Origin: Halostagnicola larsenii XH-48
GTDB taxonomy: Archaea; Halobacteriota; Halobacteria; Halobacteriales; Natrialbaceae
Length of the DNA stretch: 64,000 nt
Direction: 5' to 3'
Assembly: GCF_000517625.1 (NCBI RefSeq)
Contig: NZ_CP007058.1
Span: 62,001 to 126,000, forward strand
The position numbers and the translations under genes are program-made. Positions within the stretch are counted from its first letter, which is position 1; the number at the start of each line of letters is the position of its first letter. This document shows, in pieces, positions 1-64,000 of the stretch. The notes below the pieces were generated by a model. The model ran no database searches and was not told the origin of the DNA. It worked only from the letters and a program-made list of their open reading frames with translations.

Positions 1-198
1 GTCTACTGGATCGGCAACAACCCCGTGTTGGCCGTCGATGCGTTTTGTCATCGCTTGCCCGACTGGGTCGTAGAACTCGAGGAACGACAGCCGGCCGACG
101 GCGGTCGTCCGTCGACGATTCACTTGCGAGCGGATATCGGGATTACCATCCTGGTACTGACGATACTCCTGACGATTCTGGTTCTCTTACTCGTGTAG
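1..198 (+). CDS. C-terminal fragment of a membrane-anchored protein (5' truncated by window edge)
   Basis: Frame 1 is open from the first base to a TAG at 196-198, giving 65 residues without a start codon, so the gene begins outside the window. The visible part has a soluble stretch (VYWIGNNP at the left edge, then an acidic WVVELEE segment) followed by one strongly hydrophobic helix rich in I, L, V and T that ends exactly at the stop. This is the layout of a tail-anchored protein or the last helix of a polytopic one. The family is not recognisable from this fragment. The gene ends 64 bp before the end of the convergent recombinase gene. Confidence 0.6.
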   Translation, partial: VYWIGNNPVLAVDAFCHRLPDWVVELEERQPADGGRPSTIHLRADIGITILVLTILLTILVLLLV

Positions 199-262
199 AT
201 CACTGCAGTAACAGGGCTTCTTTCGGATTGAACGGAATCGACCGGAAATCGAACATAGTCGT

Positions 263-1375
263 TCAATTCTCCCGCGAGAAAGCGGATGTGGGGATGTTGA
301 TGATGCGTGGGTGGTCCTCGAGGCGTGCGATCGATTGCTCGAGAAAGGAGACACGAAGCGAGTTCGTTGGCGCTGTCGCGGCCCGCCGGTGGGAGGCCTC
401 TATATCGCGACCGACGCCGCTCGGGGTGAGGTATTCACCGTTGACATCGATCCCGGCATCTTTACAGAGTCGTTTGAGGATCGTACGAACTCCTTCGGTC
501 GTAATCGCAGGCGGCGTGATAGCGTACTCTCGGAGGAGCGACTTCGCCGTCGAATCCTCGAGCAGCGAGTCGATTTCGCTCTCCTCGTAGCCGCGTTCTG
601 CGAGTTCGGACCGAACGTGACGCGCGATCGAGGGTGCGTGGCGCGTCGGAAACAGGGGCCACTCGTTCGTCGGCGGGTCGAGCGCAACTCGGTATCGGCG
701 AAGCGGTGTCCGAGCGGGCGCTGGAAGGGGGACCGCCTCGTGACGTTGTGACTTCCCGAGTACTCGTATGGTCCCGGTGTAGAAGTCGACGTCATCCCAC
801 GTCGCACCGGCGCGTCGCGTATCGTCCGGCACTCGGAATAGCTCCGACCCTCGAATCTCAGTGTGTGCCAGCAATGCGACGACCGCATACTCACGGAGAC
901 GGCTGCACCTTTCTCCGTCGTCTTCGTGTGTCGATTCTATGGCTCTTCGCCGGACGTATTGCTCGAGCGTTTTGCGCTGACGGTCGGTCCAGAACTGATC
1001 TGCCCCGTGGTCGCTTTCGGCCGGCAGAACGGCCTGTGCACGCTGGGTAGTCGCTGGATTCGCCTCGAGCAGTCCACCGCGGACACACCACGACAGGAAC
1101 GCTCGCACGACGGCGTAATACGTATGAGCGGTTGATGCAGCGTACGTTCCTCGTTCGGTTCGATTCGCTAATTCCTGTGCGTAGGCCTCCAGGTGGGTGT
1201 CGTCGAGCGCCCGAAGGGCGGCTGTTTCGCGCTCTGTCTCGAGCCATGCTGCCCATCGTCGAAGGATTGACTCTGCGTTGGAGGCGTAGGCTCCAGAGCC
1301 CGGACCGTTCGAGTCCCCGATGGATTTCCGCCGGAGATACGCGTCGATCGCGTCCGAGATTGTGACTTCTGCCAT
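263..1375 (-). CDS. Tyrosine recombinase/integrase-family protein, catalytic site apparently degenerate
   Basis: 370 residues with the two-domain layout of XerC/D-type recombinases. An N-terminal SAM-like DNA-binding domain (about 1-115, with AHTYYAVVRAFLSWC) is followed by a C-terminal catalytic fold. The first catalytic Arg is likely in HTEIRGSELFR (about 175-185), and the beta-hairpin Lys in GKSQRHEAVPLP. In haloarchaeal relatives the next box is LKPHGARR and the protein ends near a nucleophilic Tyr. Here the box reads LTPSGVGR, so His is Ser and the Arg is shifted, and the tail (SFLEQSIARLEDHP) has no Tyr in the expected place. Cleavage and rejoining activity is therefore doubtful; a DNA-binding or vestigial role is possible. 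An 18-bp palindrome lies 124 bp upstream. Confidence 0.75.
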   Translation of the reverse strand: MAEVTISDAIDAYLRRKSIGDSNGPGSGAYASNAESILRRWAAWLETERETAALRALDDTHLEAYAQELANRTERGTYAASTAHTYYAVVRAFLSWCVRGGLLEANPATTQRAQAVLPAESDHGADQFWTDRQRKTLEQYVRRRAIESTHEDDGERCSRLREYAVVALLAHTEIRGSELFRVPDDTRRAGATWDDVDFYTGTIRVLGKSQRHEAVPLPAPARTPLRRYRVALDPPTNEWPLFPTRHAPSIARHVRSELAERGYEESEIDSLLEDSTAKSLLREYAITPPAITTEGVRTILKRLCKDAGIDVNGEYLTPSGVGRDIEASHRRAATAPTNSLRVSFLEQSIARLEDHPRIINIPTSAFSREN

Positions 1376-1498
1376 TGCTACTTATGCGCTCTCAATATGT
1401 CGCGTATCGTCCGGTGGGAACGGTTTTGCGTGCCACTGGGTAGTGCTCGTGCGGAGATCGATATGGGGTGTCCATCTCCAGTCATGCGTCCGTTCCCA

Positions 1499-1516
1499 TA
1501 GTGGATGCGTCCACTA
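1499..1516. promoter_or_regulatory. 18-bp palindrome upstream of the recombinase gene
   Basis: TAGTGGA-TGCG-TCCACTA: perfect 7-bp arms around a 4-bp centre. It lies 124 bp upstream of the minus-strand recombinase start (1375). It could be an operator for that gene or an old recombination half-site pair. No regulator can be assigned from sequence alone. Confidence 0.4.
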
Positions 1517-1877
1517 AATTTGTGTTTCGGTGTGGTGACTCTTTGCACCTTCCTCGAACGAGGCCAGTCGTACGAACCGATTTTCGTTATTCGCCTCGAT
1601 AGGATTTTAACCACCATCTATTCATACATGTGCATATTGGGATGATAGAAAATAAATAATATATTGGGAATCTTATTAAATATAACTGAACGTATGGGTG
1701 ATGGGCTATTTAGAACAGATACCTGGAGTTTGTCGAATATGGGATATGAAGTATGATTATCTAATAAATCATATTTCACAATACTATATGCTATTTATAT
1801 AATATTCACTACAACATCTGGAGTGGGAGTTTATGAATTTCGTCGGTCGTCCATCCCGTTACGAACGAGTTATCACC

Positions 1878-1894
1878 GTTCTCCCCTCGAGAAC
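1878..1894. promoter_or_regulatory. Putative IclR operator, copy 1
   Basis: GTTCTC-CCCTC-GAGAAC: perfect 6-bp arms with a 5-bp spacer. It differs from copy 2 (2796-2812) only at one spacer base. This copy lies about 160 bp past the 3' end of the IclR gene in AT-rich DNA with no downstream gene in reach, so its target is unclear. Confidence 0.5.
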
Positions 1895-2053
1895 AATATG
1901 TTAATTGCTACCAACAACATGAGGGAAAGAAGTAGCTATTACATTCATATATATGTAACGACGGTAGGACTTGCATCTAACACGGCCCCGCGGATGAATA
2001 AATCAAGAACGTATACAACTATAATAGTTACTATTTCGAGCGTGGTTTCGTCG

Positions 2054-2761
2054 TCACGTTTGCAATTGCGTTTCTATGGATGAACCCGCGCTAATCAGGA
2101 GCCCCGCGAAGTCCTCTTTCAGTCGCTTCCCGTTGACTCTACGGGCTGGCCCAGTTACTTCGAGTGCCCCCAGCGGTTTGTCATCCGGGTCGAGTACTGG
2201 GATCGCGATGCTGTTCTGTCCCGTTTTCCCGGCCTCGACCGAAAACGTGAGCCCCTGCTCGTGAGTGATCTTTGTCCGAGACGGGGTCCGCGTCTCTGGA
2301 AGATACTCCATGCTCGGGTCCCGTTTGATGATCGCGTGGCCAGCGGCGGTCTGGTACGGATCGATTGTCTTCCCGTCACGTTCGGTTTTGCTGTGTTGAT
2401 TTTCTCCCGTGCGCGAATAGATGTAATATCCGGTGTCGCCTTCGACGACGATTGTGCTCACGTGTTCCCCGGTTACCTTCGCCAGGTTGTCGACCTCAGT
2501 TGTCGCGGGTTCGAACAGACGCTTTACCTCTCTGGCGGCAATCCCGAGGGTAAAACATCGTAATCCCAGAGAGTACTCGTACTCAGTTCGAGTCAAATAC
2601 TGGAGGTTCGTCAGCGTCTGGAGGTGTTTGTGAACGGCGCTCTTGGCGAGTCCGATTTCGGTAGCGATCTGGGTGGTCGTCAGTGGGCCTTCTCTGCGAA
2701 CGAGTTCGAGGATCTCAAAACTCGTCTCGGTCGCATTGATGGTGTACGATTCATCCGTCAT
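2054..2761 (-). CDS. IclR-family transcriptional regulator
   Basis: 235 residues. An N-terminal winged helix-turn-helix (about 12-65; FEILELVRREGPLTTTQIA, then GLAKSAVHKHLQTL as recognition helix) precedes the IclR ligand-binding domain (about 80-230; TAAGHAIIK and the AIPVLDPDDKPLGALEVTGP strand segment are typical). Length matches the family. It is divergent from D-galactonate dehydratase, and a palindrome occupies the shared promoter region. IclR proteins commonly bind sugar or sugar-acid metabolites, and in haloarchaea an IclR protein (XacR) controls pentose breakdown. Control of the adjacent galactonate locus is therefore the likely role, as inference. Confidence 0.9.
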   Translation of the reverse strand: MTDESYTINATETSFEILELVRREGPLTTTQIATEIGLAKSAVHKHLQTLTNLQYLTRTEYEYSLGLRCFTLGIAAREVKRLFEPATTEVDNLAKVTGEHVSTIVVEGDTGYYIYSRTGENQHSKTERDGKTIDPYQTAAGHAIIKRDPSMEYLPETRTPSRTKITHEQGLTFSVEAGKTGQNSIAIPVLDPDDKPLGALEVTGPARRVNGKRLKEDFAGLLISAGSSIETQLQT

Positions 2762-2795
2762 CAGCAGGGGCTTCGCCTGCTACCGTCATAAATTT

Positions 2796-2812
2796 GTTCT
2801 CCTCTCGAGAAC
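2796..2812. promoter_or_regulatory. Putative IclR operator, copy 2, in the divergent promoter region
   Basis: GTTCTC-CTCTC-GAGAAC: perfect 6-bp arms, 5-bp spacer, between the start of the IclR gene (2761) and that of the dehydratase gene (2948). The near-identical copy at 1878-1894 supports a real binding site. It lies 35 bp upstream of the regulator start, a position suited to autoregulation and control of the divergent gene. Confidence 0.6.
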
Positions 2813-2947
2813 ACCACTTCGAATCCCCGATCGTTCGCCTCTCGAGTCCATTTTTGTGAGGCTGTGAAGGCGTCACTCGACGTGTCTCCGGTTGGACCGA
2901 CAACTACATGTGACGTGGTTAGTACCTTCAGAACGACTCACTTACCC

Positions 2948-4102
2948 ATGACCGAAATCGTCGACTACGAGCTGTTCGAGGTCCCGCCACGCTGGTTGTT
3001 TTTGCGCGTCGAAACGGACACCGGTCTCGTCGGATGGGGCGAACCGGTCGTCGAAGGCCGCGCGAAAACCGTTCGGACGGCAGTCGAGGAACTGATGGAC
3101 ACGTACCTGTTGAACGAGAGCCCGTTCGCGATCGAAGACCACTGGCAAACGATGTATCGCGGCGGGTTCTACCGCGGCGGCCCGATATTAATGAGCGCGA
3201 TCGCGGGAATCGATCAGGCACTGTGGGATATCAAGGGTAAACACTACGATGCCCCAGTTTACGAACTGCTCGGCGGTGCGACTCGAGACAAACATCGCGT
3301 CTACCAGTGGATCGGCGGCGACCGGCCGTCCGACGTCGGTCAGGCAGCGGCGGAAAAAGTCGACCAGGGCTTTACGGCCTTGAAGATGAACGCCACGTCC
3401 GAACTCGAGCATCTGGACGATCCCGCTTCGGTACAATCGGCCGTCGATCGGCTCCGAGAAGTTCGCGAACGGGTTGGCCCCGAAATCGACATCGGCGTCG
3501 ACTTCCACGGCCGCGTCGCCAAACCGATGGCCAAACGACTCGTAAAGGCGCTCGAGCCTCACGAACCGATGTTCGTCGAAGAGCCCGTCCTCCCCGAACA
3601 CAACGACGCACTTCCAGAAATCGCCTCGCACACGACGATCCCGATCGCGACCGGCGAACGAATGTTCTCTCGCTGGGATTTCAAGTCGGTGTTCGAGGAC
3701 GGGGCCGTCGACCTGATTCAGCCCGATCTGTCCCACGCGGGTGGCATCACCGAGGTCAAAAAGATCGCCTCGATGGCAGAAGCGTACGACGTTGCGTTGG
3801 CCCCACACTGCCCCCTTGGACCGGTCGCCCTCGCGTCGTGCATGCAGGTCGATATGTGCACGCCGAACGCCCTCATTCAAGAACAGAGCCTCGACATTCA
3901 CTACAACGAGACGAACGACGTGCTCGATTACCTCGAGGATAGCGACGTCTTCGAGTACGAACAGGGGTACGTGACGATTCCGGAGAAACCGGGGCTCGGG
4001 ATCGAACTCGACGAATCGTACATTCGTGAGCAGTCCGAGAACGACGTCGACTGGCACAACCCCGTCTGGCGACACGATGATGGAAGCGTCGCCGAGTGGT
4101 AA
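2948..4102 (+). CDS. dgoD: D-galactonate dehydratase (mandelate racemase/enolase superfamily)
   Basis: 384 residues, nearly the length of E. coli DgoD (382), and similar along its whole length (PPRWLFLRVET, MYRGGFYRGGPILMSAIAG, ending WRHDDGSVAEW). Predicted metal ligands are D185, E211 and E237 (ATGERMFSR). Predicted acid/base His residues are H187 (DFHGR) and H287 (PHCPLGP), with E312 in QEQS. All have the DgoD spacing with a +2 offset. It would convert D-galactonate to 2-keto-3-deoxygalactonate, as in the DeLey-Doudoroff route for galactose. The ATG at 2948 is chosen because homology begins at MTEIVDYELF; the frame is open further upstream. It is followed 142 bp later by an ABC importer. 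Closely related sugar-acid dehydratases are a less likely alternative. Confidence 0.93.
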   Translation: MTEIVDYELFEVPPRWLFLRVETDTGLVGWGEPVVEGRAKTVRTAVEELMDTYLLNESPFAIEDHWQTMYRGGFYRGGPILMSAIAGIDQALWDIKGKHYDAPVYELLGGATRDKHRVYQWIGGDRPSDVGQAAAEKVDQGFTALKMNATSELEHLDDPASVQSAVDRLREVRERVGPEIDIGVDFHGRVAKPMAKRLVKALEPHEPMFVEEPVLPEHNDALPEIASHTTIPIATGERMFSRWDFKSVFEDGAVDLIQPDLSHAGGITEVKKIASMAEAYDVALAPHCPLGPVALASCMQVDMCTPNALIQEQSLDIHYNETNDVLDYLEDSDVFEYEQGYVTIPEKPGLGIELDESYIREQSENDVDWHNPVWRHDDGSVAEW

Positions 4103-4244
4103 TCAGGCGACGGACGCTATGGCGTCACGACAATAAACGCCTACAGGTAATGAGACCGGTTTATTCGACCGTTTTCCATCACGATCTTCGGTCATCATCA
4201 TAAACGTTAAGTGAGATTACTTCCATCTCCTATGTGTGCGAACT

Positions 4245-5516
4245 ATGTCCAACAATGACACACATTCGCGACGACACGTGTTAAAGGGTGCAGGGGCTGC
4301 AGGGGCCGCAGGAATGCTCGGACTTGCAGGTTGTCTCACAGGGGGAGATGACGGTAACACAGTGGAGGTTCTTCACGCATGGACGGGGGGTGACGGACAA
4401 GAAGCCCAGGAAGCGCTGTTCGATGCGTTCACCGAAGAGTATCCGGATATGGACTTTGACCCCAACGCGATCGGTGGCGGGGGCAATCAGAGTCTCGACT
4501 CGACCGTCGCCACCAGACTCCAGAACAACAATCCGCCGAGTTCGTTCGCTGGCTGGCCGGGTGCGAACCTCGAGCGCTACGATAGTGCACTCGGTGATAT
4601 CCAATCCGAGGTGTGGGACGAATCAGATTTCGAGGATGCCCACGTACAGGAGGCCGTGGAGGCCTGCCAGTACAACGACGGCTACTCAGCGGTACCACTC
4701 GGTTCCCACCGGATGAACGACCTCTTCTACAACGTCAGCGTCCTCGAGGAGGCCGGTGTCGATCCGGAATCGCTCGACGACGCCGACGCGCTGATCGATG
4801 CGCTGGATACGGTCCAATCCGAGACGGATGCGACGCCGCTGGGGATGTCACTCGAAGCGTGGGGTATTCTCCAGACCTGGGCCGTCGTGATGCTCAGTAC
4901 GCAGGGATACGACGCCTACATTGACTTCATCAACGGCGATGGCGACGAGGACGCCGTCCGCAGTACCTTCGAAACGCTCGAGGAGATGCTGGCAAACTAC
5001 ATCAACAGCGACGCAGCATCCGTCGGATTCACCGAGGTCAATCAGGACATCATGAACGGCGATGCGGCGTTCATCCACGGCGGTAACTGGCTCGCGGGCG
5101 CGTACATCAGCGAAGAACTCACGTACGGCGAAGACTGGGGCGCGATCCGATTCCCGGGTACGGAAGATATGTACGGATTGCACATCGACTCGTTCATCTA
5201 TCCCGGCGACAACCCGACCCCCGAGGACACCGCGACCTTCCTGCAGTTTATCGGCGGCGAAACGGCGCAGGTCGCGTTCAACCAGTACAAGGGTTCGATC
5301 CCGACTCGAACGGACGTCCCGACGGACGAGTTCAACCCCTACCTCACGGAGACGATCGAGGACTTCAACGAAGTCTCCGAAAAACCACCGACGCTCGCCC
5401 ACGGTCTCGCGGTCGATCAGGCAACGCAGTCGGATCTCGAGGGTGTCCTCAACAACAACTTCGCAGATCCGTTCGACGTCGATGGTGCAACCGAAGGCTT
5501 CATGGATACCGTCTAA
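4245..5516 (+). CDS. Sugar ABC transporter substrate-binding lipoprotein
   Basis: 423 residues from ATG 4245; an in-frame GTG lies nine bases upstream. Residues 8-30 are a Tat lipoprotein signal: twin arginine (SRRHVLKG), hydrophobic Ala/Gly stretch, lipobox LAGC with the lipidated Cys at 30. The mature part is a family-1 solute-binding fold (VEVLHAWTGGDGQEAQEALFDAF, then GGGGNQSLDS and AAFIHGGNWLAG), as in bacterial carbohydrate binding proteins. It would be anchored outside the membrane and deliver a sugar to the permeases encoded 12 bp downstream. A TATA-like run (CATAAAC, about 4199-4205) precedes it. The ligand is unknown; context suggests galactose, galactonate or a galactoside. Confidence 0.92.
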   Translation: MSNNDTHSRRHVLKGAGAAGAAGMLGLAGCLTGGDDGNTVEVLHAWTGGDGQEAQEALFDAFTEEYPDMDFDPNAIGGGGNQSLDSTVATRLQNNNPPSSFAGWPGANLERYDSALGDIQSEVWDESDFEDAHVQEAVEACQYNDGYSAVPLGSHRMNDLFYNVSVLEEAGVDPESLDDADALIDALDTVQSETDATPLGMSLEAWGILQTWAVVMLSTQGYDAYIDFINGDGDEDAVRSTFETLEEMLANYINSDAASVGFTEVNQDIMNGDAAFIHGGNWLAGAYISEELTYGEDWGAIRFPGTEDMYGLHIDSFIYPGDNPTPEDTATFLQFIGGETAQVAFNQYKGSIPTRTDVPTDEFNPYLTETIEDFNEVSEKPPTLAHGLAVDQATQSDLEGVLNNNFADPFDVDGATEGFMDTV

Positions 5517-5528
5517 CTGATATCTCTC

Positions 5529-6497
5529 ATGAAACGTCTTGTAGCGTTTTTGCGTTCCATACGGGACAAGCGTCGCGTCGAGACGGACGGTGGAACGGTC
5601 ACCGAGCGGTCGTCTACGAGACGCTGGCTGGATAGTGACTTCGTTCAGTCGATGCCGTTCTGGGGGCCGCCGCTCGTGCTCATGGGCTTTTTCGTCTACG
5701 CAGCGATCGGATGGAACTCCCTCCTCTCGCTGACTAACTACTCCGGATTTGGTGGTCCGGATTACTCTAATTTGACCCTGAGCAACTATCTGCGGATGCT
5801 CGAAGATCCCGCGATCTGGGAAGCGACCCGGAACACGCTTGTGTTGCTCGTCGTGTTTACGGTCGCTTGTCTAGCACTTGGACTCGTGCTGGCGATTCTA
5901 CTCGATCGGGAGATCCGGTTCGGACGGTCGTTTCGGACGATCTATCTCCTTCCGTTTAGCCTCTCGTTCATCGTCACTGCCAAGTTCTGGCAGTGGATGT
6001 ACAACGGCGACGATGGCATTATCAATCAGTTCTTTGGCCTGTTTGGATTTAGTCCCAACTGGCTGGCGGATCCACGGCTTGTGCTCGGAGCTGTTATCGT
6101 TGCACTAATCTGGCAATTTAGCGGGTATGCCATGGTGATCTACCTCGCCGCACTTCGGTCGATTCCGTCCGAACAGTACGAAGCAGCGAGGGTTGACGGG
6201 GCGGGGACATTACGCATGTACTGGCGCGTAATCGTCCCGCAGCTGAAACCTGCGATGGTCAGTGCAACGGTGACGCTGGTGCTTTTCGCATTGAAGGCGT
6301 TTGACTTCCTGTACGCGATCTTCGGCGGCTATCGGCCGAGACAGGGTGCAGACATCCTTGCGACAAAAATGATGCGTGAAGGATTCAACAGCAACGAGTG
6401 GGCATACAGTTCTGCGATCGGTCTCACGCTGTTCGTCCTGTCACTGGCCGTGATCGCACCCTACCTGTACACGGAGTACAAGCGAGGAAATCTATGA
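5529..6497 (+). CDS. Sugar ABC transporter permease 1 (MalF/UgpA-like)
   Basis: 322 residues. A charged N-terminal tail of about 45 residues precedes roughly six membrane helices. The cytoplasmic EAA loop is clear near the C-terminus (EQYEAARVDGAGTLRMYWRV, then IVPQLKPA), which contacts the ATPase. It is a binding-protein-dependent inner-membrane component (BPD_transp_1). It starts 12 bp after the binding-protein gene, and its stop overlaps the next start (ATGA at 6494-6497), so translation is probably coupled. Confidence 0.93.
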   Translation: MKRLVAFLRSIRDKRRVETDGGTVTERSSTRRWLDSDFVQSMPFWGPPLVLMGFFVYAAIGWNSLLSLTNYSGFGGPDYSNLTLSNYLRMLEDPAIWEATRNTLVLLVVFTVACLALGLVLAILLDREIRFGRSFRTIYLLPFSLSFIVTAKFWQWMYNGDDGIINQFFGLFGFSPNWLADPRLVLGAVIVALIWQFSGYAMVIYLAALRSIPSEQYEAARVDGAGTLRMYWRVIVPQLKPAMVSATVTLVLFALKAFDFLYAIFGGYRPRQGADILATKMMREGFNSNEWAYSSAIGLTLFVLSLAVIAPYLYTEYKRGNL

Positions 6498-7405
6498 GCG
6501 AAGATACACTTTCAGCCGGGAGTCGTACCGACGACGAGGGTCTCTTCGATGAACTCGGGTTCAATCGAGTCGGCCTGTACGTGACGATTATCGGATTGGC
6601 GATCGTCTACCTGATTCCGATCCAGTCCGGATTGGTCACATCGATTAAAACGACCGATGCGTTGCTCAATACGCAGCCGTTCATCCCACCGGGACCTAGT
6701 GGGGCAACGCTCGAAAGCTGGAGGTTCGCGTTCGACGCTCTCGCACAGGGGATGGTAAACAGCCTCATCTTCACCGTTCCGGCGACGATCCTTTGTGCCA
6801 TTTTCGGAAGCATGGCTGCCTACGGGTTGACCCTCGTCGATTGGCGGGGCCAGGTCGCGGTGTTCGTCCTGTTCATCGCGGGAATCTTCATTCCGTATCA
6901 GGCCGTCATTATTCCGCTGACGCAGTTTTGGTCCAACATCGCGATGCTCGATCACCGACTCGGGTTGTTGTTGACGCCGCGTTTCGCGACAATCTTGGAA
7001 CTCATTATCACCCACACCGCTTACGGGATTCCGATCTGTACGTTGTTGTTCAGATCGCAGTACAAAACCATGTCTTGGGAGATGATCGAGGCTGCGAAAC
7101 TCGACGGCGCATCGGTTTGGCGAATCTACAAGCGCATCGTCTTGCCGTTGTCGATACCGATGTTCGCAGTCGTCTTCATCTTCCAGTTCACGCAGATCTG
7201 GAACGAGTTCCTGTTCTCGTTGACGCTTATCGGGAGCATTAACGATCCAGCGGCCTCTGCAACGCTGATCCTTTCGGGTCTGGGTACGTCGCTCGAGGGT
7301 GTTGACTACCCACTTCGGATGGCAGGTGCGTTGCTTACGGCACTGCCGACGTTGGTCGTGTATCTCCTGTTCGCCGATGAGTTCGCGGAGGGAGTTCGCG
7401 TATGA
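6494..7405 (+). CDS. Sugar ABC transporter permease 2 (MalG/UgpE-like)
   Basis: 303 residues from the ATG at 6494, which overlaps the stop of permease 1 by four bases. The frame is open further upstream, but coupling and the polar MSEDTLSAGSRTDDEG start favour 6494. About six helices are seen, with an EAA loop reading MIEAAKLDGASVWRIYKRIV then LPLSIP. It pairs with permease 1 to form the heterodimeric channel of a carbohydrate importer. The helix IFIPYQAVIIPLTQFW and the late segment FTQIWNEFLFSLTL are typical of the MalG side. Confidence 0.93.
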   Translation: MSEDTLSAGSRTDDEGLFDELGFNRVGLYVTIIGLAIVYLIPIQSGLVTSIKTTDALLNTQPFIPPGPSGATLESWRFAFDALAQGMVNSLIFTVPATILCAIFGSMAAYGLTLVDWRGQVAVFVLFIAGIFIPYQAVIIPLTQFWSNIAMLDHRLGLLLTPRFATILELIITHTAYGIPICTLLFRSQYKTMSWEMIEAAKLDGASVWRIYKRIVLPLSIPMFAVVFIFQFTQIWNEFLFSLTLIGSINDPAASATLILSGLGTSLEGVDYPLRMAGALLTALPTLVVYLLFADEFAEGVRV

Positions 7406-7445
7406 TCACTCGACAATTAACTATCTCCACAATGAGGTACTAATC

Positions 7446-8615
7446 ATGGCTCAAACGAAACTCAACGACGTCACGAAAATATTCACGGAAGACGACGGGA
7501 ACGAAATCGTTGCCGTCGACGATGTATCGATCGATATCGAGGACGGCGAGTTCCTCGTCCTCGTCGGCCCCTCCGGCTGTGGGAAATCTACGACGCTGCG
7601 AATGGTTGCCGGACTCGAGACGATCAGCTCCGGAGAAATCACCCTCGACGACCGCGTCATAAACGACACGCCCGCCAAAGACCGGGACATCGCGATGGTG
7701 TTCCAGTCGTACGCGCTCTACCCGCACATGACCGTGGGAGAGAACATGTCGTTCGGCCTCGAGGAGTCGACTGACCTCGAAGACGACGAGATTAGCGAAC
7801 GCGTCGAAGAGACGGCTACAATGATGGGGATCGAGGAATTGCTGGATCGAAAACCCGGCGAACTCTCGGGCGGGCAACAACAGCGTGTTGCACTTGGTCG
7901 GGCGATCGTTCGTGATCCTGCGGTCTTCCTCATGGACGAACCACTGTCCAATCTGGACGCGAAGCTTCGGGCGGAAATGCGCACGGAGCTTCAGCGATTA
8001 CAGGAGGAACTCGATACGACGACGGTGTACGTGACCCACGATCAGACCGAAGCGATGACGATGGGCGATCGGGTTGCGATTCTCAACGACGGCACCCTCC
8101 AGCAGATCGGCACGCCGCTCAATTGCTATCACCGACCGGCGAATCTGTTCGTCGCCGGCTTCGTCGGAGAGCCGTCGATGAATTTCATCGATATGGAACG
8201 TCACGATGAGGCGGGCACTACCGTGCTGCACGCCGATCTGTTCGAGTACCCGATTTCGGACGAACTCGCGACGGAACTCGGTGACTCGTCCGATCTCGTA
8301 CTCGGAATCCGACCGGAAGATATCGAAATCAGCACCGATTCACCATCGGGCGAGCACGACATTGAGGCCACGATCGATGTCATCGAGCCGATGGGTGACG
8401 AGAATATCGTCTACCTGCAGTTCGAAAACGACGATACCTCCCTCGAGCGGGAATCGATCATCGCGACGGTCGGTGGCATGCGCCAGTTCGAGAGCGGTCA
8501 AACGGTGACCGCACACATCCCCGAAGGAGCGATTCACATCTTCGATGGGTCGACTGGTGAAGCGCTACACAATCGGCGTCTCGAGCCGGCCGAGTCCCAG
8601 ACGCCACAACTCTAA
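7446..8615 (+). CDS. Sugar ABC transporter ATPase (MalK/UgpC type)
   Basis: 389 residues from ATG 7446, 40 bp after permease 2. Walker A is GPSGCGKST (41-49), followed by the Q-loop (MVFQSYALYPHMTV), signature LSGGQQQRVALGRAI, Walker B VFLMDEPLSNLD and the switch His in VYVTHDQTEAM. Residues from about 240 form the OB-fold/TOBE regulatory domain of MalK-type ATPases (LGIRPEDI, then the GDENIVYLQ strand). It powers the importer encoded just upstream. ATPases of this type can serve several importers. It is the last gene of the locus; a T-rich stretch follows at about 8636-8645. Confidence 0.95.
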   Translation: MAQTKLNDVTKIFTEDDGNEIVAVDDVSIDIEDGEFLVLVGPSGCGKSTTLRMVAGLETISSGEITLDDRVINDTPAKDRDIAMVFQSYALYPHMTVGENMSFGLEESTDLEDDEISERVEETATMMGIEELLDRKPGELSGGQQQRVALGRAIVRDPAVFLMDEPLSNLDAKLRAEMRTELQRLQEELDTTTVYVTHDQTEAMTMGDRVAILNDGTLQQIGTPLNCYHRPANLFVAGFVGEPSMNFIDMERHDEAGTTVLHADLFEYPISDELATELGDSSDLVLGIRPEDIEISTDSPSGEHDIEATIDVIEPMGDENIVYLQFENDDTSLERESIIATVGGMRQFESGQTVTAHIPEGAIHIFDGSTGEALHNRRLEPAESQTPQL

Positions 8616-8693
8616 TCTGGGCCGGTTGTCGACGGTTTTCTTTTCGGTCAGGCGCTCGATTCCGTTTGTGACTGAACGTTCGGCGACGGAGAG

Positions 8694-9380
8694 TCACTTG
8701 CTCGTCGTTGCTCGGCGGTAGCCGGTGTGGATGACACGACTGCCCACGAGCAAGAGATACGCTCCGAACAGTGCCGAGAGCAAGCCGGCGATGTCGCCCG
8801 AGCCGAGCGTGGTCGTTATCGGGATGAGTCCGATTCCGAAGAGGGTAAACCCGGTTATCAACCCGGTGGCGTAAGACAGTTCGCCGAGGGCGGGAAACAC
8901 CTGCTCTCGGTCGATCGCGGCGCGAACGCCATCGGTCGTGGCCGCTGCGAGTGCTGCTGGGAGCGCGTAGGCGCTCGTCAGAAAGAAGAACAACGCCGCA
9001 GTTGAACTGATCAGAAACACCGCTGGCACGCCGTTGCTCGCGTCCCCTCCGGTTTCAACGAACGATAGCACAGTCGTCACCATCACGACGGTAGGTACCA
9101 CGAGATATCCGATGGCGATTCCAAGCGATTTGATACCCGCACCGAGCGCCGATCTCACATCGATGGGTGGTGGTGATTGGCTGTCGTCGATGAGCACCTG
9201 CGACAAGTACCCCACTAACAGGACGATACCGGCCATCGTTACGGTTCCGGGCACTACGGCAACTATCGACGGAACGAACTCCGCGGTATATCGATAGCCG
9301 ACCGCGACGGCAACGACGATTCCTGCGACAGTGAGCGAATCCGCTCCCCTGGTCGGGTATCTGAGTGCGTCTATGAGCAT
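8694..9380 (-). CDS. DUF4013 family integral membrane protein
   Basis: 228 residues from the methionine of MLIDALRYPTRG, the usual start of haloarchaeal DUF4013 proteins; the frame continues 14 codons further up without family resemblance. About six hydrophobic helices are visible (VAGIVVAVAVGY, VTMAGIVLLVGYL, YLVVPTVVMVTT, VFLISSTAALFFFL, LITGFTLFGIGL, LLSALFGAYLLL). The family has no known function. The gene is convergent with the transporter ATPase gene, with 78 bp between. Confidence 0.8.
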   Translation of the reverse strand: MLIDALRYPTRGADSLTVAGIVVAVAVGYRYTAEFVPSIVAVVPGTVTMAGIVLLVGYLSQVLIDDSQSPPPIDVRSALGAGIKSLGIAIGYLVVPTVVMVTTVLSFVETGGDASNGVPAVFLISSTAALFFFLTSAYALPAALAAATTDGVRAAIDREQVFPALGELSYATGLITGFTLFGIGLIPITTTLGSGDIAGLLSALFGAYLLLVGSRVIHTGYRRATTSK

Positions 9381-9877
9381 GAACGGTTCCTCCCAGTGTG
9401 TAATCGACGATGTCGATCGCACTCCATGTCCTTCCCTTCGCAGGGATCCGCAGATACTGCCGTGTTCATAGTAGGTGGTCTATTCTATCGGAGTAAGTGT
9501 GCTGTGGTTATCGTTACTTCGTCTACCGTCTCGAGAGAACGGATCATCGGACTCGAGTCGCCGATCCGAGATGCCAGGAGCTCTGGCCGCCAACATACGA
9601 TTGCATCCCGTACAGGACGGATCTGGCATTTTATATCGCGCCATAAAGTTTATAAATACGCATATTGCCCGTATAGGCTCTCGAGCGTCGGTATACAGCC
9701 GTCTCGAGTGATCACACTTCCACTGCACTAAAGGGCGATTTAGTGCAGTAGATTTGCCGCCCCCGCTACAGTCCCCCGACTGTGTGAATCGATTTTTGAA
9801 AATCCAACCGATAGCCGGTAGAAGACTTCAACTCGCTCGAGAAAACTCCGGTCGTATCCGCCGGTCTCCATGCCGGT
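9381..9877. other. 497-bp intergenic region, no gene seen
   Basis: Lies between the DUF4013 start and the PadR gene end. It holds a good TATA-like sequence (GTTTATAAAT, about 9647-9656) without a gene at a suitable distance on either strand, and the strong inverted repeat at 9722-9749. Open frames here (9480-9728 minus, 9396-9731 plus) lack the acidic haloarchaeal composition. Confidence 0.55.
9722..9749. repeat. Perfect 11-bp inverted repeat with 6-bp loop
   Basis: ACTGCACTAAA-GGGCGA-TTTAGTGCAGT. It lies 129 bp beyond the 3' end of the minus-strand PadR gene. It could be a transcript-end hairpin, a protein-binding site, or a trace of a small mobile element. Confidence 0.65.
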
Positions 9878-10153
9878 TCAGGTATCGATGTACTGATTCT
9901 CCCACTCCCGACGTGCTTCGATCTCCCGGCGCCCGCGCCGAGTGGTCGAGTAGAAATTCGTTCGCTGGTCGAGTTCTCCTTTCTCGACCAGTCCCTTCTC
10001 GACGAGGGTGTCCAGATTCGGATACAATCGTCCGTGGTGAATCTCTTTTTCGTAGTATTCCTCGAGTTCGTCTTTGATCGCGAGACCGTGTGGCTCGTCC
10101 AGTCCTTCGATTACTAGCAGCAGGTCGCGTTGGAATCCAGTCAGATCGTACAT
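9878..10153 (-). CDS. PadR-family transcriptional regulator
   Basis: 91 residues, the compact winged-helix form common in haloarchaea. The PadR core is clear: GFQRDLLLVI, then HGLAIKDELEEYYEKEIHHGRLYPNLDTLVEKGLV, wing FYSTTRRGRREIE. The HGRLYPNLDTL segment is the recognition-helix signature. The long C-terminal dimerisation helix of classic PadR is absent, so dimerisation probably uses the short terminal helix. A palindrome lies four bases upstream of the start codon and may mediate autorepression. The target gene is not evident from neighbours. Confidence 0.9.
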   Translation of the reverse strand: MYDLTGFQRDLLLVIEGLDEPHGLAIKDELEEYYEKEIHHGRLYPNLDTLVEKGLVEKGELDQRTNFYSTTRRGRREIEARREWENQYIDT

Positions 10154-10504
10154 TCATTGAAATGATTCAACCCAATAATCATAAATTCGTTGTTTTACGA
10201 TTACGGCAGATCACCGTGACTTCATTCACGTTTCGGCTGAAAGAGACCGTGTGATCCAGATTTTAGGTCGGTTGTACAGATGAGAGAATACGATGAAATT
10301 GACACGATTTGATCTCGCTGCACCCTCTGCCCGGTCGAAAACGCCCGCGTATCGGATTAACAGGTCTATAAGTGGTCCACCTGCGTTCGCGACCGGCGTT
10401 TTGACGGTTGCAGTTGTTTTGTCTGGCCAATGCAGCGATCGCGTTCAACCCGAACTAACCCGCTTTTCGGCACCGTTAAGTACCGATTGGCACATTACTT
10501 ACAT
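10154..10504. other. 351-bp divergent intergenic region
   Basis: Separates PadR (minus) from the HTH regulator (plus). Besides the palindrome at 10157-10170, a TATA-like TTAAGTA at about 10475 lies roughly 27 bp upstream of the HTH gene start, suiting a leaderless or near-leaderless transcript. No further gene is seen. Confidence 0.5.
10157..10170. promoter_or_regulatory. Candidate PadR autoregulatory site
   Basis: TTGAA-ATGA-TTCAA, perfect 5-bp arms, immediately upstream of the PadR start codon (10153, minus strand). Position alone suggests autoregulation; short arms make this tentative. Confidence 0.35.
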
Positions 10505-11212
10505 ATGATGGTCGAAGCACGGGACAAATTAGCCGAAAAAATCGCGGGGGAGATCGCGTTGAGCGAGGATCCCGGTGCCACGCTCCGGAAGTGGCGAACG
10601 GACTTCGAAATCGCACAGAACGACCTCGCTGCCGAACTCGACGTTTCTGTTTCGGTGATCTCCGATTACGAAACCGGTCGCCGGGAAAACCCCGGAAGCG
10701 GAACGATTCGACGCACCGTCAACGCGTTGCTCGATATCGACGAGTACCGCGGCGGTGCTCACATCCGACAGCACACTCGAGCGCTCTCAGCGGGCGTCGA
10801 TAGCGGCATCATTTTGGACCTTCACGAGTACCGCGCGAACGTATCACTCGAGCAGTGTTACGAAAACATCGAGGCGACGGAGCTCGCAACCGGGGACCGT
10901 ACCACTGTCGCCGGCCACACCGTCGTCGACAGCGTCGAAGCGATCCGGCATCTCTCGAGTAGCGAATTTTACAACCTCTACGGACAGAGTACCAACCGAG
11001 CACTGGTCTTTACGAACAACACGTCGGGGAAGGGGGCACTCATCGCGCTTCGAGTGATAAACCCGACGCCGAACGCCGTCGTTCTTCACGGCATTACTGA
11101 GGATGAACTGTGGGAGTTCGCACCAGAACTCGCTCGAGTTGAAAACATTTCCCTCGCGGTGACGACGATCGACATCGACTTGCTCCTCGAACGACTCCGC
11201 GAAGCACCGTAG
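10505..11212 (+). CDS. Xre/Cro-type HTH transcriptional regulator with C-terminal domain (COG1709-like)
   Basis: 235 residues. The helix-turn-helix is at about 28-80: LRKWRTDFEIAQNDLAAELD, then VSVSVISDYETGRRENPG, a classic Cro/CI recognition segment. The C-terminal part (about 110-235) has the mixed alpha/beta pattern of archaeal COG1709 regulators (ATELATGDRTTVAGHTVVDSV, ALVFTNNTSGKGALIALRV). Two ATG codons in tandem (10505, 10508) begin the frame; homology starts near them, and the frame extends upstream only with atypical sequence. Neighbours give no clue to the regulon. Confidence 0.85.
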   Translation: MMVEARDKLAEKIAGEIALSEDPGATLRKWRTDFEIAQNDLAAELDVSVSVISDYETGRRENPGSGTIRRTVNALLDIDEYRGGAHIRQHTRALSAGVDSGIILDLHEYRANVSLEQCYENIEATELATGDRTTVAGHTVVDSVEAIRHLSSSEFYNLYGQSTNRALVFTNNTSGKGALIALRVINPTPNAVVLHGITEDELWEFAPELARVENISLAVTTIDIDLLLERLREAP

Positions 11213-11429
11213 CGAGTCCAGGTTCTTTTTGGCCAGCGCCGTCGCCCGTGAAACGCACTTCCGTCTGATCACGCACGAACTGTCCGTTCGTACAGCCGCT
11301 AATGTAATCCGCTTACAATTCCGTATGACCCCACCGATCACACGACGCGTTACACACGTATCTGTGTAACGCAACCCTGATCGACGGATCGTCAGTGCGC
11401 CACTCTCCCAGCGAAAACAGTCGGAGCGT

Positions 11430-13379
11430 CTATATCTCGGTCACGTAATGATGCGACTCTGGAAGCGGTTCGGCGTCCTCCGGTAGCAACGCGACGACGA
11501 GGCAGTCGACGTACTCCTCGAAGTATTCGACGACCGATGCGATGCGATCCGAATCGATCGCCTCGAGCGAGTCGAGCAACATGAACGGGACGACCTCGTA
11601 GACGTTGTGGACCAGGTATCCGGCGAGTGCGAAGACCAGCCCCGTCACCTCTCGTTCGCTTTCAGAGAGATGTGAAATCGTATCCTCGTAGGTGGCTCCG
11701 TCGTCTGTCGTTCGGACGACGTGGAGATCGAAGGCTGTTTTCGACACGGTACGTCTGCCCTCTCGGACACTCGTCTCTCGGCGTTCGATCCAGATCCGAT
11801 CGATGTTACCGTACTCGAGAACCGCGAGGATCGACTCCATGTGGTCGTTGAACGCGTCGATCGCGTCCGCCTCGATTCGGTCGACGCGTGTTCGCAGATC
11901 TGTCAGTTCATCTTCAATTTCAGCGCGTCGATCGCCGAGTTCGTCCCGATCCTCAATCGTCGATTCGAGCTCTTCGATCCGTTCGTCGACGTTCGCTCGA
12001 TCCGATTCGAGCTCCTCGAGTTCGAGTTCGACTCGGTTTAGCTCCCGATGGGTTTCGAGAACGTCGCTGTAATCCGTGTCTTCGAACGATTCTGCATCCG
12101 CCTCGAGTTTCTCGACGCGCTCGGCAAGCCGCTCGCGCTCCGATTCGAGAGAGTCGATCTGTTCTTCTCGCATCTCGATCTCGTCTTCGATCGACGAGCG
12201 CTTGCGTTTGAGTCGGCTCCGTCGCTGTGCGGTTTCTTTTATTGCCGACTTTTGTCGAGATAGCTCGTCGATCTTGTTCTGGACGTCGTTTCGTTCGGTG
12301 AGGGTTTCTTGATGGAGTGATTGCAGCCGCTCGAGGGTCGATTCGATGCGGTCACGCTCGACGTTCGAGCCGCACGTCCAGCAGACGATTTCGTCCGATG
12401 CCTCGACCAGTTGGTCGGTTAGCTCTGCCGAGTCGTCGTGGGCCGAGAGCTCTCCCTCGAGGTCGATTCCGTCTCCCGAGAGCCGGGTTTCGTTGAACTG
12501 GATGACGTTCTGCAGCTCGGTCAGTTTGGAATCGAGCGACCGTTTTCGCTCGCGCAGTTCCGAAATACGACCGTCTAATCGATCCGGCGACTCCGCGTTC
12601 TCCGCGGTGTGTTCGTCGATTTCCTCCTCGAGTTCGTCTCGCTCACGTTTGAGTTCTTGAAGGCTTTCACGTTCGGTTTCTAAGTCGTACTCGACGGATT
12701 CGAACTCCTTACGTGCGCTTCGAAGCTCCGAAAAGGCGGTTTCTAACTCCGCTTTTCTCGTTCGGCTTTCGTCGACGTTGATCTCGTGTTCTTCGAGTTC
12801 GGTCTCGAGTTCGTCGATCTGATCGGAGACGCGGTCGATCTCTTCGTCTATCGAGACCCGTTCGGCCTCGAGGTCGGGCAGTTCGTCCTCGAGGCGTTCG
12901 AGTTCGCTAATCCGCTCGTCGAGTTCTCGTTTTTCGGTCTCGAGGGCACTAATTTCGGCCTCGATCTCGTCGGTATCGATCGGTCGCATGATGATCTCGC
13001 GTAGGTCGTCACCGCGACCCACTGCTCGTCTCGCCTCGTTGGATTCTAATAGAAACGCAAAGAGATCGGCGAGTTCGGGGTCCTCGAGGTACGGGTCGCC
13101 GTCGAAGGAGACCGTTCCGTTCTGACGGTAGAGTGATCGGGTGAACTGGTCGTCCGCGAAGGTCAACTCGACCGCCCCCGAATTTGCATCGCCTTTCAAC
13201 GACGACTGTTCACTCCCGAGAGCCGCCATAATCGCCTGGAGGAACGACGTTCGGTTAGTCGCGTTCCGTCCCGTGAGGACGTTGACGCCGGGATGTAGCG
13301 TGACGGCTGTTTCGTCGATCCCCCCGATATTTTCGGCAGTAAGATCGATAGCCGATTCGAGTGACTTCGCTGTTGACAT
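11430..13379 (-). CDS. Archaea-specific SMC-related coiled-coil ATPase (Rad50-like zinc hook)
   Basis: 649 residues. The N-terminal ATPase half begins near 13 (IDLTAENIGGIDETAVTLHPG); its P-loop is GRNATNRTS (37-45), with Asn and Arg where GK is usual. Two long coiled coils (about 135-320 and 340-520) flank a zinc-hook CWTCGS at about 331-336. The C-terminal half has a signature-like LSESEREVTG and Walker B MLLDSLEAID. This is the plan of haloarchaeal SMC-related proteins encoded beside RdfA. It probably tethers or organises DNA or envelope complexes; function is not established. The start is the ATG of MSTAKSLES. The rdfA stop lies 78 bp upstream of this start, so the two are probably cotranscribed. 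Confidence 0.85.
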   Translation of the reverse strand: MSTAKSLESAIDLTAENIGGIDETAVTLHPGVNVLTGRNATNRTSFLQAIMAALGSEQSSLKGDANSGAVELTFADDQFTRSLYRQNGTVSFDGDPYLEDPELADLFAFLLESNEARRAVGRGDDLREIIMRPIDTDEIEAEISALETEKRELDERISELERLEDELPDLEAERVSIDEEIDRVSDQIDELETELEEHEINVDESRTRKAELETAFSELRSARKEFESVEYDLETERESLQELKRERDELEEEIDEHTAENAESPDRLDGRISELRERKRSLDSKLTELQNVIQFNETRLSGDGIDLEGELSAHDDSAELTDQLVEASDEIVCWTCGSNVERDRIESTLERLQSLHQETLTERNDVQNKIDELSRQKSAIKETAQRRSRLKRKRSSIEDEIEMREEQIDSLESERERLAERVEKLEADAESFEDTDYSDVLETHRELNRVELELEELESDRANVDERIEELESTIEDRDELGDRRAEIEDELTDLRTRVDRIEADAIDAFNDHMESILAVLEYGNIDRIWIERRETSVREGRRTVSKTAFDLHVVRTTDDGATYEDTISHLSESEREVTGLVFALAGYLVHNVYEVVPFMLLDSLEAIDSDRIASVVEYFEEYVDCLVVALLPEDAEPLPESHHYVTEI

Positions 13380-13457
13380 TGAACGCTGATTTGTGTTCCC
13401 TGTATAAATAACCACCACCAGCGGAGGGTGTTGTCAGAACGAATTGTCCGGAATCGC

Positions 13458-14075
13458 TTACGCAGAACACTCACAGCCGCCGGAATCGATGAGTTCGTCG
13501 ACGGTGTATGTCGTCCCACAGTGTTCACAGACGACGGTCACCGATACGAGCACGTCGTATTTTCGCTCGGTAAGCAATCCAGCGCGAACCAGTTCTTCGA
13601 TCGTCGAATCGGTGACGACTTGCGTTCGGCTTGCCAACCGTTGAATCGTTTCTTTCTTGCGCTCACGCCGAGATTCGTCGTCGTCGTTTTTCGGGAGTTC
13701 GGCTTCCCGAACTGTCGTTAGATACGTATGAATCGCCTGATGGGTGACGAAATCCGATCGGACGGCGTCGATATCGACCCCGGTCCGCTCGAGCGATCGG
13801 CGCTTTCGGATCCGTTCTGAGGATGTCGCGTCGTCGTCTGTCAAAATTTCGTAGGTGTTTTCGACGTCCCGGGGGGTGGGGGTCCCGCCGGCGTCACGTA
13901 GGGCTTCCTGAAGAACAGCGATATTAAAATCCGTCGCGAGATCACGGAGACTCGTTCGATTCCCACCGTCGCCGAGCCACTCGGCCTCGAGTCGGGCACC
14001 CCACTCGTCGAGATCGTAGGTGTCGATCACTCGTTCGACTTTCGTTCGTCGACGACTATCCGACTCTCCTGTCAT
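13458..14075 (-). CDS. rdfA: RdfA family protein (rod-determining factor)
   Basis: 205 residues from the ATG of MTGESDSRRRTKVERVI. It matches the haloarchaeal RdfA pattern from memory: KVERVIDTYDLDEWGARLEAEW, LRDLATDFNIAVLQEALRDAG, VENTYEILTDDD, RRSLERTGVDIDAVRSDFVTHQ. In Haloferax volcanii RdfA is needed for rod-shaped cells. The C-terminus has two CxxC-like pairs (CEHCGTTYTVDEL and CEC), a probable zinc ribbon. The middle resembles a winged helix, so it may bind DNA. It lies directly upstream of the SMC-related gene, the usual pairing. The frame is open for 52 more codons upstream without family similarity. Confidence 0.82.
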   Translation of the reverse strand: MTGESDSRRRTKVERVIDTYDLDEWGARLEAEWLGDGGNRTSLRDLATDFNIAVLQEALRDAGGTPTPRDVENTYEILTDDDATSSERIRKRRSLERTGVDIDAVRSDFVTHQAIHTYLTTVREAELPKNDDDESRRERKKETIQRLASRTQVVTDSTIEELVRAGLLTERKYDVLVSVTVVCEHCGTTYTVDELIDSGGCECSA

Positions 14076-14584
14076 ACCGTCTTCATCGTATCGGCGTGAT
14101 ACAAATGTTCCGGATGTAATCGTCCGGCTTGCAGTCGCTGCGCATCGTGTACTCGGCCGCGGGTGTGTCGTGTACTCTGCCGCGGATACGTTTACGACTG
14201 AAGGGGTGATCGGGCTTTCACCAACGGTCATATTCCAATATGTGGTTATGAATCATAATATGTCGACATTCGGAATGTCTATTGCCAGAATTTGATTACA
14301 ATTATATGGGCGTAATGGTTTTCCGAGCCCGATTCCGGTCTGCCCCAGGTGCACACTCGAGTTATCCGACTTCGATGCAGGTTTCAAGTGATCCGTGGCC
14401 GCTCGACTGTGTGTAAAATCGTCGGACCAACGAGCGTCTCGAATTCGTCCCACCGACCGGACGGACATTTCCTCGAGTTGCGTACTTCGTGGCACTACCG
14501 AGCGACGAGAACGGTCACTGCTTCGAGTGAGTGCGTGCATTCGAGACCCCGATAGTTTACTATCTTCACGGTCGTTGATGGGAT
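14076..14584. other. 509-bp divergent intergenic region with palindromes
   Basis: Lies between rdfA (minus) and the acyl-CoA dehydrogenase gene (plus). AT-rich around 14225-14310, where three perfect palindromes cluster (14229-14279). The open frame 14395-15336 on plus covers part of it but is a shadow of the dehydrogenase gene. Confidence 0.6.
14229..14279. promoter_or_regulatory. Cluster of three perfect palindromes upstream of rdfA
   Basis: CATATT-CC-AATATG at 14229-14242, TTATG-AAT-CATAA at 14246-14258 and GACATTC-G-GAATGTC at 14265-14279. They sit 154-204 bp upstream of the rdfA start and over 300 bp from the dehydrogenase start. They could be operators for either gene or a structural DNA site. 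Confidence 0.5.
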
Positions 14585-15730
14585 ATGGAACTCACGAACG
14601 AACAACTGCTCATCAGAGACACCGTCCGCGATTTCGTCGAATCGGAGGTCATCGAGGGGGTCTCGGAGGCGGACCGCGACCAGCGGTTTCCCGAATCCGT
14701 CTGGGACGGTCTGGCGGAACTCGATCTGACCGGGCTGACCGTGCCGGCGGAGTACGGCGGGATCGACGTCGATCAACTCACCTACAGCATCGTCAACGAA
14801 GAACTCGCCGCAGGTCATCTCGCGGTCGCGACGGCTCTGTCCGTTCACTGCCTCGCGACCTCATGCATCCGCACGTTCGGGTCGGAGTCGCACAAAGAGC
14901 GGTGGCTCCCGGAAATGGCCGACGGCCGCCCAGTCGGTGCATTCGCGTTGTCCGAACCCCACGCCGGTTCGAACCCCGCAGCGATGACGACGGAGGCCAG
15001 ACTCGAGCGACAGGTCGGCACCGACGGGGGCGACGAGTACGTTATCAACGGCACGAAACAGTGGATCACGAACGGCGAGCGCTGTGGCGTCATCGTGCTG
15101 TTCGCGAAGACCGATCGAGACGATCCGGAGACGATCACCCAGTTTCTCGTGCCGAAAGGGACGGACGGACTCACGGTCGGCAAGAAAGAGGACAAACTCG
15201 GCCTTCGTGCGAGCGATACGACGACGCTGCTCTTCGAAGACGTCCGTATCCCTGCAGAAAACCGTCTCACGGACGTCGGCGACGGATTACAAGCCGCCTT
15301 CTCGATTCTCACCGGTGGCCGTATCGCGATCGCTAGTCAAGCCGTCGGCGTCGCACGGGCCGCCCTCGAGGACGCTATCGCGTACGCGAACGAGCGCGAA
15401 CAGTTCGGCGAGCCGATCATCGAACACCAGGCGATCGGCCAAAAACTCGCAGACATGCAGACGAACGTCCAGGTTGCCCGATTGCTCGCTCGAGACGCCG
15501 CGCGAAAGAACGAGGACGGCGTCGACTCGATGGCCGCGAGTATGGCGAAGTATTTCGCGAGCGAGACGGCGGTCGACGTCGCCGGCGAGGCGATTCAGGT
15601 CCACGGGGGGTACGGCTACACGACGGACTTCGATGTCGAGCGCTACTACCGGGACGCGAAGATAACCACGATCTACGAGGGGACCTCCGAGATTCAAAAG
15701 AAGATCATCGCTCGCCACTTGAAAAACTGA
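14585..15730 (+). CDS. Acyl-CoA dehydrogenase
   Basis: 381 residues, usual length. FAD-dependent oxidation of an acyl-CoA to the enoyl-CoA in fatty or branched-chain acid breakdown. Visible landmarks are AFALSEPHAGSNPAAM, the FAD-proximal QWITNGERCGV, EREQFGEPIIEHQAI, and IQVHGGYGYTTDFDVERYYRDAKI followed by TIYEGTSEIQ, whose Glu is the catalytic base of short-chain enzymes. The methylmalonyl-CoA mutase gene lies 108 bp downstream, so the pair may serve propionyl-CoA-producing catabolism such as branched-chain acids. The exact acyl substrate cannot be read from sequence. Confidence 0.95.
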   Translation: MELTNEQLLIRDTVRDFVESEVIEGVSEADRDQRFPESVWDGLAELDLTGLTVPAEYGGIDVDQLTYSIVNEELAAGHLAVATALSVHCLATSCIRTFGSESHKERWLPEMADGRPVGAFALSEPHAGSNPAAMTTEARLERQVGTDGGDEYVINGTKQWITNGERCGVIVLFAKTDRDDPETITQFLVPKGTDGLTVGKKEDKLGLRASDTTTLLFEDVRIPAENRLTDVGDGLQAAFSILTGGRIAIASQAVGVARAALEDAIAYANEREQFGEPIIEHQAIGQKLADMQTNVQVARLLARDAARKNEDGVDSMAASMAKYFASETAVDVAGEAIQVHGGYGYTTDFDVERYYRDAKITTIYEGTSEIQKKIIARHLKN

Positions 15731-15838
15731 ACGCATCGGGCGAGCACAGCGTACAGTTCTCGCCCGGGCGGCCGCCATCTCTTAAATGTAACTAACCGAG
15801 AACAAGAGTTTAGCGTGTCGGTATCATCACGTACGACC

Positions 15839-17536
15839 ATGTACGATAGGGACGACCTCGAGGCGATTCGCCAACAGCGCGAACGATGGGAGAACGCCAC
15901 CCTCGAGCGATCACTCGAAGGTGGCGAACGAAAGGACCGGTTCGCCACGGTGTCGAATCACGAGGTCGATCGCCTGTACACGCCCGAGGACGTCGCGGAC
16001 ACGGACTACGAGTCGGATCTCGGATTTCCGGGCGAACCGCCGTATACGCGCGGCCCCTACCCGACGATGTACCGCGGTCGAACGTGGACGATGCGCCAGT
16101 TCGCCGGCTTCGGGACCGCAGAAGAGACGAACGAGCGGTTCCGGTACCTGATAGATCAGGGACAGACCGGCCTGTCGGTCGCGTTCGACATGCCGACGCT
16201 GATGGGAATCGATTCGGACGATCCGATGAGCGAGGGCGAGGTCGGCAAAGAGGGTGTCGCCGTCGACACCTTGGCTGATTTCGAAATCCTCTTCGACGGG
16301 ATCGATATCAGCGAGATTTCGACATCGTTTACGATCAACCCCTCCGCTGCGGTCATCTACGCGATGTACGTGGCGCTTGCCGATCGTCAGGGCGTTCCGC
16401 GCTCGGAACTCCGCGGAACGCTCCAGAACGACATGTTCAAAGAATTCATCGCACAGAAGGAGTGGGTGATTCCGCCCGAACCCTCGCTTTCGGTCGTCAC
16501 CGATACGATCGAGTTCGCCGTCGACGAAACGCCCGCCTTCCATCCCGTCTCGATTTCGGGCTATCACATTCGGGAGGCGGGGTCGACGGCAGCCCAGGAG
16601 GCCGCGTTCACGTTGGCTGACGGCTTCGCCTACGTCGAGGACTGTCTCGAGCGGGGCCTGGATATCGACGAGTTCGCTCCGCTGCTTTCGTTTTTCTTCA
16701 ATTCGCACAACTCGATCTTCGAGGAGGTCGCCAAGTTCCGCGCGTCGCGTCGGTTGTACGCGCGCGTGATGGAAGACTGGTACGACGCCGAGAAGGCCGA
16801 ATCGAAACGTCTGAAGTTTCACACCCAGACCGCCGGTCAATCGCTGACGGCCCAACAGCCGCTCAACAACATCGTCCGGGTGACAATTCAGGCGCTCGCC
16901 GGCGTTCTCGGGGGGACCCAGTCGCTGCACACGAACAGTTTCGACGAGGCGCTCGCGTTGCCCAGCGAGGAGGCGGTTCGCGTCGCACTCCGAACCCAAC
17001 AGATTATCGCCGAGGAATCCGGTGCCGCGGACATCGTCGATCCCATGGGCGGTAGCTTCGCGATCGAAACGCTGACCAACGAGATGGACGCCGCGATCAT
17101 GGCCTACCTCGAGGAGATCAAAGACATCGGCGACGGGTCGGTACGGGACGGAATCCTGCAGGGGATCGAGGAGGGGTACTTCCACCGGGAGATTCAAGAA
17201 TCGAGTTACGAGTACCAACAGCGGGTCGAACGCGGCGAGGAGGTCGTCGTCGGCGTCAACGAGTACACGATCGAGGAGGATACTTCGCCGGAGATCCTTC
17301 AGATCGACGAGACGTCCCGCGATCGACAGCTCGAGCGACTCGAGCGCGTCAAAGCCGAGCGCGATGACGACGAGGTCGAGGCGGCGCTCGAAGAACTCTC
17401 GCGTCGCCTCGAAGCGGACGAGAACGTCATGCCACCGATAGTCGATGCGGTGAAGGCGTACGCGACGATGGGTGAGATCATGCAGGTCTTCGAACAGCAG
17501 TACGGCTCCTACCAGGAGGCGGTGAGTCTCGCCTGA
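15839..17536 (+). CDS. mcmA1: Methylmalonyl-CoA mutase, large catalytic subunit (without B12-binding domain)
   Basis: 565 residues, a catalytic TIM-barrel subunit. Typical motifs are PYTRGPYPTMYRGRTWTMRQFAGFG, TGLSVAFDMPTLMG, GTLQNDMFKEFIAQ, FHPVSISGYHIREAGSTA, HTQTAGQSLTAQQP and GGTQSLHTNSFDEALALP. The C-terminal cobalamin-binding domain of full-length mutases (DxHxxG) is missing. In haloarchaea this is normal, because it is a separate small subunit, not seen in this window. It interconverts methylmalonyl-CoA and succinyl-CoA. The ATG at 15839 matches the family start (MYDRDDLEAI); a GTG eight codons upstream is possible. A TATA-like CTTAAAT lies at about 15780. Confidence 0.95.
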   Translation: MYDRDDLEAIRQQRERWENATLERSLEGGERKDRFATVSNHEVDRLYTPEDVADTDYESDLGFPGEPPYTRGPYPTMYRGRTWTMRQFAGFGTAEETNERFRYLIDQGQTGLSVAFDMPTLMGIDSDDPMSEGEVGKEGVAVDTLADFEILFDGIDISEISTSFTINPSAAVIYAMYVALADRQGVPRSELRGTLQNDMFKEFIAQKEWVIPPEPSLSVVTDTIEFAVDETPAFHPVSISGYHIREAGSTAAQEAAFTLADGFAYVEDCLERGLDIDEFAPLLSFFFNSHNSIFEEVAKFRASRRLYARVMEDWYDAEKAESKRLKFHTQTAGQSLTAQQPLNNIVRVTIQALAGVLGGTQSLHTNSFDEALALPSEEAVRVALRTQQIIAEESGAADIVDPMGGSFAIETLTNEMDAAIMAYLEEIKDIGDGSVRDGILQGIEEGYFHREIQESSYEYQQRVERGEEVVVGVNEYTIEEDTSPEILQIDETSRDRQLERLERVKAERDDDEVEAALEELSRRLEADENVMPPIVDAVKAYATMGEIMQVFEQQYGSYQEAVSLA

Positions 17537-17622
17537 GTTCGCTCGCGGGGGGCTGATTCCCGGCGGTGGTTCCAGTCGCCGGTTCCACCAGAATTATCAT
17601 TGACGTTCACAACGATTACGGT

Positions 17623-18666
17623 ATGGACGCCGTCAAAGTCACGGAACACGGTGGCACGGAGGAACTCGAGTACGGATCGGTTCCCGATCCGGACCCCGCA
17701 CCCGATGAGGTACTGGTCGACATCAAAGCAGGTGCGCTCAATCATCTCGACGTCTGGGTGCGCCGCGGACTACCCGGACTCGACCTCGAACTCCCGCACG
17801 TGACGGGAAGCGACGGGGCTGGCGTCGTCGAACGCGTGGGCGAGGACGTGACCCAGTACGAAGTCGGTGATCGCGTCGCGCTTTCGGCCGGCGTCTCCTG
17901 TGGCGAGTGCGAATTCTGTCGCGACGGGGAGGCGTCGCTCTGCGAGACGTTTCACATCATCGGCGAACACGTGCCGGGCGTTCACAGCGAGTACGCCGCG
18001 ATTCCGGCCGAAAACCTCATTCCGGTTCCGGATCACGTCGACTGGGAGACTGCCGGCTCGTCTTCGCTCGTTTTCCAGACGGCCTGGCGCATGCTGATCG
18101 ACCGCGCCGAACTCTCCGCGGGCGAACGCGTCCTCGTTTTGGGCGCAAGCGGCGGCGTCGGCCACGCTGCCCTCCAGATCGCAGACTATGCCGGCGCGGA
18201 GATCTACGCGACCGGGAGCAGCGAGCAGAAACTCGAGTACGCACGCGAGCACGGGGCGGATCACGTCTGTAACTACGAGGAGGAAGACTTCGCCGATTGG
18301 ATCCTCGAGGAAACCGACGGTCGCGGCGTCGACGTCGTCGTCGAACACGTCGGCGAACCGACCTGGCGCGACTCGATCAAGAGCCTGGCAAAAGGCGGTC
18401 GGCTGGTAACCTGCGGGGGCACTGCAGGCGGTGCCCCGGAAACGGATATCCAGCGCATTTTCTGGAATCAATTGAACATACTGGGCTCGACGATGGCGAC
18501 ACCCGGCGAAGTCGACGACGTGATGGAACTCGTCTGGGACGGCACCTTCGAGCCGGCGATTCGAGACGTGCTCCCGATGAGCGAGGCCGCTCGAGCCCAC
18601 GAAATGCTACAGAATCGGGAAGGCTTTGGCAAAGTGGTCGTCAAACCGGACAGCGAGATGGACTGA
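17623..18666 (+). CDS. Zinc-type alcohol dehydrogenase / quinone oxidoreductase-like (MDR family)
   Basis: 347 residues from ATG 17623. Medium-chain dehydrogenase with a GroES-like N-terminal half and a Rossmann half (VLVLGASGGVGHAALQIA, about 155-175). The structural-zinc lobe is intact: four Cys in CGECEFCRDGEASLC. The first catalytic-zinc Cys is replaced (LNHLDVWVRRG has His-Leu-Asp), as in the archaeal and quinone-reductase-like branch, so the reaction may not be classic alcohol oxidation. It would be cytosolic and NAD(P)-dependent. The substrate is unknown. It follows the mutase gene by 86 bp. Confidence 0.88.
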   Translation: MDAVKVTEHGGTEELEYGSVPDPDPAPDEVLVDIKAGALNHLDVWVRRGLPGLDLELPHVTGSDGAGVVERVGEDVTQYEVGDRVALSAGVSCGECEFCRDGEASLCETFHIIGEHVPGVHSEYAAIPAENLIPVPDHVDWETAGSSSLVFQTAWRMLIDRAELSAGERVLVLGASGGVGHAALQIADYAGAEIYATGSSEQKLEYAREHGADHVCNYEEEDFADWILEETDGRGVDVVVEHVGEPTWRDSIKSLAKGGRLVTCGGTAGGAPETDIQRIFWNQLNILGSTMATPGEVDDVMELVWDGTFEPAIRDVLPMSEAARAHEMLQNREGFGKVVVKPDSEMD

Positions 18667-19314
18667 CGGCCAGCCTGGGGAATGTCGGAATTCGATGACC
18701 TATTTCAGCCCGGACTTCAGTCACGAACTCTCTACTGAAGGGGCTCGCGTTCGAAAAGAATTACCTGACGGCACAGGGTTCATTAAACGACACTACAGCG
18801 TTCACTAGTCATCTGTCGTCGGTTGATCTGGGTTATGGTCATTGTCCTACTTGCATATATTGATGGACATATGATCAATCACCGCGATAATTATAGAAAA
18901 TAGTAAACAATCCGCGAACACTCCCGTATATTGTGGGGAGTTATATACGCGACTTTCTCGTCGGACACGATGTGACACCTAAACACGATGATTTTCATCT
19001 TGGCAAAAATTTGTATCAAGATCGTCGCGAAATTTCGGGTGAAGAATATGAACTACTCACAGGTGACTGGACAGCAGAGTCGTCGAACTATACCCTCACA
19101 TATGCGCCCTAAGACGCCCTCTATCGGTTTAAAAAATCTGATGATTCTGGTAATATGTCTGGTAAAAGTATATTAATTGATATTCAATATTATATCAGGA
19201 CAATTGACATCTATCTTCGAGACGATGTTCCTTCGTTGGGCGGATGTTCTTCGTAGCGGATCGCCGTCGTTGCGGTGCGATTCTATCTCTGTAGGCGTTT
19301 CACGGACCGTCCGA
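18667..19314. other. 648-bp AT-rich intergenic region with a possible gene remnant
   Basis: Low GC from about 18830 to 19200. A small hairpin (ACTCCC 18920-18925, GGGAGT 18936-18941) precedes the small frame at 18972-19112. Downstream, ATTGA-TAT-TCAAT and other AT palindromes occur near 19170-19190. A 62-codon frame at 18988-19176 is basic and hydrophobic, unlike neighbouring proteins, and is not accepted. Confidence 0.5.
18972..19112 (+). pseudogene. Short ORF or C-terminal gene remnant in AT-rich DNA
   Basis: GTG at 18972 to TAA at 19110-19112 encodes 46 residues (starting VTPKHDDFHLGKNLYQDRRE, ending NYTLTYAP). The frame is also open upstream to a GTG near 18936. Composition is hydrophilic and protein-like, with ordered charged and aromatic residues, unlike the other frames here. 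It is too short for assignment; it could be the end of a decayed gene or a real small protein. Confidence 0.3.
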
Positions 19315-20151
19315 TCAACACGGGTTCTTCAGCGTCGTCGCGATAACCTCGGCGAGTTCCTCGATCGAGGCCACGACGCTTCGCTCGTGTGGCTCCAGCT
19401 GTCGGTACTCCTCGTTCGCGTCGAACTCGAGGAAACTCGAGCGAGCGACTCGAGCGTCTTCGAACAGCGACGGGCAGTCCGCGATCGAAATCCCCATCGA
19501 CGGTAGATCCCCGGAAGCTCCGCCTAGATCCCCAGTATTGTTGGGATCAATGCCCATCGGAACCGTACCGAGTGGTTCGACGTCGATCGACTCGAGGGTG
19601 TCCCGGATATCTTCGAAATCGGTCGTCACGGCCTCGAGGTCGGTACCCGACTCGTAGGGGATCAGCACGTTCTGTGCGGCGTACACGCCGTTGTAGGCGT
19701 GTTGGTTGGTCTCCGATCTCGCGTCGATCAGGATAATGTCGTATTCATAGAATACTTTGGAATCCGAGAGAACGCGGTGAAGCTGCTCCGATTTGGGGTA
19801 CTCGTAGTTTCTGCTCGAGGAGGAAATTTCGGCGAGCTTCGCGTTCTGTTTGAGCGTATTCTCGAGGTCGGCGAGGTGTTCGTGCGTCGGGACGATATCG
19901 ACGCCCGGTTCTGCGCTCCGGATGAGTTGCTCGAACGGATCGTCGTTCTCTTCGATGAGATGGGAGACGACGTTTTCGTCACCTTCGTCGCCGGGCTCGA
20001 GCCCGAAGTACTCCGTCAGCCCGTCGCCCGGCGGTGTGAAATCGACGACGAGAACCCGGTCGTCGCGTTCGGCGTGCGCTCGAGCGAGACTCGCGATAAT
20101 ACCGCTCGTGTGAGGCCCACGTTCGCTGGACCAGACGGCGTAGGTGTACAT
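19315..20151 (-). CDS. ParA/MinD-like protein with altered P-loop
   Basis: 278 residues with the ParA/MinD fold order: start YAVWSSERGPHTSG in place of the deviant Walker A, then RVLVVDFTPPGDG (switch-like VD), HLADLENTL and YDIILIDARSETNQ (Walker B-like). ParA proteins normally read KGGxGKT; here both lysines and the glycine pair are gone. ATP binding or hydrolysis is therefore doubtful, and the protein may act as a scaffold or regulator. No ParB-like gene is adjacent. It is divergent from nothing obvious; an amidase gene in the same direction ends 99 bp upstream of its start. An orphan chromosomal paralogue is the best description. Confidence 0.75.
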   Translation of the reverse strand: MYTYAVWSSERGPHTSGIIASLARAHAERDDRVLVVDFTPPGDGLTEYFGLEPGDEGDENVVSHLIEENDDPFEQLIRSAEPGVDIVPTHEHLADLENTLKQNAKLAEISSSSRNYEYPKSEQLHRVLSDSKVFYEYDIILIDARSETNQHAYNGVYAAQNVLIPYESGTDLEAVTTDFEDIRDTLESIDVEPLGTVPMGIDPNNTGDLGGASGDLPSMGISIADCPSLFEDARVARSSFLEFDANEEYRQLEPHERSVVASIEELAEVIATTLKNPC

Positions 20152-20218
20152 ATACTTGAGTAGACGGCTCGGTACTCAAAAACGCTGTCCAATTCGGAAC
20201 CGCTGAAGTGAGCCGAGA

Positions 20219-20271
20219 TCACTCCGATACCGGCGGCGTGACCACGGACTCACTCCGATATCGGCGGTGTG
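20219..20271. repeat. 31-bp tandem near-duplication over the amidase stop codon
   Basis: The 22-bp segments 20219-20240 and 20250-20271 differ at two bases; period is 31 bp. Each contains the complement of a PPxSE-stop reading, so the amidase tail and stop are copied. The copy nearest the gene supplies the working stop (20250-20252). Confidence 0.6.
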
Positions 20272-21758
20272 GTTTCGGGTGGTCGGCGGTGTTCCGTCGC
20301 CTGTTCGAACGAGTAGGCCAGTTCGAGCAGCGTCGGTTCGTCGAACGGTCGTCCGAGCAGTTCGAGCCCGACCGGCAGGCCGTCGTCGGTGAACCCCGCC
20401 GGGACGGAGACGGCACTACAGAGCGATTGCGAGGCGACGATCGTGTTCGTCGCGAACGTCATCGTTTCGTACTTTCCGTCCCGGATCTCCTCGGCCGTCG
20501 GGGGTACGACCTGGACGTCCGGATAGATGATCGCGTCGAGGTCATGGGCAGCGAAGACGTTTAGAATGTCCTGTTGAAAGTCGTGCTGGGCGTTTCGGCG
20601 TTTCCAGTACTCGAGGTGGTCCGAGAGGTCGTCCGGCCCGTCTTCGGCGAAGCCGATAAACAGGTCGAGCAGTTCGTGGTACTGCCCGTTTTCGTACAGT
20701 TCGTCGACGGAGTCGGCCGGTCCGTCTCGTTCGGCGAGAAAATCGTTGAGGTCCCGTTTGGACTGGAGGATGTACAACATCGTCTCGCCGAGGTACTCCT
20801 CGAGTCGGGGGATTTCCACCGGATCGACGATTTCTGCACCGACGTTTCCGATCCTCGTGATAGCGCTGTCAGTCACCTCGTTGACCGGCGCAGCGTCGGG
20901 ATTATCGTCGTCGCCGAACCCGTCTCGAAGGACGCCGACTCGAGCGCCGTCTAACCCGTCGGCGCGGAGCGCGTTCGTGTACGATCCCTCCGTTTTGACG
21001 AGTTCGGTGTTTCCCGTCAGTTCGTCGCGCTCGTCGTAGTCAACGAGCACGTCGAGCATCTTGGCCGCGTCGCGGATCGTGCGTGTCATCGGACCGGCGG
21101 TGTCCTGCTGGGAGACCAGCGGACTTACCCCGGCGCGGCTGATCAGCCCCGGCGTTACGCGAACGCCCACGAGGTTGTCGAAGGACGCGGGGACGCGAAT
21201 CGAGCCGCCACAGTCCGTTCCGATGCCGACGGTCGCCAGGTTCGCAGCGACGGCTGCGCCGGTCCCGCTGCTCGAGCCGCCCGGGTCGCGCGCCGGGTCG
21301 TAGGGATTTTTCGTCCGGCCCGTCAGCGAGGAGAAGCCGAACCACGACGTGGCCCAGTCGGGCATGGTCGTTTTCGCCAGAATAATCGCCCCAGCGTCCT
21401 GCAGGCGCTGGGTTACGCCCGATTCCGTTTCCGGGTAATATTCCTCGAACGCTTCCGAGCCGTACGACGTCGGGAGATCAGTCGTTTCGACGTGGTCTTT
21501 GACGACTACCGGAATGCCGTGCAACGGGCCGATGAACGCCCCCGATTCGTCGAACTTGGTGTCGAGTTCAGCTGCTCGATCCGCCGCGTTTTCGTTGTGC
21601 GTGACGATCGCATTGAGTTCCGGACCGTTTCGGTCGTAGCTCTCGATGCGTTCTTCGTACCGCTCGACGAGTTCCTCGCTGGTGAGCGTTCCCGCCTCGA
21701 AGGCTCGATGGAGCTGCCCGATCGTCGCTTCCTCGATGGAACGTGTTGTGTTGCCCAT
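20250..21758 (-). CDS. Amidase (amidase signature family)
   Basis: 502 residues. The amidase signature is well preserved: VVVKDHVETTDLPTSYGS with the catalytic Lys, then DPGGSSSGTGAAVAANLATVGIGTDCGGSIRVPASFDNLVG with the Ser-cisSer and nucleophile Ser. It hydrolyses a carboxylic amide; relatives range from GatA-like to broad-range amidases. GatA itself is unlikely, since no gatB or gatC is nearby and the end is divergent. It is cytosolic, with no signal peptide. The C-terminal codons lie in a short tandem duplication. Confidence 0.9.
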   Translation of the reverse strand: MGNTTRSIEEATIGQLHRAFEAGTLTSEELVERYEERIESYDRNGPELNAIVTHNENAADRAAELDTKFDESGAFIGPLHGIPVVVKDHVETTDLPTSYGSEAFEEYYPETESGVTQRLQDAGAIILAKTTMPDWATSWFGFSSLTGRTKNPYDPARDPGGSSSGTGAAVAANLATVGIGTDCGGSIRVPASFDNLVGVRVTPGLISRAGVSPLVSQQDTAGPMTRTIRDAAKMLDVLVDYDERDELTGNTELVKTEGSYTNALRADGLDGARVGVLRDGFGDDDNPDAAPVNEVTDSAITRIGNVGAEIVDPVEIPRLEEYLGETMLYILQSKRDLNDFLAERDGPADSVDELYENGQYHELLDLFIGFAEDGPDDLSDHLEYWKRRNAQHDFQQDILNVFAAHDLDAIIYPDVQVVPPTAEEIRDGKYETMTFATNTIVASQSLCSAVSVPAGFTDDGLPVGLELLGRPFDEPTLLELAYSFEQATEHRRPPETTPPISE

Positions 21759-22020
21759 GTACGTGGTAGGCTTCCGAGAGCGATAGCTCTGAGGCCGTCA
21801 CAGGCATGTTATCCGGGTTGAATCGCCGGACAGTATCGGGAACGGTTTTCTCGATAGATTCGCTCGAGGAGTCATCGTGGAAGAACTGATCATCGGCGCT
21901 TTTGATGAGTACCCGGACTCACTACCGATTTATCGTCACCAGTATCTCCCAAGAGATACATCGAAGACCGCAAATATAGTCACAACTTATGTATCTGTAT
22001 TGTCTCACTATCAACGTAAT

Positions 22021-22398
22021 ATGGGAGAGGACTCTAATCGAGTCTTACCCGATAAAATCGAAATAATTGGTTTGGTCGTCTGTGCAGGGATATTCCTCGC
22101 AGTAGCTGTACGATCTATCGACAACCCAATCAGTGCGCGTGGAGTGGGTCAGGGCGTCGGCATCAGTGCAACCTTTCTGTTATTCGTCTTGTTGCTGTAC
22201 GCCAAGTCGACGACAAATCTGGTACTCCCCGACCGATGGTTGGGAACGAGTTTACTGCTCATTGGGACCGTCGTTACTCTATCGGCAGCTCTTGTTAACT
22301 GGCCAATTGGTAGTGGGTTCGTATTTGGTTTCGGTCCAGTCGTGGTCATAATTTTCCTCTGGTCGTTCGTCTTCCTCATCCGTTCGAAATTCGCCTGA
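22021..22398 (+). CDS. Hypothetical membrane protein, four predicted helices
   Basis: 125 residues from the ATG at 22021 (MGEDSNRVLPDKIEI). The frame is open 48 codons upstream, but that part is unlike haloarchaeal protein and AT-rich, and a TATA-like run precedes the chosen start. Four hydrophobic segments: IIGLVVCAGIFLAVAV, GISATFLLFVLLLY, LLLIGTVVTLSAALV and FVFGFGPVVVIIFLWSFVFL. No family is recognised. Codon use is less GC-rich than in neighbours, hinting at acquired DNA. Confidence 0.55.
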   Translation: MGEDSNRVLPDKIEIIGLVVCAGIFLAVAVRSIDNPISARGVGQGVGISATFLLFVLLLYAKSTTNLVLPDRWLGTSLLLIGTVVTLSAALVNWPIGSGFVFGFGPVVVIIFLWSFVFLIRSKFA

Positions 22399-22683
22399 TT
22401 CTCCTGTCCCTCCAACGGAAGAACAGTGAAACGGTGCTGTTGGGGATACATTCCGAAACCCCTCCCAAATTGTGTGGCTGTGCAACATCGGGGCTATCAC
22501 GAACAAAACGACAGTAGCACCCTGTCCCTCATCTCGCGGTTGCGAAGACTCGATCAGGGCGATCACAGGATACCCTTGTGCGCGTCATCTCCGTCGATGA
22601 ACGACTGAGACTCTCCGCCGTCTTCACTAGTTCCGTCGTTTGCAAGCACTATCACCTTCAGTATTTAACCTGACATCTCCTGT

Positions 22684-23046
22684 ATGGTAGTCGCCTCAGC
22701 AATCGTGTTCGTCGTCAGTCTCCTGATCGGCGCGGTCGGGATTTACGTCGGTGCTCGAGTGATCGTTGGCGTAGGCGATTACGATCACGCGATCGTGACG
22801 GCGTTGATCGGCTCGATCGTCTGGAGCGTCGTGGGGTACGTGGTCGGCTGGATTCCGCTCTTGGGTCCGTTGTTGGCGCTGTTCGCGTACATCGCCGTGA
22901 TCAAATTCCGGTATCCGGGCGAGTGGACCGCCGCGGCGATGATCGGACTGGTGGCCTGGGTTATCGTCCTGGTCGTGCTCTACGCACTCGCTGCGATCGG
23001 CGTAACCGGATTCGAAGCAGTCGGCGTTCCCGGCTTCCTGAGTTGA
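22684..23046 (+). CDS. Small haloarchaeal integral membrane protein
   Basis: 120 residues, almost entirely membrane-embedded with four helices (VVASAIVFVVSLLIGAVGIYVG, then a VTALIGSIVWSVVGYVVG segment, LLGPLLALFAYIAVIKF, GLVAWVIVLVVLYALAAIG). The central WIPLLGPLLALFAYIAVIKFRYPG resembles proteins found widely in haloarchaea without known function. The start is the ATG of MVVASAIVF. It lies convergent to the MATE transporter gene, whose 3' end is 56 bp away. Confidence 0.75.
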   Translation: MVVASAIVFVVSLLIGAVGIYVGARVIVGVGDYDHAIVTALIGSIVWSVVGYVVGWIPLLGPLLALFAYIAVIKFRYPGEWTAAAMIGLVAWVIVLVVLYALAAIGVTGFEAVGVPGFLS

Positions 23047-23102
23047 TCGAGACGCGCTCGCGAGCGAGAGTTATGCGTCCTAGCCGCCCCGCCCACCCAC
23101 CA

Positions 23103-24617
23103 TCAGTCGTCAGCGGGGGCCGCGTCAGGCCGATAACTTCGACTGATGGCCTTCCACTTGCCGGTCGAGAACCGGTAGTAGTTGATCAGGGCCGGCGTGA
23201 GCGTCTCGGCGAAGAAAGTGAGACAGAGACCGGTGAGCCCCAGCGCCGGTATCGTCCCGCCCGAGATGGTGAGCTCGAGGATCGGAATCGGACCGATATT
23301 CGGAATCGTGACGGCCGTCGCGCCGAGGTAGGCGACCGGAATCGATAGCCCGAACATCCCGAGCAGTTGGCTGTAGAACGGCCATCGCGTGTCTCCGCTG
23401 CCGTTGAGCGCGCCCGCAGCCGCGGTGTGGACGCCCTTGAAGACGATCGCCCCGCAGGCCGCTCGGATGAGCGCGACCGCTGTCGGCACTGACAGCTCGC
23501 TCGGATCGTCGGTAAACGCCAGCGTGATCGGCTCTGCGAGCACGAAGACGATCACCGCAGCGACCAGATAGACCGCCGCGGAGAAGTAGACGATCTCTCG
23601 GCCGTACTGCTCTGCGGTGTGCTCGTCGCCCGTTCCGAGGTGCTGGCCGACCAGACTCGAGGCGGCCAGTCCGAAACCCCAGCCGGGCGTGTTCATCAGC
23701 CCCCAGATCCGGCGGGCGATGACGTAGGCGGCGACAGTGTCCTGTCCGAAGATGTCGACGATGGCGAGCATCGGGAACTCGGCGATGGTCCAGACGAGTT
23801 TCGATCCCAACACGGGGAGGCCGATGGTCGTCAGGTCCCAAATTGTCTCGCCGTCGAGGTAGGTCCCGACGGGGCTGATGCTGACGTCGAACGAACCGAG
23901 TCCCGGAAGCCGCCCCGCGATTAACCCGATTCCGAACACGCTCGTTACGACAACGTTCGCGAGGACGGTTCCGAGCGCTGCACCGACGACGCCCATGTCG
24001 AAACCGAAGATGAGCACCGAGTTGAGGACGATATTCGCGACCGCTCCACCCGCGCGGACGACCATCGGCGTCCACGAATCGTCCATCCCGACGAACGTCC
24101 GGCTACCGATCAGATTTAGCCCGGCGAAGGGGATTCCCAACGCGACGATCTGGAGGTAGTTCGCCCCGTGCTCGACCGCCTCCTGATTGTCGCTGATCAG
24201 CGAAATGAGTTCGACGGGGAACGCCCAGAACACGGCCGCGACCGGTACCGTTACCGCCAGCACGCAGACGACGCTCGAGCGGACCGCCTGCCCCATCTGA
24301 TCGAAGCGCTCGGCACCGTAGCGCTGTGAGACCAGGGCGATCGTTCCGCCCGCGACGCCGCCGCCGAGTGCGAACGCGAGTCCCCAGTACGGTGCGGCGA
24401 AACCGACGCCGGCGATGGCACCCGACCCGACCGCAACGCCGACCATCGCGACGTCGACGGCGTTTTTCGACATCCGTGCGAGCCCGGTCACGATCCGTGG
24501 CCAGGCGAGGTCGGCCGTCCGGCGCGCCCGCTCGCGGTCGATCAGACCGAGGCGGGCGAGCGCGAGACCGATCCACAGGATGAGTTGTCGGAACGGGTTC
24601 GGAACACGTCGTACCAA
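23103..24617 (-). CDS. MATE family efflux transporter
   Basis: 504 residues, about twelve helices in two homologous halves: VAMVGVAVGSGAIAGVGFA in the first, and the VIARRIWGLMNTPGWGFGLAASSLVGQHLG stretch in the second, both typical of multi-antimicrobial extrusion proteins. Such proteins export cationic drugs, dyes or metabolites in exchange for Na+ or H+. The N-terminal 30 residues are basic and amphipathic. Substrate and coupling ion cannot be deduced. It has no obvious operon partner. Confidence 0.93.
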   Translation of the reverse strand: MVRRVPNPFRQLILWIGLALARLGLIDRERARRTADLAWPRIVTGLARMSKNAVDVAMVGVAVGSGAIAGVGFAAPYWGLAFALGGGVAGGTIALVSQRYGAERFDQMGQAVRSSVVCVLAVTVPVAAVFWAFPVELISLISDNQEAVEHGANYLQIVALGIPFAGLNLIGSRTFVGMDDSWTPMVVRAGGAVANIVLNSVLIFGFDMGVVGAALGTVLANVVVTSVFGIGLIAGRLPGLGSFDVSISPVGTYLDGETIWDLTTIGLPVLGSKLVWTIAEFPMLAIVDIFGQDTVAAYVIARRIWGLMNTPGWGFGLAASSLVGQHLGTGDEHTAEQYGREIVYFSAAVYLVAAVIVFVLAEPITLAFTDDPSELSVPTAVALIRAACGAIVFKGVHTAAAGALNGSGDTRWPFYSQLLGMFGLSIPVAYLGATAVTIPNIGPIPILELTISGGTIPALGLTGLCLTFFAETLTPALINYYRFSTGKWKAISRSYRPDAAPADD

Positions 24618-24721
24618 ACGAATCGGTAGCGGCTAGTCGACCACCTAAAAAAGGCGTTCGCGACGCGGCAGGGAAACCCGGTTCCGGTTCGACACCATAC
24701 GACACGGTACCGCGGGGGGCG

Positions 24722-25042
24722 CTAGTGGTCGGTTCCTTCCGAACCCGGCGTTCCCGTCTCTCCGATCCGTTGCTCGTACTTTTCGAGCGATTCCTCGAGC
24801 GCGGCCGAGGCGTCTACCTCGAGGGCCGAACACACAGCGAGCAACGAGAACATCGCGTCGCCGAGTTCGTCCCGGGGGACGTCAATCTGTTCGGGCGAGG
24901 AGCCGTAGTCGCTCGAGGCGTTAACCGCCCCGGCGATTTCACCGACTTCCGCGGAGAGGTCGAGGACGTGATTCTCCGGCGGACTCTCGAGGTCGTGTTC
25001 GGCGAGAAACGTTGCAACTGCTGTCTGGTGTTGGTTGTCCAT
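24722..25042 (-). CDS. MazG-like nucleotide pyrophosphohydrolase
   Basis: 106 residues from MDNQHQTAVATFL. The MazG core is visible: SAEVGEIAGAV gives ExxE, and RDELGDAMFSLLAV gives ExxD, the metal-binding pattern of all-alpha NTP pyrophosphatases. The acidic tail (EKYEQRIGETG) is usual. It would hydrolyse a nucleoside triphosphate, possibly house-cleaning of damaged nucleotides. The frame extends 34 codons upstream without similarity. Confidence 0.85.
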   Translation of the reverse strand: MDNQHQTAVATFLAEHDLESPPENHVLDLSAEVGEIAGAVNASSDYGSSPEQIDVPRDELGDAMFSLLAVCSALEVDASAALEESLEKYEQRIGETGTPGSEGTDH

Positions 25043-25130
25043 CGGTGGGTAGGATTTTTCAGGCGAGTTAAAAATTATTTTGAACTGATGGATACCTGCC
25101 ACGCCGGACGTGGAAATCGCCTCGTCTCCG

Positions 25131-25277
25131 TCAGTACATCCCAATTTGGATCGGAACGTCCGCTCCGGTGAACACGAGCAGGTAGACGATGATGGCGACG
25201 AGCGTGAGACTGAGCACGATCATCATGAACGCGAACGCACCTCCCGGCGTATAGATGGACGTGATCTGGAACTCCAT
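25131..25277 (-). CDS. 48-residue single-helix membrane protein at the oxidase locus
   Basis: ATG at 25277 to TGA at 25131-25133. A short N-terminal polar part (MEFQITSIYTPGG), one 24-residue helix (FAFMMIVLSLTLVAIIVYLLV) and a short exterior tail (FTGADVPIQIGMY). It resembles the tiny extra subunits of archaeal ba3- or cytochrome-type oxidases in size and topology, and the coxB gene starts 418 bp away. No family name can be given. The same-strand DUF6684-like gene ends 72 bp upstream. Confidence 0.6.
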   Translation of the reverse strand: MEFQITSIYTPGGAFAFMMIVLSLTLVAIIVYLLVFTGADVPIQIGMY

Positions 25278-25349
25278 CGAACACATCTATGCGCGCTACT
25301 TTCTTAAAACATCACACGGATTCCCACACGTCTCAGGCGTCGATCTCCT

Positions 25350-25577
25350 TCAAGATCGGCTCGCATCCCGTTCGATCAGCCGCGCGGCGAGGTACGTCAC
25401 GAAAAGCAGGAGGATCAACGGTAACATCGTCAGTGTGTGGGTGAGTACGACGGGCAACAGTTCGAACTGCCAGGGGGAAACGACCTCGAAAAGCACAGCG
25501 AAGTAGGCGAGGATGAGTATGGGGGCTGCATTGATCGAGGCGTCAACCGCCGTCTCTCGAGAGAGCCACTCCAACAT
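25350..25577 (-). CDS. DUF6684-like two-helix membrane protein
   Basis: 75 residues from MLEWLSRETAVDASINAAP. Two helices (ILILAYFAVLFEVV and LPLILLLFVTYLAARLI) joined by SPWQFELLPVVLTHTL. Helix-turn layout, length and position next to coxB match the haloarchaeal family I know as DUF6684, recalled rather than searched. It is divergent from coxB, 117 bp apart, so both may share a promoter region. The role is unknown; assembly or stabilisation of the oxidase is plausible. Confidence 0.7.
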   Translation of the reverse strand: MLEWLSRETAVDASINAAPILILAYFAVLFEVVSPWQFELLPVVLTHTLTMLPLILLLFVTYLAARLIERDASRS

Positions 25578-25694
25578 AGCCGCGTCTTCGTTCGCGATCG
25601 GGATAAATCGAACTCCTGTATTGCGCTCTCGAATCGCATAGTCGCCGTTTTTGGACCAACGCTTATAGGGAGGGTCGCTGTACTCACAAAGTGA

Positions 25695-26450
25695 ATGCGG
25701 AGTGTACATCGCCCCGTACTCGTCGCTACGCTAGGTTTGCTCGGCTTAGCCGCCGTTCCTGGTGTCGCTGTCGCCAGCTCGGTTACGGATCAACTGATCC
25801 AAAATCTCAACCAACAGCTACTCTACCTCGCCGTGCCGATCGCGGTTCTCGTCGAGATCATCCTCGTTTACACGGTCTGGCGGTTCCGCGCCAACGGTGA
25901 TAACGCCGACGGACCGCAACCGACCCGGGAGAACCGACAGCTCGAGATTACCTGGACGATCGCAACCGCAATCGTGTTGTTGTTCGTCGGCACGGCTTCG
26001 TTTCACGCGCTGGCACATCCGATGGTGTCGACGATACTCGACGACCCACAGAGCGAGCAGGGGCCAGCCGACGCGCCCGAGGGCGCTATCGAAGTCAACG
26101 TCGTCGCAGAGCAGTGGCAGTTCACGTATGAGTATCCGGACGAGAACGTGACGACCAGCGAGGCGTTGGTCCTTCCCGAAAACCAATCCGTGTACATCTA
26201 TATCACGTCCAACGACGTCGTACACTCGTTCCACGTTCCGGAGTTGGGGCTGAAACAAGACGCGATACCGGGGGAGAGACATCTCCTCCGGACCGAGTTA
26301 ACGGGACAGGGGGAGTACCGAGTCTACTGCGCTGAACTGTGTGGCACCGGTCACGCCGAAATGTTGTCGTCAGTCGAGGTCGTGAGCGAAGATGAATACG
26401 AATCGTGGCTCGACGAGCAACGATCGGAATCGACCGGTGAGAGTGAATGA
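25695..26450 (+). CDS. coxB: Cytochrome c oxidase subunit II
   Basis: 251 residues. A cleavable-looking signal (ATLGLLGLAAVPGVAVAS), two membrane helices (LLYLAVPIAVLVEIILVYTVW, ITWTIATAIVLLFVGTAS) and an exterior cupredoxin domain. The CuA site is complete: VHSFHVPE supplies a His, and CAELCGTGHAEM (about 212-223) supplies two Cys, His and Met. It accepts electrons from a halocyanin or c-type donor and passes them to subunit I. Its stop overlaps the next start (ATGA at 26447-26450). Confidence 0.96.
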   Translation: MRSVHRPVLVATLGLLGLAAVPGVAVASSVTDQLIQNLNQQLLYLAVPIAVLVEIILVYTVWRFRANGDNADGPQPTRENRQLEITWTIATAIVLLFVGTASFHALAHPMVSTILDDPQSEQGPADAPEGAIEVNVVAEQWQFTYEYPDENVTTSEALVLPENQSVYIYITSNDVVHSFHVPELGLKQDAIPGERHLLRTELTGQGEYRVYCAELCGTGHAEMLSSVEVVSEDEYESWLDEQRSESTGESE

Positions 26451-26917
26451 GCGAACTGGCAGATCACACCGATGAACGAACTGGTAGATCACACCGATCG
26501 ATGAAACGGCTCACGCGCGCGATCGCCGCCGGCATCGCCGCGACCACAGTCATGTCGCTGATGCTGTTGATGCTCGAGGTCCAGACTCGCTCGGAGATGG
26601 AGATCTTCTCCGTGATTGCCCGGTTCATCGGAACGCCAAACAGTCCGACGATCGGGTTCGTCCTGTTCGCCATCGCCGGATCGGTCGCCTGGCCGCTTTT
26701 GTTTCTCGCACTCGAACCGTACCTCCCCCGCGGACCGGATCCCGCCGCCCGCGGCGTCGTGTTCGCGACGATCCTCTGGGTTCCGTTCGTGATCACGGGC
26801 CGGGGTGACATCAGCGGACCATTGGTCGTTCTGTTCGGAGCGTACACGCTGTTTGCCCACTGGGTGTATGGGTTCACCCTCGGTGCGGTGTATGGCCGTC
26901 TCTCAAACCAACCATGA
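26447..26917 (+). CDS. DUF6789-like membrane protein, coupled to coxB
   Basis: 156 residues from ATG 26447, or 138 from ATG 26501 (MKRLTRAIAAGIAAT). About four helices (AAGIAATTVMSLMLLML, IGFVLFAIAGSVAWPLLFLAL, GVVFATILWVPFVITG, VVLFGAYTLFAHWVYG). The AHWVYGFTLGAVYGRL end is shared with the gene at 28962-29507. A 25-bp tandem duplication lies at its 5' end; without it the 26447 frame would stop, so 26501 may be the ancestral start. Likely an accessory of the oxidase locus; function unknown. Confidence 0.8.
   Translation: MSELADHTDERTGRSHRSMKRLTRAIAAGIAATTVMSLMLLMLEVQTRSEMEIFSVIARFIGTPNSPTIGFVLFAIAGSVAWPLLFLALEPYLPRGPDPAARGVVFATILWVPFVITGRGDISGPLVVLFGAYTLFAHWVYGFTLGAVYGRLSNQP
26453..26498. 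repeat. 25-bp tandem duplication at the coxB/DUF6789 junction
   Basis: The 21-bp segments 26453-26473 and 26478-26498 differ at one base; the repeat period is 25 bp. A period not divisible by three means each unit change shifts the reading frame between the two possible start codons. Confidence 0.65.
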
Positions 26918-27047
26918 CAGAACTTATGTGTTTCATCGGCGCAAACTGTTATTTATCGTTCGCCGAAAATGTCGGTAGTCGTAGGGCACGGATATTTCGA
27001 CCGATCCAACCGTTCGGCAGCAATCGACCGTTCAACAGGAATTCACA

Positions 27048-28949
27048 ATGGTAGGTACCATTCCCGGCGTTGTGCTTGCTGCGACCGTATTAGTAACGCT
27101 CGCTGCGTACTTTCACTTCCGGAGCGATCGCCCCGCGAAATCGTTCGCCGATGGTGGGACCGCATCGGCGACGATCGGGCTAACGGGTACGGAGAAACCG
27201 ACCGGTATCCTGCGGTGGTTCACGACCGTCGACCACAAGGATATCGGGCTGTTGTACATCCTGTTCGGAACGGTAGCGGCCCTGTGGGGAATGACCGACG
27301 CGATGATGATGCGCAGCGAATTGCTGGTACCGGAGAGTGCGATCTGGAACGTCGAGACCTACAACGCGGTGTTTACCACCCACGGGCTCACGATGCTGTT
27401 TTTCTTCGTGACGCCGGTGTTTACCGGGATCGCCAACTACGTGCTACCGCTGTTGCTCGGTGCGGATGATCTGGCGTTCCCCCGGATCAACGCGATCGCG
27501 TTCTGGTTGCTCCCGCCGTCGCTCGTGATGGTCCGCGGCGGGCTTATTACGGACATCGTCGGAATGGTCGTCGGCGTGTTGCCGGTCGACGTGACCGTTT
27601 TCGAGGCGCTCGAGCCAGTCGCGATGGGATGGACTATGTACGCGCCGCTGTCGGTCGAGATGGTGAATCCGCAGATCAGCGTCGCGTTGCTCGGGCTTCA
27701 CTTGAGCGGCGTCGCGACGACCATGGCGGCGATAAATTTCATCGTCACGATCTTCACGGAGCGGCCGGACGATCTGGGCTGGGACAAACTGGATATCTTC
27801 TCGTGGAATATGCTGGTGACCAGCGGCCTGATTCTGCTCGCGTTTCCCCTGCTTGGCAGCACGCTGATCATGCTGTTGCTCGATCGCAACTTCGGAACGA
27901 CGTTCTTCGCGGTCGAGGGCGGCGGGCCGATGCTCTGGCAACACCTGTTCTGGTTCTTCGGCCATCCGGAGGTGTACATCTTGGTTCTGCCGGCGTTCGG
28001 GCTGATAAGCCTCATATTGCCGAAGTTCTGCGGTCGCCGGCTGTTCGGCTTCCGCTTTATCGTCTACTCGACGATCGCGATCGGGATCCTCTCGTTCGGT
28101 GTCTGGGCCCATCACATGTTCGCGACCGGGATGGATCCTCGGTTGCGCGCGAGTTTCATGGCCGTCTCGTTGGCCATCGCCATACCGAGTGCGATCAAGG
28201 AGTTCAACTGGATCGCCACGATGTGGAACGGGAATCTCAAGCTTACCGCGCCCTTGATCTGCATCATCGGCGGCATGAGTACGTTCGTGATCGGCGGCAT
28301 CACGGGGGTCTTTCTCGCTTCGGTGCCGGTCGACCTCGTCCTCCACGACACCCACTACGTCGTCGGTCACTTCCACCTCATCGTCGTCGGCATCATCCCG
28401 CTCGCGATGATCGCGGCGAGTTACTACTGGTTCCCGCTGATCACCGGCCGGATGTACAACCAGCGCCTCGCGCGAATCCAGGCCCTGATTCTAATCGTTG
28501 GCGCGTTCATCACGTTCATTCCGCTTTTGATCCTCGGATACATGGGAATGCCCCGCCGGTACGGCGTCTACCCCGCGGAGTTCATCACGCTCAATCAGGT
28601 CGCCTCCGTCGGCGCGTTCATCCTCGGTGCGAGCGTGATCCTCTGGGTGGTGAACATGATCCAGTCCGCTCGAGCCGGTCCGATCGTCCGCGATGCCGAC
28701 GTCTGGGACTTGAAAGAAACCGGCCAGTTCACCCGCGAGTGGCAGTGGTTCGAAGAGCGCCTCGAGCAGGGACAGGTCGGGCCCGCTCGAGCGATCGACG
28801 ACGCCGGTGTCGGAGCTATCGACGACGGTGGAGTGGATGCCGACGTTGGTCCGAAAGAGCGGGCGGACAGAGAGGATACTGGCGATGGTCAAAACGAGCG
28901 GCGGTCCGAAACGGAGACGGACGACGGGGAGACCGACTCCGAGTCCTAG
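27048..28949 (+). CDS. coxA: Cytochrome c oxidase subunit I
   Basis: 633 residues, about twelve helices plus an acidic hydrophilic tail of about 80 residues. Heme and copper ligands are visible: low-spin heme His in TTHGLTMLFFF, CuB site WQHLFWFFGHPEVYILVLPAFG with the cross-linking Tyr, the His pair in WAHHMFATG, and heme a3 / low-spin His in HDTHYVVGHFH. The HPEVY motif places it with A-type oxidases. It reduces O2 to water and pumps protons. A TATA-like TTATTTAT at about 26949-26956 suggests its own promoter, 5' leader about 70 nt. Confidence 0.97.
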   Translation: MVGTIPGVVLAATVLVTLAAYFHFRSDRPAKSFADGGTASATIGLTGTEKPTGILRWFTTVDHKDIGLLYILFGTVAALWGMTDAMMMRSELLVPESAIWNVETYNAVFTTHGLTMLFFFVTPVFTGIANYVLPLLLGADDLAFPRINAIAFWLLPPSLVMVRGGLITDIVGMVVGVLPVDVTVFEALEPVAMGWTMYAPLSVEMVNPQISVALLGLHLSGVATTMAAINFIVTIFTERPDDLGWDKLDIFSWNMLVTSGLILLAFPLLGSTLIMLLLDRNFGTTFFAVEGGGPMLWQHLFWFFGHPEVYILVLPAFGLISLILPKFCGRRLFGFRFIVYSTIAIGILSFGVWAHHMFATGMDPRLRASFMAVSLAIAIPSAIKEFNWIATMWNGNLKLTAPLICIIGGMSTFVIGGITGVFLASVPVDLVLHDTHYVVGHFHLIVVGIIPLAMIAASYYWFPLITGRMYNQRLARIQALILIVGAFITFIPLLILGYMGMPRRYGVYPAEFITLNQVASVGAFILGASVILWVVNMIQSARAGPIVRDADVWDLKETGQFTREWQWFEERLEQGQVGPARAIDDAGVGAIDDGGVDADVGPKERADREDTGDGQNERRSETETDDGETDSES

Positions 28950-28961
28950 GAACTCGCCGCT

Positions 28962-29507
28962 TCACACAGAGTGCTGCGGAATATGTGCGAATCGCTGCAT
29001 CACCGCTCCGAGCACGTAGCCGTAAACCCAGTGAGCGGAAAGCGACAGCCCGAGAAAGAGAACGCCCGCGTACTCGCCGGGCCAGAAGGCGATGACGAAG
29101 CCTGTCCACATGATCGTCGCGAACGTAATCGCGCGAGCGGATCGGGGCTCTCGAGGCGGCAGAAACGCGCCGGCAACGACGAAAAGCAGCGGCAGCGCGA
29201 TCGTCCCGCCGCCGACGAAGACGACGATGCCGAGCAGGAGGTTCGGCTCGAGGCCGAGCGCTCGGCCGAGTTCGGCGACGTCGACGATCGTGTCCGCTTG
29301 AAAGAGATCGAGGAACGCCGGCGGAACGAAGAGGATCGGCACCATTGCGATCAGGCCGAGAGCGCCCCCGGCGAACGCGGACAGCACGACCCGGGGGGTG
29401 ATGTCGAGTTCCGCGCCGAGATCCTCGTCCTGATTGGCTGGTGCGCCCGAAACCGCCTGCGCTTGCTCTGCGGTCGCGTTCGAAGGTGATTCGTCCCCGT
29501 CGGTCAT
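28962..29507 (-). CDS. DUF6789-like membrane protein, paralogue of the coxB-coupled gene
   Basis: 181 residues. A 40-residue polar N-terminus (MTDGDESPSNATAEQ), then about four helices (VVLSAFAGGALGLIAMVPILFV, LLLGIVVFVGGGTIALPLLFVVAG, ITFATIMWTGFVIAFW, LFLGLSLSAHWVYGYVLGAV). The ARAITFATIMWTGFVI and AHWVYGYVLGAV segments align with the protein at 26447-26917. The gene is convergent with coxA, 12 bp apart. The two paralogues bracket coxA, which suggests a role with the oxidase; function unknown. Confidence 0.78.
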   Translation of the reverse strand: MTDGDESPSNATAEQAQAVSGAPANQDEDLGAELDITPRVVLSAFAGGALGLIAMVPILFVPPAFLDLFQADTIVDVAELGRALGLEPNLLLGIVVFVGGGTIALPLLFVVAGAFLPPREPRSARAITFATIMWTGFVIAFWPGEYAGVLFLGLSLSAHWVYGYVLGAVMQRFAHIPQHSV

Positions 29508-29641
29508 TTGCTCTCCTCGAGATACACGACGATCCGGGTAATAACTGTCGGGCAGCGTTCGTGGCAGCCGGCGTCCACAGCGCGGCGACGATCGACCGCT
29601 CGCGGCGATTCGTTTTAGTTCACAGCCGTTCGAGGGAACGT

Positions 29642-29728
29642 ATGCCTCGCAAAGAAACGCTCGGACTGCTGCTGCTCACGGTTACGGTCGGCGTGTTCGT
29701 CAGCGGGTTTCTCACGGCGGTACTCTAG
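29642..29728 (+). CDS. 28-residue single-helix membrane peptide
   Basis: ATG 29642 to TAG 29726-29728. A basic start (MPRKETLG) is followed by a single helix (LLLLTVTVGVFVSGFLTAVL) reaching the stop. Positive-inside charge and a perfect helix length make it credible despite the size. It sits between two oxidase-locus genes and resembles the tiny extra subunits of terminal oxidases. A chance frame cannot be excluded. Confidence 0.5.
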   Translation: MPRKETLGLLLLTVTVGVFVSGFLTAVL

Positions 29729-29775
29729 GCCGGCGTCGCTTGGAGCCGCCGTTCGAACGATGTGAATCCGGCGAC

Positions 29776-30189
29776 TCAGTACTCGGGGTCTCGACCGCTC
29801 GGATTTCCGATTTCCGAGACGATGGGGCCCGTAAATCCCGCGAGAATCAGTATCACTGCCGCTCCGAGAACGATTGCCGCTCGGACGGCGATTCCGTCGG
29901 TCGCCGCGGCGCTGGCGAGGGCGGTCGGCGTTATCGTGGCAGCGGCGAGGATCCAGACCACCGCGCTGAGGCCGGCGACGGCCACACCGAAGAATCGTAG
30001 CGGCCGCCACGGGTCCCTCGCGTACCCGGCCTCGTGAACCATGCTCGCACAGCTGGCACCGACGGCGATGACGCCGCCGACGGAGATCACGACGAGTCCG
30101 AACAGTACGCCGGCTTCGGTCGCGACGATGCCGAACGCGGCTACTATCGGCCACGCACTCGAGCGCCGCTGTTCGGGCGTTCCGTCCAT
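29776..30189 (-). CDS. Oxidase-locus membrane protein (DUF7541-like)
   Basis: 137 residues from ATG at 30189; an ATG five codons upstream is also possible. Polar N-terminus (MDGTPEQRRSSAWP), then about four helices (IVAAFGIVATEAGVLFGLVVISVGGVIAVG, FFGVAVAGLSAVVWILAAAT, AAIVLGAAVILILAGFTG). The SAWPIVAAFG and HEAGYARDPWRP patterns match the family found beside haloarchaeal cox genes that I recall as DUF7541. It is divergent from coxC. No enzymatic motif is seen. Confidence 0.7.
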   Translation of the reverse strand: MDGTPEQRRSSAWPIVAAFGIVATEAGVLFGLVVISVGGVIAVGASCASMVHEAGYARDPWRPLRFFGVAVAGLSAVVWILAAATITPTALASAAATDGIAVRAAIVLGAAVILILAGFTGPIVSEIGNPSGRDPEY

Positions 30190-30338
30190 GTCTCGTCCAT
30201 ACACGCGAAGCGATAAGAAGATACTGCCAACGCTCCCGAACGCGACTCGCCAGGCTCGTCGGGTGGGATGCTGGTGGTGTTACTGAAATAGAATTTTTTG
30301 GGCGGATATTTTTGAGAGCGGGACTCGTACTCGGTGGT

Positions 30339-31208
30339 ATGGGATCGGCCGTCGACGGCGATCTGAACGAGGGGACTGATGACGAGCACGAGCACGCTCC
30401 GCCGGCTGATGAGGACTGGCCTCGAGGATTCGGTGAAGCGAGCTGGTGGCCCCTGGTAACCGGCGTCGGAATCGCCGGCCTCTACTTCGGTGCCGCGCTC
30501 GTGCTTCTGTCCCGCGGCGACGACCCGCTCGTGGGCAGCGTGCTCGGGCCTATCGCCCTCGTTGGCGGGATCACGTTCTTCCTGGGCGGCTTATACGGGT
30601 GGACGTATCACGCGTTCGTCCGTTCGTACTGGGACGGACCGTCGACGCCGGCGGAGAACGGAATCGATCTGCGATGGGGGATGGTTCTCTTTCTCGCGAC
30701 CGATATCATGACGTTCAGCGCCGGCTTCGTCTATTACTTCTTTATTCGAACGGGCTCGTGGCCGCCCGGCGAACTTCCATCGTTGGTCTCGTGGATCGTC
30801 CTCGCGAACACCGCCATCCTGATCGCCAGTAGCGTGACGTTGCACGTCGCTCACGAGGCGATTCGCGACGGAAACCGTCGCCGATTTATCGTCCTACTCG
30901 GGCTAACGGTCCTCCTCGGCCTCGTTTTCGTCGGCGGTCAACTGTTCGAGTACTACGAACTCCTGGTCGTCGACGGAATCGGAATCACCGACGTCTTCGG
31001 GAGCAGTTTCTTCGCCCTGACGGGACTCCACGGACTCCACGTCGCGCTGGGTGTGATACTCCTCGGAATCGTGTTCGTCCGGGGTGTTACCGGCCAGTTC
31101 TCCGCGGATCGCCATACGTCCGTCTCGACGGTTTCGATGTACTGGCATTTCGTCGATCTCGTGTGGATCATCCTCGTCGTGACGCTGTACGTCGGCTCGG
31201 TGGCCTAA
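30339..31208 (+). CDS. coxC: Cytochrome c oxidase subunit III
   Basis: 289 residues from ATG 30339 (MGSAVDGDLNEG); a TTG nine codons earlier is less likely. An acidic cytosolic N-terminus with a HEHAPPADEDWPRGF segment precedes about seven helices. Subunit III landmarks are TYHAFVRSYWDGPSTP, WGMVLFLATDIMTFSAGFVYYF, FVGGQLFEYYELL, FFALTGLHGLHVALG and SMYWHFVDLVWIILVVTLYV. It stabilises subunit I and its proton pathway. The divergent neighbour starts 149 bp upstream. Confidence 0.95.
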   Translation: MGSAVDGDLNEGTDDEHEHAPPADEDWPRGFGEASWWPLVTGVGIAGLYFGAALVLLSRGDDPLVGSVLGPIALVGGITFFLGGLYGWTYHAFVRSYWDGPSTPAENGIDLRWGMVLFLATDIMTFSAGFVYYFFIRTGSWPPGELPSLVSWIVLANTAILIASSVTLHVAHEAIRDGNRRRFIVLLGLTVLLGLVFVGGQLFEYYELLVVDGIGITDVFGSSFFALTGLHGLHVALGVILLGIVFVRGVTGQFSADRHTSVSTVSMYWHFVDLVWIILVVTLYVGSVA

Positions 31209-31317
31209 CCGTCGTTTGGACGATTACCGCTCTCCCGCTCGAGACGGCTCGGACCGCTGTCTCGAAGTCGAGGTTCTAAAGGTTCCACACGTTGTACGTG
31301 CTTGCACTTCACTCGCC

Positions 31318-33813
31318 ATGACGGCCTGTACGCTCTGTGGACTTCCCACCGGCTCCCGACCGGTTCGCGAGGCGGACCTCGAGGGAGAGTTCTGCTGTCG
31401 TGGCTGCCTCGAGGTCCACCGGGCCGTCGAGGGGATGTCGGACGCCGACGATACGGGACCGCTCGAATCGATCACGCCCGCCGAACTGACCGACGAAATC
31501 GGCGCGACGGCATCCGCTTCGAGCGCCGCGCTCTCCGAAGCGCCGCTCGAGTCCGATCAGGGGACGCTCGAACCCGACCAGGAGCTGCCGGACGGCGAGT
31601 TCGAAACGGCGTTTCTCTCCCTCGAGGGGATGCACTGTACGACGTGCGAGCGATTTCTCGAGGCAGTGGCGACGAAGACCGACGGGATCTCCAGCGCGCG
31701 TGCCAGCTACGCGACCGAAATGATTCGGCTTCGGTACGATCCGGACGAAATCGAGCGCGACGAGCTATCGGCTGCGATCAGCGGCTTTGGTTACCGCGCC
31801 GTCGAACCCGCCGGTGAGCGCGACGACGCCGGATTCGACCTCGGTAAGTACCGAACGATCCTGGCGGTCCTGCTCGCGATGCCCGTTATGGCGCCGTACC
31901 TGCTGTTTATCTACCCGACCTATCTGGGAATCTATCCGGCATCGTTTCTGTACGGCTCGACGGTGCGGCTGATGGTGTTCGTTCCGCTTGCCCTCTGGAG
32001 CACGCTCATCGTCCTCGTTCTCGGCTATCCGATCTTCAGAAGTGCCTACGTCAGCCTCGTCGTCCGCCGACCGACGGTCGACGTGCTGATCTCGATCGCC
32101 GTACTCGCGGCCTACGCGTACTCGTTCGTAGCCCTCGCGCTCGGTTCCCGCCACGTCTACTTCGACGTCGCGGTGATGGTGCTCGTCGTCGTCACCGTCG
32201 GGAACCGGGTCGAAACGACCGTCAAACGACGAGCGGTCGGAACCCACGCAGCCCTCGCCGCAACTCGAGAGACGACCGTTCAACTGCTCGCGGACGACGG
32301 GTCGACATCGGAGGTCGATCGGGACGCGTGCGAACCGGGTGAGCGGATCATCGTCACGGCCGGCGACCGAATCCCATTCGACGGGAGGGTCGTCGAGGGG
32401 ACGGGGACCGTCGACGAGGCGTTCATGACGGGCGAACCCGTTCCGCTCTCGGCGTCGACCGGCGACGCGGTCATCGGCGGCTCCATCCTTACCGACGGGA
32501 CGCTCGTCGTCGAAATCGACGACACCGCGAGTACGCTGGATCGACTCGTCGAACTGCTGTGGAACGTCCAGAGCACCGACGCCGGCGTCCAGCGGCTCGT
32601 CAATACGTTTGCCGTGGTGTTCGTACCGCTGGTCGTCGTCGTCGCGGGGGCCGCAACGGCTCTCTGGCTGGCCATCGGGCAGCCGCCGAGCGAGGCGATA
32701 CTTATCGGGCTCTCCGTCCTCGTCGTCTCGTGTCCGTGCTCGCTCGGGATTGCCACGCCGCTGGCGCTCGCCGCGGGTAGCGCTCGAGCGGCCGAAAACA
32801 ACACGGCCGTCCTGTCGACGAACGTCCTCGAGCGGATCACGAACTCCGAGATCGTCGTCTTCGATAAGACCGGGACGCTCACCACCGGCGAGATGACCGT
32901 CGAAACCGTCGTCGCGGACGATCCGGATGCCGTCCTCGAGCGAGCCGGGGCCGTCGAATCGCGGTCGAATCATCCGATCGCAGCGGCGATTGTCGACGCC
33001 GCGCCCGCGGTGGATGCCACGGTCGATTCGTTCGACAGCGGGCCACGGTCCGTCTCGGCGACCGTCGACGGTAAGCGTGTCACGGTGGGTCACCCGGAGA
33101 CGTTCCGTGCCGAGTCCGACCGACGGTCCGGCTCGGAAACGTGGGAATTTCCCGACCGCCTCGCCGAAGCCGTCACGTCGACGCGCGAGGACGGCTTCCA
33201 GCCTACCGTCGTCGGCTGGGATGGCGTCGTCCGCGGCGTCGTCGCGATCCGTGATCGCCCTCGAGACAACTGGAAAAGCGTCGTTTCCACCCTCTCGAGC
33301 GAGGACCGGCGGATCGTCGTGCTCACCGGCGACGACGAACGTGCGACCCGGTGGCTTCGATCCCACCCGGACGTCGACGACGTGTTCGCCGGCGTTCGGC
33401 CGGAATCGAAGGAAGCGATACTCCGACGGCTCCGCGAGGAGGGAACGACGACGATGATCGGCGACGGGACGAACGATGCGCCGGCGCTCGCACGCGCCGA
33501 CGTGGGTATCGCCCTCGAGGAGGGGACGGACATCGCGGTGGACGCCGCTGACGTCGTCGTCAGGGATGCCGATCTCGAGGCGATCCCGACGTTCTTCGCG
33601 ATTTCGCGCTCGACCCGCCGCCGGATCCGCCAAAATCTCGGCTGGGCGGTCTGTTACAACATCGTCGCCATCCCGTTAGCTGTGGCCGGTCTGATCAACC
33701 CGCTCATCGCCGCGGTGATGATGGGGGTCAGTAGCCTCATCGTCGTTATCAACTCCGGGCGCGGTTCGCTTCGACGGCACAGCACTAAAGTAGCGGACGA
33801 CTCCGTACGATAA
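31318..33813 (+). CDS. FixI/CtpA-type copper-transporting P1B ATPase
   Basis: 831 residues. The N-terminus has a cysteine-rich metal-binding domain (TLCGLP, then FCCRGCLEVHRAV) typical of FixI/CcoI-type ATPases. A heavy-metal domain with MHCTTCE follows at about 105-170. Then come eight helices including the CPC motif (VVSCPCSLGIATPLALA), phosphorylation site DKTGTLTTGE, the nucleotide-domain His-Pro (SNHPIAAAIV) and GDGTNDAPALARADVG. FixI-type pumps export Cu+ for assembly of heme-copper oxidases. It lies 109 bp downstream of coxC in the same direction, which supports supply of copper to the CuA/CuB centres. Start at ATG 31318, where the metal-binding domain begins. Confidence 0.93.
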   Translation: MTACTLCGLPTGSRPVREADLEGEFCCRGCLEVHRAVEGMSDADDTGPLESITPAELTDEIGATASASSAALSEAPLESDQGTLEPDQELPDGEFETAFLSLEGMHCTTCERFLEAVATKTDGISSARASYATEMIRLRYDPDEIERDELSAAISGFGYRAVEPAGERDDAGFDLGKYRTILAVLLAMPVMAPYLLFIYPTYLGIYPASFLYGSTVRLMVFVPLALWSTLIVLVLGYPIFRSAYVSLVVRRPTVDVLISIAVLAAYAYSFVALALGSRHVYFDVAVMVLVVVTVGNRVETTVKRRAVGTHAALAATRETTVQLLADDGSTSEVDRDACEPGERIIVTAGDRIPFDGRVVEGTGTVDEAFMTGEPVPLSASTGDAVIGGSILTDGTLVVEIDDTASTLDRLVELLWNVQSTDAGVQRLVNTFAVVFVPLVVVVAGAATALWLAIGQPPSEAILIGLSVLVVSCPCSLGIATPLALAAGSARAAENNTAVLSTNVLERITNSEIVVFDKTGTLTTGEMTVETVVADDPDAVLERAGAVESRSNHPIAAAIVDAAPAVDATVDSFDSGPRSVSATVDGKRVTVGHPETFRAESDRRSGSETWEFPDRLAEAVTSTREDGFQPTVVGWDGVVRGVVAIRDRPRDNWKSVVSTLSSEDRRIVVLTGDDERATRWLRSHPDVDDVFAGVRPESKEAILRRLREEGTTTMIGDGTNDAPALARADVGIALEEGTDIAVDAADVVVRDADLEAIPTFFAISRSTRRRIRQNLGWAVCYNIVAIPLAVAGLINPLIAAVMMGVSSLIVVINSGRGSLRRHSTKVADDSVR

Positions 33814-34126
33814 TCGTCGGGTTCGTCGGGTTGATTCTGCTCGGATCCCATGCGTCCGGGTCGGCGGAGAACGTTCTCACCTCGGTGAAGGTCTTCGTCC
33901 TCGTCGGCTTCGGCCTTGTGGGGGTCATCTACGCCCTGTCGGTCTCGCCGGACTCTCGTTCGTTCTCGTGTTCTTTCACCTGTATACCGCCGAATGCGGA
34001 ACGTTCTACGCCATCGTTCTCATCACGGCCGCGGTGGTCGCCGACGAACTCCTCTATTTCGAGCGCGAGATCCTCGAGGAGGGATTCCGTACGTCAGCCG
34101 CGACGTTGAGACTGCTAGCGACTAAG
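33814..34126 (+). pseudogene. Decayed membrane transporter fragment (APC-permease-like)
   Basis: Two overlapping frames each carry plausible membrane-protein sequence. In the frame of 33831, LLGSHASGSAENVLTSVKVF then VLVGFGLVGVIYAL resembles a helix pair of amino-acid/polyamine permeases. After about 33955 that frame degrades, and the frame of 33968 reads FVLVFFHLYTAECGTFYAIV and onward hydrophobic sequence. No full-length gene is present. The simplest reading is a remnant of a transporter gene with deletions and a frameshift. The identity of the second part is uncertain. Confidence 0.45.
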
Positions 34127-34143
34127 TGCCGACGTGCCCCTGG

Positions 34144-35817
34144 TCACGAGGCATCGACCGTTCGCTCGAACTCCTGAATTGCAGCATCGCTTCCCGCGAT
34201 AAGCACTTCGTCGTTGGCTCTGATGGTGGTGCGTTCGTCGGTCAGGATGCTGTCGTCACGCGAAACACCGATCGGTGCCCATCCCCGGTCGGTATTACGA
34301 CGGGCATCGGCCAGTGACTCGCCGGCAAACTGGGCCACATCGGCCCACACGAGACGAATCTGACTGGTCGGATCCACGACTCGTTCACCGTGTACCTCCG
34401 ACGCGACTAGCCGAGCGGATACCTGCTGGATCGAGAGGACGTAGTCTGCCCCTGCGCTGAATGCGGCCTTGGTCTTTTCTCCCTCGGTAACACGCACGAG
34501 AACTTCTATATCGCTCGAGATCGACCGGGCTACCGCCACGGTCAACAACGCGGTAGAATCCGTGTCGACGGTGACGATCAGTGCCGAAGCGTCGTCGATA
34601 CCGGCTTTGCGGAGCGTTTCAGGCTCCGTAACGTCACCGACGATGTCGGGGGCACACCCTTCCGAGTTGTCGATAGTTGTGACCGAGAGATCCTCCGGGA
34701 ACGCCTCCGCAGCCGCAGTGCCACCCTCTCCGAAGCCGGCGACGATGGTCTTCGAGGGGGCCTCAATGCGTCGCGACCGGACGCCCGCGACCTCATTCAT
34801 GATTTCGTCGAGTTCGCTCTCCGGTCCGGCGATAACCAGCACAGTGTTAGGCGTGAGTTTGTCGTCGGGCGATGGCGGCAGACGCAACTCGCCGCCGAAC
34901 CATCCAGCGACCAGCGTCAGGTTCGGGTGGTTCACGATTGGGGAGTCACGCACCCGGACGCCGTGGTGCGGGCTATCCCGACGGACGAGTATCTCGCGGA
35001 TCTCGATCTCGTCGGACCGTTCGCCGGCCACAGCCGGCGTCATCGATTTTTTGGCCAGCGACTGGCCGATCAGCGCGTGCGGAGCGACGTTCCGGTCGAC
35101 GCCGATTTTCCTGAGTGCTGCCTCGTGGCGCGTCGATCCCGTGAAACTAACCACTCGTAGGTCTTCGTTGCCTTCTAACGCAGTCAGGACGATGCTCGCT
35201 GTTTTGTCTCCGGCGTCGGTGATGAGCAGCGACGCCCGTTCGATCGTCGCACGCTCGAGGTCTGCCCGTTCCTCGGGATCGCCGTTGATGGCCTGATAGC
35301 CGTCGTCCGAAAGGCGCTTTGCTGCCTCCTCGTCGGACTCGATGAGGACGTAGTCGGTATCGAGTTTCTCGAGTTCATCGAGGAGGATTCCGGTATCGCG
35401 CTGGTACTCCGCGATGACGACGTGATCATCTTTGGTCGTGAGGCGGTCGTCGAGGTTCAGCGGTGTCCGCTCGAAGAGCGGGATGACGAGGACGCGCAGC
35501 GTGATGAATCCGATAACGACCCCGCTCAATTGGATCGTGACCATCAACGTATTCATCGCCGGCGTCGTCCAGGGCGAGTCTGCGCCGTATCCAGTCGTCG
35601 TCATCGTCTCGACCACCGTGTTTAACGACCGAAAGAGAGACTGAGGACGGTCCTCGAGGACTCGCATCCCCCAATTGTAGACGATCGTATAAAAGAGAAC
35701 GATGAGAACGAGGCCGGCTACGAAGAGTAGCAGTAACCGTTGGCGTTGCGTGAGGTCTCGCGGATGTAGTCCCTCAACATCGCGGAGTTCGCGCATGTAT
35801 TGGACACCAGGGACCAT
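34144..35817 (-). CDS. Potassium channel protein with two RCK (TrkA) domains
   Basis: 557 residues. The N-terminal pore module has two helices (LLLLFVAGLVLIVLFYTIVY and TLMVTIQLSGVVIGFITLRVL) around the selectivity filter TTTGYGAD (73-80). Two cytosolic RCK units follow: TrkA-N (VVIAEYQRDTGILLDELE then VLIESD) and TrkA-C (SDEIEIREILV), then a second N (KTIVAGFGEGGTAAAEAF) and C (GWAPIGVSRDDSIL). This matches ligand-gated MthK-like channels with doubled RCK domains. It would conduct K+ under nucleotide or ion control, important for a high-salt-in cytoplasm. Confidence 0.93.
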   Translation of the reverse strand: MVPGVQYMRELRDVEGLHPRDLTQRQRLLLLFVAGLVLIVLFYTIVYNWGMRVLEDRPQSLFRSLNTVVETMTTTGYGADSPWTTPAMNTLMVTIQLSGVVIGFITLRVLVIPLFERTPLNLDDRLTTKDDHVVIAEYQRDTGILLDELEKLDTDYVLIESDEEAAKRLSDDGYQAINGDPEERADLERATIERASLLITDAGDKTASIVLTALEGNEDLRVVSFTGSTRHEAALRKIGVDRNVAPHALIGQSLAKKSMTPAVAGERSDEIEIREILVRRDSPHHGVRVRDSPIVNHPNLTLVAGWFGGELRLPPSPDDKLTPNTVLVIAGPESELDEIMNEVAGVRSRRIEAPSKTIVAGFGEGGTAAAEAFPEDLSVTTIDNSEGCAPDIVGDVTEPETLRKAGIDDASALIVTVDTDSTALLTVAVARSISSDIEVLVRVTEGEKTKAAFSAGADYVLSIQQVSARLVASEVHGERVVDPTSQIRLVWADVAQFAGESLADARRNTDRGWAPIGVSRDDSILTDERTTIRANDEVLIAGSDAAIQEFERTVDAS

Positions 35818-35929
35818 CCGATATGCGACCTAATCGATTAAATGCTGGATTTGCGATTGCGGTTCACACACCGATTCGATAAGCGACAGTTCCGCGGAAG
35901 CGAGTCGGTAGCAGGAAATTCCGCTGCGG

Positions 35930-37021
35930 TTACTCGCCGAGGAAATCGCTACTGAGAGCGGGAAAGATCATAGACGCAAAATGGACCGCGAGGACGACGA
36001 CGATCGGTCCGAGGAAGAGCCCGTACCAGCCGAACGCGAGGGTTCCGAGGAAGTATCCAAGCAGAACGAGTCCCATGTGGACGCCGCTCTGTGCGGACAG
36101 GTACGACCGCGCGAAGAAATCGGGGATCGTGTCGACGACGACGAACGTGAGAACGAAGAACGCGACCGGGTGCCAGTATGGCGTCGGCGTCGTCAGCGCG
36201 AGTCCGAGTAGCGCCAGTCCGTACGGGACGTAGACGATTTTCATGCCGACCGCCGGTATCAGCGTCCCGATTCCGATGAGCAGCGAGAGCAACACCGGCG
36301 TCGCGACGACGACCCCGTCCGAGACGAAGTAGTTGAGAGCCGCGTACGTTATCGCTGCTGTTACGGCTGCGACCGCAATGACCGCGATATTGCTGAGAAA
36401 GATCGTCTCGAGGTCGTCATCGACTGCCTCGAGGTAGGAAACGACCTCCTCGTCGTGGTCGATGCTCTCGTAAAACCACCGTCGGACCTTCTTATCGTCA
36501 CGCAGGAGATAGAAGAGAATCGTGAGCATGAGAAAGAATCGAGCGAGAACCGAGAAGACGTAGCCGCCGATCGACTGCAGTTGTCCCAGGGTTCCCGGTA
36601 CACCCTGGCGAACGATGGACCCGAAAGAGCCGCCGGAACCGTCTTGGAATGCGTCTCGAAGTCCGCCGACGTCGCCCTCTCTGGCCAATCGCAGATACGG
36701 CTGGAGATACGACCGATACGCCTCGAGGTCGCTCGAGGCGAGAAATTGATTCAGTTCTTGAAGCGCGACGATGCCTGTGTAGGCGATAACCACCGCCATG
36801 GGAAGGATAACGAATAGTATCGTGACCGTCGCCGTCACGTTCGGGTGGTCGATGAAACGATCGAGTTGGCGATATAATGGACGCGTCGCGTAGTAGACAA
36901 ATATCGCGAAGAGGACAGTCCCCACGTATCTGAAGAGTGCAATTCCGATCAACGCCGCAATGATCAGTCCAACGCCGACCCAGAGGGAACGTTTTCCGTC
37001 CCATCCGTCGAAAACAGCCAT
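35930..37021 (-). CDS. AI-2E family (PerM/TqsA-type) transporter
   Basis: 363 residues, about eight helices. The AI-2E domain pattern is seen in IFVYYATRPLYRQLDRF, ARFFLMLTILFYLLRDDKKVRRWF, LSLLIGIGTLIPAVGMKIVYVP and LGTLAFGWYGLFLGPIVVVL. Family members act as exporters or Na+/H+-type antiporters; the autoinducer-2 role known in E. coli is unlikely here. The ATG at 37021 begins MAVFDGWDGKRS. No operon partner. Confidence 0.9.
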   Translation of the reverse strand: MAVFDGWDGKRSLWVGVGLIIAALIGIALFRYVGTVLFAIFVYYATRPLYRQLDRFIDHPNVTATVTILFVILPMAVVIAYTGIVALQELNQFLASSDLEAYRSYLQPYLRLAREGDVGGLRDAFQDGSGGSFGSIVRQGVPGTLGQLQSIGGYVFSVLARFFLMLTILFYLLRDDKKVRRWFYESIDHDEEVVSYLEAVDDDLETIFLSNIAVIAVAAVTAAITYAALNYFVSDGVVVATPVLLSLLIGIGTLIPAVGMKIVYVPYGLALLGLALTTPTPYWHPVAFFVLTFVVVDTIPDFFARSYLSAQSGVHMGLVLLGYFLGTLAFGWYGLFLGPIVVVLAVHFASMIFPALSSDFLGE

Positions 37022-37480
37022 GGATACTCACAAAGGCACGAATCAGAAGAATGTCGGCCCGGAAAACGAAGACTATTATCACTATTGGTAGTTCAGACAA
37101 CTCGAGCCAGTCGTTCATCGTCGAAAGGACATTCATGTCGGGTGCCTTCGTCATTGATCCGGCCGGAGGCGGTGCCACAGGACATCGGAGCGGAAGAAGA
37201 CGAGATTCTCGCGAGCCGGATGTGGTGACAGAACACGAAGTAGGAAGTGTAACACCCCGCCTCGATGACGGATTTACCGATCGCTATCGCTGCCTGTCCT
37301 CGCTTTCATCGGTCGACGGCCACTGCCACCGTGTCGTTCGTCTCAGTGGCGAGGGCGAATCCGGTATACCGGTCGGCCCTCGAATCAGGCCTTTGGTTTG
37401 TTGGCCACGGAACCGATCCCGCTTCGACGGGTTCGAATCCGGGTACAGATTTTACTGTCTACGGAGCGGATCGATACGGT
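37022..37480. other. 459-bp intergenic region, no supported gene
   Basis: Open frames exist (37051-37506 and the 5' extension of the next gene from 37265), but their sequences are rich in Arg and Ser and lack family resemblance. GTTCGAATC at about 37430 looks like a tRNA T-loop, but stem and acceptor are absent. Probably the 5' region of the next gene and spacer DNA. Confidence 0.5.
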
Positions 37481-38068
37481 GTGACGATCGAGAAACTCAT
37501 CCGTGACAAACGGATGAACGCCCTCATCGCATGGGTGTTAACGGCCATTATGGCGACGAGTGCCCTCGAGAGCGTTTTTACTGGCGCACTACTCTGGGGC
37601 GGGTTCGAACTGTTCCTCGTCGCCATCGTCGCAGCACCCGCAGTATCGGTTCGTGATTGGACGGCGATAGTCTCCTGGCCGCTCGTGGCGGTAGCAACGT
37701 TCGCTGCCGGTGCCGGCGCGGCCGGGCTTCCGTTCGAGACGACAGTGTATCTCGCCGTCGCGACGCTTGCACTTATCGTCGTCGTTGAACTCGAGGCCTT
37801 CACGTCGGTCGAACTGAGCAGTCGGTTCGCCGTCGGCTTCGCGGCCCTGACGACGATGGCGTTGCAGGCGCTCTGGACCGTCGCGCAGTTTTACTCGGAC
37901 CAGTGGCTCGGGACGGAGTACCTGCGTTCGCAGACCGAACTGCAGTGGGATTTCGTCGCCGTCACCGCCGTAGCACTTGCGCTCGGAATGGTCTTCCAGT
38001 GGTACACCAACCGATTCGAACCGGCTGGCGCGGTCACTCGAGCCGCGAACGGAGCGAAATCATCATGA
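37481..38068 (+). CDS. Haloarchaeal integral membrane protein
   Basis: 195 residues from GTG 37481 (MTIEKLIRDKRMNALIAW), or 184 from ATG 37514. The frame is open 72 codons further up, but that part is compositionally unlike. About six helices (ALIAWVLTAIMATSALESV, FELFLVAIVAAPAVSV, LVAVATFAAGAGAAGL, YLAVATLALIVVVELEAF, FAVGFAALTTMALQALW, FVAVTAVALALGMVFQW). The family is unknown to me. Its stop overlaps the next start (ATGA), so it is likely a functional pair with the DUF2238-like gene. Confidence 0.7.
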   Translation: MTIEKLIRDKRMNALIAWVLTAIMATSALESVFTGALLWGGFELFLVAIVAAPAVSVRDWTAIVSWPLVAVATFAAGAGAAGLPFETTVYLAVATLALIVVVELEAFTSVELSSRFAVGFAALTTMALQALWTVAQFYSDQWLGTEYLRSQTELQWDFVAVTAVALALGMVFQWYTNRFEPAGAVTRAANGAKSS

Positions 38069-38670
38069 CGCTCGGTGACTCGCTGGGACTTTCGGATTCC
38101 CAGGAACGGCGCATCGTTCGAGGCCTGCAACTAACGCTGGGCGCGGTCCTCGGGTACGGTATCGCGACGGGTCAGTTCGGGATCGCCGGAACGGCGGGGG
38201 TGGCTCTCGGTATTACGTTGCTTCCGGCGTGGTTGCGTTTGGAGTACGGGTACTCGATGGACGCCGGACTCGTCCTCTGGATCACCGTCGCGGTGATTCT
38301 CCACATGGTCGGGTCGGTTTGGCTCTACGAGCAGTATCAGTGGTACGACGAGATCGCCCACACCGTCTCGGCGTCGGTTATTGCAGGACTTGGATACGCG
38401 GCCTTTCGGGCGTTCGAACTCCACTCCGAGGAGATGAGCGTCCCATCGACGTTTCGATCCGTGTTCATCGTCGTCTTCGTCCTCGCGACCGGCGTCTTTT
38501 GGGAGGTCCTGGAGTTCGCCCTCGGCGGGGTGATCACCGTCTACGGAATCGACGACATCGTTACCGACTTCGTGTTCAACGCGGTCGGCGCGATGATCGT
38601 CGCGATTTGGGGCACCGGCTACGTCAGTGAACTCGTCGTCTTCTTCAGGCAACGACTTCGATCCACCTAA
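38065..38670 (+). CDS. DUF2238-like (YjdF-type) membrane protein
   Basis: 201 residues from ATG 38065, overlapping the previous stop. About five helices. The family-like core is QWYDEIAHTVSASVIAGLGYAAFRAFE, then FWEVLEFALGG, and YGIDDIVTDFVFNAVGAMIVAIWG. The WYDEIAH, FWExLEF and DDxxTDxxFN motifs put conserved acids and His at the membrane surface. A homologous protein is encoded at 40544-41101. Function unknown; YjdF-like proteins have no firm role. Confidence 0.75.
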   Translation: MTLGDSLGLSDSQERRIVRGLQLTLGAVLGYGIATGQFGIAGTAGVALGITLLPAWLRLEYGYSMDAGLVLWITVAVILHMVGSVWLYEQYQWYDEIAHTVSASVIAGLGYAAFRAFELHSEEMSVPSTFRSVFIVVFVLATGVFWEVLEFALGGVITVYGIDDIVTDFVFNAVGAMIVAIWGTGYVSELVVFFRQRLRST

Positions 38671-38815
38671 CGGAAATTTTGTAGGACACCTGCGATACCG
38701 GCTGGTCGATAGTGTAGCGCAGCGACCGTCTACGAAAGCGGTACCGACCATCGGTATCAGGCTCGTTGAATATCCATGGTGATGTGTTATCCCGCCAGTA
38801 GGTGACAACTCCACC

Positions 38816-39595
38816 GTGTCAATCGCTCCAGATCCGGAAGAGATATTCGACCGCGCAGTCGCGGAAGGCCAACGCCGGCTCGACCAGTCACTGCTCGAGG
38901 CCACGGCCACCAGCTTCATCGCGGGGTTCACTATCGTCTTCGGTATCGCCTCGCTCGGGGTCGTAGACGCGCTGGTCGAACCGCAGTTTGGCGACGTCGC
39001 ACACATCGCAGGTGCGCTCACTTTCGCGGTCGGCGTCGTTTTCCTGGTTGTCGGCCGTTCGGAACTGTTCAACGAGAACTTCTTCGATCCGGCCGCGAAG
39101 GCGGTCGATCAGGAGGGGTCGTGGCTGCTCGGCTCGCTCGTTCGTCTCTGGGTCCTCACCCTCATCGGGAACCTCGTCGGCGGGTTCCTCTTCGCGCTCG
39201 TCTTTGCAGTCGATGGCGTCCTCCCGTCCGGATCGGCACACGCGCTCTCGCGGACCGCCGAAGAGATTATTCACCGCCCGATGAGAGGGATGTTCGCGAG
39301 CGCCATCATCGGCGGTGCGCTCGTGAGTCTTCTGTCGTTTCTCCTACAGGGCGTCAACAGCGTCCGGAGCCGCATTACAATGGCCTACATCGTCGGGTTT
39401 CTGCTTGCCCTCGGGCCGTTCGACCACGTAATCGTCACCGCGATACACGTCTTTTTCGGGCTTCTTTTCGACGCTTCGATCGGTTACGGAGCGCTGGCCG
39501 AAACGATCGTCATCGCGACTGCAGGGAACTTCGTCGGTGGAATCGGCCTCGTTACGTTCACCCACGTCGCCAAGGTGATGGGCGCGGAGAAGTGA
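38816..39595 (+). CDS. Formate/nitrite transporter (FNT) family channel
   Basis: 259 residues with a GTG start at 38816 (MSIAPDPEEIFDRAVAEG). Six helices in the FNT order, with the broken helices recognisable: VGVVFLVVGRSELFNENFF (first half-helix motif) and MAYIVGFLLALGPFDHVIVTAIHVFFGLLF (second). FNT proteins conduct small monovalent anions (formate, nitrite, hydrosulfide, lactate). The transported ion cannot be told. No formate or nitrite enzyme is adjacent. Confidence 0.9.
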   Translation: MSIAPDPEEIFDRAVAEGQRRLDQSLLEATATSFIAGFTIVFGIASLGVVDALVEPQFGDVAHIAGALTFAVGVVFLVVGRSELFNENFFDPAAKAVDQEGSWLLGSLVRLWVLTLIGNLVGGFLFALVFAVDGVLPSGSAHALSRTAEEIIHRPMRGMFASAIIGGALVSLLSFLLQGVNSVRSRITMAYIVGFLLALGPFDHVIVTAIHVFFGLLFDASIGYGALAETIVIATAGNFVGGIGLVTFTHVAKVMGAEK

Positions 39596-39776
39596 ACGCT
39601 TTGAGGATCGAATCCGGTCGTCTCTAGCCCGGTGGGTCAATCGTCGAGCGAAGCGGCGAGTTCGAGAGGGTATTGTCACTCACCCATCTGAATCCGCCTC
39701 GTCGAACTATCGCGTTCGACGACAGATCCAGCCTCGAGAAACATATATACAATCTCGTCCGCTATAGAAGGTCACA

Positions 39777-40382
39777 ATGATGGCGACGACTCACGCGTTT
39801 GTGGGGATGGCGCTCGCGCTTCCCGTCCTCGTAATCGCTCCGGAGTTCGCCCCGGCCGCGTTCGTCGCGGGGCTCGTCGGCGGACTCGCACCCGACTTCG
39901 ATCTCTACGCGGGTCACCGGAAGACGCTTCACTATCCCGTGTACGCGTCGATCGCGGCGATCCCAACGGCCGGGATCGCACTTTTCGTGCCGACGACGGC
40001 GACCGTCGTCCTCGCCGTCATACTCGCGGCGGCGGCCCTCCACGCCCTGTCCGACGCCGTCGGCGGCGGCCTCGAGTTGCGCCCGTGGCTCGCGGGCTCC
40101 GAGCAGGCTGTCTACAGTCATTACCACGGTCGCTGGATCCGACCCCGCCGCTGGATTCGCTACGATGGCGCCCCCGAGGATCTTGCGCTTGCCGGGATCA
40201 TTGCGGCCCCCCTCATCGTTTTTGGCGAGGGATCCATCGCCGCCGTCACGGTCGCACTTCTTGCGGTCTCTGCTGTTTACGTTCTGTTGCGAAAACACCT
40301 CGCGACCGTCGCCGAACGACTTGCAGGGCTGGCACCGGCGCCGCTGCACCCGTATCTCCCCGAACGCTACTGCGTGGTCTGA
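39777..40382 (+). CDS. YdjM-like metal-dependent membrane hydrolase
   Basis: 201 residues. The LexA-binding inner-membrane-associated hydrolase pattern: TTHAFVGMALALP with His, GLVGGLAPDFDLYAGHRKTLHYP with Asp and two His (putative metal site), and LHALSDAVGGGLELRP. About four helices. The start is two tandem ATGs at 39777 and 39780. Family members are annotated as metal-dependent hydrolases of unknown substrate. A related protein is encoded at 58121-58720. Confidence 0.82.
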   Translation: MMATTHAFVGMALALPVLVIAPEFAPAAFVAGLVGGLAPDFDLYAGHRKTLHYPVYASIAAIPTAGIALFVPTTATVVLAVILAAAALHALSDAVGGGLELRPWLAGSEQAVYSHYHGRWIRPRRWIRYDGAPEDLALAGIIAAPLIVFGEGSIAAVTVALLAVSAVYVLLRKHLATVAERLAGLAPAPLHPYLPERYCVV

Positions 40383-40485
40383 CGCCAACTCTGGCGGCAG
40401 ATGAGGCGTTTGAATCGGGACACCACCAGCTATCGAGTTCCATGATGGTGATTCGCTCTCCTGTGTGATCCTGATACCGATATAT

Positions 40486-40499
40486 ACCACGAGCGTGGT
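40486..40499. promoter_or_regulatory. Palindrome in the promoter region of the second DUF2238-like gene
   Basis: ACCACG-AG-CGTGGT, perfect 6-bp arms, flanked by GATATAT and GATATCGATAT. It lies 45 bp upstream of ATG 40544, where a regulator would overlap the basal promoter. Confidence 0.45.
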
Positions 40500-40543
40500 C
40501 CCGATATCGATATGTATCTGCGACAGTCAGTATCGGCTGTATA

Positions 40544-41101
40544 ATGGGGATATCGATCGCACGCAAGATCGAACGCGGGATCCGGTACGCGCTACTGTCG
40601 GTGTTCGTCGCAGGCGTCCGCCGTCGGAATCCGGGCGCGGTCGTCAACGCCGTCGTCGCCGCCATCGGCACACACCTCCCTGATTTCGTCGAATGGGTGT
40701 TCGACGTCGAACTCCGTCCGTGGCAGCGCGTGTACGTCGACACGGCGATGATCACCCACGCCGTCGGGATGCTCGGTCCGTACGACGAGGTCTGGTGGTG
40801 GGATCACCTGACTCACGCCCATTCGGCCACGATCCTGGGCAGCATCGTCTTCGCGATCAGCCGCCGGCGAGGTCGTGATCCGCGCCCACGGGTCGTGGCG
40901 GTCGTCGCCTGCCTCGGAGTGCTGTGGGAACTCCTCGAGTACGCTATTCACGTCGTGGCCAGGCGCGTCGGCGTCGAGCCGATACTCGTCACGTATGGGC
41001 CGAAAGACACTGCTCTCGACCTCTTTTTCGATCTGGTCGGTGCGGCGCTCGTGCTCGCGTTCGGTGACCGAGTTCTCGCCAATCTCTCGACGGAGGCGTG
41101 A
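40544..41101 (+). CDS. DUF2238-like membrane protein, paralogue of 38065 gene
   Basis: 185 residues from ATG 40544 (MGISIARKIERGIRYA). About five helices with a shared core: PYDEVWWWDHLTHAHSATILGSIVFA, then LWELLEYAIHVVARRVGVEP and YGPKDTALDLFFDLVGAALVLAFG. The WDHLTH, LWELLEY and DLFFDLVGA elements align with those at 38065-38670, with an extra His cluster. Function unknown. The upstream palindrome suggests regulation separate from the first copy. Confidence 0.78.
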   Translation: MGISIARKIERGIRYALLSVFVAGVRRRNPGAVVNAVVAAIGTHLPDFVEWVFDVELRPWQRVYVDTAMITHAVGMLGPYDEVWWWDHLTHAHSATILGSIVFAISRRRGRDPRPRVVAVVACLGVLWELLEYAIHVVARRVGVEPILVTYGPKDTALDLFFDLVGAALVLAFGDRVLANLSTEA

Positions 41102-41307
41102 TCGCCCGCACGATCCGTTGCCGGAGACGTTCAGGTGGTACTTCGGACTCCGAGGGCGGATGCCGGCTGAGCCGCATCAATGCGACTACAAGACAGGCCG
41201 GTGTCAACAAATCGGTGCCTCGAGTCGCAACGTGCGGCGATCAGGTGAATCGACAGCCACACGGAGCGAAACTGTGCTCGTCGGGTTGCGGGGGTCTTCG
41301 AACTCGC

Positions 41308-41580
41308 TCAGCAACTCAGCCCGTGTGCGTCCGGGTCGAGGGCCGTCCCCGCCTCATCGACGTGGACTTGCCCCGTCGAATCGATGTGAACGAAGTATCC
41401 CTTGTAGGTGAACTCGAGCGTCGGCTGAACTCTGCTGTCGGGGGTCGAACCGTAGAGCGAATCGAGCGCGTCGGTATCGATTACGTCGTAAATCGGCGGG
41501 GAGAGCTCGGAGGAGGGGACCCCTTCACGATTCGCGACTTTTTCGACGACTCGAAGGCTCATCAGTTCTTCGCGTGTCAT
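41308..41580 (-). CDS. HalOD1 output-domain protein
   Basis: 90 residues from MTREELMSLRVVEKVANREG. It matches the haloarchaeal output domain HalOD1 (PF18545): start helix with VANREGVPSSELSPPIYDVIDTDALDSLYG, then strands FTYKGYFVHIDSTGQVHVDE. The domain often stands alone or ends response regulators and sensor proteins, with unknown biochemical output. The gene is convergent to nothing close on the plus strand and upstream of the Tat-protein gene on the same strand. Confidence 0.85.
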   Translation of the reverse strand: MTREELMSLRVVEKVANREGVPSSELSPPIYDVIDTDALDSLYGSTPDSRVQPTLEFTYKGYFVHIDSTGQVHVDEAGTALDPDAHGLSC

Positions 41581-41690
41581 ACAACTCGCTGCCACGTTCC
41601 GTCATATAAATCTCGGTGATCCTTCGATGACGCCCGTCAGCTATGTGTCTGACGCGTTTGCCGACGACCGGATTTCGATACTGCAACTCG

Positions 41691-43301
41691 TCACTGTTCC
41701 CCGGTGTCGAGATCGAGGTGACCGAGTACGTCGTCGAAGCACGCGTCTACATTCGGGTTCGCGATTTGCTCCTCGCCGAGCCCTGGAACCGCGGGTTCGT
41801 CGGACGTGAACAACTCGACGGACGTCAGAACGGCGTCGTTCAAGTCGAGGTTGAACTCGGCTACCGAGTCGATAAGTCTGTTTCCATTGACGGCACCGAC
41901 GGGTTCGATGATCGTGCCGACTTCGCCGTCGCCGGGATCGAACGTGATGCGGACGATAACGTCCGTATAATCGCCGACGACGCGTACGCGCTGGCAATCG
42001 AGATACTCGGTCGCGTCGCCGTTCGACGGGTCTTTCGGTTGACTTCTTGGGTCCATCGAGACCGTTCGTGCCCAGGCCGCAGACTGTTCGCCTTCGATCC
42101 GTCTTCCCGCAGCGACCACCTCGTTTCCGGGACCGCGTGCGAGGGAGCTGACGACGCTCGGCTGATCGGCTTCGAAGTCCGTCCGATCGACCGTTCCGAC
42201 CCAGCCGGCTCCGTCTCGCACGCCACCGGCGACGACGCCCGACGGCGTCCGCAGCGCACAAAACAGCGGCTGCCCGTCGAGAACCTCGAGCCACTGTCGT
42301 TCGCCGTCGTCCGTGTATCCTGCGACGAACCCGTCACCCGCGGCGGTGGGGTCGGTGAGTATCGAGCGCCCGAACCGATCGATGGCACCAGTCGTTCCGA
42401 CAACCACGAAGTCGTACCCCTCGACGTTGCTCGGCACGATATCGTACACGATCGTCGGTTCGTCCTCCTCGAGTGCGAACCGCTCGTCCCAGCGCTCGTT
42501 CAGGTCCTCGTCCAGCCCGACGATCCACCCCCGCGCCGGCTCGTTGGGCTCGGGTTCGTACGAGCCTGCAACGACGTAGCCGTTCGGTGCCCGTGTAATC
42601 GCTCTGAACACGTCGGCTCTGCTCGTCGTCTCGAGGTCGCGTTCCGTCGCGGGATACCTCGTATATCCGTTAACGGAGCCGTCCCGCTCGAGTTCTACGA
42701 GCCACCCGGCGCTTCCGAGCATGATGCCCGGTGACTCGGCGCCACAGCAGAGAAATCCGTCCGCGGTTTCGACGCCGTCGGTCAGGTAGCTAAACGCGGA
42801 TGCATCCTCGAGATCGCCGAGCGACTGTTCGCTTCGAACGGTGCCGTCCTCGTCGACGTCATAAATTCGGGTGACGTAGACCGCAGGACCGTCGAAGTAC
42901 GTCCATCCGATCAGGAGATAGCCGTCGTCGGTTTCGAACGACAGGGTCAGCCAGTCCTCGGGAATCGGCCCCGTCTGGGGTTCGATCCCTCGCGCCTCCC
43001 GCTGGGGGTTCGACTGGTACGTTTGCTCCCACCGTTCGTCGCCATCTGCGGACAGGCTCGTCGCGAGCCCCCGTGTTTCGTACTGGTCAGGTACGTCGGT
43101 GCCGCCGACCAGAAGATAGCCGTCGTCGGTCCGCAGGACGTCCTCGTACAGGCTGCTCGGCGGTCTGTTGTATTCCCACTCGATTCTGCTGGTTGCAGTG
43201 TCGTTCTGTCCATCGCGAGCCATCGCTGCCCCGGTCATCGACGAAAGCGCCGCTGCTGACGCTGTGGCCGCGAGAAACCGCCGTCGGTCGAACCCTACCA
43301 T
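41691..43301 (-). CDS. Tat-exported repeat protein, probable beta-propeller
   Basis: 536 residues from ATG 43301. The signal is MVGFDRRRFLAATASAAALS with a twin-arginine motif and Ala-rich core, cleavage probably after AMA. The mature part has repeated modules of about 45-60 residues with the pattern DDGYLLVGG ... ADGDERWEQTY, FETDDGYLLIGWTYF, DGFLCCGAE, NGYVVAGSYEP ... LNERWDERF, and SGVVAGGVRDG. These are the strand pairs of outer-membrane-type or PQQ-like propellers seen in secreted haloarchaeal proteins. No lipobox is present. A C-terminal beta-sandwich-like segment of about 110 residues ends the protein. Function unknown. Confidence 0.82.
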   Translation of the reverse strand: MVGFDRRRFLAATASAAALSSMTGAAMARDGQNDTATSRIEWEYNRPPSSLYEDVLRTDDGYLLVGGTDVPDQYETRGLATSLSADGDERWEQTYQSNPQREARGIEPQTGPIPEDWLTLSFETDDGYLLIGWTYFDGPAVYVTRIYDVDEDGTVRSEQSLGDLEDASAFSYLTDGVETADGFLCCGAESPGIMLGSAGWLVELERDGSVNGYTRYPATERDLETTSRADVFRAITRAPNGYVVAGSYEPEPNEPARGWIVGLDEDLNERWDERFALEEDEPTIVYDIVPSNVEGYDFVVVGTTGAIDRFGRSILTDPTAAGDGFVAGYTDDGERQWLEVLDGQPLFCALRTPSGVVAGGVRDGAGWVGTVDRTDFEADQPSVVSSLARGPGNEVVAAGRRIEGEQSAAWARTVSMDPRSQPKDPSNGDATEYLDCQRVRVVGDYTDVIVRITFDPGDGEVGTIIEPVGAVNGNRLIDSVAEFNLDLNDAVLTSVELFTSDEPAVPGLGEEQIANPNVDACFDDVLGHLDLDTGEQ

Positions 43302-43557
43302 ACCAACCCTCTCCGTCACCCGGCGTATCAATCATTTTTTAGAAACTGATGACGGTCACGAGTAGCAACTCACTACTCCGGGTGAGTGTCGAGTATCCGT
43401 GTCCGTTCGATCGCATCGAGTGACAGACGCCGTGTAATCTTTTCGGCGCTGACAACGGCTCCCCCTAGCAACGAAATGCCTGCTTACACGCGCACTTATT
43501 GATCCAGTAATTAGGTTTGCTCCATGTTGGTCTCGACAGCGAGACCCCTGTACACCA

Positions 43558-44262
43558 CTACTTCTGGTGGTCTGATTCGGTCCCGACCGCCGACGGAGAG
43601 CCCTCGAGCGAGTCGAACGAGCCGTGTTCCGTTCCGTCTGCCGAATCCCCCTCGAGTTCCGCCTGAACTTTCTCGGTGAGCAGATCCACCGCGACTCGGT
43701 TTGCCCCCTCGGGGATGATGATGTCCGCATCCGATTTCGTCGGCGCGACGAACTGCTCGTGCATCGGCTTGACCGTCCCGAGATACTGGTCGATGACGCC
43801 CTCGAGGTCGCGCCCGCGTTCGATGACGTCGCGCTGGATCCGACGGAGAATGCGAACGTCCGCATCGGTCATCACGTAGACGCGCAAATCGAGCATGTCG
43901 AGGATCTGCTCGTCGTACAGCGAGAGGATTCCCTCGAGTATCACCACGTCGGTGGGTTCGACCGACACCGTCTCGTCCTTGCGATTGTGCACGCCGAAAT
44001 CGTACTGGGGCATCTCGACCGCCTGTCCCATCGAGAGGGAATCGAGGTGTTCACACAGGAGTTCCCACTCGAACGCGGAGGGATGGTCGTAGTTGACTGA
44101 TTCTCGTTCCTCGTACTCGAGATGGGAGAGGTCCTTGTAGTAGTTATCGAGCGGAATCCGCGTCACCGCTTCCCCGACGGCGTCGGCGATTTCTCGAGAG
44201 ACCGTCGTCTTGCCGGCCCCAGTTCCGCCGGCGATGGCGATCATGTACGAGGGAATGCTCAT
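43558..44262 (-). CDS. udk: Uridine kinase
   Basis: 234 residues from MSIPSYMIAIAGG. P-loop GGTGAGKTT at about 12-20, then the uridine-kinase core: IPLDNYYKDLSHLEYEERES, NYDHPSAFEWELL, PQYDFGVHNRKDETV, ILEGILSLYDEQI, RILRRIQRDVIERGRDLEGVIDQY, KPMHEQFVAPTKSDADIIIP. It phosphorylates uridine (and cytidine) for pyrimidine salvage. The C-terminal 25 residues are an acidic, low-complexity tail. A longer start eight codons upstream is possible. Confidence 0.95.
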   Translation of the reverse strand: MSIPSYMIAIAGGTGAGKTTVSREIADAVGEAVTRIPLDNYYKDLSHLEYEERESVNYDHPSAFEWELLCEHLDSLSMGQAVEMPQYDFGVHNRKDETVSVEPTDVVILEGILSLYDEQILDMLDLRVYVMTDADVRILRRIQRDVIERGRDLEGVIDQYLGTVKPMHEQFVAPTKSDADIIIPEGANRVAVDLLTEKVQAELEGDSADGTEHGSFDSLEGSPSAVGTESDHQK

Positions 44263-44360
44263 CGGTCTAGTCTTACGCTCGGCCATTAAGAAGGTCGTGA
44301 AATCCGCTATCTGTATCTGTATCTGTTAGCTACCGTTCATAAGAGCATACTGACGAGAGG

Positions 44361-44675
44361 CTACGATCCGCTCGAGCGATCGTCCATCGACTCGAACTCG
44401 CATTCGCCGCGAATCAGTTCGTCGACGCCCTCGGTGAGCGTCACCGAACCGAACACGGTGGCCCGATAGTACGTGTACAGCCCGTCCTGATCCCGCTTGG
44501 TTCGCTGCCGTTTTTCGACGAGTCCGAGATTAACGGGGTGATCGGTGAGGGGAAGGAGGCCGAGACCGCTCCATTCGAGCGCACCCGCGAGGTTCTTGGT
44601 TATACAGACACGCCAGTCTCGGCGGACACCGATGTCGAGTCCGCACAACAATTCCCGAAGACTGCATAGAATCAT
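44361..44675 (-). pseudogene. Remnant of a regulator-like protein
   Basis: 104 residues from the only in-frame ATG. The C-terminal half looks like a winged-helix regulator (NLGLVEKRQRTKRDQDGLYTYYRATVFG, VTLTEGVDELIRGECEFESM), a pattern I associate with haloarchaeal plasmid and virus regulators. The upstream frame (VDKPLCVGDQELVE) continues to a stop with no start codon, so the N-terminus seems lost. It lies at the left end of the accessory stretch. Confidence 0.45.
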
Positions 44676-44830
44676 CTCGACGAGCTCTTGATCGCCAACG
44701 CAGAGCGGCTTGTCGACGGCGAATCACACCCGATCAGTGCATCTCTCACGCAATAGCAACCTGCTATAAATGACACCTTATAAATATAATCTCCTTCATT
44801 ACATTATGTTTGGGTTTGAGGGTTAGTAAC

Positions 44831-45583
44831 ATGACATCTGGAGACGGTACTGATATAGATCAAGAGTCAACAGTGGCTGAACCACCCGAAGAAAACGAGT
44901 CGAAACTCACACGACGCAGGCTCGGAAAAGGGGCAGCGGTCCTTATCGGTGGTGGAGCCGGCTTGGGATATCTCTTGCTTGGAAGTTCTCCAGCTCTCGC
45001 AGTTGACGGTGCAGACCAGTGGATCGCGAACTCAGCCGAAATCACGTCCCAAGACGGTAGTGTGGATTCGATAACATTCGGTGATCCTGACGGAATCGAC
45101 GACAGCGAGACGCTCGATGAAGAGGATAACGGGCTAGTTGTCGAATGGGGCGGATTCGACGCAGGAACGACTGGGGCCGATTTCACGATATTCATCGCGG
45201 GTACGAGCGGCGGAGATGGTGGCAGTTGGACAGGTGGTGGCGAGACGACGGCTTCGGAAGCATTGGCAACCGGTTCAGAAACACTCACCGGCACGAATGG
45301 ATCAGCGACCTTCACGTGGACCGACGTGTTTGGCGAACCACAGCCAGTTGATGTCACGGCGCATACTGAGATTGCACTCAGCGATTTCGAAGCGGATACC
45401 AATAACGCGACAACAGTCCGAGAACTTGAAGTGACAATTGAAGTCGTTGTCCCGGACGAGGATGAGCTAACTGCCACCGCAACAACAACTGCGACGATTA
45501 CCGTTAACAACCAGGACGTCACAATCGAGTTCGGTGGTCAAGGTACCTTCGAGATTGAATCCGACGAGGAAGTCGTCGAATGA
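44831..45583 (+). CDS. Tat-exported protein A with novel domain (pairs with protein B)
   Basis: 250 residues. A 25-residue acidic start precedes a Tat-type signal (KLTRRRLGKGAAVLIGGGAG, then a hydrophobic core, SPALA before the predicted cut near 58). The mature domain (about 60-225) matches protein B (45657-46946): WIANSAEITSQDGSVDSITFG, GSWTGG, FTWTDVFGEPQPVDVTAHTE, IALSDFEA, TATATTTATITVNN. It is acidic, Thr-rich and beta-predicted, a secreted adhesin-like or cell-surface domain. No known family is recognised. Start ATG 44831 after an AT-rich promoter-like stretch. Confidence 0.75.
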   Translation: MTSGDGTDIDQESTVAEPPEENESKLTRRRLGKGAAVLIGGGAGLGYLLLGSSPALAVDGADQWIANSAEITSQDGSVDSITFGDPDGIDDSETLDEEDNGLVVEWGGFDAGTTGADFTIFIAGTSGGDGGSWTGGGETTASEALATGSETLTGTNGSATFTWTDVFGEPQPVDVTAHTEIALSDFEADTNNATTVRELEVTIEVVVPDEDELTATATTTATITVNNQDVTIEFGGQGTFEIESDEEVVE

Positions 45584-45656
45584 CGTACCGAACCACAAGC
45601 CGATTCGCGTGAAAGAACATATTGTGGATCTTTCGCGATCATCTTCTCGTTCTCAC

Positions 45657-46946
45657 TCATTCTTCTGTGGACAGTTCAAGAACGATGTCCGCATGACCGG
45701 TATTTCCACCACCTGTTCGGGTTGAAATGACGGAGAGATCTACTAGCTGAGTGTTCGCTGTTTGGCCGCCATTGTTACCGCTATTTCCAATGCCGATTGC
45801 TGGTGCACGACCACCGGATCCGCCAGAACCAGCACCTTCGCCTCTTTGCCCGGGAGACCCAGCGAATGAGCCGAACCCGCCAGAACCCCCTCGAGCACCG
45901 CCTCCACCACCGTACCCCGCTGTAAGAAGACCGCCCCCATCACCAGATCCCCCTCCACCGCTGGCAGTTAAAATACTCTCAGTAGTGGAAACTCCGACAG
46001 ATAGATGCGAGGAACCCCCGCCCCCACCAGCGCTCCTCCCACCACCGTTTCCACCATCGAATCCACCCCATCCCCCAATTCGACCAGTGGGCCGCTGCCC
46101 AGCCCAGGCACGTAGTGTTTCAGTCGTAGAGAGATCTACCGCAGCATTTATTCTACCGCCTGTTCCACCTGCTCGATCGGAACTCGCTCCACCGGATCCG
46201 TTGATTGTTACTCTCGCAGAATCATATGCAGCAACGTCGATATCGACCGGTTCGGGGCTCGCCTGTCCATCGGTCATGAAGTAGAACTCGTCTGCTTCGG
46301 TCGAGGCAGCGAACTGCCCTTCCAGATAGCCAATCCGTACTACCAAATTAGGGTTCGTCACGCTAATCGTTGCGGTAGCCGTTGCAGTAGCAGAAATATC
46401 CGCTTCGGGGATCATCCCCTCGATTTCGACAGCCAGCACTTGTTCTGTTGTCGTGCCGCCTGTGGGTGCCTCGAAGTCCTCGAGTTCGATCTCGGAATGG
46501 TCTGTCACATCAACTGGCCGTGGGTCACCGAATAATTCTTCCCACGAATACACCGCTTCGCTGGAGGCTTGGTTGACCGCGGTACTACCGGTCGCCAGCA
46601 CCTCCCAATCGGTTTCGTCAGCACCGCCACTCCAACTCCCAGCTCCGTCAGCCGTCCCTTTAAGCCGGATTTCAAACGTAATGTCCGCAGGCAGCCTATT
46701 CACCCCCTCATAGGTCACGCGAATCTCATCAGCATCTTCATGCTCAGCATCGCCAAACGTGAGTTCAGATATCTCTCCATTATCGCTCGTAATGGCTGCA
46801 TCGTTAACAGCCCACTCAACCTCACTCAATGCGAGGGCCGAACGGCTATTGGGTACGATCAAACCTACACTTGCAAGTCCGCCTGCACAGATACGGGCTA
46901 CCCACCGCTTGAATTCGCGACGTGTCAATTGGATCTTACGGCTCAT
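45657..46946 (-). CDS. Tat-exported protein B: same novel domain plus glycine-rich region
   Basis: 429 residues. Signal MSRKIQLTRREFKRWVARIC (Tat-like, RRxFKRW), cut probable after SALA near 39. Residues 40-205 are homologous to protein A: VEWAVNDAAITSDNGEISEL, TFGDAEHED, GSWSGG, YSWEELFGDPRPVDVTDHSE, IELEDFEAP, ATATATISVTNPN. Then a beta segment (about 210-265) and a long Gly/Ser-rich region (about 265-410; many GG pairs, GGGGG runs) with a terminal beta-strand. The glycine-rich part suggests an extended or fibrous surface structure. The gene is convergent with A, 73 bp between stops. Function unknown. Confidence 0.78.
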   Translation of the reverse strand: MSRKIQLTRREFKRWVARICAGGLASVGLIVPNSRSALALSEVEWAVNDAAITSDNGEISELTFGDAEHEDADEIRVTYEGVNRLPADITFEIRLKGTADGAGSWSGGADETDWEVLATGSTAVNQASSEAVYSWEELFGDPRPVDVTDHSEIELEDFEAPTGGTTTEQVLAVEIEGMIPEADISATATATATISVTNPNLVVRIGYLEGQFAASTEADEFYFMTDGQASPEPVDIDVAAYDSARVTINGSGGASSDRAGGTGGRINAAVDLSTTETLRAWAGQRPTGRIGGWGGFDGGNGGGRSAGGGGGSSHLSVGVSTTESILTASGGGGSGDGGGLLTAGYGGGGGARGGSGGFGSFAGSPGQRGEGAGSGGSGGRAPAIGIGNSGNNGGQTANTQLVDLSVISTRTGGGNTGHADIVLELSTEE

Positions 46947-47597
46947 GAAAATCGCTGCTATTTCGTATGATCTGTAGTGTGATATTCAGATTCATTTATG
47001 ATAGCTAATAGAAAATTATGAATTTCCTACCGTATTTGGGAAGATGAATTACCAGTAGAGGATACGCAGAAATAGTTTAGTAGCGGAACTAGCTGTGGTT
47101 TTCATCGATATCTGTCTTCAGCTATGCGAAAAACCACGTGACGGCAGCAGGATATAGAAGGAATGATGAGGAACAGCTGTGGACACCAAAAGCCTCCTCA
47201 TCCCGAATTAGGCGTCGACTTACACCCTCTCTGAATTCCCCGAAGAGTACTTCGAAGAATTCTGTGTGGTCGAACGGGACCACAAATTCCAGACAGTGGT
47301 CTCAATAGAGCGTTCGAGAGGCTCTCGAAGAACAGCGCAGTTCGTCTCTGGTTTCAGTCGGATGCTCGGTCCCATCACCTGCGGGTCTCCCTTATCGGTC
47401 GTCGTCGGTCACGAAGGAGGACATTTCTCGAGGACCCTCTCGAGCCACCATTCGTCCGCGTCTGAAGATTGGATGTAGCAGTTTCCAGGTTTCACGATCG
47501 AGTATACGCCGTTATAGGGGATACTCTTCTGACGGGTACATTCAGGAGACATCGTACGAGGACGAACAGCTATGCCACTGGCATGCGTACTGTTACC
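46947..47597. other. 651-bp AT-rich gap with hairpin and coding debris
   Basis: Lies between protein B and the FilR1-type regulator. Bases 46970-47160 are AT-rich. A hairpin follows at 47165-47202. From about 47217 one frame reads YTLSEFPEEYFEEFCVVERD, a plausible protein fragment without a start codon, then loses credibility. No intact gene is seen. Probably mobile-element debris. Confidence 0.5.
47165..47202. repeat. Hairpin (8-bp stem), degenerate relative of the 50039 element
   Basis: GATGAGGA (47165-47172) and TCCTCATC (47195-47202) are perfect complements around a 22-nt loop. The part GACACCAAAAGCCTC then CTCATCCCGAA resembles GACGCCAAAGGCGTC then TCATCCCGAA at 50062-50089. Likely a related structured end of an element. 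Confidence 0.45.
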
Positions 47598-48407
47598 ATG
47601 TTATTTACTTCCGCCAGCACACCGCTCGAGGACATCGAGTTCCTCGCGCGGTCGGAACACCGAGTCACCGTGCTCGATACACTGACCGAGAACGCAGCGA
47701 CTCGAGGCGATCTCCGAGCCGCAACTGAAGCCTCGTCCTCGACGGTTAGCCGGACGTTACGGGCGTTCGAAGAACGGAACTGGATCAGTAGAAGTGGTAA
47801 TCAATACGAAGCAACACAGTTGGGCGCGTTCGTTGCCGCGGGGATGCGAGACCTGATCAATCGACTCGAGACCGAGCGAACGCTTCGCGATGTCTGGCCA
47901 TGGTTTCCGAGCGAGGCAAGTGGGTTTACCGTCGAGATGGTCGCCGATGCGACAGTGACGGTTGCCGAATCCGACACTCCATACGCACCAGTCAACCGAT
48001 TTCTGTCGTTGCTCCGGGAAACGGAGCAGTTTCGCTTCGTCGGCACCGATATCGCCCTGCTCGAGCCCTGTAAGGACGAGCTTCGTCAGCAGGTTATAAG
48101 CGGGATGCAGACGGCAATCATCGACCCGCCGAGCGTTGCCGAATACATCCTCTCGACGTACCGAGACCACTGTTCGACGGTCCTCGAGCGGCAGAATTTT
48201 ACCGTCGAGCTACACGACGATCTGCCGTCCTACGGTGTCAGTCTCTTCGACGACCGAATCGCCATTAGCTGCTATGACCCGGACAGCGGGATGGTACGAG
48301 CGGTAATCGATACGGACGACCCCGTCGCACGAGACTGGGCGGAGTCGACGTTCGTGGCCTATCGCGATGAGGCTCGGCCATTGACGCTCGAGCAGTCCGA
48401 GGACTGA
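47598..48407 (+). CDS. Winged-helix regulator with FilR1-type domain
   Basis: 269 residues from ATG 47598 (MLFTSASTPLEDIEFLARSE); an ATG five codons upstream (47583) is possible. N-terminal winged helix (about 10-75: HRVTVLDTLTENAATRGDLRA then ATEASSSTVSRTLRAFEERNWI). The middle and C-terminal part (about 110-260) match the FilR1 regulatory domain of archaeal regulators (FRFVGTDIALLEPCKDELRQQV, YGVSLFDDRIAISCYDPDSGMVRAVIDTDD). Such proteins are abundant, poorly characterised haloarchaeal regulators. Neighbours are a DUF1059 gene and a membrane protein, 175 bp downstream. Confidence 0.85.
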   Translation: MLFTSASTPLEDIEFLARSEHRVTVLDTLTENAATRGDLRAATEASSSTVSRTLRAFEERNWISRSGNQYEATQLGAFVAAGMRDLINRLETERTLRDVWPWFPSEASGFTVEMVADATVTVAESDTPYAPVNRFLSLLRETEQFRFVGTDIALLEPCKDELRQQVISGMQTAIIDPPSVAEYILSTYRDHCSTVLERQNFTVELHDDLPSYGVSLFDDRIAISCYDPDSGMVRAVIDTDDPVARDWAESTFVAYRDEARPLTLEQSED

Positions 48408-48582
48408 GCAGGACCACGATGGCACAGTAGGTGATCCCCCTCGCAGTTTCTGATTTCGGCGCCCTCTCATTGTCGTCGGCTACCGATTTGCATGGTCTGC
48501 ACGAATGGCACTGGTTGCACGAAACCCACTAGATGCCTACATTATCACCCTCACTGTACCTCCACTTGGAGGCTGACTGACA

Positions 48583-48795
48583 ATGGCAGACGACACCCTG
48601 GCAGAAGAACAGATGACAGCGTTACAAGTAGCGTGCGACACCGAGGTCTCGGGCTGTCTTTTCCTCATGCGGACCGAGGAAAGCGACAAGGAGCGGCTCC
48701 TTGAGATCACGCGCGATCACGTCCGAGAACAACACGGAAAAGACTACACCCTCGAGGAAATCGACGAACAACACGTAAACGAAGTCGAGGTTTGA
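48583..48795 (+). CDS. DUF1059 family protein
   Basis: 70 residues, usual length. Pattern: VACDTEVSGCLFLMRTEESDKERLLEITRDHVREQHG, followed by YTLEEIDEQHVNEVEV. Two Cys (CDTEVSGC) and a His at the C-terminus could bind metal, as in the family. Small cytosolic protein, unknown role. The next gene starts 48 bp downstream in the same direction. Confidence 0.85.
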   Translation: MADDTLAEEQMTALQVACDTEVSGCLFLMRTEESDKERLLEITRDHVREQHGKDYTLEEIDEQHVNEVEV

Positions 48796-48843
48796 ACCGA
48801 CGCAAAAACGACAGAACGGACTACGAAGAAGGAACACGAACTC

Positions 48844-49383
48844 ATGAGCGTTGATCGAACAACCGTTGAACAGCACGAAACTGAGTACGAACTCGGGCGC
48901 GGCGGACGAACGGGATCGGTGCTGATGGCGCTCGCGGGCATCGCCTTCGTCGGCTACGGGGTGGTTTTCCTCGCGAGAACGTTCTTCGGCTCCGGTTTCG
49001 AACTCGGCGTCGCGACCTTGAACGGGGTTACCCCGGCGGATCTCAATGCGGTCGATCCGGCGATCATGCACTACATCAACCACCTGCACGTCGCTACCGC
49101 GGCGTTCATCATCACCACCGGAATTGCTATCGCGGCGCTGGCGTGGTACGGCGTTCGAGGCGGTCAGCTGTGGGCGTGGGCGACAGCGGTCGTGGTTGCC
49201 GTGGTCGGCCTGGCGCTCGCGCTGCCAATGCACTATATGGATCTCTTCACACACAGTTGGATGACCCACCTCGGCCCGATCTATCTCGCAACGATCGTCT
49301 TCGTCGTGGGCGCTATCCTCGCGTATCGAGGGATGCGATCCGGTACTCGGGCACTAGGGCCCGACGGGAATACTGGGAATTAG
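48844..49383 (+). CDS. Haloarchaeal membrane protein, four helices
   Basis: 179 residues. Polar N-terminus (MSVDRTTVEQHETEYELGRGG), then helices GSVLMALAGIAFVGYGVVFLA, FIITTGIAIAALAWYGV, WATAVVVAVVGLALALP and IYLATIVFVVGAILAYRGM. Conserved-looking His: MHYINHLHVA and LPMHYMDLFTHSWMTHLGP, which might bind heme or metal. Unknown family. It follows the DUF1059 gene by 48 bp and may be cotranscribed with it. Confidence 0.75.
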   Translation: MSVDRTTVEQHETEYELGRGGRTGSVLMALAGIAFVGYGVVFLARTFFGSGFELGVATLNGVTPADLNAVDPAIMHYINHLHVATAAFIITTGIAIAALAWYGVRGGQLWAWATAVVVAVVGLALALPMHYMDLFTHSWMTHLGPIYLATIVFVVGAILAYRGMRSGTRALGPDGNTGN

Positions 49384-49720
49384 CCCTCCCATTTCTCCAT
49401 CGACCAAATTGCCGACGGTCGGGTGAAAAGTCTAAGACTTCCGAAACGAGCGCTGAGTTTACTGACTACCATCGACTCTCTTATCAGTGGGAAGAGACCG
49501 TAGATCGCCAGCATTTTGACGGCCGATCTGCTGAGTGAGGTATCGATCGCTTCCTCCCCGGTTCGTCGAGGAAGGGACGTCAAGAACAGTTTGGGATACT
49601 GTATTGCCGAGTTCTATGACCTTACAGAAGTAAAATCCACCTGGAAAATATCGGACTCTCCCCTCTCTTCTCTCTCCGAACACCAAAGATATTTAACACA
49701 ATCTGCCGATTCAGTGCTGT
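49384..49720. other. 337-bp intergenic region, no clear gene
   Basis: Minus-strand frames (49380-49583, 49459-49686) have no acidic bias or recognised motifs. AT-rich TATTTAACACA at about 49689-49699 is a plausible TATA region for the gene at 49721. Possible decayed element, not proven. Confidence 0.4.
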
Positions 49721-49969
49721 ATGATGCGACAACAGGAGTCGGAGGTCCCGAAAACGACTGGATACATCCTCGGGATTGGACAAGTTATCCAACTCTTGAG
49801 TTTCCCCTTACTGGTGATGGGGCAATTCCTCCTCCAGACGGACGACCTCTCCTTGGTAATTGCTTCGGCGGCGCTCGTGCTTGCAGTCGGGAACTTCGTC
49901 GTCCTTTACCAATTGCAGCAAGCGTTATTCGAAAACGGAACGACAGAATGGATGAGTTGGGTGAGCTAG
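49721..49969 (+). CDS. Small two-helix membrane protein
   Basis: 82 residues from tandem ATGs at 49721 and 49724 (MMRQQESEVPKTTGYI). Two helices: GYILGIGQVIQLLSFPLLVMGQFLL and LSLVIASAALVLAVGNFVVLYQL. It ends in a polar tail (FENGTTEWMSWVS). A TATA-like sequence sits about 25 bp upstream. A longer plus frame (49516-50187) overlaps but has no protein-like features. Family unknown. Confidence 0.5.
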   Translation: MMRQQESEVPKTTGYILGIGQVIQLLSFPLLVMGQFLLQTDDLSLVIASAALVLAVGNFVVLYQLQQALFENGTTEWMSWVS

Positions 49970-50038
49970 TGCGTCATCGCATGGTTGAGGGGTCACAGAA
50001 TAGGAACTTCGACAACCGAGCACTACCCGCTGGTGAAC

Positions 50039-50119
50039 TGCCTCGGGGTCAAGTGGTTCGAGACGCCAAAGGCGTCTCGTCATCCCGAAAGACTTCGTCT
50101 TTCGGACGACCCCGTGGCA
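50039..50119. repeat. Multi-stem structured element (three-way-junction-like)
   Basis: Outer stem 50039-50050 with 50108-50119 (TGCCTCGGGGTC/GACCCCGTGGCA, 12 bp with one mismatch). Inside are hairpin 1 CGAGACGCC-AAA-GGCGTCTCG (50059-50079) and hairpin 2 CCGAAAGAC-TTC-GTCTTTCGG (50085-50105), both perfect 9-bp stems with three-base loops. This is consistent with a folded RNA or the hairpin end of an IS200/IS605-type element; no tnpA/tnpB is present. It lies between convergent genes, so a bidirectional terminator is another option. Confidence 0.65.
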
Positions 50120-50170
50120 TTCGCCTTGCACCGCCTGTAAAACTCAGCAGAGATGGGACGTACGACGGGT

Positions 50171-51061
50171 TCAGAAGAGTCCGATGACGAACCCAACCCC
50201 CATAATGATGAGGACGACAGCGGAGAACGCCGGGAGGTACGGTGTGTACCGCTCGACTTTCTCCTCGGAGTGCTGGTAGCCCGCGATCAACAGCATCGTC
50301 AGACTAACGATACCCAGGATGACGGTGAGGGCGTACGCACTCATCAGCTCGAGGCAGTGATTCGACCCGGCACAGAGCGCGATGATCTCGAACTCCTCCT
50401 CGTGGGCAAACCCGAGGACGAACGCGAACCACGCGATACCGAGGAGCCCCCGGTCGGCGGCTTCATCGGGATCACCGTGTGAATGTGAGTGCCCACCGAC
50501 GAACGGAACGAACCCTTTCAGACGCGAAAGTACGCCATTGTCATCGTGGTCGTGCGAATTGTCGCGGGAGGTATCACGTGAACGGCCCTCTTCGTTCGCC
50601 TCGCTGTGTTGCGTGTCCGAATCGTGTCGGTGCTCTCTCGAGTGGTGTTCGTGGTCATGCGAGTCTCCGTGGTTGGCGTGACCGGAGTCGTGGTCATCAT
50701 CGTGACCGCCGTGAGCATGTCCGTGGAAGTACTCACGGATGCCAAGCGCTATCAGCAGGACACCGGCCACGAGACTGACTGGCCCGCCGATTTGGATGCC
50801 ACCGGCTATCGTAATCGGCTCGTTGACCTGTGTGAGGTTGAAGTAGTCCTTCGCGTAGAAGAACACGCCGACCATCGCGATACTACTCACGAGATGGCCG
50901 ACGCCGATGATGAAACTCGCGGCGAACCCGTACACCCACTTGTTCGTCTGATCGAGGGCGTACGACGCGGCAACGGGCCATCCGTGGCCCGGCTCGATAC
51001 CGTGAACGGCACCGAGTGCGACCGCCCCGAGGAGAAGGCCGAGCGATTCACCGTGTAACAT
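50171..51061 (-). CDS. Nickel/cobalt exporter-like protein (NicO/RcnA type) with His-rich loop
   Basis: 296 residues, about six to seven helices. The first motif is AVHGIEPGHGWPVAASYAL, close to the H-x4-DH/PGHG of NiCoT and RcnA-type transporters. A long cytosolic loop (about 110-180) is extremely His/Asp/Glu-rich (HGHAHGGHDDDHD and several HDH-like runs), a likely metal buffer. Later motifs: GFAHEEEFEIIALCAGS. It would export or handle Ni2+/Co2+. Divergent from nikR, 106 bp between, strongly suggesting nickel-dependent control. Confidence 0.85.
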   Translation of the reverse strand: MLHGESLGLLLGAVALGAVHGIEPGHGWPVAASYALDQTNKWVYGFAASFIIGVGHLVSSIAMVGVFFYAKDYFNLTQVNEPITIAGGIQIGGPVSLVAGVLLIALGIREYFHGHAHGGHDDDHDSGHANHGDSHDHEHHSREHRHDSDTQHSEANEEGRSRDTSRDNSHDHDDNGVLSRLKGFVPFVGGHSHSHGDPDEAADRGLLGIAWFAFVLGFAHEEEFEIIALCAGSNHCLELMSAYALTVILGIVSLTMLLIAGYQHSEEKVERYTPYLPAFSAVVLIIMGVGFVIGLF

Positions 51062-51167
51062 CCCTTGAGATGCATATCGGCCGATCGTGCGGATAACGGT
51101 TGTTACTACCGTACCGGGGGAATCGTAATACTAGGGGACCTTATGAAAGCGGAACGAGTTCGCCTAT

Positions 51168-51563
51168 ATGCGAACGAGCTTCAGTATCCCCGATGAAGTC
51201 GTCGAAGAGTTTGACCAGGTGTGGCAAGAACAGGAACTCGAAAACAGGTCGCGGGCGGTCAGAGAAGCGATGCTCGAGTATATCGAATCACACTCGCGCC
51301 TCGAGGAGACGAGCGGTGACGTCGTCGCGCTCGTCGCCTTCGATTATCGTCACCACGAGGTAATTCGAGAGCTTCACGCCGTTCAGCACAGGTATCAGGA
51401 CGTGATCCTCAATACGAGTCACACACACCACGGCGAATGGTGTCTCGAGTCGCTGTTCTGTCGGGGGTCAGCCGAGCAAGTTCGGGAGTTGACTTATCGA
51501 CTCCGCGACTTCGACGGTGTGCGGCGAGTGAAAGTGATGGTGATCAGAGATAGCGCGGAATGA
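51168..51563 (+). CDS. nikR: NikR-type nickel-responsive regulator
   Basis: 131 residues. An N-terminal ribbon-helix-helix (MRTSFSIPDEVVEEFDQVWQ) and C-terminal ACT-like metal domain (DVVALVAFDYRHHEV, HRYQDVILNTSHTHHGEW). Candidate Ni ligands are H74, H85, H87 and C92 (HTHHGEWCLES), the NikR pattern with one-residue differences. It represses or activates nickel transport genes when bound to Ni. It is divergent from the NicO-like exporter. Confidence 0.9.
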   Translation: MRTSFSIPDEVVEEFDQVWQEQELENRSRAVREAMLEYIESHSRLEETSGDVVALVAFDYRHHEVIRELHAVQHRYQDVILNTSHTHHGEWCLESLFCRGSAEQVRELTYRLRDFDGVRRVKVMVIRDSAE

Positions 51564-51716
51564 ATTACGCTCCGCTATTGCTGTTCGATGGGTCACAGGT
51601 TTCGTTCCTGCTCTCGATACTGAGCGATGGAACAACTGTCGACGGAACGCTCTCTGTGAACCCGGTCGTGGGATACGACGAGCATAGCAACGGCGCAGGA
51701 GTTTTTATGTGTGCAT

Positions 51717-51733
51717 GTAGTACTGTGTACTAC
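51717..51733. promoter_or_regulatory. vapB: VapBC operator candidate
   Basis: GTAGTAC-TGT-GTACTAC: perfect 7-bp arms, 3-bp centre, ending one base before the vapB start codon at 51735. A TATA-like TTTTTATG lies about 30 bp upstream of the start. Typical site for autorepression by a toxin-antitoxin complex. Confidence 0.65.
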
Positions 51734-51734
51734 G

Positions 51735-51995
51735 ATGGCGACGAAAACGATTTCACTCGACGAAGAAGCGTACGAGCGCCTGAAGGCTCGGAAGAACGAA
51801 GGGGAAAGCTTCAGTGAAACCGTCAAACGCCTCGCGGGAGAACGGTCGTGGAACGAAGTTACGGGCATCCTCTCCGAGGAGGAAGCGACGGACCTCGAGA
51901 GCGCTATCGAGGACGGACGCGCTCGGTCCACAGAACGGAGTAACCGCCTCACAGCAGCGCTAGACGAAGCTGTTGACGACGAGAAGCCGGAATGA
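51735..51995 (+). CDS. vapB: VapB-family antitoxin
   Basis: 86 residues from MATKTISLDEEAYERL. The haloarchaeal VapB antitoxin pattern: SLDEEAYERLKARKNEGESF then SETVKRLAG, a DNA-binding beta-strand/helix, then a flexible acidic tail (ILSEEEATDLESAIEDGRARS) that wraps the toxin. Its stop overlaps the vapC start by four bases, for coupled translation. A palindrome at the start codon suggests autoregulation. Confidence 0.88.
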   Translation: MATKTISLDEEAYERLKARKNEGESFSETVKRLAGERSWNEVTGILSEEEATDLESAIEDGRARSTERSNRLTAALDEAVDDEKPE

Positions 51996-52384
51996 TTCAG
52001 GATACGTCGTTCATTATCGATTTATTGCGCGGAGACGAAAATGCGAAACGCCTTCTCGAGATCCTCGAAAAGGAGTCACGACCACAAAGAGTGTCCGCTG
52101 TGACGATACTCGAACTTTACGAGGGCGTCGCCCGTTCACAGACACCGGAAACGAAACGAGAGCGTATTCTCGACGTACTTGAAACGAAGCACGTCATAAC
52201 CGCCGACCAAACGGTAATGCGGAAAGCCGGTAAACTCTCCGGTGGGCTACTCAACGACGGCGAGCGAATCGAGCGGGAAGACTGTATTATCGCCGCTACT
52301 GCCCTGCTGAACGATGAGCCAATCATCACCAGAAATACCAAACATTTCAACCGTTTCGATGACCTCGAAGTACGGTCGTACTAG
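51992..52384 (+). CDS. vapC: VapC-family PIN-domain toxin ribonuclease
   Basis: 130 residues. PIN-domain acids: D4 (MIQDTSFIIDLL), E41 (SAVTILELYEGV), D97 (EREDCIIAATALL) and the region RNTKHFNRFDDLE (D123/D124). All expected carboxylates are present, so it should be an active Mg2+-dependent RNase. The upstream overlapping vapB gene encodes its antitoxin. The target RNA is unknown; VapC toxins often cleave tRNA or rRNA. Confidence 0.92.
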   Translation: MIQDTSFIIDLLRGDENAKRLLEILEKESRPQRVSAVTILELYEGVARSQTPETKRERILDVLETKHVITADQTVMRKAGKLSGGLLNDGERIEREDCIIAATALLNDEPIITRNTKHFNRFDDLEVRSY

Positions 52385-52512
52385 TACTGCGGTAATTGCG
52401 GGTTCCACAGTCTACTCTCGTTCTAGAATTCAGTGGCGTTCGTGTTTCTGCGAAAAGGAGCCAGGTAACGTAGACGCGGATCGCTACGAGTAGGCATCTC
52501 CCGCTGTAGCTG

Positions 52513-52827
52513 TTACCGATTCTCGCGCTGATGGACCTTGTTCAGTTCGATCAACATCCGAAACGTCGCCTTGACGAGGTTCGGGTCGAGGTCGAACTGC
52601 GCTGCGTTTTCCCCGGCTCGTTCCATGACCTGTTCTTCCTGTTTCTCGTCGGTCGTCGGCAGGTCCCGTTCGTCTTTGACCGCGGCGATGGTGTCCGCGA
52701 CGTACGTTCGCTGGGCGATGAGTTCGACCAGTTCCTGGTCAATCGTCCGGATCTCCTCGCGAAGCTCGTCGAGATCCATCTCCTCCGGCTTTCGATTCTC
52801 CCCGTCTTTTGGTGAGTCCTGAGTCAT
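52513..52827 (-). CDS. Chorismate mutase (AroQ type)
   Basis: 104 residues from MTQDSPKDGENRK. AroQ helical pattern: LDELREEIRTIDQELVELIAQRTYVADTIA, AVKDERDLPTTDEKQEEQVMERA, FRMLIELNKVHQRENR. The key Arg (ELREEIRTID), Lys (AVKDERD) and Gln/Glu (LNKVHQ) positions are in place. It rearranges chorismate to prephenate for Phe and Tyr synthesis. Its start overlaps the shikimate kinase stop by four bases, an operon of the aromatic pathway. The frame upstream of the ATG is a shadow of the kinase. Confidence 0.93.
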   Translation of the reverse strand: MTQDSPKDGENRKPEEMDLDELREEIRTIDQELVELIAQRTYVADTIAAVKDERDLPTTDEKQEEQVMERAGENAAQFDLDPNLVKATFRMLIELNKVHQRENR

Positions 52828-53696
52828 TGTGTTCGTGTTCCGTCGGTTCGTGTCCGTAGCAACCGCGTCGATCCATCTCGGCGATCCCAGCGTTCGCGAA
52901 CCCCCTCGAGTTGCGCCCGATCGCCGATCGCAACGAAGCTCGAGCCGGTTCCGGACAGTGAGACGCCCTCGACTGCGGGCAACACGTCGAGCATCGGATC
53001 GGTGGAAAACCCGAGCGCGCCACAGAAGGCGAAGCCGTTGACGGTCATCGCCTCGCCGTAGCGCCCCTCGAGCGCGAGTTCGGCGACGAGATCCGCCATC
53101 GGCGCGATTCGTTCGCAATCGGAGATATCCGCGTCGGCGCTGAACGCCTGTTCCGGCGGCGTGTAGACCAGCGCGTGCCAGTCGACGCTCTCGTGAGCGA
53201 GTAGTTCGTCGGTCGTATTGTCGGTGATCGTCACGCCGCCGAGCATGCTCGCGCTGGCATCGTCGAACGCGCCGGTCGCGGTCACGCCGGCCTCTCGAGC
53301 GGCCTGTACGCCGAGCCGACAGGCGTCGACGCGTTCGACCGCGTCGTCGATCTCGAGGGCGTCGAGCGTCGCGATCACCGTCGCGTTAGCCGCGGCACTC
53401 GAGCTTTTGAGTCCGGCAGCCATCGGAATCTCGCTCTCGGTGCGAACGCGTGCCCCGACCGTTTCGGCGTCGAGTCCGGCGTCCTCGGCGTAGCGCTCGA
53501 GGGTCATTTCGGCGCAGTACTCGATGAGCGTCGTGTCCGCATCGGGTTGGTCGGCGATCGAAGCTTCGATTTCGCCGTCGTTGGTCAGATCGACCGTCGC
53601 TGTCGTCTCGAGGTCGATAGCGAAGGCTGAACCGGTTCCGGTCGCGAGCGCGTTCAGCACCGTTCCTGCGGCGGGGGAGACAGCACGGCCGTCCAT
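52824..53696 (-). CDS. aroK: Archaeal (GHMP-type) shikimate kinase
   Basis: 290 residues from MDGRAVSPAAGTVLNALATG, the usual archaeal start; four codons further up are possible. GHMP motifs: N-terminal APAAGT-like strand (here SPAAGT), ATP loop PMAAGLKSSSAAANAT, and C-terminal SGTGSSFVAIGD. It phosphorylates shikimate, a step that archaea perform with this GHMP enzyme instead of the bacterial P-loop enzyme. It is cotranscribed with chorismate mutase. Confidence 0.95.
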   Translation of the reverse strand: MDGRAVSPAAGTVLNALATGTGSAFAIDLETTATVDLTNDGEIEASIADQPDADTTLIEYCAEMTLERYAEDAGLDAETVGARVRTESEIPMAAGLKSSSAAANATVIATLDALEIDDAVERVDACRLGVQAAREAGVTATGAFDDASASMLGGVTITDNTTDELLAHESVDWHALVYTPPEQAFSADADISDCERIAPMADLVAELALEGRYGEAMTVNGFAFCGALGFSTDPMLDVLPAVEGVSLSGTGSSFVAIGDRAQLEGVRERWDRRDGSTRLLRTRTDGTRTQ

Positions 53697-53846
53697 ATCT
53701 ACCACCATTCAGAGCGGGTATTTACCGCTGGCGGTCGACGCCGTTTTGGCCGGAGCGGTCGATGGCACGGTCCTCGAGAGATTCCGCGTCGAATCGCGGG
53801 CTTCGAGAGCGGTTCGTTTTTGCGAGTCCATCGCGTCAGTCTGACT

Positions 53847-54278
53847 ATGAGCATGCGAAGCAACGTCGCCCCCAGTACGCTCGAGGTCGACCTGGTCGAT
53901 GGCGGCATCGTCGTTCACTACCTCGACGGGCGCGAGGCGTTCTATCACGGGCCGCCGAAGGCGGTCGAGAAGTCGATAACGACGCCGCCGGGAAAGGAGG
54001 TTCACGTCCTCGTCACCGATCCGGACGGCATCGAGGGCGTGATGACCTACGTCAACGACCGGAACACGCACGACGACATCCTCGAAACGACCGGCGTCGG
54101 TCGTGTCATGCTTGAGGGAACCGACGAGGAAGAGCTGTTCCCCGGCGTTCGGGTCTCGACAGAAGCGTACTCGATCCGCGTCGAGGCTGAGCCGGCGATG
54201 GTCGACGGCCGCGTGTTCGTCTTCGCCGAGGACGAGATGAGCGAACACGCCTACGAACTCGTCGCGGGTGAGGCGTGA
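53847..54278 (+). CDS. DUF5796 family protein
   Basis: 143 residues from ATG 53847 (MSMRSNVAPSTLEVDLVDGG). Pattern of haloarchaeal DUF5796: VDLVDGGIVVHYLDGREAFYHG, TPPGKEVHVLVTDPDGIEGVMTYVNDRNTHDDILE, GVGRVMLEGTDEEELFPGV. Beta-rich, cytosolic, no membrane segment. Function unknown. It is divergent from shikimate kinase; the next gene begins 43 bp downstream. Confidence 0.85.
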   Translation: MSMRSNVAPSTLEVDLVDGGIVVHYLDGREAFYHGPPKAVEKSITTPPGKEVHVLVTDPDGIEGVMTYVNDRNTHDDILETTGVGRVMLEGTDEEELFPGVRVSTEAYSIRVEAEPAMVDGRVFVFAEDEMSEHAYELVAGEA

Positions 54279-54321
54279 TGCTCGTAGCAAGGGATCGTCT
54301 GCTCGCCGACGGTGGTGCGTG

Positions 54322-54567
54322 ATGCCGCTGCAAAAGCAGTGGCACGATCTGAATCGAAAAACCATCGGCCGGGTTCCGGATCGACCGGGCGTCTACGAAC
54401 TCGGTGACGCGGACGGAGCGGTGACTCAGATCGGCACCGGAATCCTTCGCGACGAACTCAAAACGGCGCTCGCCTACGGCGACGGGGATCGCGTTCGGTG
54501 GACGGCGACGCAGACTCGAGCGCAGGCCCAGGAATTGGCTGGCGAACATCGGGAACGGCTCGAATGA
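54322..54567 (+). CDS. DUF7508-like small protein, possible GIY-YIG-fold
   Basis: 81 residues from ATG 54322 (MPLQKQWHDLNRKTIGRVPD). The start PDRPGVYELGDADGAVTQIGTG resembles the first strands of GIY-YIG nucleases (GVYEL for GIY, TQIG in place of YIG), but the catalytic Arg/Glu later in the domain are not evident and Tyr of YIG is Gln. I recall the family as DUF7508. Probably a non-catalytic relative. It follows the DUF5796 gene by 43 bp, likely cotranscribed. Confidence 0.75.
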   Translation: MPLQKQWHDLNRKTIGRVPDRPGVYELGDADGAVTQIGTGILRDELKTALAYGDGDRVRWTATQTRAQAQELAGEHRERLE

Positions 54568-54649
54568 GTGCCCGAAGGCGGACGGAAGGGAATCTGGGAA
54601 GCCGCTGACGGACAGTCGGAGCGCACACTGAGAGCGCCACGGACGAGCG

Positions 54650-54784
54650 TCACTGGATGTAGGACGGATCGTCCCCGTCGCACTGGGTTTCGTGGTCGAC
54701 CGCCTCGCTCTCGTCGGTAAAGAGCAGCCCGCAGGTTTCACACTCGTACCACGTGGCGTTGTCGCGCTCTGTCTCGACGACCAT
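54650..54784 (-). CDS. Small zinc-finger protein (DUF7128-like)
   Basis: 44 residues from MVVETERDNATWYECETCGL. One C2HC-type finger: CETCGLLFTDESEAVDHETQC supplies two Cys, one His and a last Cys. The end DGDDPSYIQ is characteristic of the haloarchaeal family I recall as DUF7128. A small nucleic-acid or protein-binding role is likely; no data. It is divergent from the CDC48-type gene, 121 bp away. The frame upstream is a shadow. Confidence 0.78.
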   Translation of the reverse strand: MVVETERDNATWYECETCGLLFTDESEAVDHETQCDGDDPSYIQ

Positions 54785-54905
54785 GCTTCGTCTATTGGGA
54801 AGAACGCCCAAAGGCGTTTCTCCGGCAGGGTCGCTCGCTGGCACAGACGTACCTTCGAAATCCCGCGGGACAATTCTCAAGACCGTACGGCTGAAACGAT
54901 GGAGT

Positions 54906-57089
54906 ATGAGTGAGTCGGATTCCGTGCAGGTAACCCTGACCGTTCGGGCCGCCGAGAAACGCGATGCGGGACGCGGTGTGGCCCGAATCCCGGAGATAGC
55001 CCGGCGGAAACTCGGTGTGCTGAGCGGCGACACCGTCGTGATCGACGGCGAGAAGACGACGATCGCCAAGATGTGGCCGGCCGATCCGTCGATTCCAGAA
55101 ACCGTCATCCAGATCGACGGCGACACGCGAGCCAACGCGGGCGTTCACGTCGGCGATACGGTGGCCGTTCGAGCGAAAGACACCGCCGCGATCAGACAGG
55201 CCGAGCGCGTAACCCTCGGCGCGCCGTCGGAACTCACCGAGGCAGAGTCGCAGTTGGCAGAGCGGGTCGCGACCCAGAAGCTTCGAAACCGCCCGATCAG
55301 AGCCGGCGAACAGATCCGAATCGAGGGCGTCGCACCCGAGCCCTTTACCGTGCTGGATACGGACCCCGACGGTGACGTTCGTATCACGAGTTCGACGTCG
55401 ATCAACGTCACCCAGGCGGACCCGACGGCAAGCGGGTCCGCTGATAATCCACCGTCCTCGTCCGAACCGGCCGGCGAGCGCGACCCCGAACCGGAGACAT
55501 CATCGGGGGTAACCTACGAGGATATCGGCGGCCTCGACGAGGAGCTCGAGCTGGTCCGCGAGATGATCGAACTCCCGCTCTCGGAGCCGGACCTCTTTCA
55601 GCGACTGGGCGTCGAGCCGCCCTCTGGCGTCTTGCTCTACGGGCCGCCAGGGACGGGTAAGACGCTGATCGCTCGAGCGGTCGCCAACGAGGTCGACGCC
55701 AACTTCGAGACCGTTTCGGGCCCGGAGATCATGTCGAAGTACAAGGGCGAATCCGAAGAGCAGCTTCGGGAGACGTTCGAGGCCGCTCGCGAGAACTCGC
55801 CGACGATCATCTTCTTCGACGAAATCGACTCGATCGCGGGCACGCGAGACGACGACGGGGACGCCGAAAACAGGATCGTAGGCCAGTTGCTGACGCTGAT
55901 GGACGGCCTCGACGCCCGCGGCGAGGTGATCGTCATCGGGGCGACGAACCGCGTGGATTCGATCGATCCGGCGCTCAGACGCGGCGGGCGCTTCGATCGC
56001 GAAATTCAGATCGGCGTTCCCGACGAGGAGGGGCGAAAGGAAATCCTGCAGGTTCACACCCGCGGCATGCCGCTTTCCGACGACGTTCGCATCGACAAAA
56101 TCGCGGCTCGAACACACGGCTTCGTGGGGGCGGATCTAGACGCGGTAGCCAGCGAGGCAGCCATGGCGGCCATTCGAGGGAGGCCGACCGACACCGACGG
56201 TCGCACGGCCTGGAATCAGGACCCGAAGGTGACCAAAGCTCACTTCGACGCGGCGCTGGCCTCCGTCGAACCCTCCGCGATGCGCGAGTACGTCGCCGAA
56301 TCCCCGACGACGGACTTCACCGATGTCGGCGGACTCGAAGACGCAAAGCGAACGCTGCGCGAGTCGGTCGAGTGGCCGTTGACATACGACAGGCTGTTCG
56401 AGGAGACGAACACGAATCCGCCGTCGGGCGTCCTCCTTTATGGTCCGCCCGGGACTGGGAAAACCCTCCTTGCTCGTGCGCTCGCAGGCGAAACCGACGT
56501 GAACTTCGTTCGCGTCGACGGCCCCGAAATCGTCGACCGGTACGTCGGCGAGTCGGAGAAGGCCATCCGCAAGGTATTCGAACGCGCCCGCCAGGCCGCA
56601 CCCTCTATCGTCTTCTTCGACGAAATCGACGCCATCGCGGGCACTCGAGGCGAGAGCCACGAGGTGACCGAACGCGTCGTCTCACAACTGCTGACGGAAC
56701 TCGACGGGATGAGCGAGAATCCGAACCTCGTCGTCCTCGCGGCGACCAACCGCCGGGACTTCATCGACCCCGCGTTGCTCCGGCCGGGCCGACTCGACAC
56801 GCACGTGCTCGTTCCCGAACCCGACCTCGAGGCGCGACGGAAGATCCTCGAGGTTCACACCCGCGGCAAGCCCTTCGCCGACGACGTGGACATCAACGCC
56901 TTCGCGGACGAATTCGAGGGGTACACGGGCGCGGACCTCGAGGCGCTCGTTCGCGACGCCTCGATGAAGGCCATCCGGGAGGTAGCCACGGAATACGGGC
57001 CCGAGGAAGCCAACGAACGGGCGGGCGATGTCGTCATCGAGCGCTCGCATCTCGAGGCGGCAAAGGGCGCGCTCGAGGGCGAGCAATAG
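54906..57089 (+). CDS. CDC48/VAT-type AAA+ ATPase
   Basis: 727 residues from ATG 54906 (MSESDSVQVTLTVRAAEK). N-terminal double-psi beta-barrel domain (1-185), then D1 (about 205-430) and D2 (about 475-705). Each has Walker A GPPGTGKT, Walker B IIFFDEIDSIAG or IVFFDEIDAIAG, sensor GATNR/AATNR and arginine fingers (RRGGRFDRE, RPGRLDTH). A disordered linker rich in Ser/Pro/Glu lies before D1. A hexameric unfoldase feeding the proteasome and remodelling complexes. No HbYX-like end; the C-terminus is AKGALEGEQ. One of several paralogues expected in haloarchaea. Confidence 0.95.
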   Translation: MSESDSVQVTLTVRAAEKRDAGRGVARIPEIARRKLGVLSGDTVVIDGEKTTIAKMWPADPSIPETVIQIDGDTRANAGVHVGDTVAVRAKDTAAIRQAERVTLGAPSELTEAESQLAERVATQKLRNRPIRAGEQIRIEGVAPEPFTVLDTDPDGDVRITSSTSINVTQADPTASGSADNPPSSSEPAGERDPEPETSSGVTYEDIGGLDEELELVREMIELPLSEPDLFQRLGVEPPSGVLLYGPPGTGKTLIARAVANEVDANFETVSGPEIMSKYKGESEEQLRETFEAARENSPTIIFFDEIDSIAGTRDDDGDAENRIVGQLLTLMDGLDARGEVIVIGATNRVDSIDPALRRGGRFDREIQIGVPDEEGRKEILQVHTRGMPLSDDVRIDKIAARTHGFVGADLDAVASEAAMAAIRGRPTDTDGRTAWNQDPKVTKAHFDAALASVEPSAMREYVAESPTTDFTDVGGLEDAKRTLRESVEWPLTYDRLFEETNTNPPSGVLLYGPPGTGKTLLARALAGETDVNFVRVDGPEIVDRYVGESEKAIRKVFERARQAAPSIVFFDEIDAIAGTRGESHEVTERVVSQLLTELDGMSENPNLVVLAATNRRDFIDPALLRPGRLDTHVLVPEPDLEARRKILEVHTRGKPFADDVDINAFADEFEGYTGADLEALVRDASMKAIREVATEYGPEEANERAGDVVIERSHLEAAKGALEGEQ

Positions 57090-57147
57090 CTGAACAATAG
57101 CACGTTCTGAAAGTACTCAGACCGGCGAGTACGGCCGACTGCTTGAC

Positions 57148-57876
57148 CTATTTTTCTCCGATGGCTCCGATCGACCCGATCTCACCAGCGTCGTTCGGCG
57201 AGTTCAGTATGACGGTCTCTCCCGCCGTCGTCGATTGCCCTGGCTCGATTGCGATGTCGTCCCCCGAAACGCCCGCGGGGAACAGAACGTCGACGCGACT
57301 GCCGAAGGCGATGTGTCCGATCCGCTGTCCGCGCTCGAGCCGATCGCCCGCTTCGACGTACGGATGAATCCGTCTGGCGAACGCGCCGGCGACGAAGGTG
57401 ACGGTCGCCGTGGGGGCTGTCGTCGGTTCGTCGTCTGATTCGTCTTTCGACGCGTCTTCTACAGGCGTTTGCCAGTCGGGGACGACGGCTGCTGGATCCT
57501 CTAGCTCGAGCGTCACGTGAACCCGCTCGTTCCGATCGGAGTCTTTGGAGAAGGCGGGTCTATTTGCGCCGTCGATGTGTTCGACGTCGACCACCCGGGC
57601 ATCGAACGGAGCCCGAACGACGTGGACGTGCCAGACGTTCATGAAAATCCCGAGGCGAGCCCGGTCGCCTTCCGTTCGGAGAACGGAGACGTTTCCGTCG
57701 GCGGGGGCGACGGTTCCCGACACCGGTGGCGTTCGATCGGGGTCGCGAAAGAACGCGAGCGTCGCGACTCCGAGCGCGAGCGAGACGACGCTCGCGGTGA
57801 CGCTGATCAGAACCGCAAACGGTGCGACCACGAGCGGCCAGATCGCGTACTTCCAGGCGCCGGGCGCGAACTTCAT
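57148..57876 (-). CDS. asd: Archaetidylserine decarboxylase (phosphatidylserine decarboxylase family)
   Basis: 242 residues. Membrane segment near the N-terminus (WPLVVAPFAVLISVTASVVSL then ALGVATLAFFRDPDRTPP), followed by APADGNVSVL, GIFMNVWHVHVVRAPFDARV, AFARRIHPYVEAGD and IAFGSRVDVLFP. The Gly-Ser of FGSRVD is the self-cleavage site that makes the pyruvoyl cofactor. It converts archaetidylserine to archaetidylethanolamine and in haloarchaea is linked to archaeosortase-type protein sorting. No synthase gene is adjacent. An acidic insert (about 140-155) is halophile-specific. Confidence 0.9.
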   Translation of the reverse strand: MKFAPGAWKYAIWPLVVAPFAVLISVTASVVSLALGVATLAFFRDPDRTPPVSGTVAPADGNVSVLRTEGDRARLGIFMNVWHVHVVRAPFDARVVDVEHIDGANRPAFSKDSDRNERVHVTLELEDPAAVVPDWQTPVEDASKDESDDEPTTAPTATVTFVAGAFARRIHPYVEAGDRLERGQRIGHIAFGSRVDVLFPAGVSGDDIAIEPGQSTTAGETVILNSPNDAGEIGSIGAIGEK

Positions 57877-58120
57877 AGGAAGAGAGATGCGGCCGAGTCG
57901 TTTGGCCGTTTCGGACTATCGAAGAGACAGTCTGTTCGGCGTTCGCGACCGCGGGGTCGAACCTCTTCGAGACGGGACGTTCCTTCTGTCTCGGAAATCT
58001 TTTAGCCGACAGGACCCTCAATCCGAATAATGGGTTCCTCCTCAGCGTCGGGAACTGTCGTAGTACGACGGCGCTCGCTCGCAACAACTCCCGCTACAAT
58101 TCAGCCGGTGAGCCGCTGAT

Positions 58121-58720
58121 ATGTGGCCGTGGGAGCACGCGATCGTTGGATACGTCGTCTACTCGCTGTTCTGTCACGTGTACTACCGAGCGCCACCGGG
58201 CGGACTCGAGGCCTTCGCGGTCGTGTTCGCCTCGGTCCTTCCGGACCTCATCGACAAGCCGCTGTCCTGGCAGTTCGGCGTCTTCGAGTCGGGGTACGCG
58301 CTCGGTCACTCGATTTTCTTCATCGTTCCGCTCACGGTTGCTGTTGGGCTCATCGCTCGGTCATACGATCGGACACATGTTGGCGTCGCATTCGGCCTCG
58401 TCTACCTCTTGCACCTGCCAGCGGACGTCATCGACAGGCTCGTTAGAGGTGGCTATTTCGTGCCCGAAATCGCCTTTTGGCCGGTCGTATCGGTTGGCAC
58501 CCACGACCAGAGCGTTGCGTTCACCGAACAGTTTTTCTCGCTGCTAGGCTCGTATACCTACGAACTCTTCTCGGGCTCCCCGTCCCAGTATCTCCTCTTA
58601 CAGCTCGGGTTGGCCATGTTCGCCGCGCTGTTGTGGCTCTACGACGGCGCTCCCGTGCTTCGGGAGGTCCTCCTCGGCCTGAAGGAATTGGTCGTCCAAG
58701 ACACTCGAGAGTTTAGCTAA
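58121..58720 (+). CDS. YdjM-like metal-dependent membrane hydrolase
   Basis: 199 residues. About five helices with the putative metal motif: MWPWEHAIVGYVVYSL (Glu-His), FASVLPDLIDKPLSW (Asp pair), YALGHSIFFIVPL (His) and LVYLLHLPADVIDRL (His, Asp). Same general class as 39777-40382 but a different branch. The C-terminus has a further helix and cytosolic tail (LKELVVQDTREFS). Substrate unknown. Confidence 0.8.
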   Translation: MWPWEHAIVGYVVYSLFCHVYYRAPPGGLEAFAVVFASVLPDLIDKPLSWQFGVFESGYALGHSIFFIVPLTVAVGLIARSYDRTHVGVAFGLVYLLHLPADVIDRLVRGGYFVPEIAFWPVVSVGTHDQSVAFTEQFFSLLGSYTYELFSGSPSQYLLLQLGLAMFAALLWLYDGAPVLREVLLGLKELVVQDTREFS

Positions 58721-58808
58721 TCGCTACCTATCCGTTGGAAGTCTGAAGCCGGTCTAAGAATAGCGGGGTTGCACCCTCGAAATTCGCTCCGAGGTGATAC
58801 CGTGCCCG

Positions 58809-58955
58809 TCAGTGGCCCAGCACTCGGAGGATGATCCCGAGGATGATCCCCGAGAGGCCGACGAGCAGCCCGACGCCGGGGATAATTGGGATCGGAATCA
58901 GTCCGATCGCGAAGACGATAGCGAGAACGATTACGACGGTCGAAAGTCTAACCAT
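58809..58955 (-). CDS. Small 48-residue hydrophobic membrane protein
   Basis: ATG at 58955 to stop at 58809. Two short helices with a kink: STVVIVLAIVFAIGLI, then the PIPIIPG turn and VGLLVGLSGIILGIILRVLG. It is rich in Ile and Gly, typical of conserved tiny haloarchaeal membrane proteins. The frame is open 42 codons upstream without protein-like composition. Function unknown. Confidence 0.65.
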   Translation of the reverse strand: MVRLSTVVIVLAIVFAIGLIPIPIIPGVGLLVGLSGIILGIILRVLGH

Positions 58956-59118
58956 ACTACATTTTTCTCTATTTTCGACGTAGCTGTTGGGCTTGCCTGT
59001 GCATCCTGCCTTTCCGTTTGTTCTCAATACTGTCAAAACATGCGAACGGTCCGTCGAGGTCTCCCGCCGGTGACTGTACAACAGAACCCGTATCAGTATG
59101 GCGTGAACTCGTCAACCA

Positions 59119-59676
59119 ATGCCAACCGAACGTGAAAAGATGGTCGCAGGAGAGCTGTACGATCCTGAGGATCCGGAACTGGTCGCCGACCGCCAGGCCG
59201 CGCGTGATCTGACCGAACGGTTCAATCAAATTCCGGTCTCCGACGAACCCCGGCGCACAGAACTCGCGGACGACCTGTTCGGCTCGGTCGGGGACGACGT
59301 GTACCTCGAGCCGCCGTTTCGATGTGACTACGGCTATAACATCCACGTCGGCGACGGGTTCTATACGAATTTCGAGTGCGTCATCTTGGACGCCGGCCGG
59401 GTCGAAATCGGGGACGACTGCATGCTCGCTCCGGGAGTCCATATCTACACCGCGACTCATCCGCTCGAGGCCGCCGAGCGCGTGAAAGGGCCGGAGTACA
59501 CGAAGCCGGTCACTATCGGCGACGAAGTCTGGATCGGTGGGCGAGCGGTGCTCAATCCCGGCGTAACCGTTGGAGACGGTGCGGTAATCGGATCGGGGTC
59601 GGTCGTCACCGACGACGTTCCAGCGAACGTCGTGGTGCAGGGAAATCCCGCGGAAATCGTCAAAGAACTCGAGTGA
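59119..59676 (+). CDS. Maltose/galactoside O-acetyltransferase-like protein
   Basis: 185 residues, left-handed beta-helix acetyltransferase. N-terminal Maa/LacA domain ([31 protein letters not shown]), then hexapeptide repeats: [42 protein letters not shown] with the catalytic His, [38 protein letters not shown] and [14 protein letters not shown]. It transfers acetyl from acetyl-CoA to a sugar hydroxyl. The acceptor is unknown. Confidence 0.93.
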
Positions 59677-59810
59677 GACGCCGACTCGATGCTCGAGTTC
59701 GAACTCGACGAACGGCCTGGGATCCGACGTTCGATGGCAGTGATTGAATCGCTACCATCGGGATTCGAATTGAACAGCAGACTTTTACCATTGGATTGTT
59801 GACTCTACTC

Positions 59811-59972
59811 ATGGAACGGACGGGACAGGGCATTCTCGGCATCCAATTGACTGTCGTCGGATTGCTCGTCGTCACGTACTTCGATGGTGTGGCGTCGGTG
59901 CCGTTGGTTGGTCTAGCTCTCGGTGTCGTCGGGACGGTCGTTACGGTGACGGCGGTCACGAGCCCGCCATAG
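59811..59972 (+). CDS. Small two-helix membrane protein (53 residues)
   Basis: ATG 59811 to TAG 59970-59972. Two hydrophobic segments (GILGIQLTVVGLLVVTYF and VPLVGLALGVVGTVVTVTAV) separated by DGVASV. Positively charged start (MERTGQG). Upstream there is an AT-rich stretch (ACTTTTACC, TTGGATTGTTGA). The composition is coherent with a real small protein; no family recognised. Confidence 0.55.
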   Translation: MERTGQGILGIQLTVVGLLVVTYFDGVASVPLVGLALGVVGTVVTVTAVTSPP

Positions 59973-60159
59973 GGCCGCGAACTCGAGCGGTCAGTAAGCC
60001 ATTCTGATTTCTGTCCCCGGTTTACCTAGTGTAAGCACCGAACCCGACCGGGTAGGCGCAGCAATCACCGGGAACGAAGTATGTCATGGATTCCTTACAG
60101 GGGAATGATGTATGAGGATCGCGTAGGCTACTCTCCGAAAACGACCGGCGCTCCCTGCC

Positions 60160-62439
60160 ATGGAAATTATCGAACCAATCGGCCACCACGAACTTCTTCT
60201 CGTCATCGTGCAGTTGACGGTGCTCCTGTTCGTAGCACGCGTCCTCGGCGAGACGTTCAGTTCGATCGGTCAGCCGGCGGTCGTCGGCGAACTCCTCGCC
60301 GGCGTGCTCCTTGGGCCCTCGCTGTTAGGATTCGTCGCACCGGGTGTCTACGAGTCGCTGTTCGTCGTTTCGGAGAGTCAGTTTCACCTCCTCGAGATCA
60401 TCTCGTGGCTCGGGCTCATCATGTTGCTCCTGGTCACGGGCCTCGAGACTGACATCGACCTCGTCATTAGCAAAGGAAAGACGGCCGTCTTCCTCTCGCT
60501 CGGTGGCATCCTCGTCCCGTTCGCGACCGGCTTTGCACTCGGGTGGTTCCTCCCCTCGGAGTTCATCGTCTCCGCGGATCACCGACTCGTGTTCAGCCTG
60601 TTCATCGCCACCGCGATGAGCATCTCGGCGATTCCGGTCATCGCGAAAATCCTCTTGGAACTGGACGTGATTCGGCGCGATATCGGCCAGTTGATACTCG
60701 CGGCGGGAATGGTCGACGATACGATCGGCTGGATTCTGCTCGCCACCGTCGCCGGACTCGCGCGGACCGGCGTCGCGGATCTCGGTTCGGCGGCGGTGAC
60801 GATCTTCTCGGTGCTCGTGTTTCTCGGAGCCGCGTTCACGATCGGCCGACGGCTCATCGCTGAGACGATCAGGTGGGTCGACAACGCCATCGGCAGCGAT
60901 ATCGCGTTGCTGTCGACGGTAATGGTCTTTGCACTCGCCGCGGGGGCGCTCACCCAGTATATGGGCCTCGAGGCGATTCTCGGCGCATTCGTCGTCGGCG
61001 TGCTGGTCGGCCAGGTCAAGCGGTTCACCTTTCAGGTTCGCCACGTCTTCGAAACGATGACGCTCGCTATTTTCGCGCCGCTTTTCTTCGCTATCGCCGG
61101 GTTGCGGATGGACCTCGCCACACTGGCTGATCCGCTCGTGTTCGGCGTCGGTCTCGTCGTCCTCGCCGTCGCCTGCGTCGGAAAATTCGGCGGGATCATG
61201 GGGGTCTCGGGACTGGCCGGCCTCTCGAAGTGGGAGGGTATCACCATCGGCGGCGGCATGAACGCTCGAGGCGCGATGGAGATCATCGTCGCGACGATCG
61301 GCCTCGGCCTCGGAATTTTGACGACGAGCATGTACAGCATCATCGTCATGGTCGCCATCGTCACGTCGCTGATGGCCCCCGCGATTATGCGCTGGTCGAT
61401 CCCGAAGATCGAAATGGGGGAAGCAGAACGGCAGCGTATCGAACGCGAACGGTACCTCGAGGACAGCTTCGTCAACAACCTCAATCGGGTGCTGCTGCCG
61501 ACTCGAGGGACCGTCGATACGCAGTACGCCGCCCGGCTGATCAGCCCGTTGCTCCGAAACCTGCAGGCCGATCTGGACCTGCTCTGCGTGACACCATCCG
61601 CTGAATCGGGGCGGACACACCGCGGAGTCCGCGGTCGACTCGGTCGACTCGTCGCCCGAATCGGGGGCCGCTCGGAAACCGGGACGGACTCGGGAACGGA
61701 CGAGCTCGAGTATCGATCCGATTCCGACGAAATCGATCGCGTCTTTTCGAGCGTTGAACGAAGATTGGGTCCGATTGCCGGAGAGACGAGACGCCTCGTC
61801 CGAGAAAGCGATGGGAGTCCAGCGGAGTCCATCCTCGAGACTGCCACCGGCGGGTACGATCTGGTCGTTCTCGGCGAGCGAACGCTCGAGCGCTCACCCA
61901 GCAGGCCGTTGTTTAGCCAGACGGTCGATCGCGTCGTTCAGGAGACGCCGTGTCCCGCAATGGTGGTGAGCACGTCCGACGCCGTAAAGCAGGATCCGAC
62001 GTCGATAGACGACCCGATCGATCGGATTCTGTTGCCGACGATCGGGACGCAAACGAGCCGTCACGCCGCCGAAGTGGCGTTTACGATCGCGCTCGAGGAA
62101 CGCGCGCTCGTCGAGATCGTCCACGTCGTCGCCAGCCACCGATCGGACGATCGGTTCGTCCGTCGAACGCCGCGCTCTCACGAACTGGATGTCGGCGACC
62201 GGATCGTCGACCGCGAGGCCGAACTCGGGAGACAGCTGGGAGCGAAAGTCGTGACCACGGTAACGGTTTCGGACGATCCAGGCGAAGAACTCGTCGATAT
62301 CGCCGACCGAACTGACGCCGACGTCGTCGTGATGGGCTCGAACACGCGGCCGATGACCCAGCGGGCGTTTTTCGGGCCCAACGTCGAGTACGTTCTGACC
62401 AACGCTCCTTGCCCGGTCGTCGTACTCAGCTCGCCGTGA
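60160..62439 (+). CDS. Cation/proton antiporter (CPA2/KefB type) with two C-terminal USP domains
   Basis: 759 residues. The membrane part (about 1-395) has twelve to thirteen helices with the antiporter motif AAGMVDDTIGWILLA (paired Asp). Motifs like GLIMLLLVTGLETDI and QPAVVGELLAGVLLGPSLLG are CPA2-typical. Then two universal-stress-protein-like domains: about 445-610 (LLPTRGTVDTQYAARL, VVLGERTLERSPSRPLF) and 625-759 (LLPTIGTQTSRHAAEVAF, VVMGSNTRPMTQRAFFGPNVEYVL). It would exchange Na+ or K+ for H+, with nucleotide regulation through the USP parts. Confidence 0.93.
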   Translation: MEIIEPIGHHELLLVIVQLTVLLFVARVLGETFSSIGQPAVVGELLAGVLLGPSLLGFVAPGVYESLFVVSESQFHLLEIISWLGLIMLLLVTGLETDIDLVISKGKTAVFLSLGGILVPFATGFALGWFLPSEFIVSADHRLVFSLFIATAMSISAIPVIAKILLELDVIRRDIGQLILAAGMVDDTIGWILLATVAGLARTGVADLGSAAVTIFSVLVFLGAAFTIGRRLIAETIRWVDNAIGSDIALLSTVMVFALAAGALTQYMGLEAILGAFVVGVLVGQVKRFTFQVRHVFETMTLAIFAPLFFAIAGLRMDLATLADPLVFGVGLVVLAVACVGKFGGIMGVSGLAGLSKWEGITIGGGMNARGAMEIIVATIGLGLGILTTSMYSIIVMVAIVTSLMAPAIMRWSIPKIEMGEAERQRIERERYLEDSFVNNLNRVLLPTRGTVDTQYAARLISPLLRNLQADLDLLCVTPSAESGRTHRGVRGRLGRLVARIGGRSETGTDSGTDELEYRSDSDEIDRVFSSVERRLGPIAGETRRLVRESDGSPAESILETATGGYDLVVLGERTLERSPSRPLFSQTVDRVVQETPCPAMVVSTSDAVKQDPTSIDDPIDRILLPTIGTQTSRHAAEVAFTIALEERALVEIVHVVASHRSDDRFVRRTPRSHELDVGDRIVDREAELGRQLGAKVVTTVTVSDDPGEELVDIADRTDADVVVMGSNTRPMTQRAFFGPNVEYVLTNAPCPVVVLSSP

Positions 62440-62535
62440 ATCCGATCTGTACACGGAAGTCCTCCTCGCAGCGAACGGAGACGATAACGCAACTTCCATC
62501 AACAATTTGAAGCCATTTCCGGTGAACGCTTCGGT

Positions 62536-63105
62536 GTGCCCTCATCCAGTCCACAACCGTTGCTCGGGAGCGACGAGCTCACACTCGCCGTCGTCGCTTT
62601 CCTCTCGGCCACTCTCGTCGTCATCCCCGCAGTCGTCTCCGCTCGCCGACCCTCCGACAGTCGTCTGTTTCCAGCGGCGGTCGGAGCGGGATACGCGGTG
62701 ATCTGTCTCGCCCTCTGGGGCGTCACTCGGTCCGTCACGGGAGTTTCACTTCCAGTTAAACGAGATGTTGTCGCCGTTATCGCCGTATTTTCCGTGTGTA
62801 GTCTCTTCCTGTGTTTCAATGCAGCAATTCCGGTGTATGCGTACCGTCGCGAACGACTCGTTACGCCGCTCGTGTGGGCATTTCTTACGACGACTGCCAT
62901 GCTCGCAGCGTTTTTCACCGTTCCGAACGAGTCGGGCGTGCTCACATACAAACTCGTCCCGCTTCCGATGACGCTCGTTACCGAGGTCGATCCGCTATTC
63001 GTATACACCGGATACGTTCCGGTGAGCCTCGGTGGTATGCTGATCGTCGGCGTCGTCGAGTTGGTCTGTCGAAAGCAATTCGGCGTGTTCTTTCTGCGGG
63101 TGTAA
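62536..63105 (+). CDS. Hypothetical integral membrane protein
   Basis: 189 residues with a GTG start at 62536 (MPSSSPQPLLGSDELTLAVV). About five to six helices (VVAFLSATLVVIPAVVSA, PAAVGAGYAVICLALWGV, VVAVIAVFSVCSLFLCFNAA, VWAFLTTTAMLAAFFTV, LGGMLIVGVVELV). No cofactor motif, but FVYTGYVPVSLGG and YAYRRERLVTPLVW recur in unannotated haloarchaeal membrane proteins. Function unknown. Confidence 0.65.
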   Translation: MPSSSPQPLLGSDELTLAVVAFLSATLVVIPAVVSARRPSDSRLFPAAVGAGYAVICLALWGVTRSVTGVSLPVKRDVVAVIAVFSVCSLFLCFNAAIPVYAYRRERLVTPLVWAFLTTTAMLAAFFTVPNESGVLTYKLVPLPMTLVTEVDPLFVYTGYVPVSLGGMLIVGVVELVCRKQFGVFFLRV

Positions 63106-63239
63106 TCGCGAGCGAAGTGGATTCTCGAGCGTGTCATTCGATCTGGAACGGACAAAATTCGAACTGGTGGTCGGACCGTTCGGCTAGCAGATCCCCGCCG
63201 CTACCTGAATTTTTGTATCATGACCTCGTCGTTTTAGCT

Positions 63240-63560
63240 ATGATCGAGGCCATCCTGGAATCGCCCGAGGCGCTGCTCGCAGGGCTTGGAATCTTCATCC
63301 TCGGCTATGTGATTAAATACCGGGAGTGGTCCTTCCTCATCGCCGGCTACGACGCATCGACCGAGGTGTCAAAATCGGTCGCAGCCAGCGTCGTTGGCAA
63401 CCTCGCGATCCGAGTCGGGATCGCAACGATGCTCTTCGGCGTGTTCGCCGCCGGTAGCTCGATACCGGAAGCGGTCGCGTTCGCCTTCGCCGCTTTCGTC
63501 CTTCTCGCCGCTGCTCGAGCAATCTATCGGCTGCAGACGTACCAGACCGCTCCGGCGTGA
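63240..63560 (+). CDS. DUF3784-like membrane protein
   Basis: 106 residues from ATG 63240 (MIEAILESPEALLAGLGIFI). The segment WSFLIAGYDASTEVSKSVAASVVG resembles the LIAGYNT core of DUF3784. Three helices: LLAGLGIFILGYVI, LAIRVGIATMLFGVFAA and AVAFAFAAFVLLAAARAI. The frame is open far upstream, but only as a shadow of the preceding gene. Function unknown. Confidence 0.7.
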   Translation: MIEAILESPEALLAGLGIFILGYVIKYREWSFLIAGYDASTEVSKSVAASVVGNLAIRVGIATMLFGVFAAGSSIPEAVAFAFAAFVLLAAARAIYRLQTYQTAPA

Positions 63561-63737
63561 GAGCCGTTCGTCGCTCCGTTCGTTCGTTCGTTCCCGTCGG
63601 GATGGGCTTCTTGAGCGGATTTGTGGAACGATCCCGGAACCCAGTCGTGGTGGTTCCGTTGAACTCTACCGGTACGAGAGTGGAAGTTTATGAATGATAC
63701 GACACATATTCCTGTCTGAGAAAGCTATTGAGAGCAT

Positions 63738-63917
63738 ATGAGTGGCGAAGAGAACGAAGACGACGCGCAGAACAAAATCGGTCTGGGTATCGCAGTCGGA
63801 GCGGGCATTGGCGTTGCACTGGGGGTTGCGACGGACAATCTGGCGGTATGGACCGCCGCCGGCATCGGTTTTGGTGTCGCGCTCGGAACGGCGTGGAGCC
63901 AGGCAGAAACTGAATAG
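63738..63917 (+). CDS. Small glycine-zipper-like membrane protein (59 residues)
   Basis: ATG 63738 to TAG 63915-63917. An acidic start (MSGEENEDDAQNK) precedes two glycine-rich helices (IGLGIAVGAGIGVALGVAT and VWTAAGIGFGVALGTAW) joined by DNLA. GxxxG spacing suggests helix packing. This resembles small haloarchaeal proteins of unknown function that are often annotated as glycine-zipper proteins. Confidence 0.65.
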   Translation: MSGEENEDDAQNKIGLGIAVGAGIGVALGVATDNLAVWTAAGIGFGVALGTAWSQAETE

Positions 63918-64000
63918 CCCCGCCTACTGACAAACACGACTCAGCTGTGTAACGAGAATCGTCCGAAGTGCTGGTGAGCGTCGGTGGTTGGTTCATCAGG

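Follow-up and report, generated by a model that had tools for sequence, protein, structure and literature searches.

A convergent pair of related genes, here called A and B, lies in the window analysed in this study (the whole stretch of DNA examined, 64,000 nucleotides) from a 4.13-Mb haloarchaeal genome in 5 contigs. Both genes appear to encode exported proteins, and the question raised by the locus is what two such proteins, one of them extended by a glycine-rich region, might be doing side by side. The coordinates given for the pair by the first-pass annotation are exact, as is the tail-to-tail gap of 73 bp between the stop codons (45584–45656). The annotation also assigned Tat-type signals to both proteins, which is supported by the sequences: the signal of A reads LTRRRLGKG...SSPALA and that of B reads LTRREFKRW...SRSALA, both twin-arginine with an AxA site. 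The predicted mature N-termini are VDGADQW for A and LSEVEW for B. Mature A has no cysteine and an extreme excess of acidic residues (22% D+E vs 0.5% K+R).

The ~200 residues common to A and B are 39–41% identical. Whole-genome searches scored this resemblance at E = 1.2e-37 and 4.3e-35 and BLASTP scored it at E = 5e-33, which, at the level of sequence, is far above chance. A shared domain had been described previously and is indeed present, but its length is ~200 rather than ~165 residues. B can be regarded, as was proposed, as a version of A in which an additional C-terminal part follows the homologous domain. This extension had been called Gly-rich, and residues 226–429 of B (204 residues) contain 30% Gly, vs 8% in the first 225 residues.

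Table 1 Features of the A/B locus, in positions of the window.
Feature	Coordinates	Strand	Description or basis
Gene A	44831..45583	+	250-aa single-domain protein, predicted Tat export; ATG 44831, stop 45583
Tat signal of A	44831..45001	+	RR = residues 28–29, AxA site = residues 55–57; sequence
Ig-like beta-sandwich domain of A (residues 58–227)	45002..45511	+	AlphaFold prediction, core pLDDT >90
Amphipathic C-terminal strand of A (VTIEFGGQGTFEIE), candidate donor strand	45518..45559	+	Family conservation; unpaired in monomer model
Gene B	45657..46946	-	429-aa two-part protein, predicted Tat export; ATG 46946, stop 45657
Tat signal of B	46830..46946	-	RR = residues 9–10, AxA site = residues 37–39; sequence
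A-like beta-sandwich domain of B (residues 40–205)	46332..46829	-	Homology to A; AlphaFold pLDDT mostly 60–88
Gly-rich C-terminal module of B (residues 226–429)	45660..46271	-	Shuffle-tested matches to G096 and G039; alignment
Accessory segment with A and B	44399..47558		Empty site in congener G018; roughly 3.16 kb
Damaged HTH-type regulator, left edge	44361..44675	-	Intact-looking 103-aa homologue in congener G021
Relic of ISH8-family (IS4-like) element	47109..47293		70–72% identity to ISH8-type elements, unannotated Natronorubrum copies

Orthologues of A at ~60–69% protein identity were found in Natrialba sp. SSL1 (G046), Natrarchaeobius chitinivorans (G037), G102 and G105. The frame is uninterrupted in three other genera, and the preservation of this single reading frame indicates that A is a real gene. 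In N. chitinivorans, an A-type gene (A', 247 aa) is followed ~127 bp downstream on the same strand by a B-type gene (B', 410 aa), the C-terminal region of which differs from the Gly-rich module of B. The A types, including A', form one clade in a phylogenetic tree (99/94), with B and B' outside it; as judged from this tree, the divergence of the A and B types predates the separation of the two known A/B gene pairs. In both genomes with a B type, B lies beside an A type, in differing orientation. A is often found alone: of the six close genes of A type, four lack a neighbouring B. The short ORFs adjoining A in different genomes show no homology to one another. Pairing itself recurs, in the A'–B' tandem and more widely as adjacent paralogues in 11 genomes besides that of the window, but the tail-to-tail layout is not conserved: the pairs other than that of the window are on one strand, and the clusters of G096 and G041 hold further members in other layouts.

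The shared domain reaches well beyond these close relatives. Distant members were reached with a profile from 8 sequences, in which A and B were seed members; they were found and realigned independently, and A and B match the profile over the full domain. An 18-sequence profile matched 143 of the 391 Halobacteria genomes, representing 54 of 86 genera. Near-full-length homologues are present in at least 86 of the 391 genomes, a lower bound since few candidates were scored per genome, which takes the listed matches spanning roughly 165 or more of the 205 model positions and leaves out many class-level matches covering only about model positions 5–110, possibly driven by the signal. The twin arginine is invariant in all 52 of the diverse members aligned. 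Outside Halobacteria, two genomes of a phylum-wide sample match, in the signal region only. Most family members are solitary, and in some lineages (g33) most sampled species have a family gene.

These searches show a family that is widespread in haloarchaea and absent from the domain libraries searched, in line with the earlier view of the domain as unrecognised. No convincing Pfam, NCBIfam or PHROG model was found for A or B, and no PDB sequence accounts for the domain. At E up to 10, Pfam and NCBIfam gave no match to A or B other than a weak lectin match in the Gly-rich part of B, and phrog_16041 touches B weakly (E 0.005–0.011). For the 52 diverse members, no Pfam or NCBIfam domain model was found beyond stray single matches. 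Several candidates were discarded along the way: the PDB profile matches were mainly to Tat signals of unrelated proteins, a single-protein match in G410 proved to be a DUF4349 protein, and a match in G103 was too weak. The match to 9p0a (named Pilin) lies within or near the signal region only, at E 0.25–0.44.

The structure of A was predicted with AlphaFold from a 52-sequence input. The model has a pLDDT of 80 overall and >90 in the core and forms a sandwich of long strands, which supports an Ig-like fold by prediction. Foldseek and VIA-align comparisons with the PDB returned only generic Ig/FnIII-type sandwich matches (E ≥5e-3, Z ≤8), including RbmA repeats and adhesin repeat domains. For B, the model is usable in its N-terminal domain, but pLDDT is <50 from residue 201 onward, and we assign no fold to the Gly-rich region. 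The tail of A that follows the last strand is unpaired in the monomer model with pLDDT about 60, and low confidence of this kind is common at a chain end and is no proof of strand donation. Across the family, this tail shows a hydrophobic/polar alternation of about 0.6–0.7 vs 0.07–0.14, as for a beta-strand. The alternation is centred on a Gly that is conserved in 84% of members, including 92% of short members vs 60% of long ones, and the tails of B and B' are altered. Together, these patterns suggest that the tail is strand-like.

Adjacent paralogues were observed in 12 of the 86 genomes (G000, G037, G041, G047, G096, G165, G188, G201, G327, G352, G403 and G410), a count that includes the window's own genome. 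Typically, one member is short and the other has an extra C-terminal region, two domain copies or an insertion; the G165 pair consists of two short members. The architecture of A plus Gly-rich B is repeated in tandem in G096, where a 240-aa A type is followed by a 451-aa B type. Elsewhere the long partners differ, with an unnamed region of another kind at the end of the G037 protein, a duplicated domain or an inserted GLUG-like repeat region in G041 and G047, and other extensions in G403, G327, G410, G201 and G188. Several short members end in Thr-rich or low-complexity tails. This pattern points to recurring adjacent paralogues with swapping of C-terminal modules.

Further features were seen in and around family members. 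At L108:2575-4371 (-) and L109:5205-7001 (-), the family domain is apparently split by a long insert resembling GLUG-type adhesin repeats, and a GLUG protein also adjoins the G096 cluster. In genus g15 (loci L045, L049, L054 and L058), members measure ~530–555 aa and carry at their C-terminus three long repeats that are nearly identical (EINAIIEDINAELANVEPVGTI...), an extension of another type. A DUF7344 gene lies beside the clusters in G327, G410, G201 and G188 (L105, L106, L112 and L113; two haloarchaeal families); its product is winged-helix-like, passing the model cut-off, and is a possible local regulator. The third cluster gene of G201 and G188 (L112:7157-8020 and L113:7984-8832) encodes a protein in which a hydrophobic N-terminal stretch and a linker rich in Thr and Pro take the place of a Tat signal. 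The G201 copy has a weak family match (E 1.4e-4), and this protein could be a membrane-anchored base subunit. No assembly machine, sortase-like gene or signal-peptidase gene common to the family neighbourhoods was found.

Two targets score 96.7 bits each with the Gly-rich module of B: the corresponding module of G096 and the N-terminal part of a G039 protein of 1215 aa. Among 200 shuffles with the composition kept, the highest scores were 59.7 and 55.5 bits. Composition-adjusted BLAST statistics give only E 0.56 for the match to G096, so this relationship is drawn from the shuffles together with the alignment, and by these two measures the region is a true shared module. In style, it is similar to the ALK/LTK-type glycine-rich domain (PF12810) and Gly_rich_2 (PF21722), having Gly clusters split by short strand-like segments with GGGG ends, but neither Pfam model matches B at its curated cut-off in a search of its own genome. 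No PDB profile match was obtained for the module. The 1215-aa protein of G039 belongs to phrog_18315 (L031:6277-9924, -) and is encoded near a minor tail protein gene; the module is N-terminal in this protein and C-terminal in B. It is possibly an adhesive module common to host and virus.

How might such proteins act? The reading that we moderately favour is that the family comprises modular surface or matrix proteins and that B is the module-bearing partner. The acidic Ig-like sandwich proteins, exported by Tat, would act outside the cell, and A and B are probably parts of the cell surface; the surface location, the pilus or adhesion function and the 'cap' role suggested by the first-pass annotation may each apply. 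A would be the core subunit, single-domain and repeating, and B an A-like subunit that displays an interchangeable module of adhesive type, here the Gly-rich one, to a presumed ligand. The likeliest assembly would be head to tail, with the C-terminal strand of one subunit completing the sandwich of the subunit that follows. B has a changed tail that leads into its Gly-rich module, and it would end the chain as its tip. Strand donation between subunits would explain the conserved unpaired pattern of the tail. Taken by itself, however, the fibre step is doubtful, as it is disfavoured by the lack of an assembly machine, by the many solitary members and by Tat export of folded protein, since an incomplete sandwich would then need self-capping. 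The full proposal, a class-wide system of Tat-exported fibres with a C-terminal donor strand and with B proteins as tip subunits bearing interchangeable modules, one of them common to virus-type proteins, appears unlikely.

About as likely as the fibre reading is a family of adhesins that do not polymerise. A and B would in that case be secreted or S-layer-associated binding proteins, working alone or as small hetero-oligomers, with the sandwich as a generic binding or spacer domain and with C-terminal modules that bind polysaccharide, protein or other cells; the two genes would be diverged duplicates linked through serving the same niche. We hold this alternative tentatively. It fits the solitary state of the majority of members, the generic nature of the Ig/FnIII-like matches and the Thr-rich or low-complexity tails of several short members, but by itself it leaves unexplained both the conserved unpaired amphipathic tail and the repeated adjacency of short and long paralogues.

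Comparison with known surface structures bears on the modular surface protein reading and its fibre step. Described haloarchaeal filaments are mostly relatives of type IV pili. Type IV pilins and archaellins have a class III signal and a hydrophobic N-terminal helix, both of which A lacks, having instead a twin arginine with an AxA site and a beta-rich mature domain. TasA is exported by a SipW/Sec-type route. TasA fibres are built by strand donation, in which a C-terminus that is disordered in the monomer becomes ordered in the fibre (PMC9674648). Like A and B, TasA and the archaeal bundling pili have exported beta-sandwich subunits with a terminus disordered in the monomer (PMC9674648), and their combination of a main subunit with an accessory partner offers an analogy in how the pair may work. 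A and B differ from them in Tat export, in a candidate donor strand that is C-terminal rather than N-terminal and in having no Pfam match; TasA, camelysin and bundling-pilus structures are not among the listed fold matches of A, which does not exclude them. The crenarchaeal thread Saci_0406 is likewise a donor-strand fibre, for which the related neighbouring gene Saci_0405 is a cap candidate (PMC9715654); in being a sandwich protein of an archaeal surface, with a relative encoded next to it and with strand complementation, it resembles the arrangement proposed for A and B. Saci_0406 differs in having a Sec/SPI signal and a conserved N-terminal D and YYY motif, in place of the Tat signals and mature N-termini of A and B, and no sequence match of A or B to it was found in the PDB search. 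A possible further member is Hlac_3146, which has a Tat signal but no recognisable domain and was 2.1- and 3.2-fold up in the SF fraction of Halorubrum lacusprofundi biofilms (PMC5118699).

The family also extends to a virus. When the model of A was compared with BFVD, five viral proteins matched at E ≤1.1e-4, one of them from HSTV-1, a tailed virus of Haloarcula. HSTV-1 gp30 is a family member over nearly its full length (profile E 8e-18), having the same domain as A and B and its own RR signal; it differs from the pair in being virus-encoded and in having a single domain. Gene 30 (KC117378, L124:20719-21288) is on the strand opposite to the neighbouring virion genes. Direct search found no family member in phage records beyond HSTV-1, and neither plasmids, phages nor IMG/VR yielded a match when queried with A, with B or with a close profile.

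In congener G018, the two flanking genes are 88–90% identical to those of the window and 44398 joins 47559 with ~36 bp between them, which identifies the intervening DNA as an accessory segment. This clean empty site agrees with the accessory stretch proposed earlier. The regulator remnant noted at 44361 is likewise a damaged HTH-type regulator, 67% identical over 78 aa to its intact-looking G021 homologue, and the 'debris' noted to the right of the pair (47165) includes the ISH8-family relic. Searches of four congeners gave no close A or B gene; distant members of the family lie elsewhere in the genomes of G018 and G021. Just right of the segment is an HVO_A0261/FilR1-type regulator (47469-48407, +); the G018 alignment begins at 47559 inside this ORF, placing the insertion edge within or just before the ORF start. 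Two genes from the pair, 41691-43331 (-) encodes a 546-aa RR-signal protein with repeated W/G-rich blades discernible by eye, which is conserved in congeners and lies outside the accessory segment.

Three observations would suit a role at the host–virus interface: the pair lies in accessory DNA that also holds an IS relic, HSTV-1 has a Tat-signal family member set against its virion genes, and the Gly-rich module recurs in a G039 protein whose gene is close to tail genes. In this view the proteins would be decoys or receptors at the cell surface, or would exclude superinfecting viruses, and would travel with viruses and mobile segments. We consider this improbable as the main explanation: direct search gave one virus isolate only, and in lineages such as g33 the gene is found in most sampled species, as for a resident gene. 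That the pair is a transferred remnant decaying without current function is very improbable, since despite the patchy distribution, the absence of the segment from a congener and the ISH8 relic and damaged regulator at its edges, both frames are intact and the signals and family-wide conserved positions are kept.

Beyond the earlier reading, the pair exemplifies a family of exported proteins found across the class, in which a short paralogue and a module-bearing one repeatedly lie side by side. Members occur in at least one-fifth of the Halobacteria genomes sampled, and none of the domain libraries searched covers them; describing the family would fill a gap in our picture of the haloarchaeal cell surface. 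The copy in a tailed virus ties the family to virus–host contact. If the family polymerises, its product would be a donor-strand fibre with Tat-exported subunits. The A/B pair offers a candidate, accessible to experiment, for a new surface fibre or adhesin in archaea.
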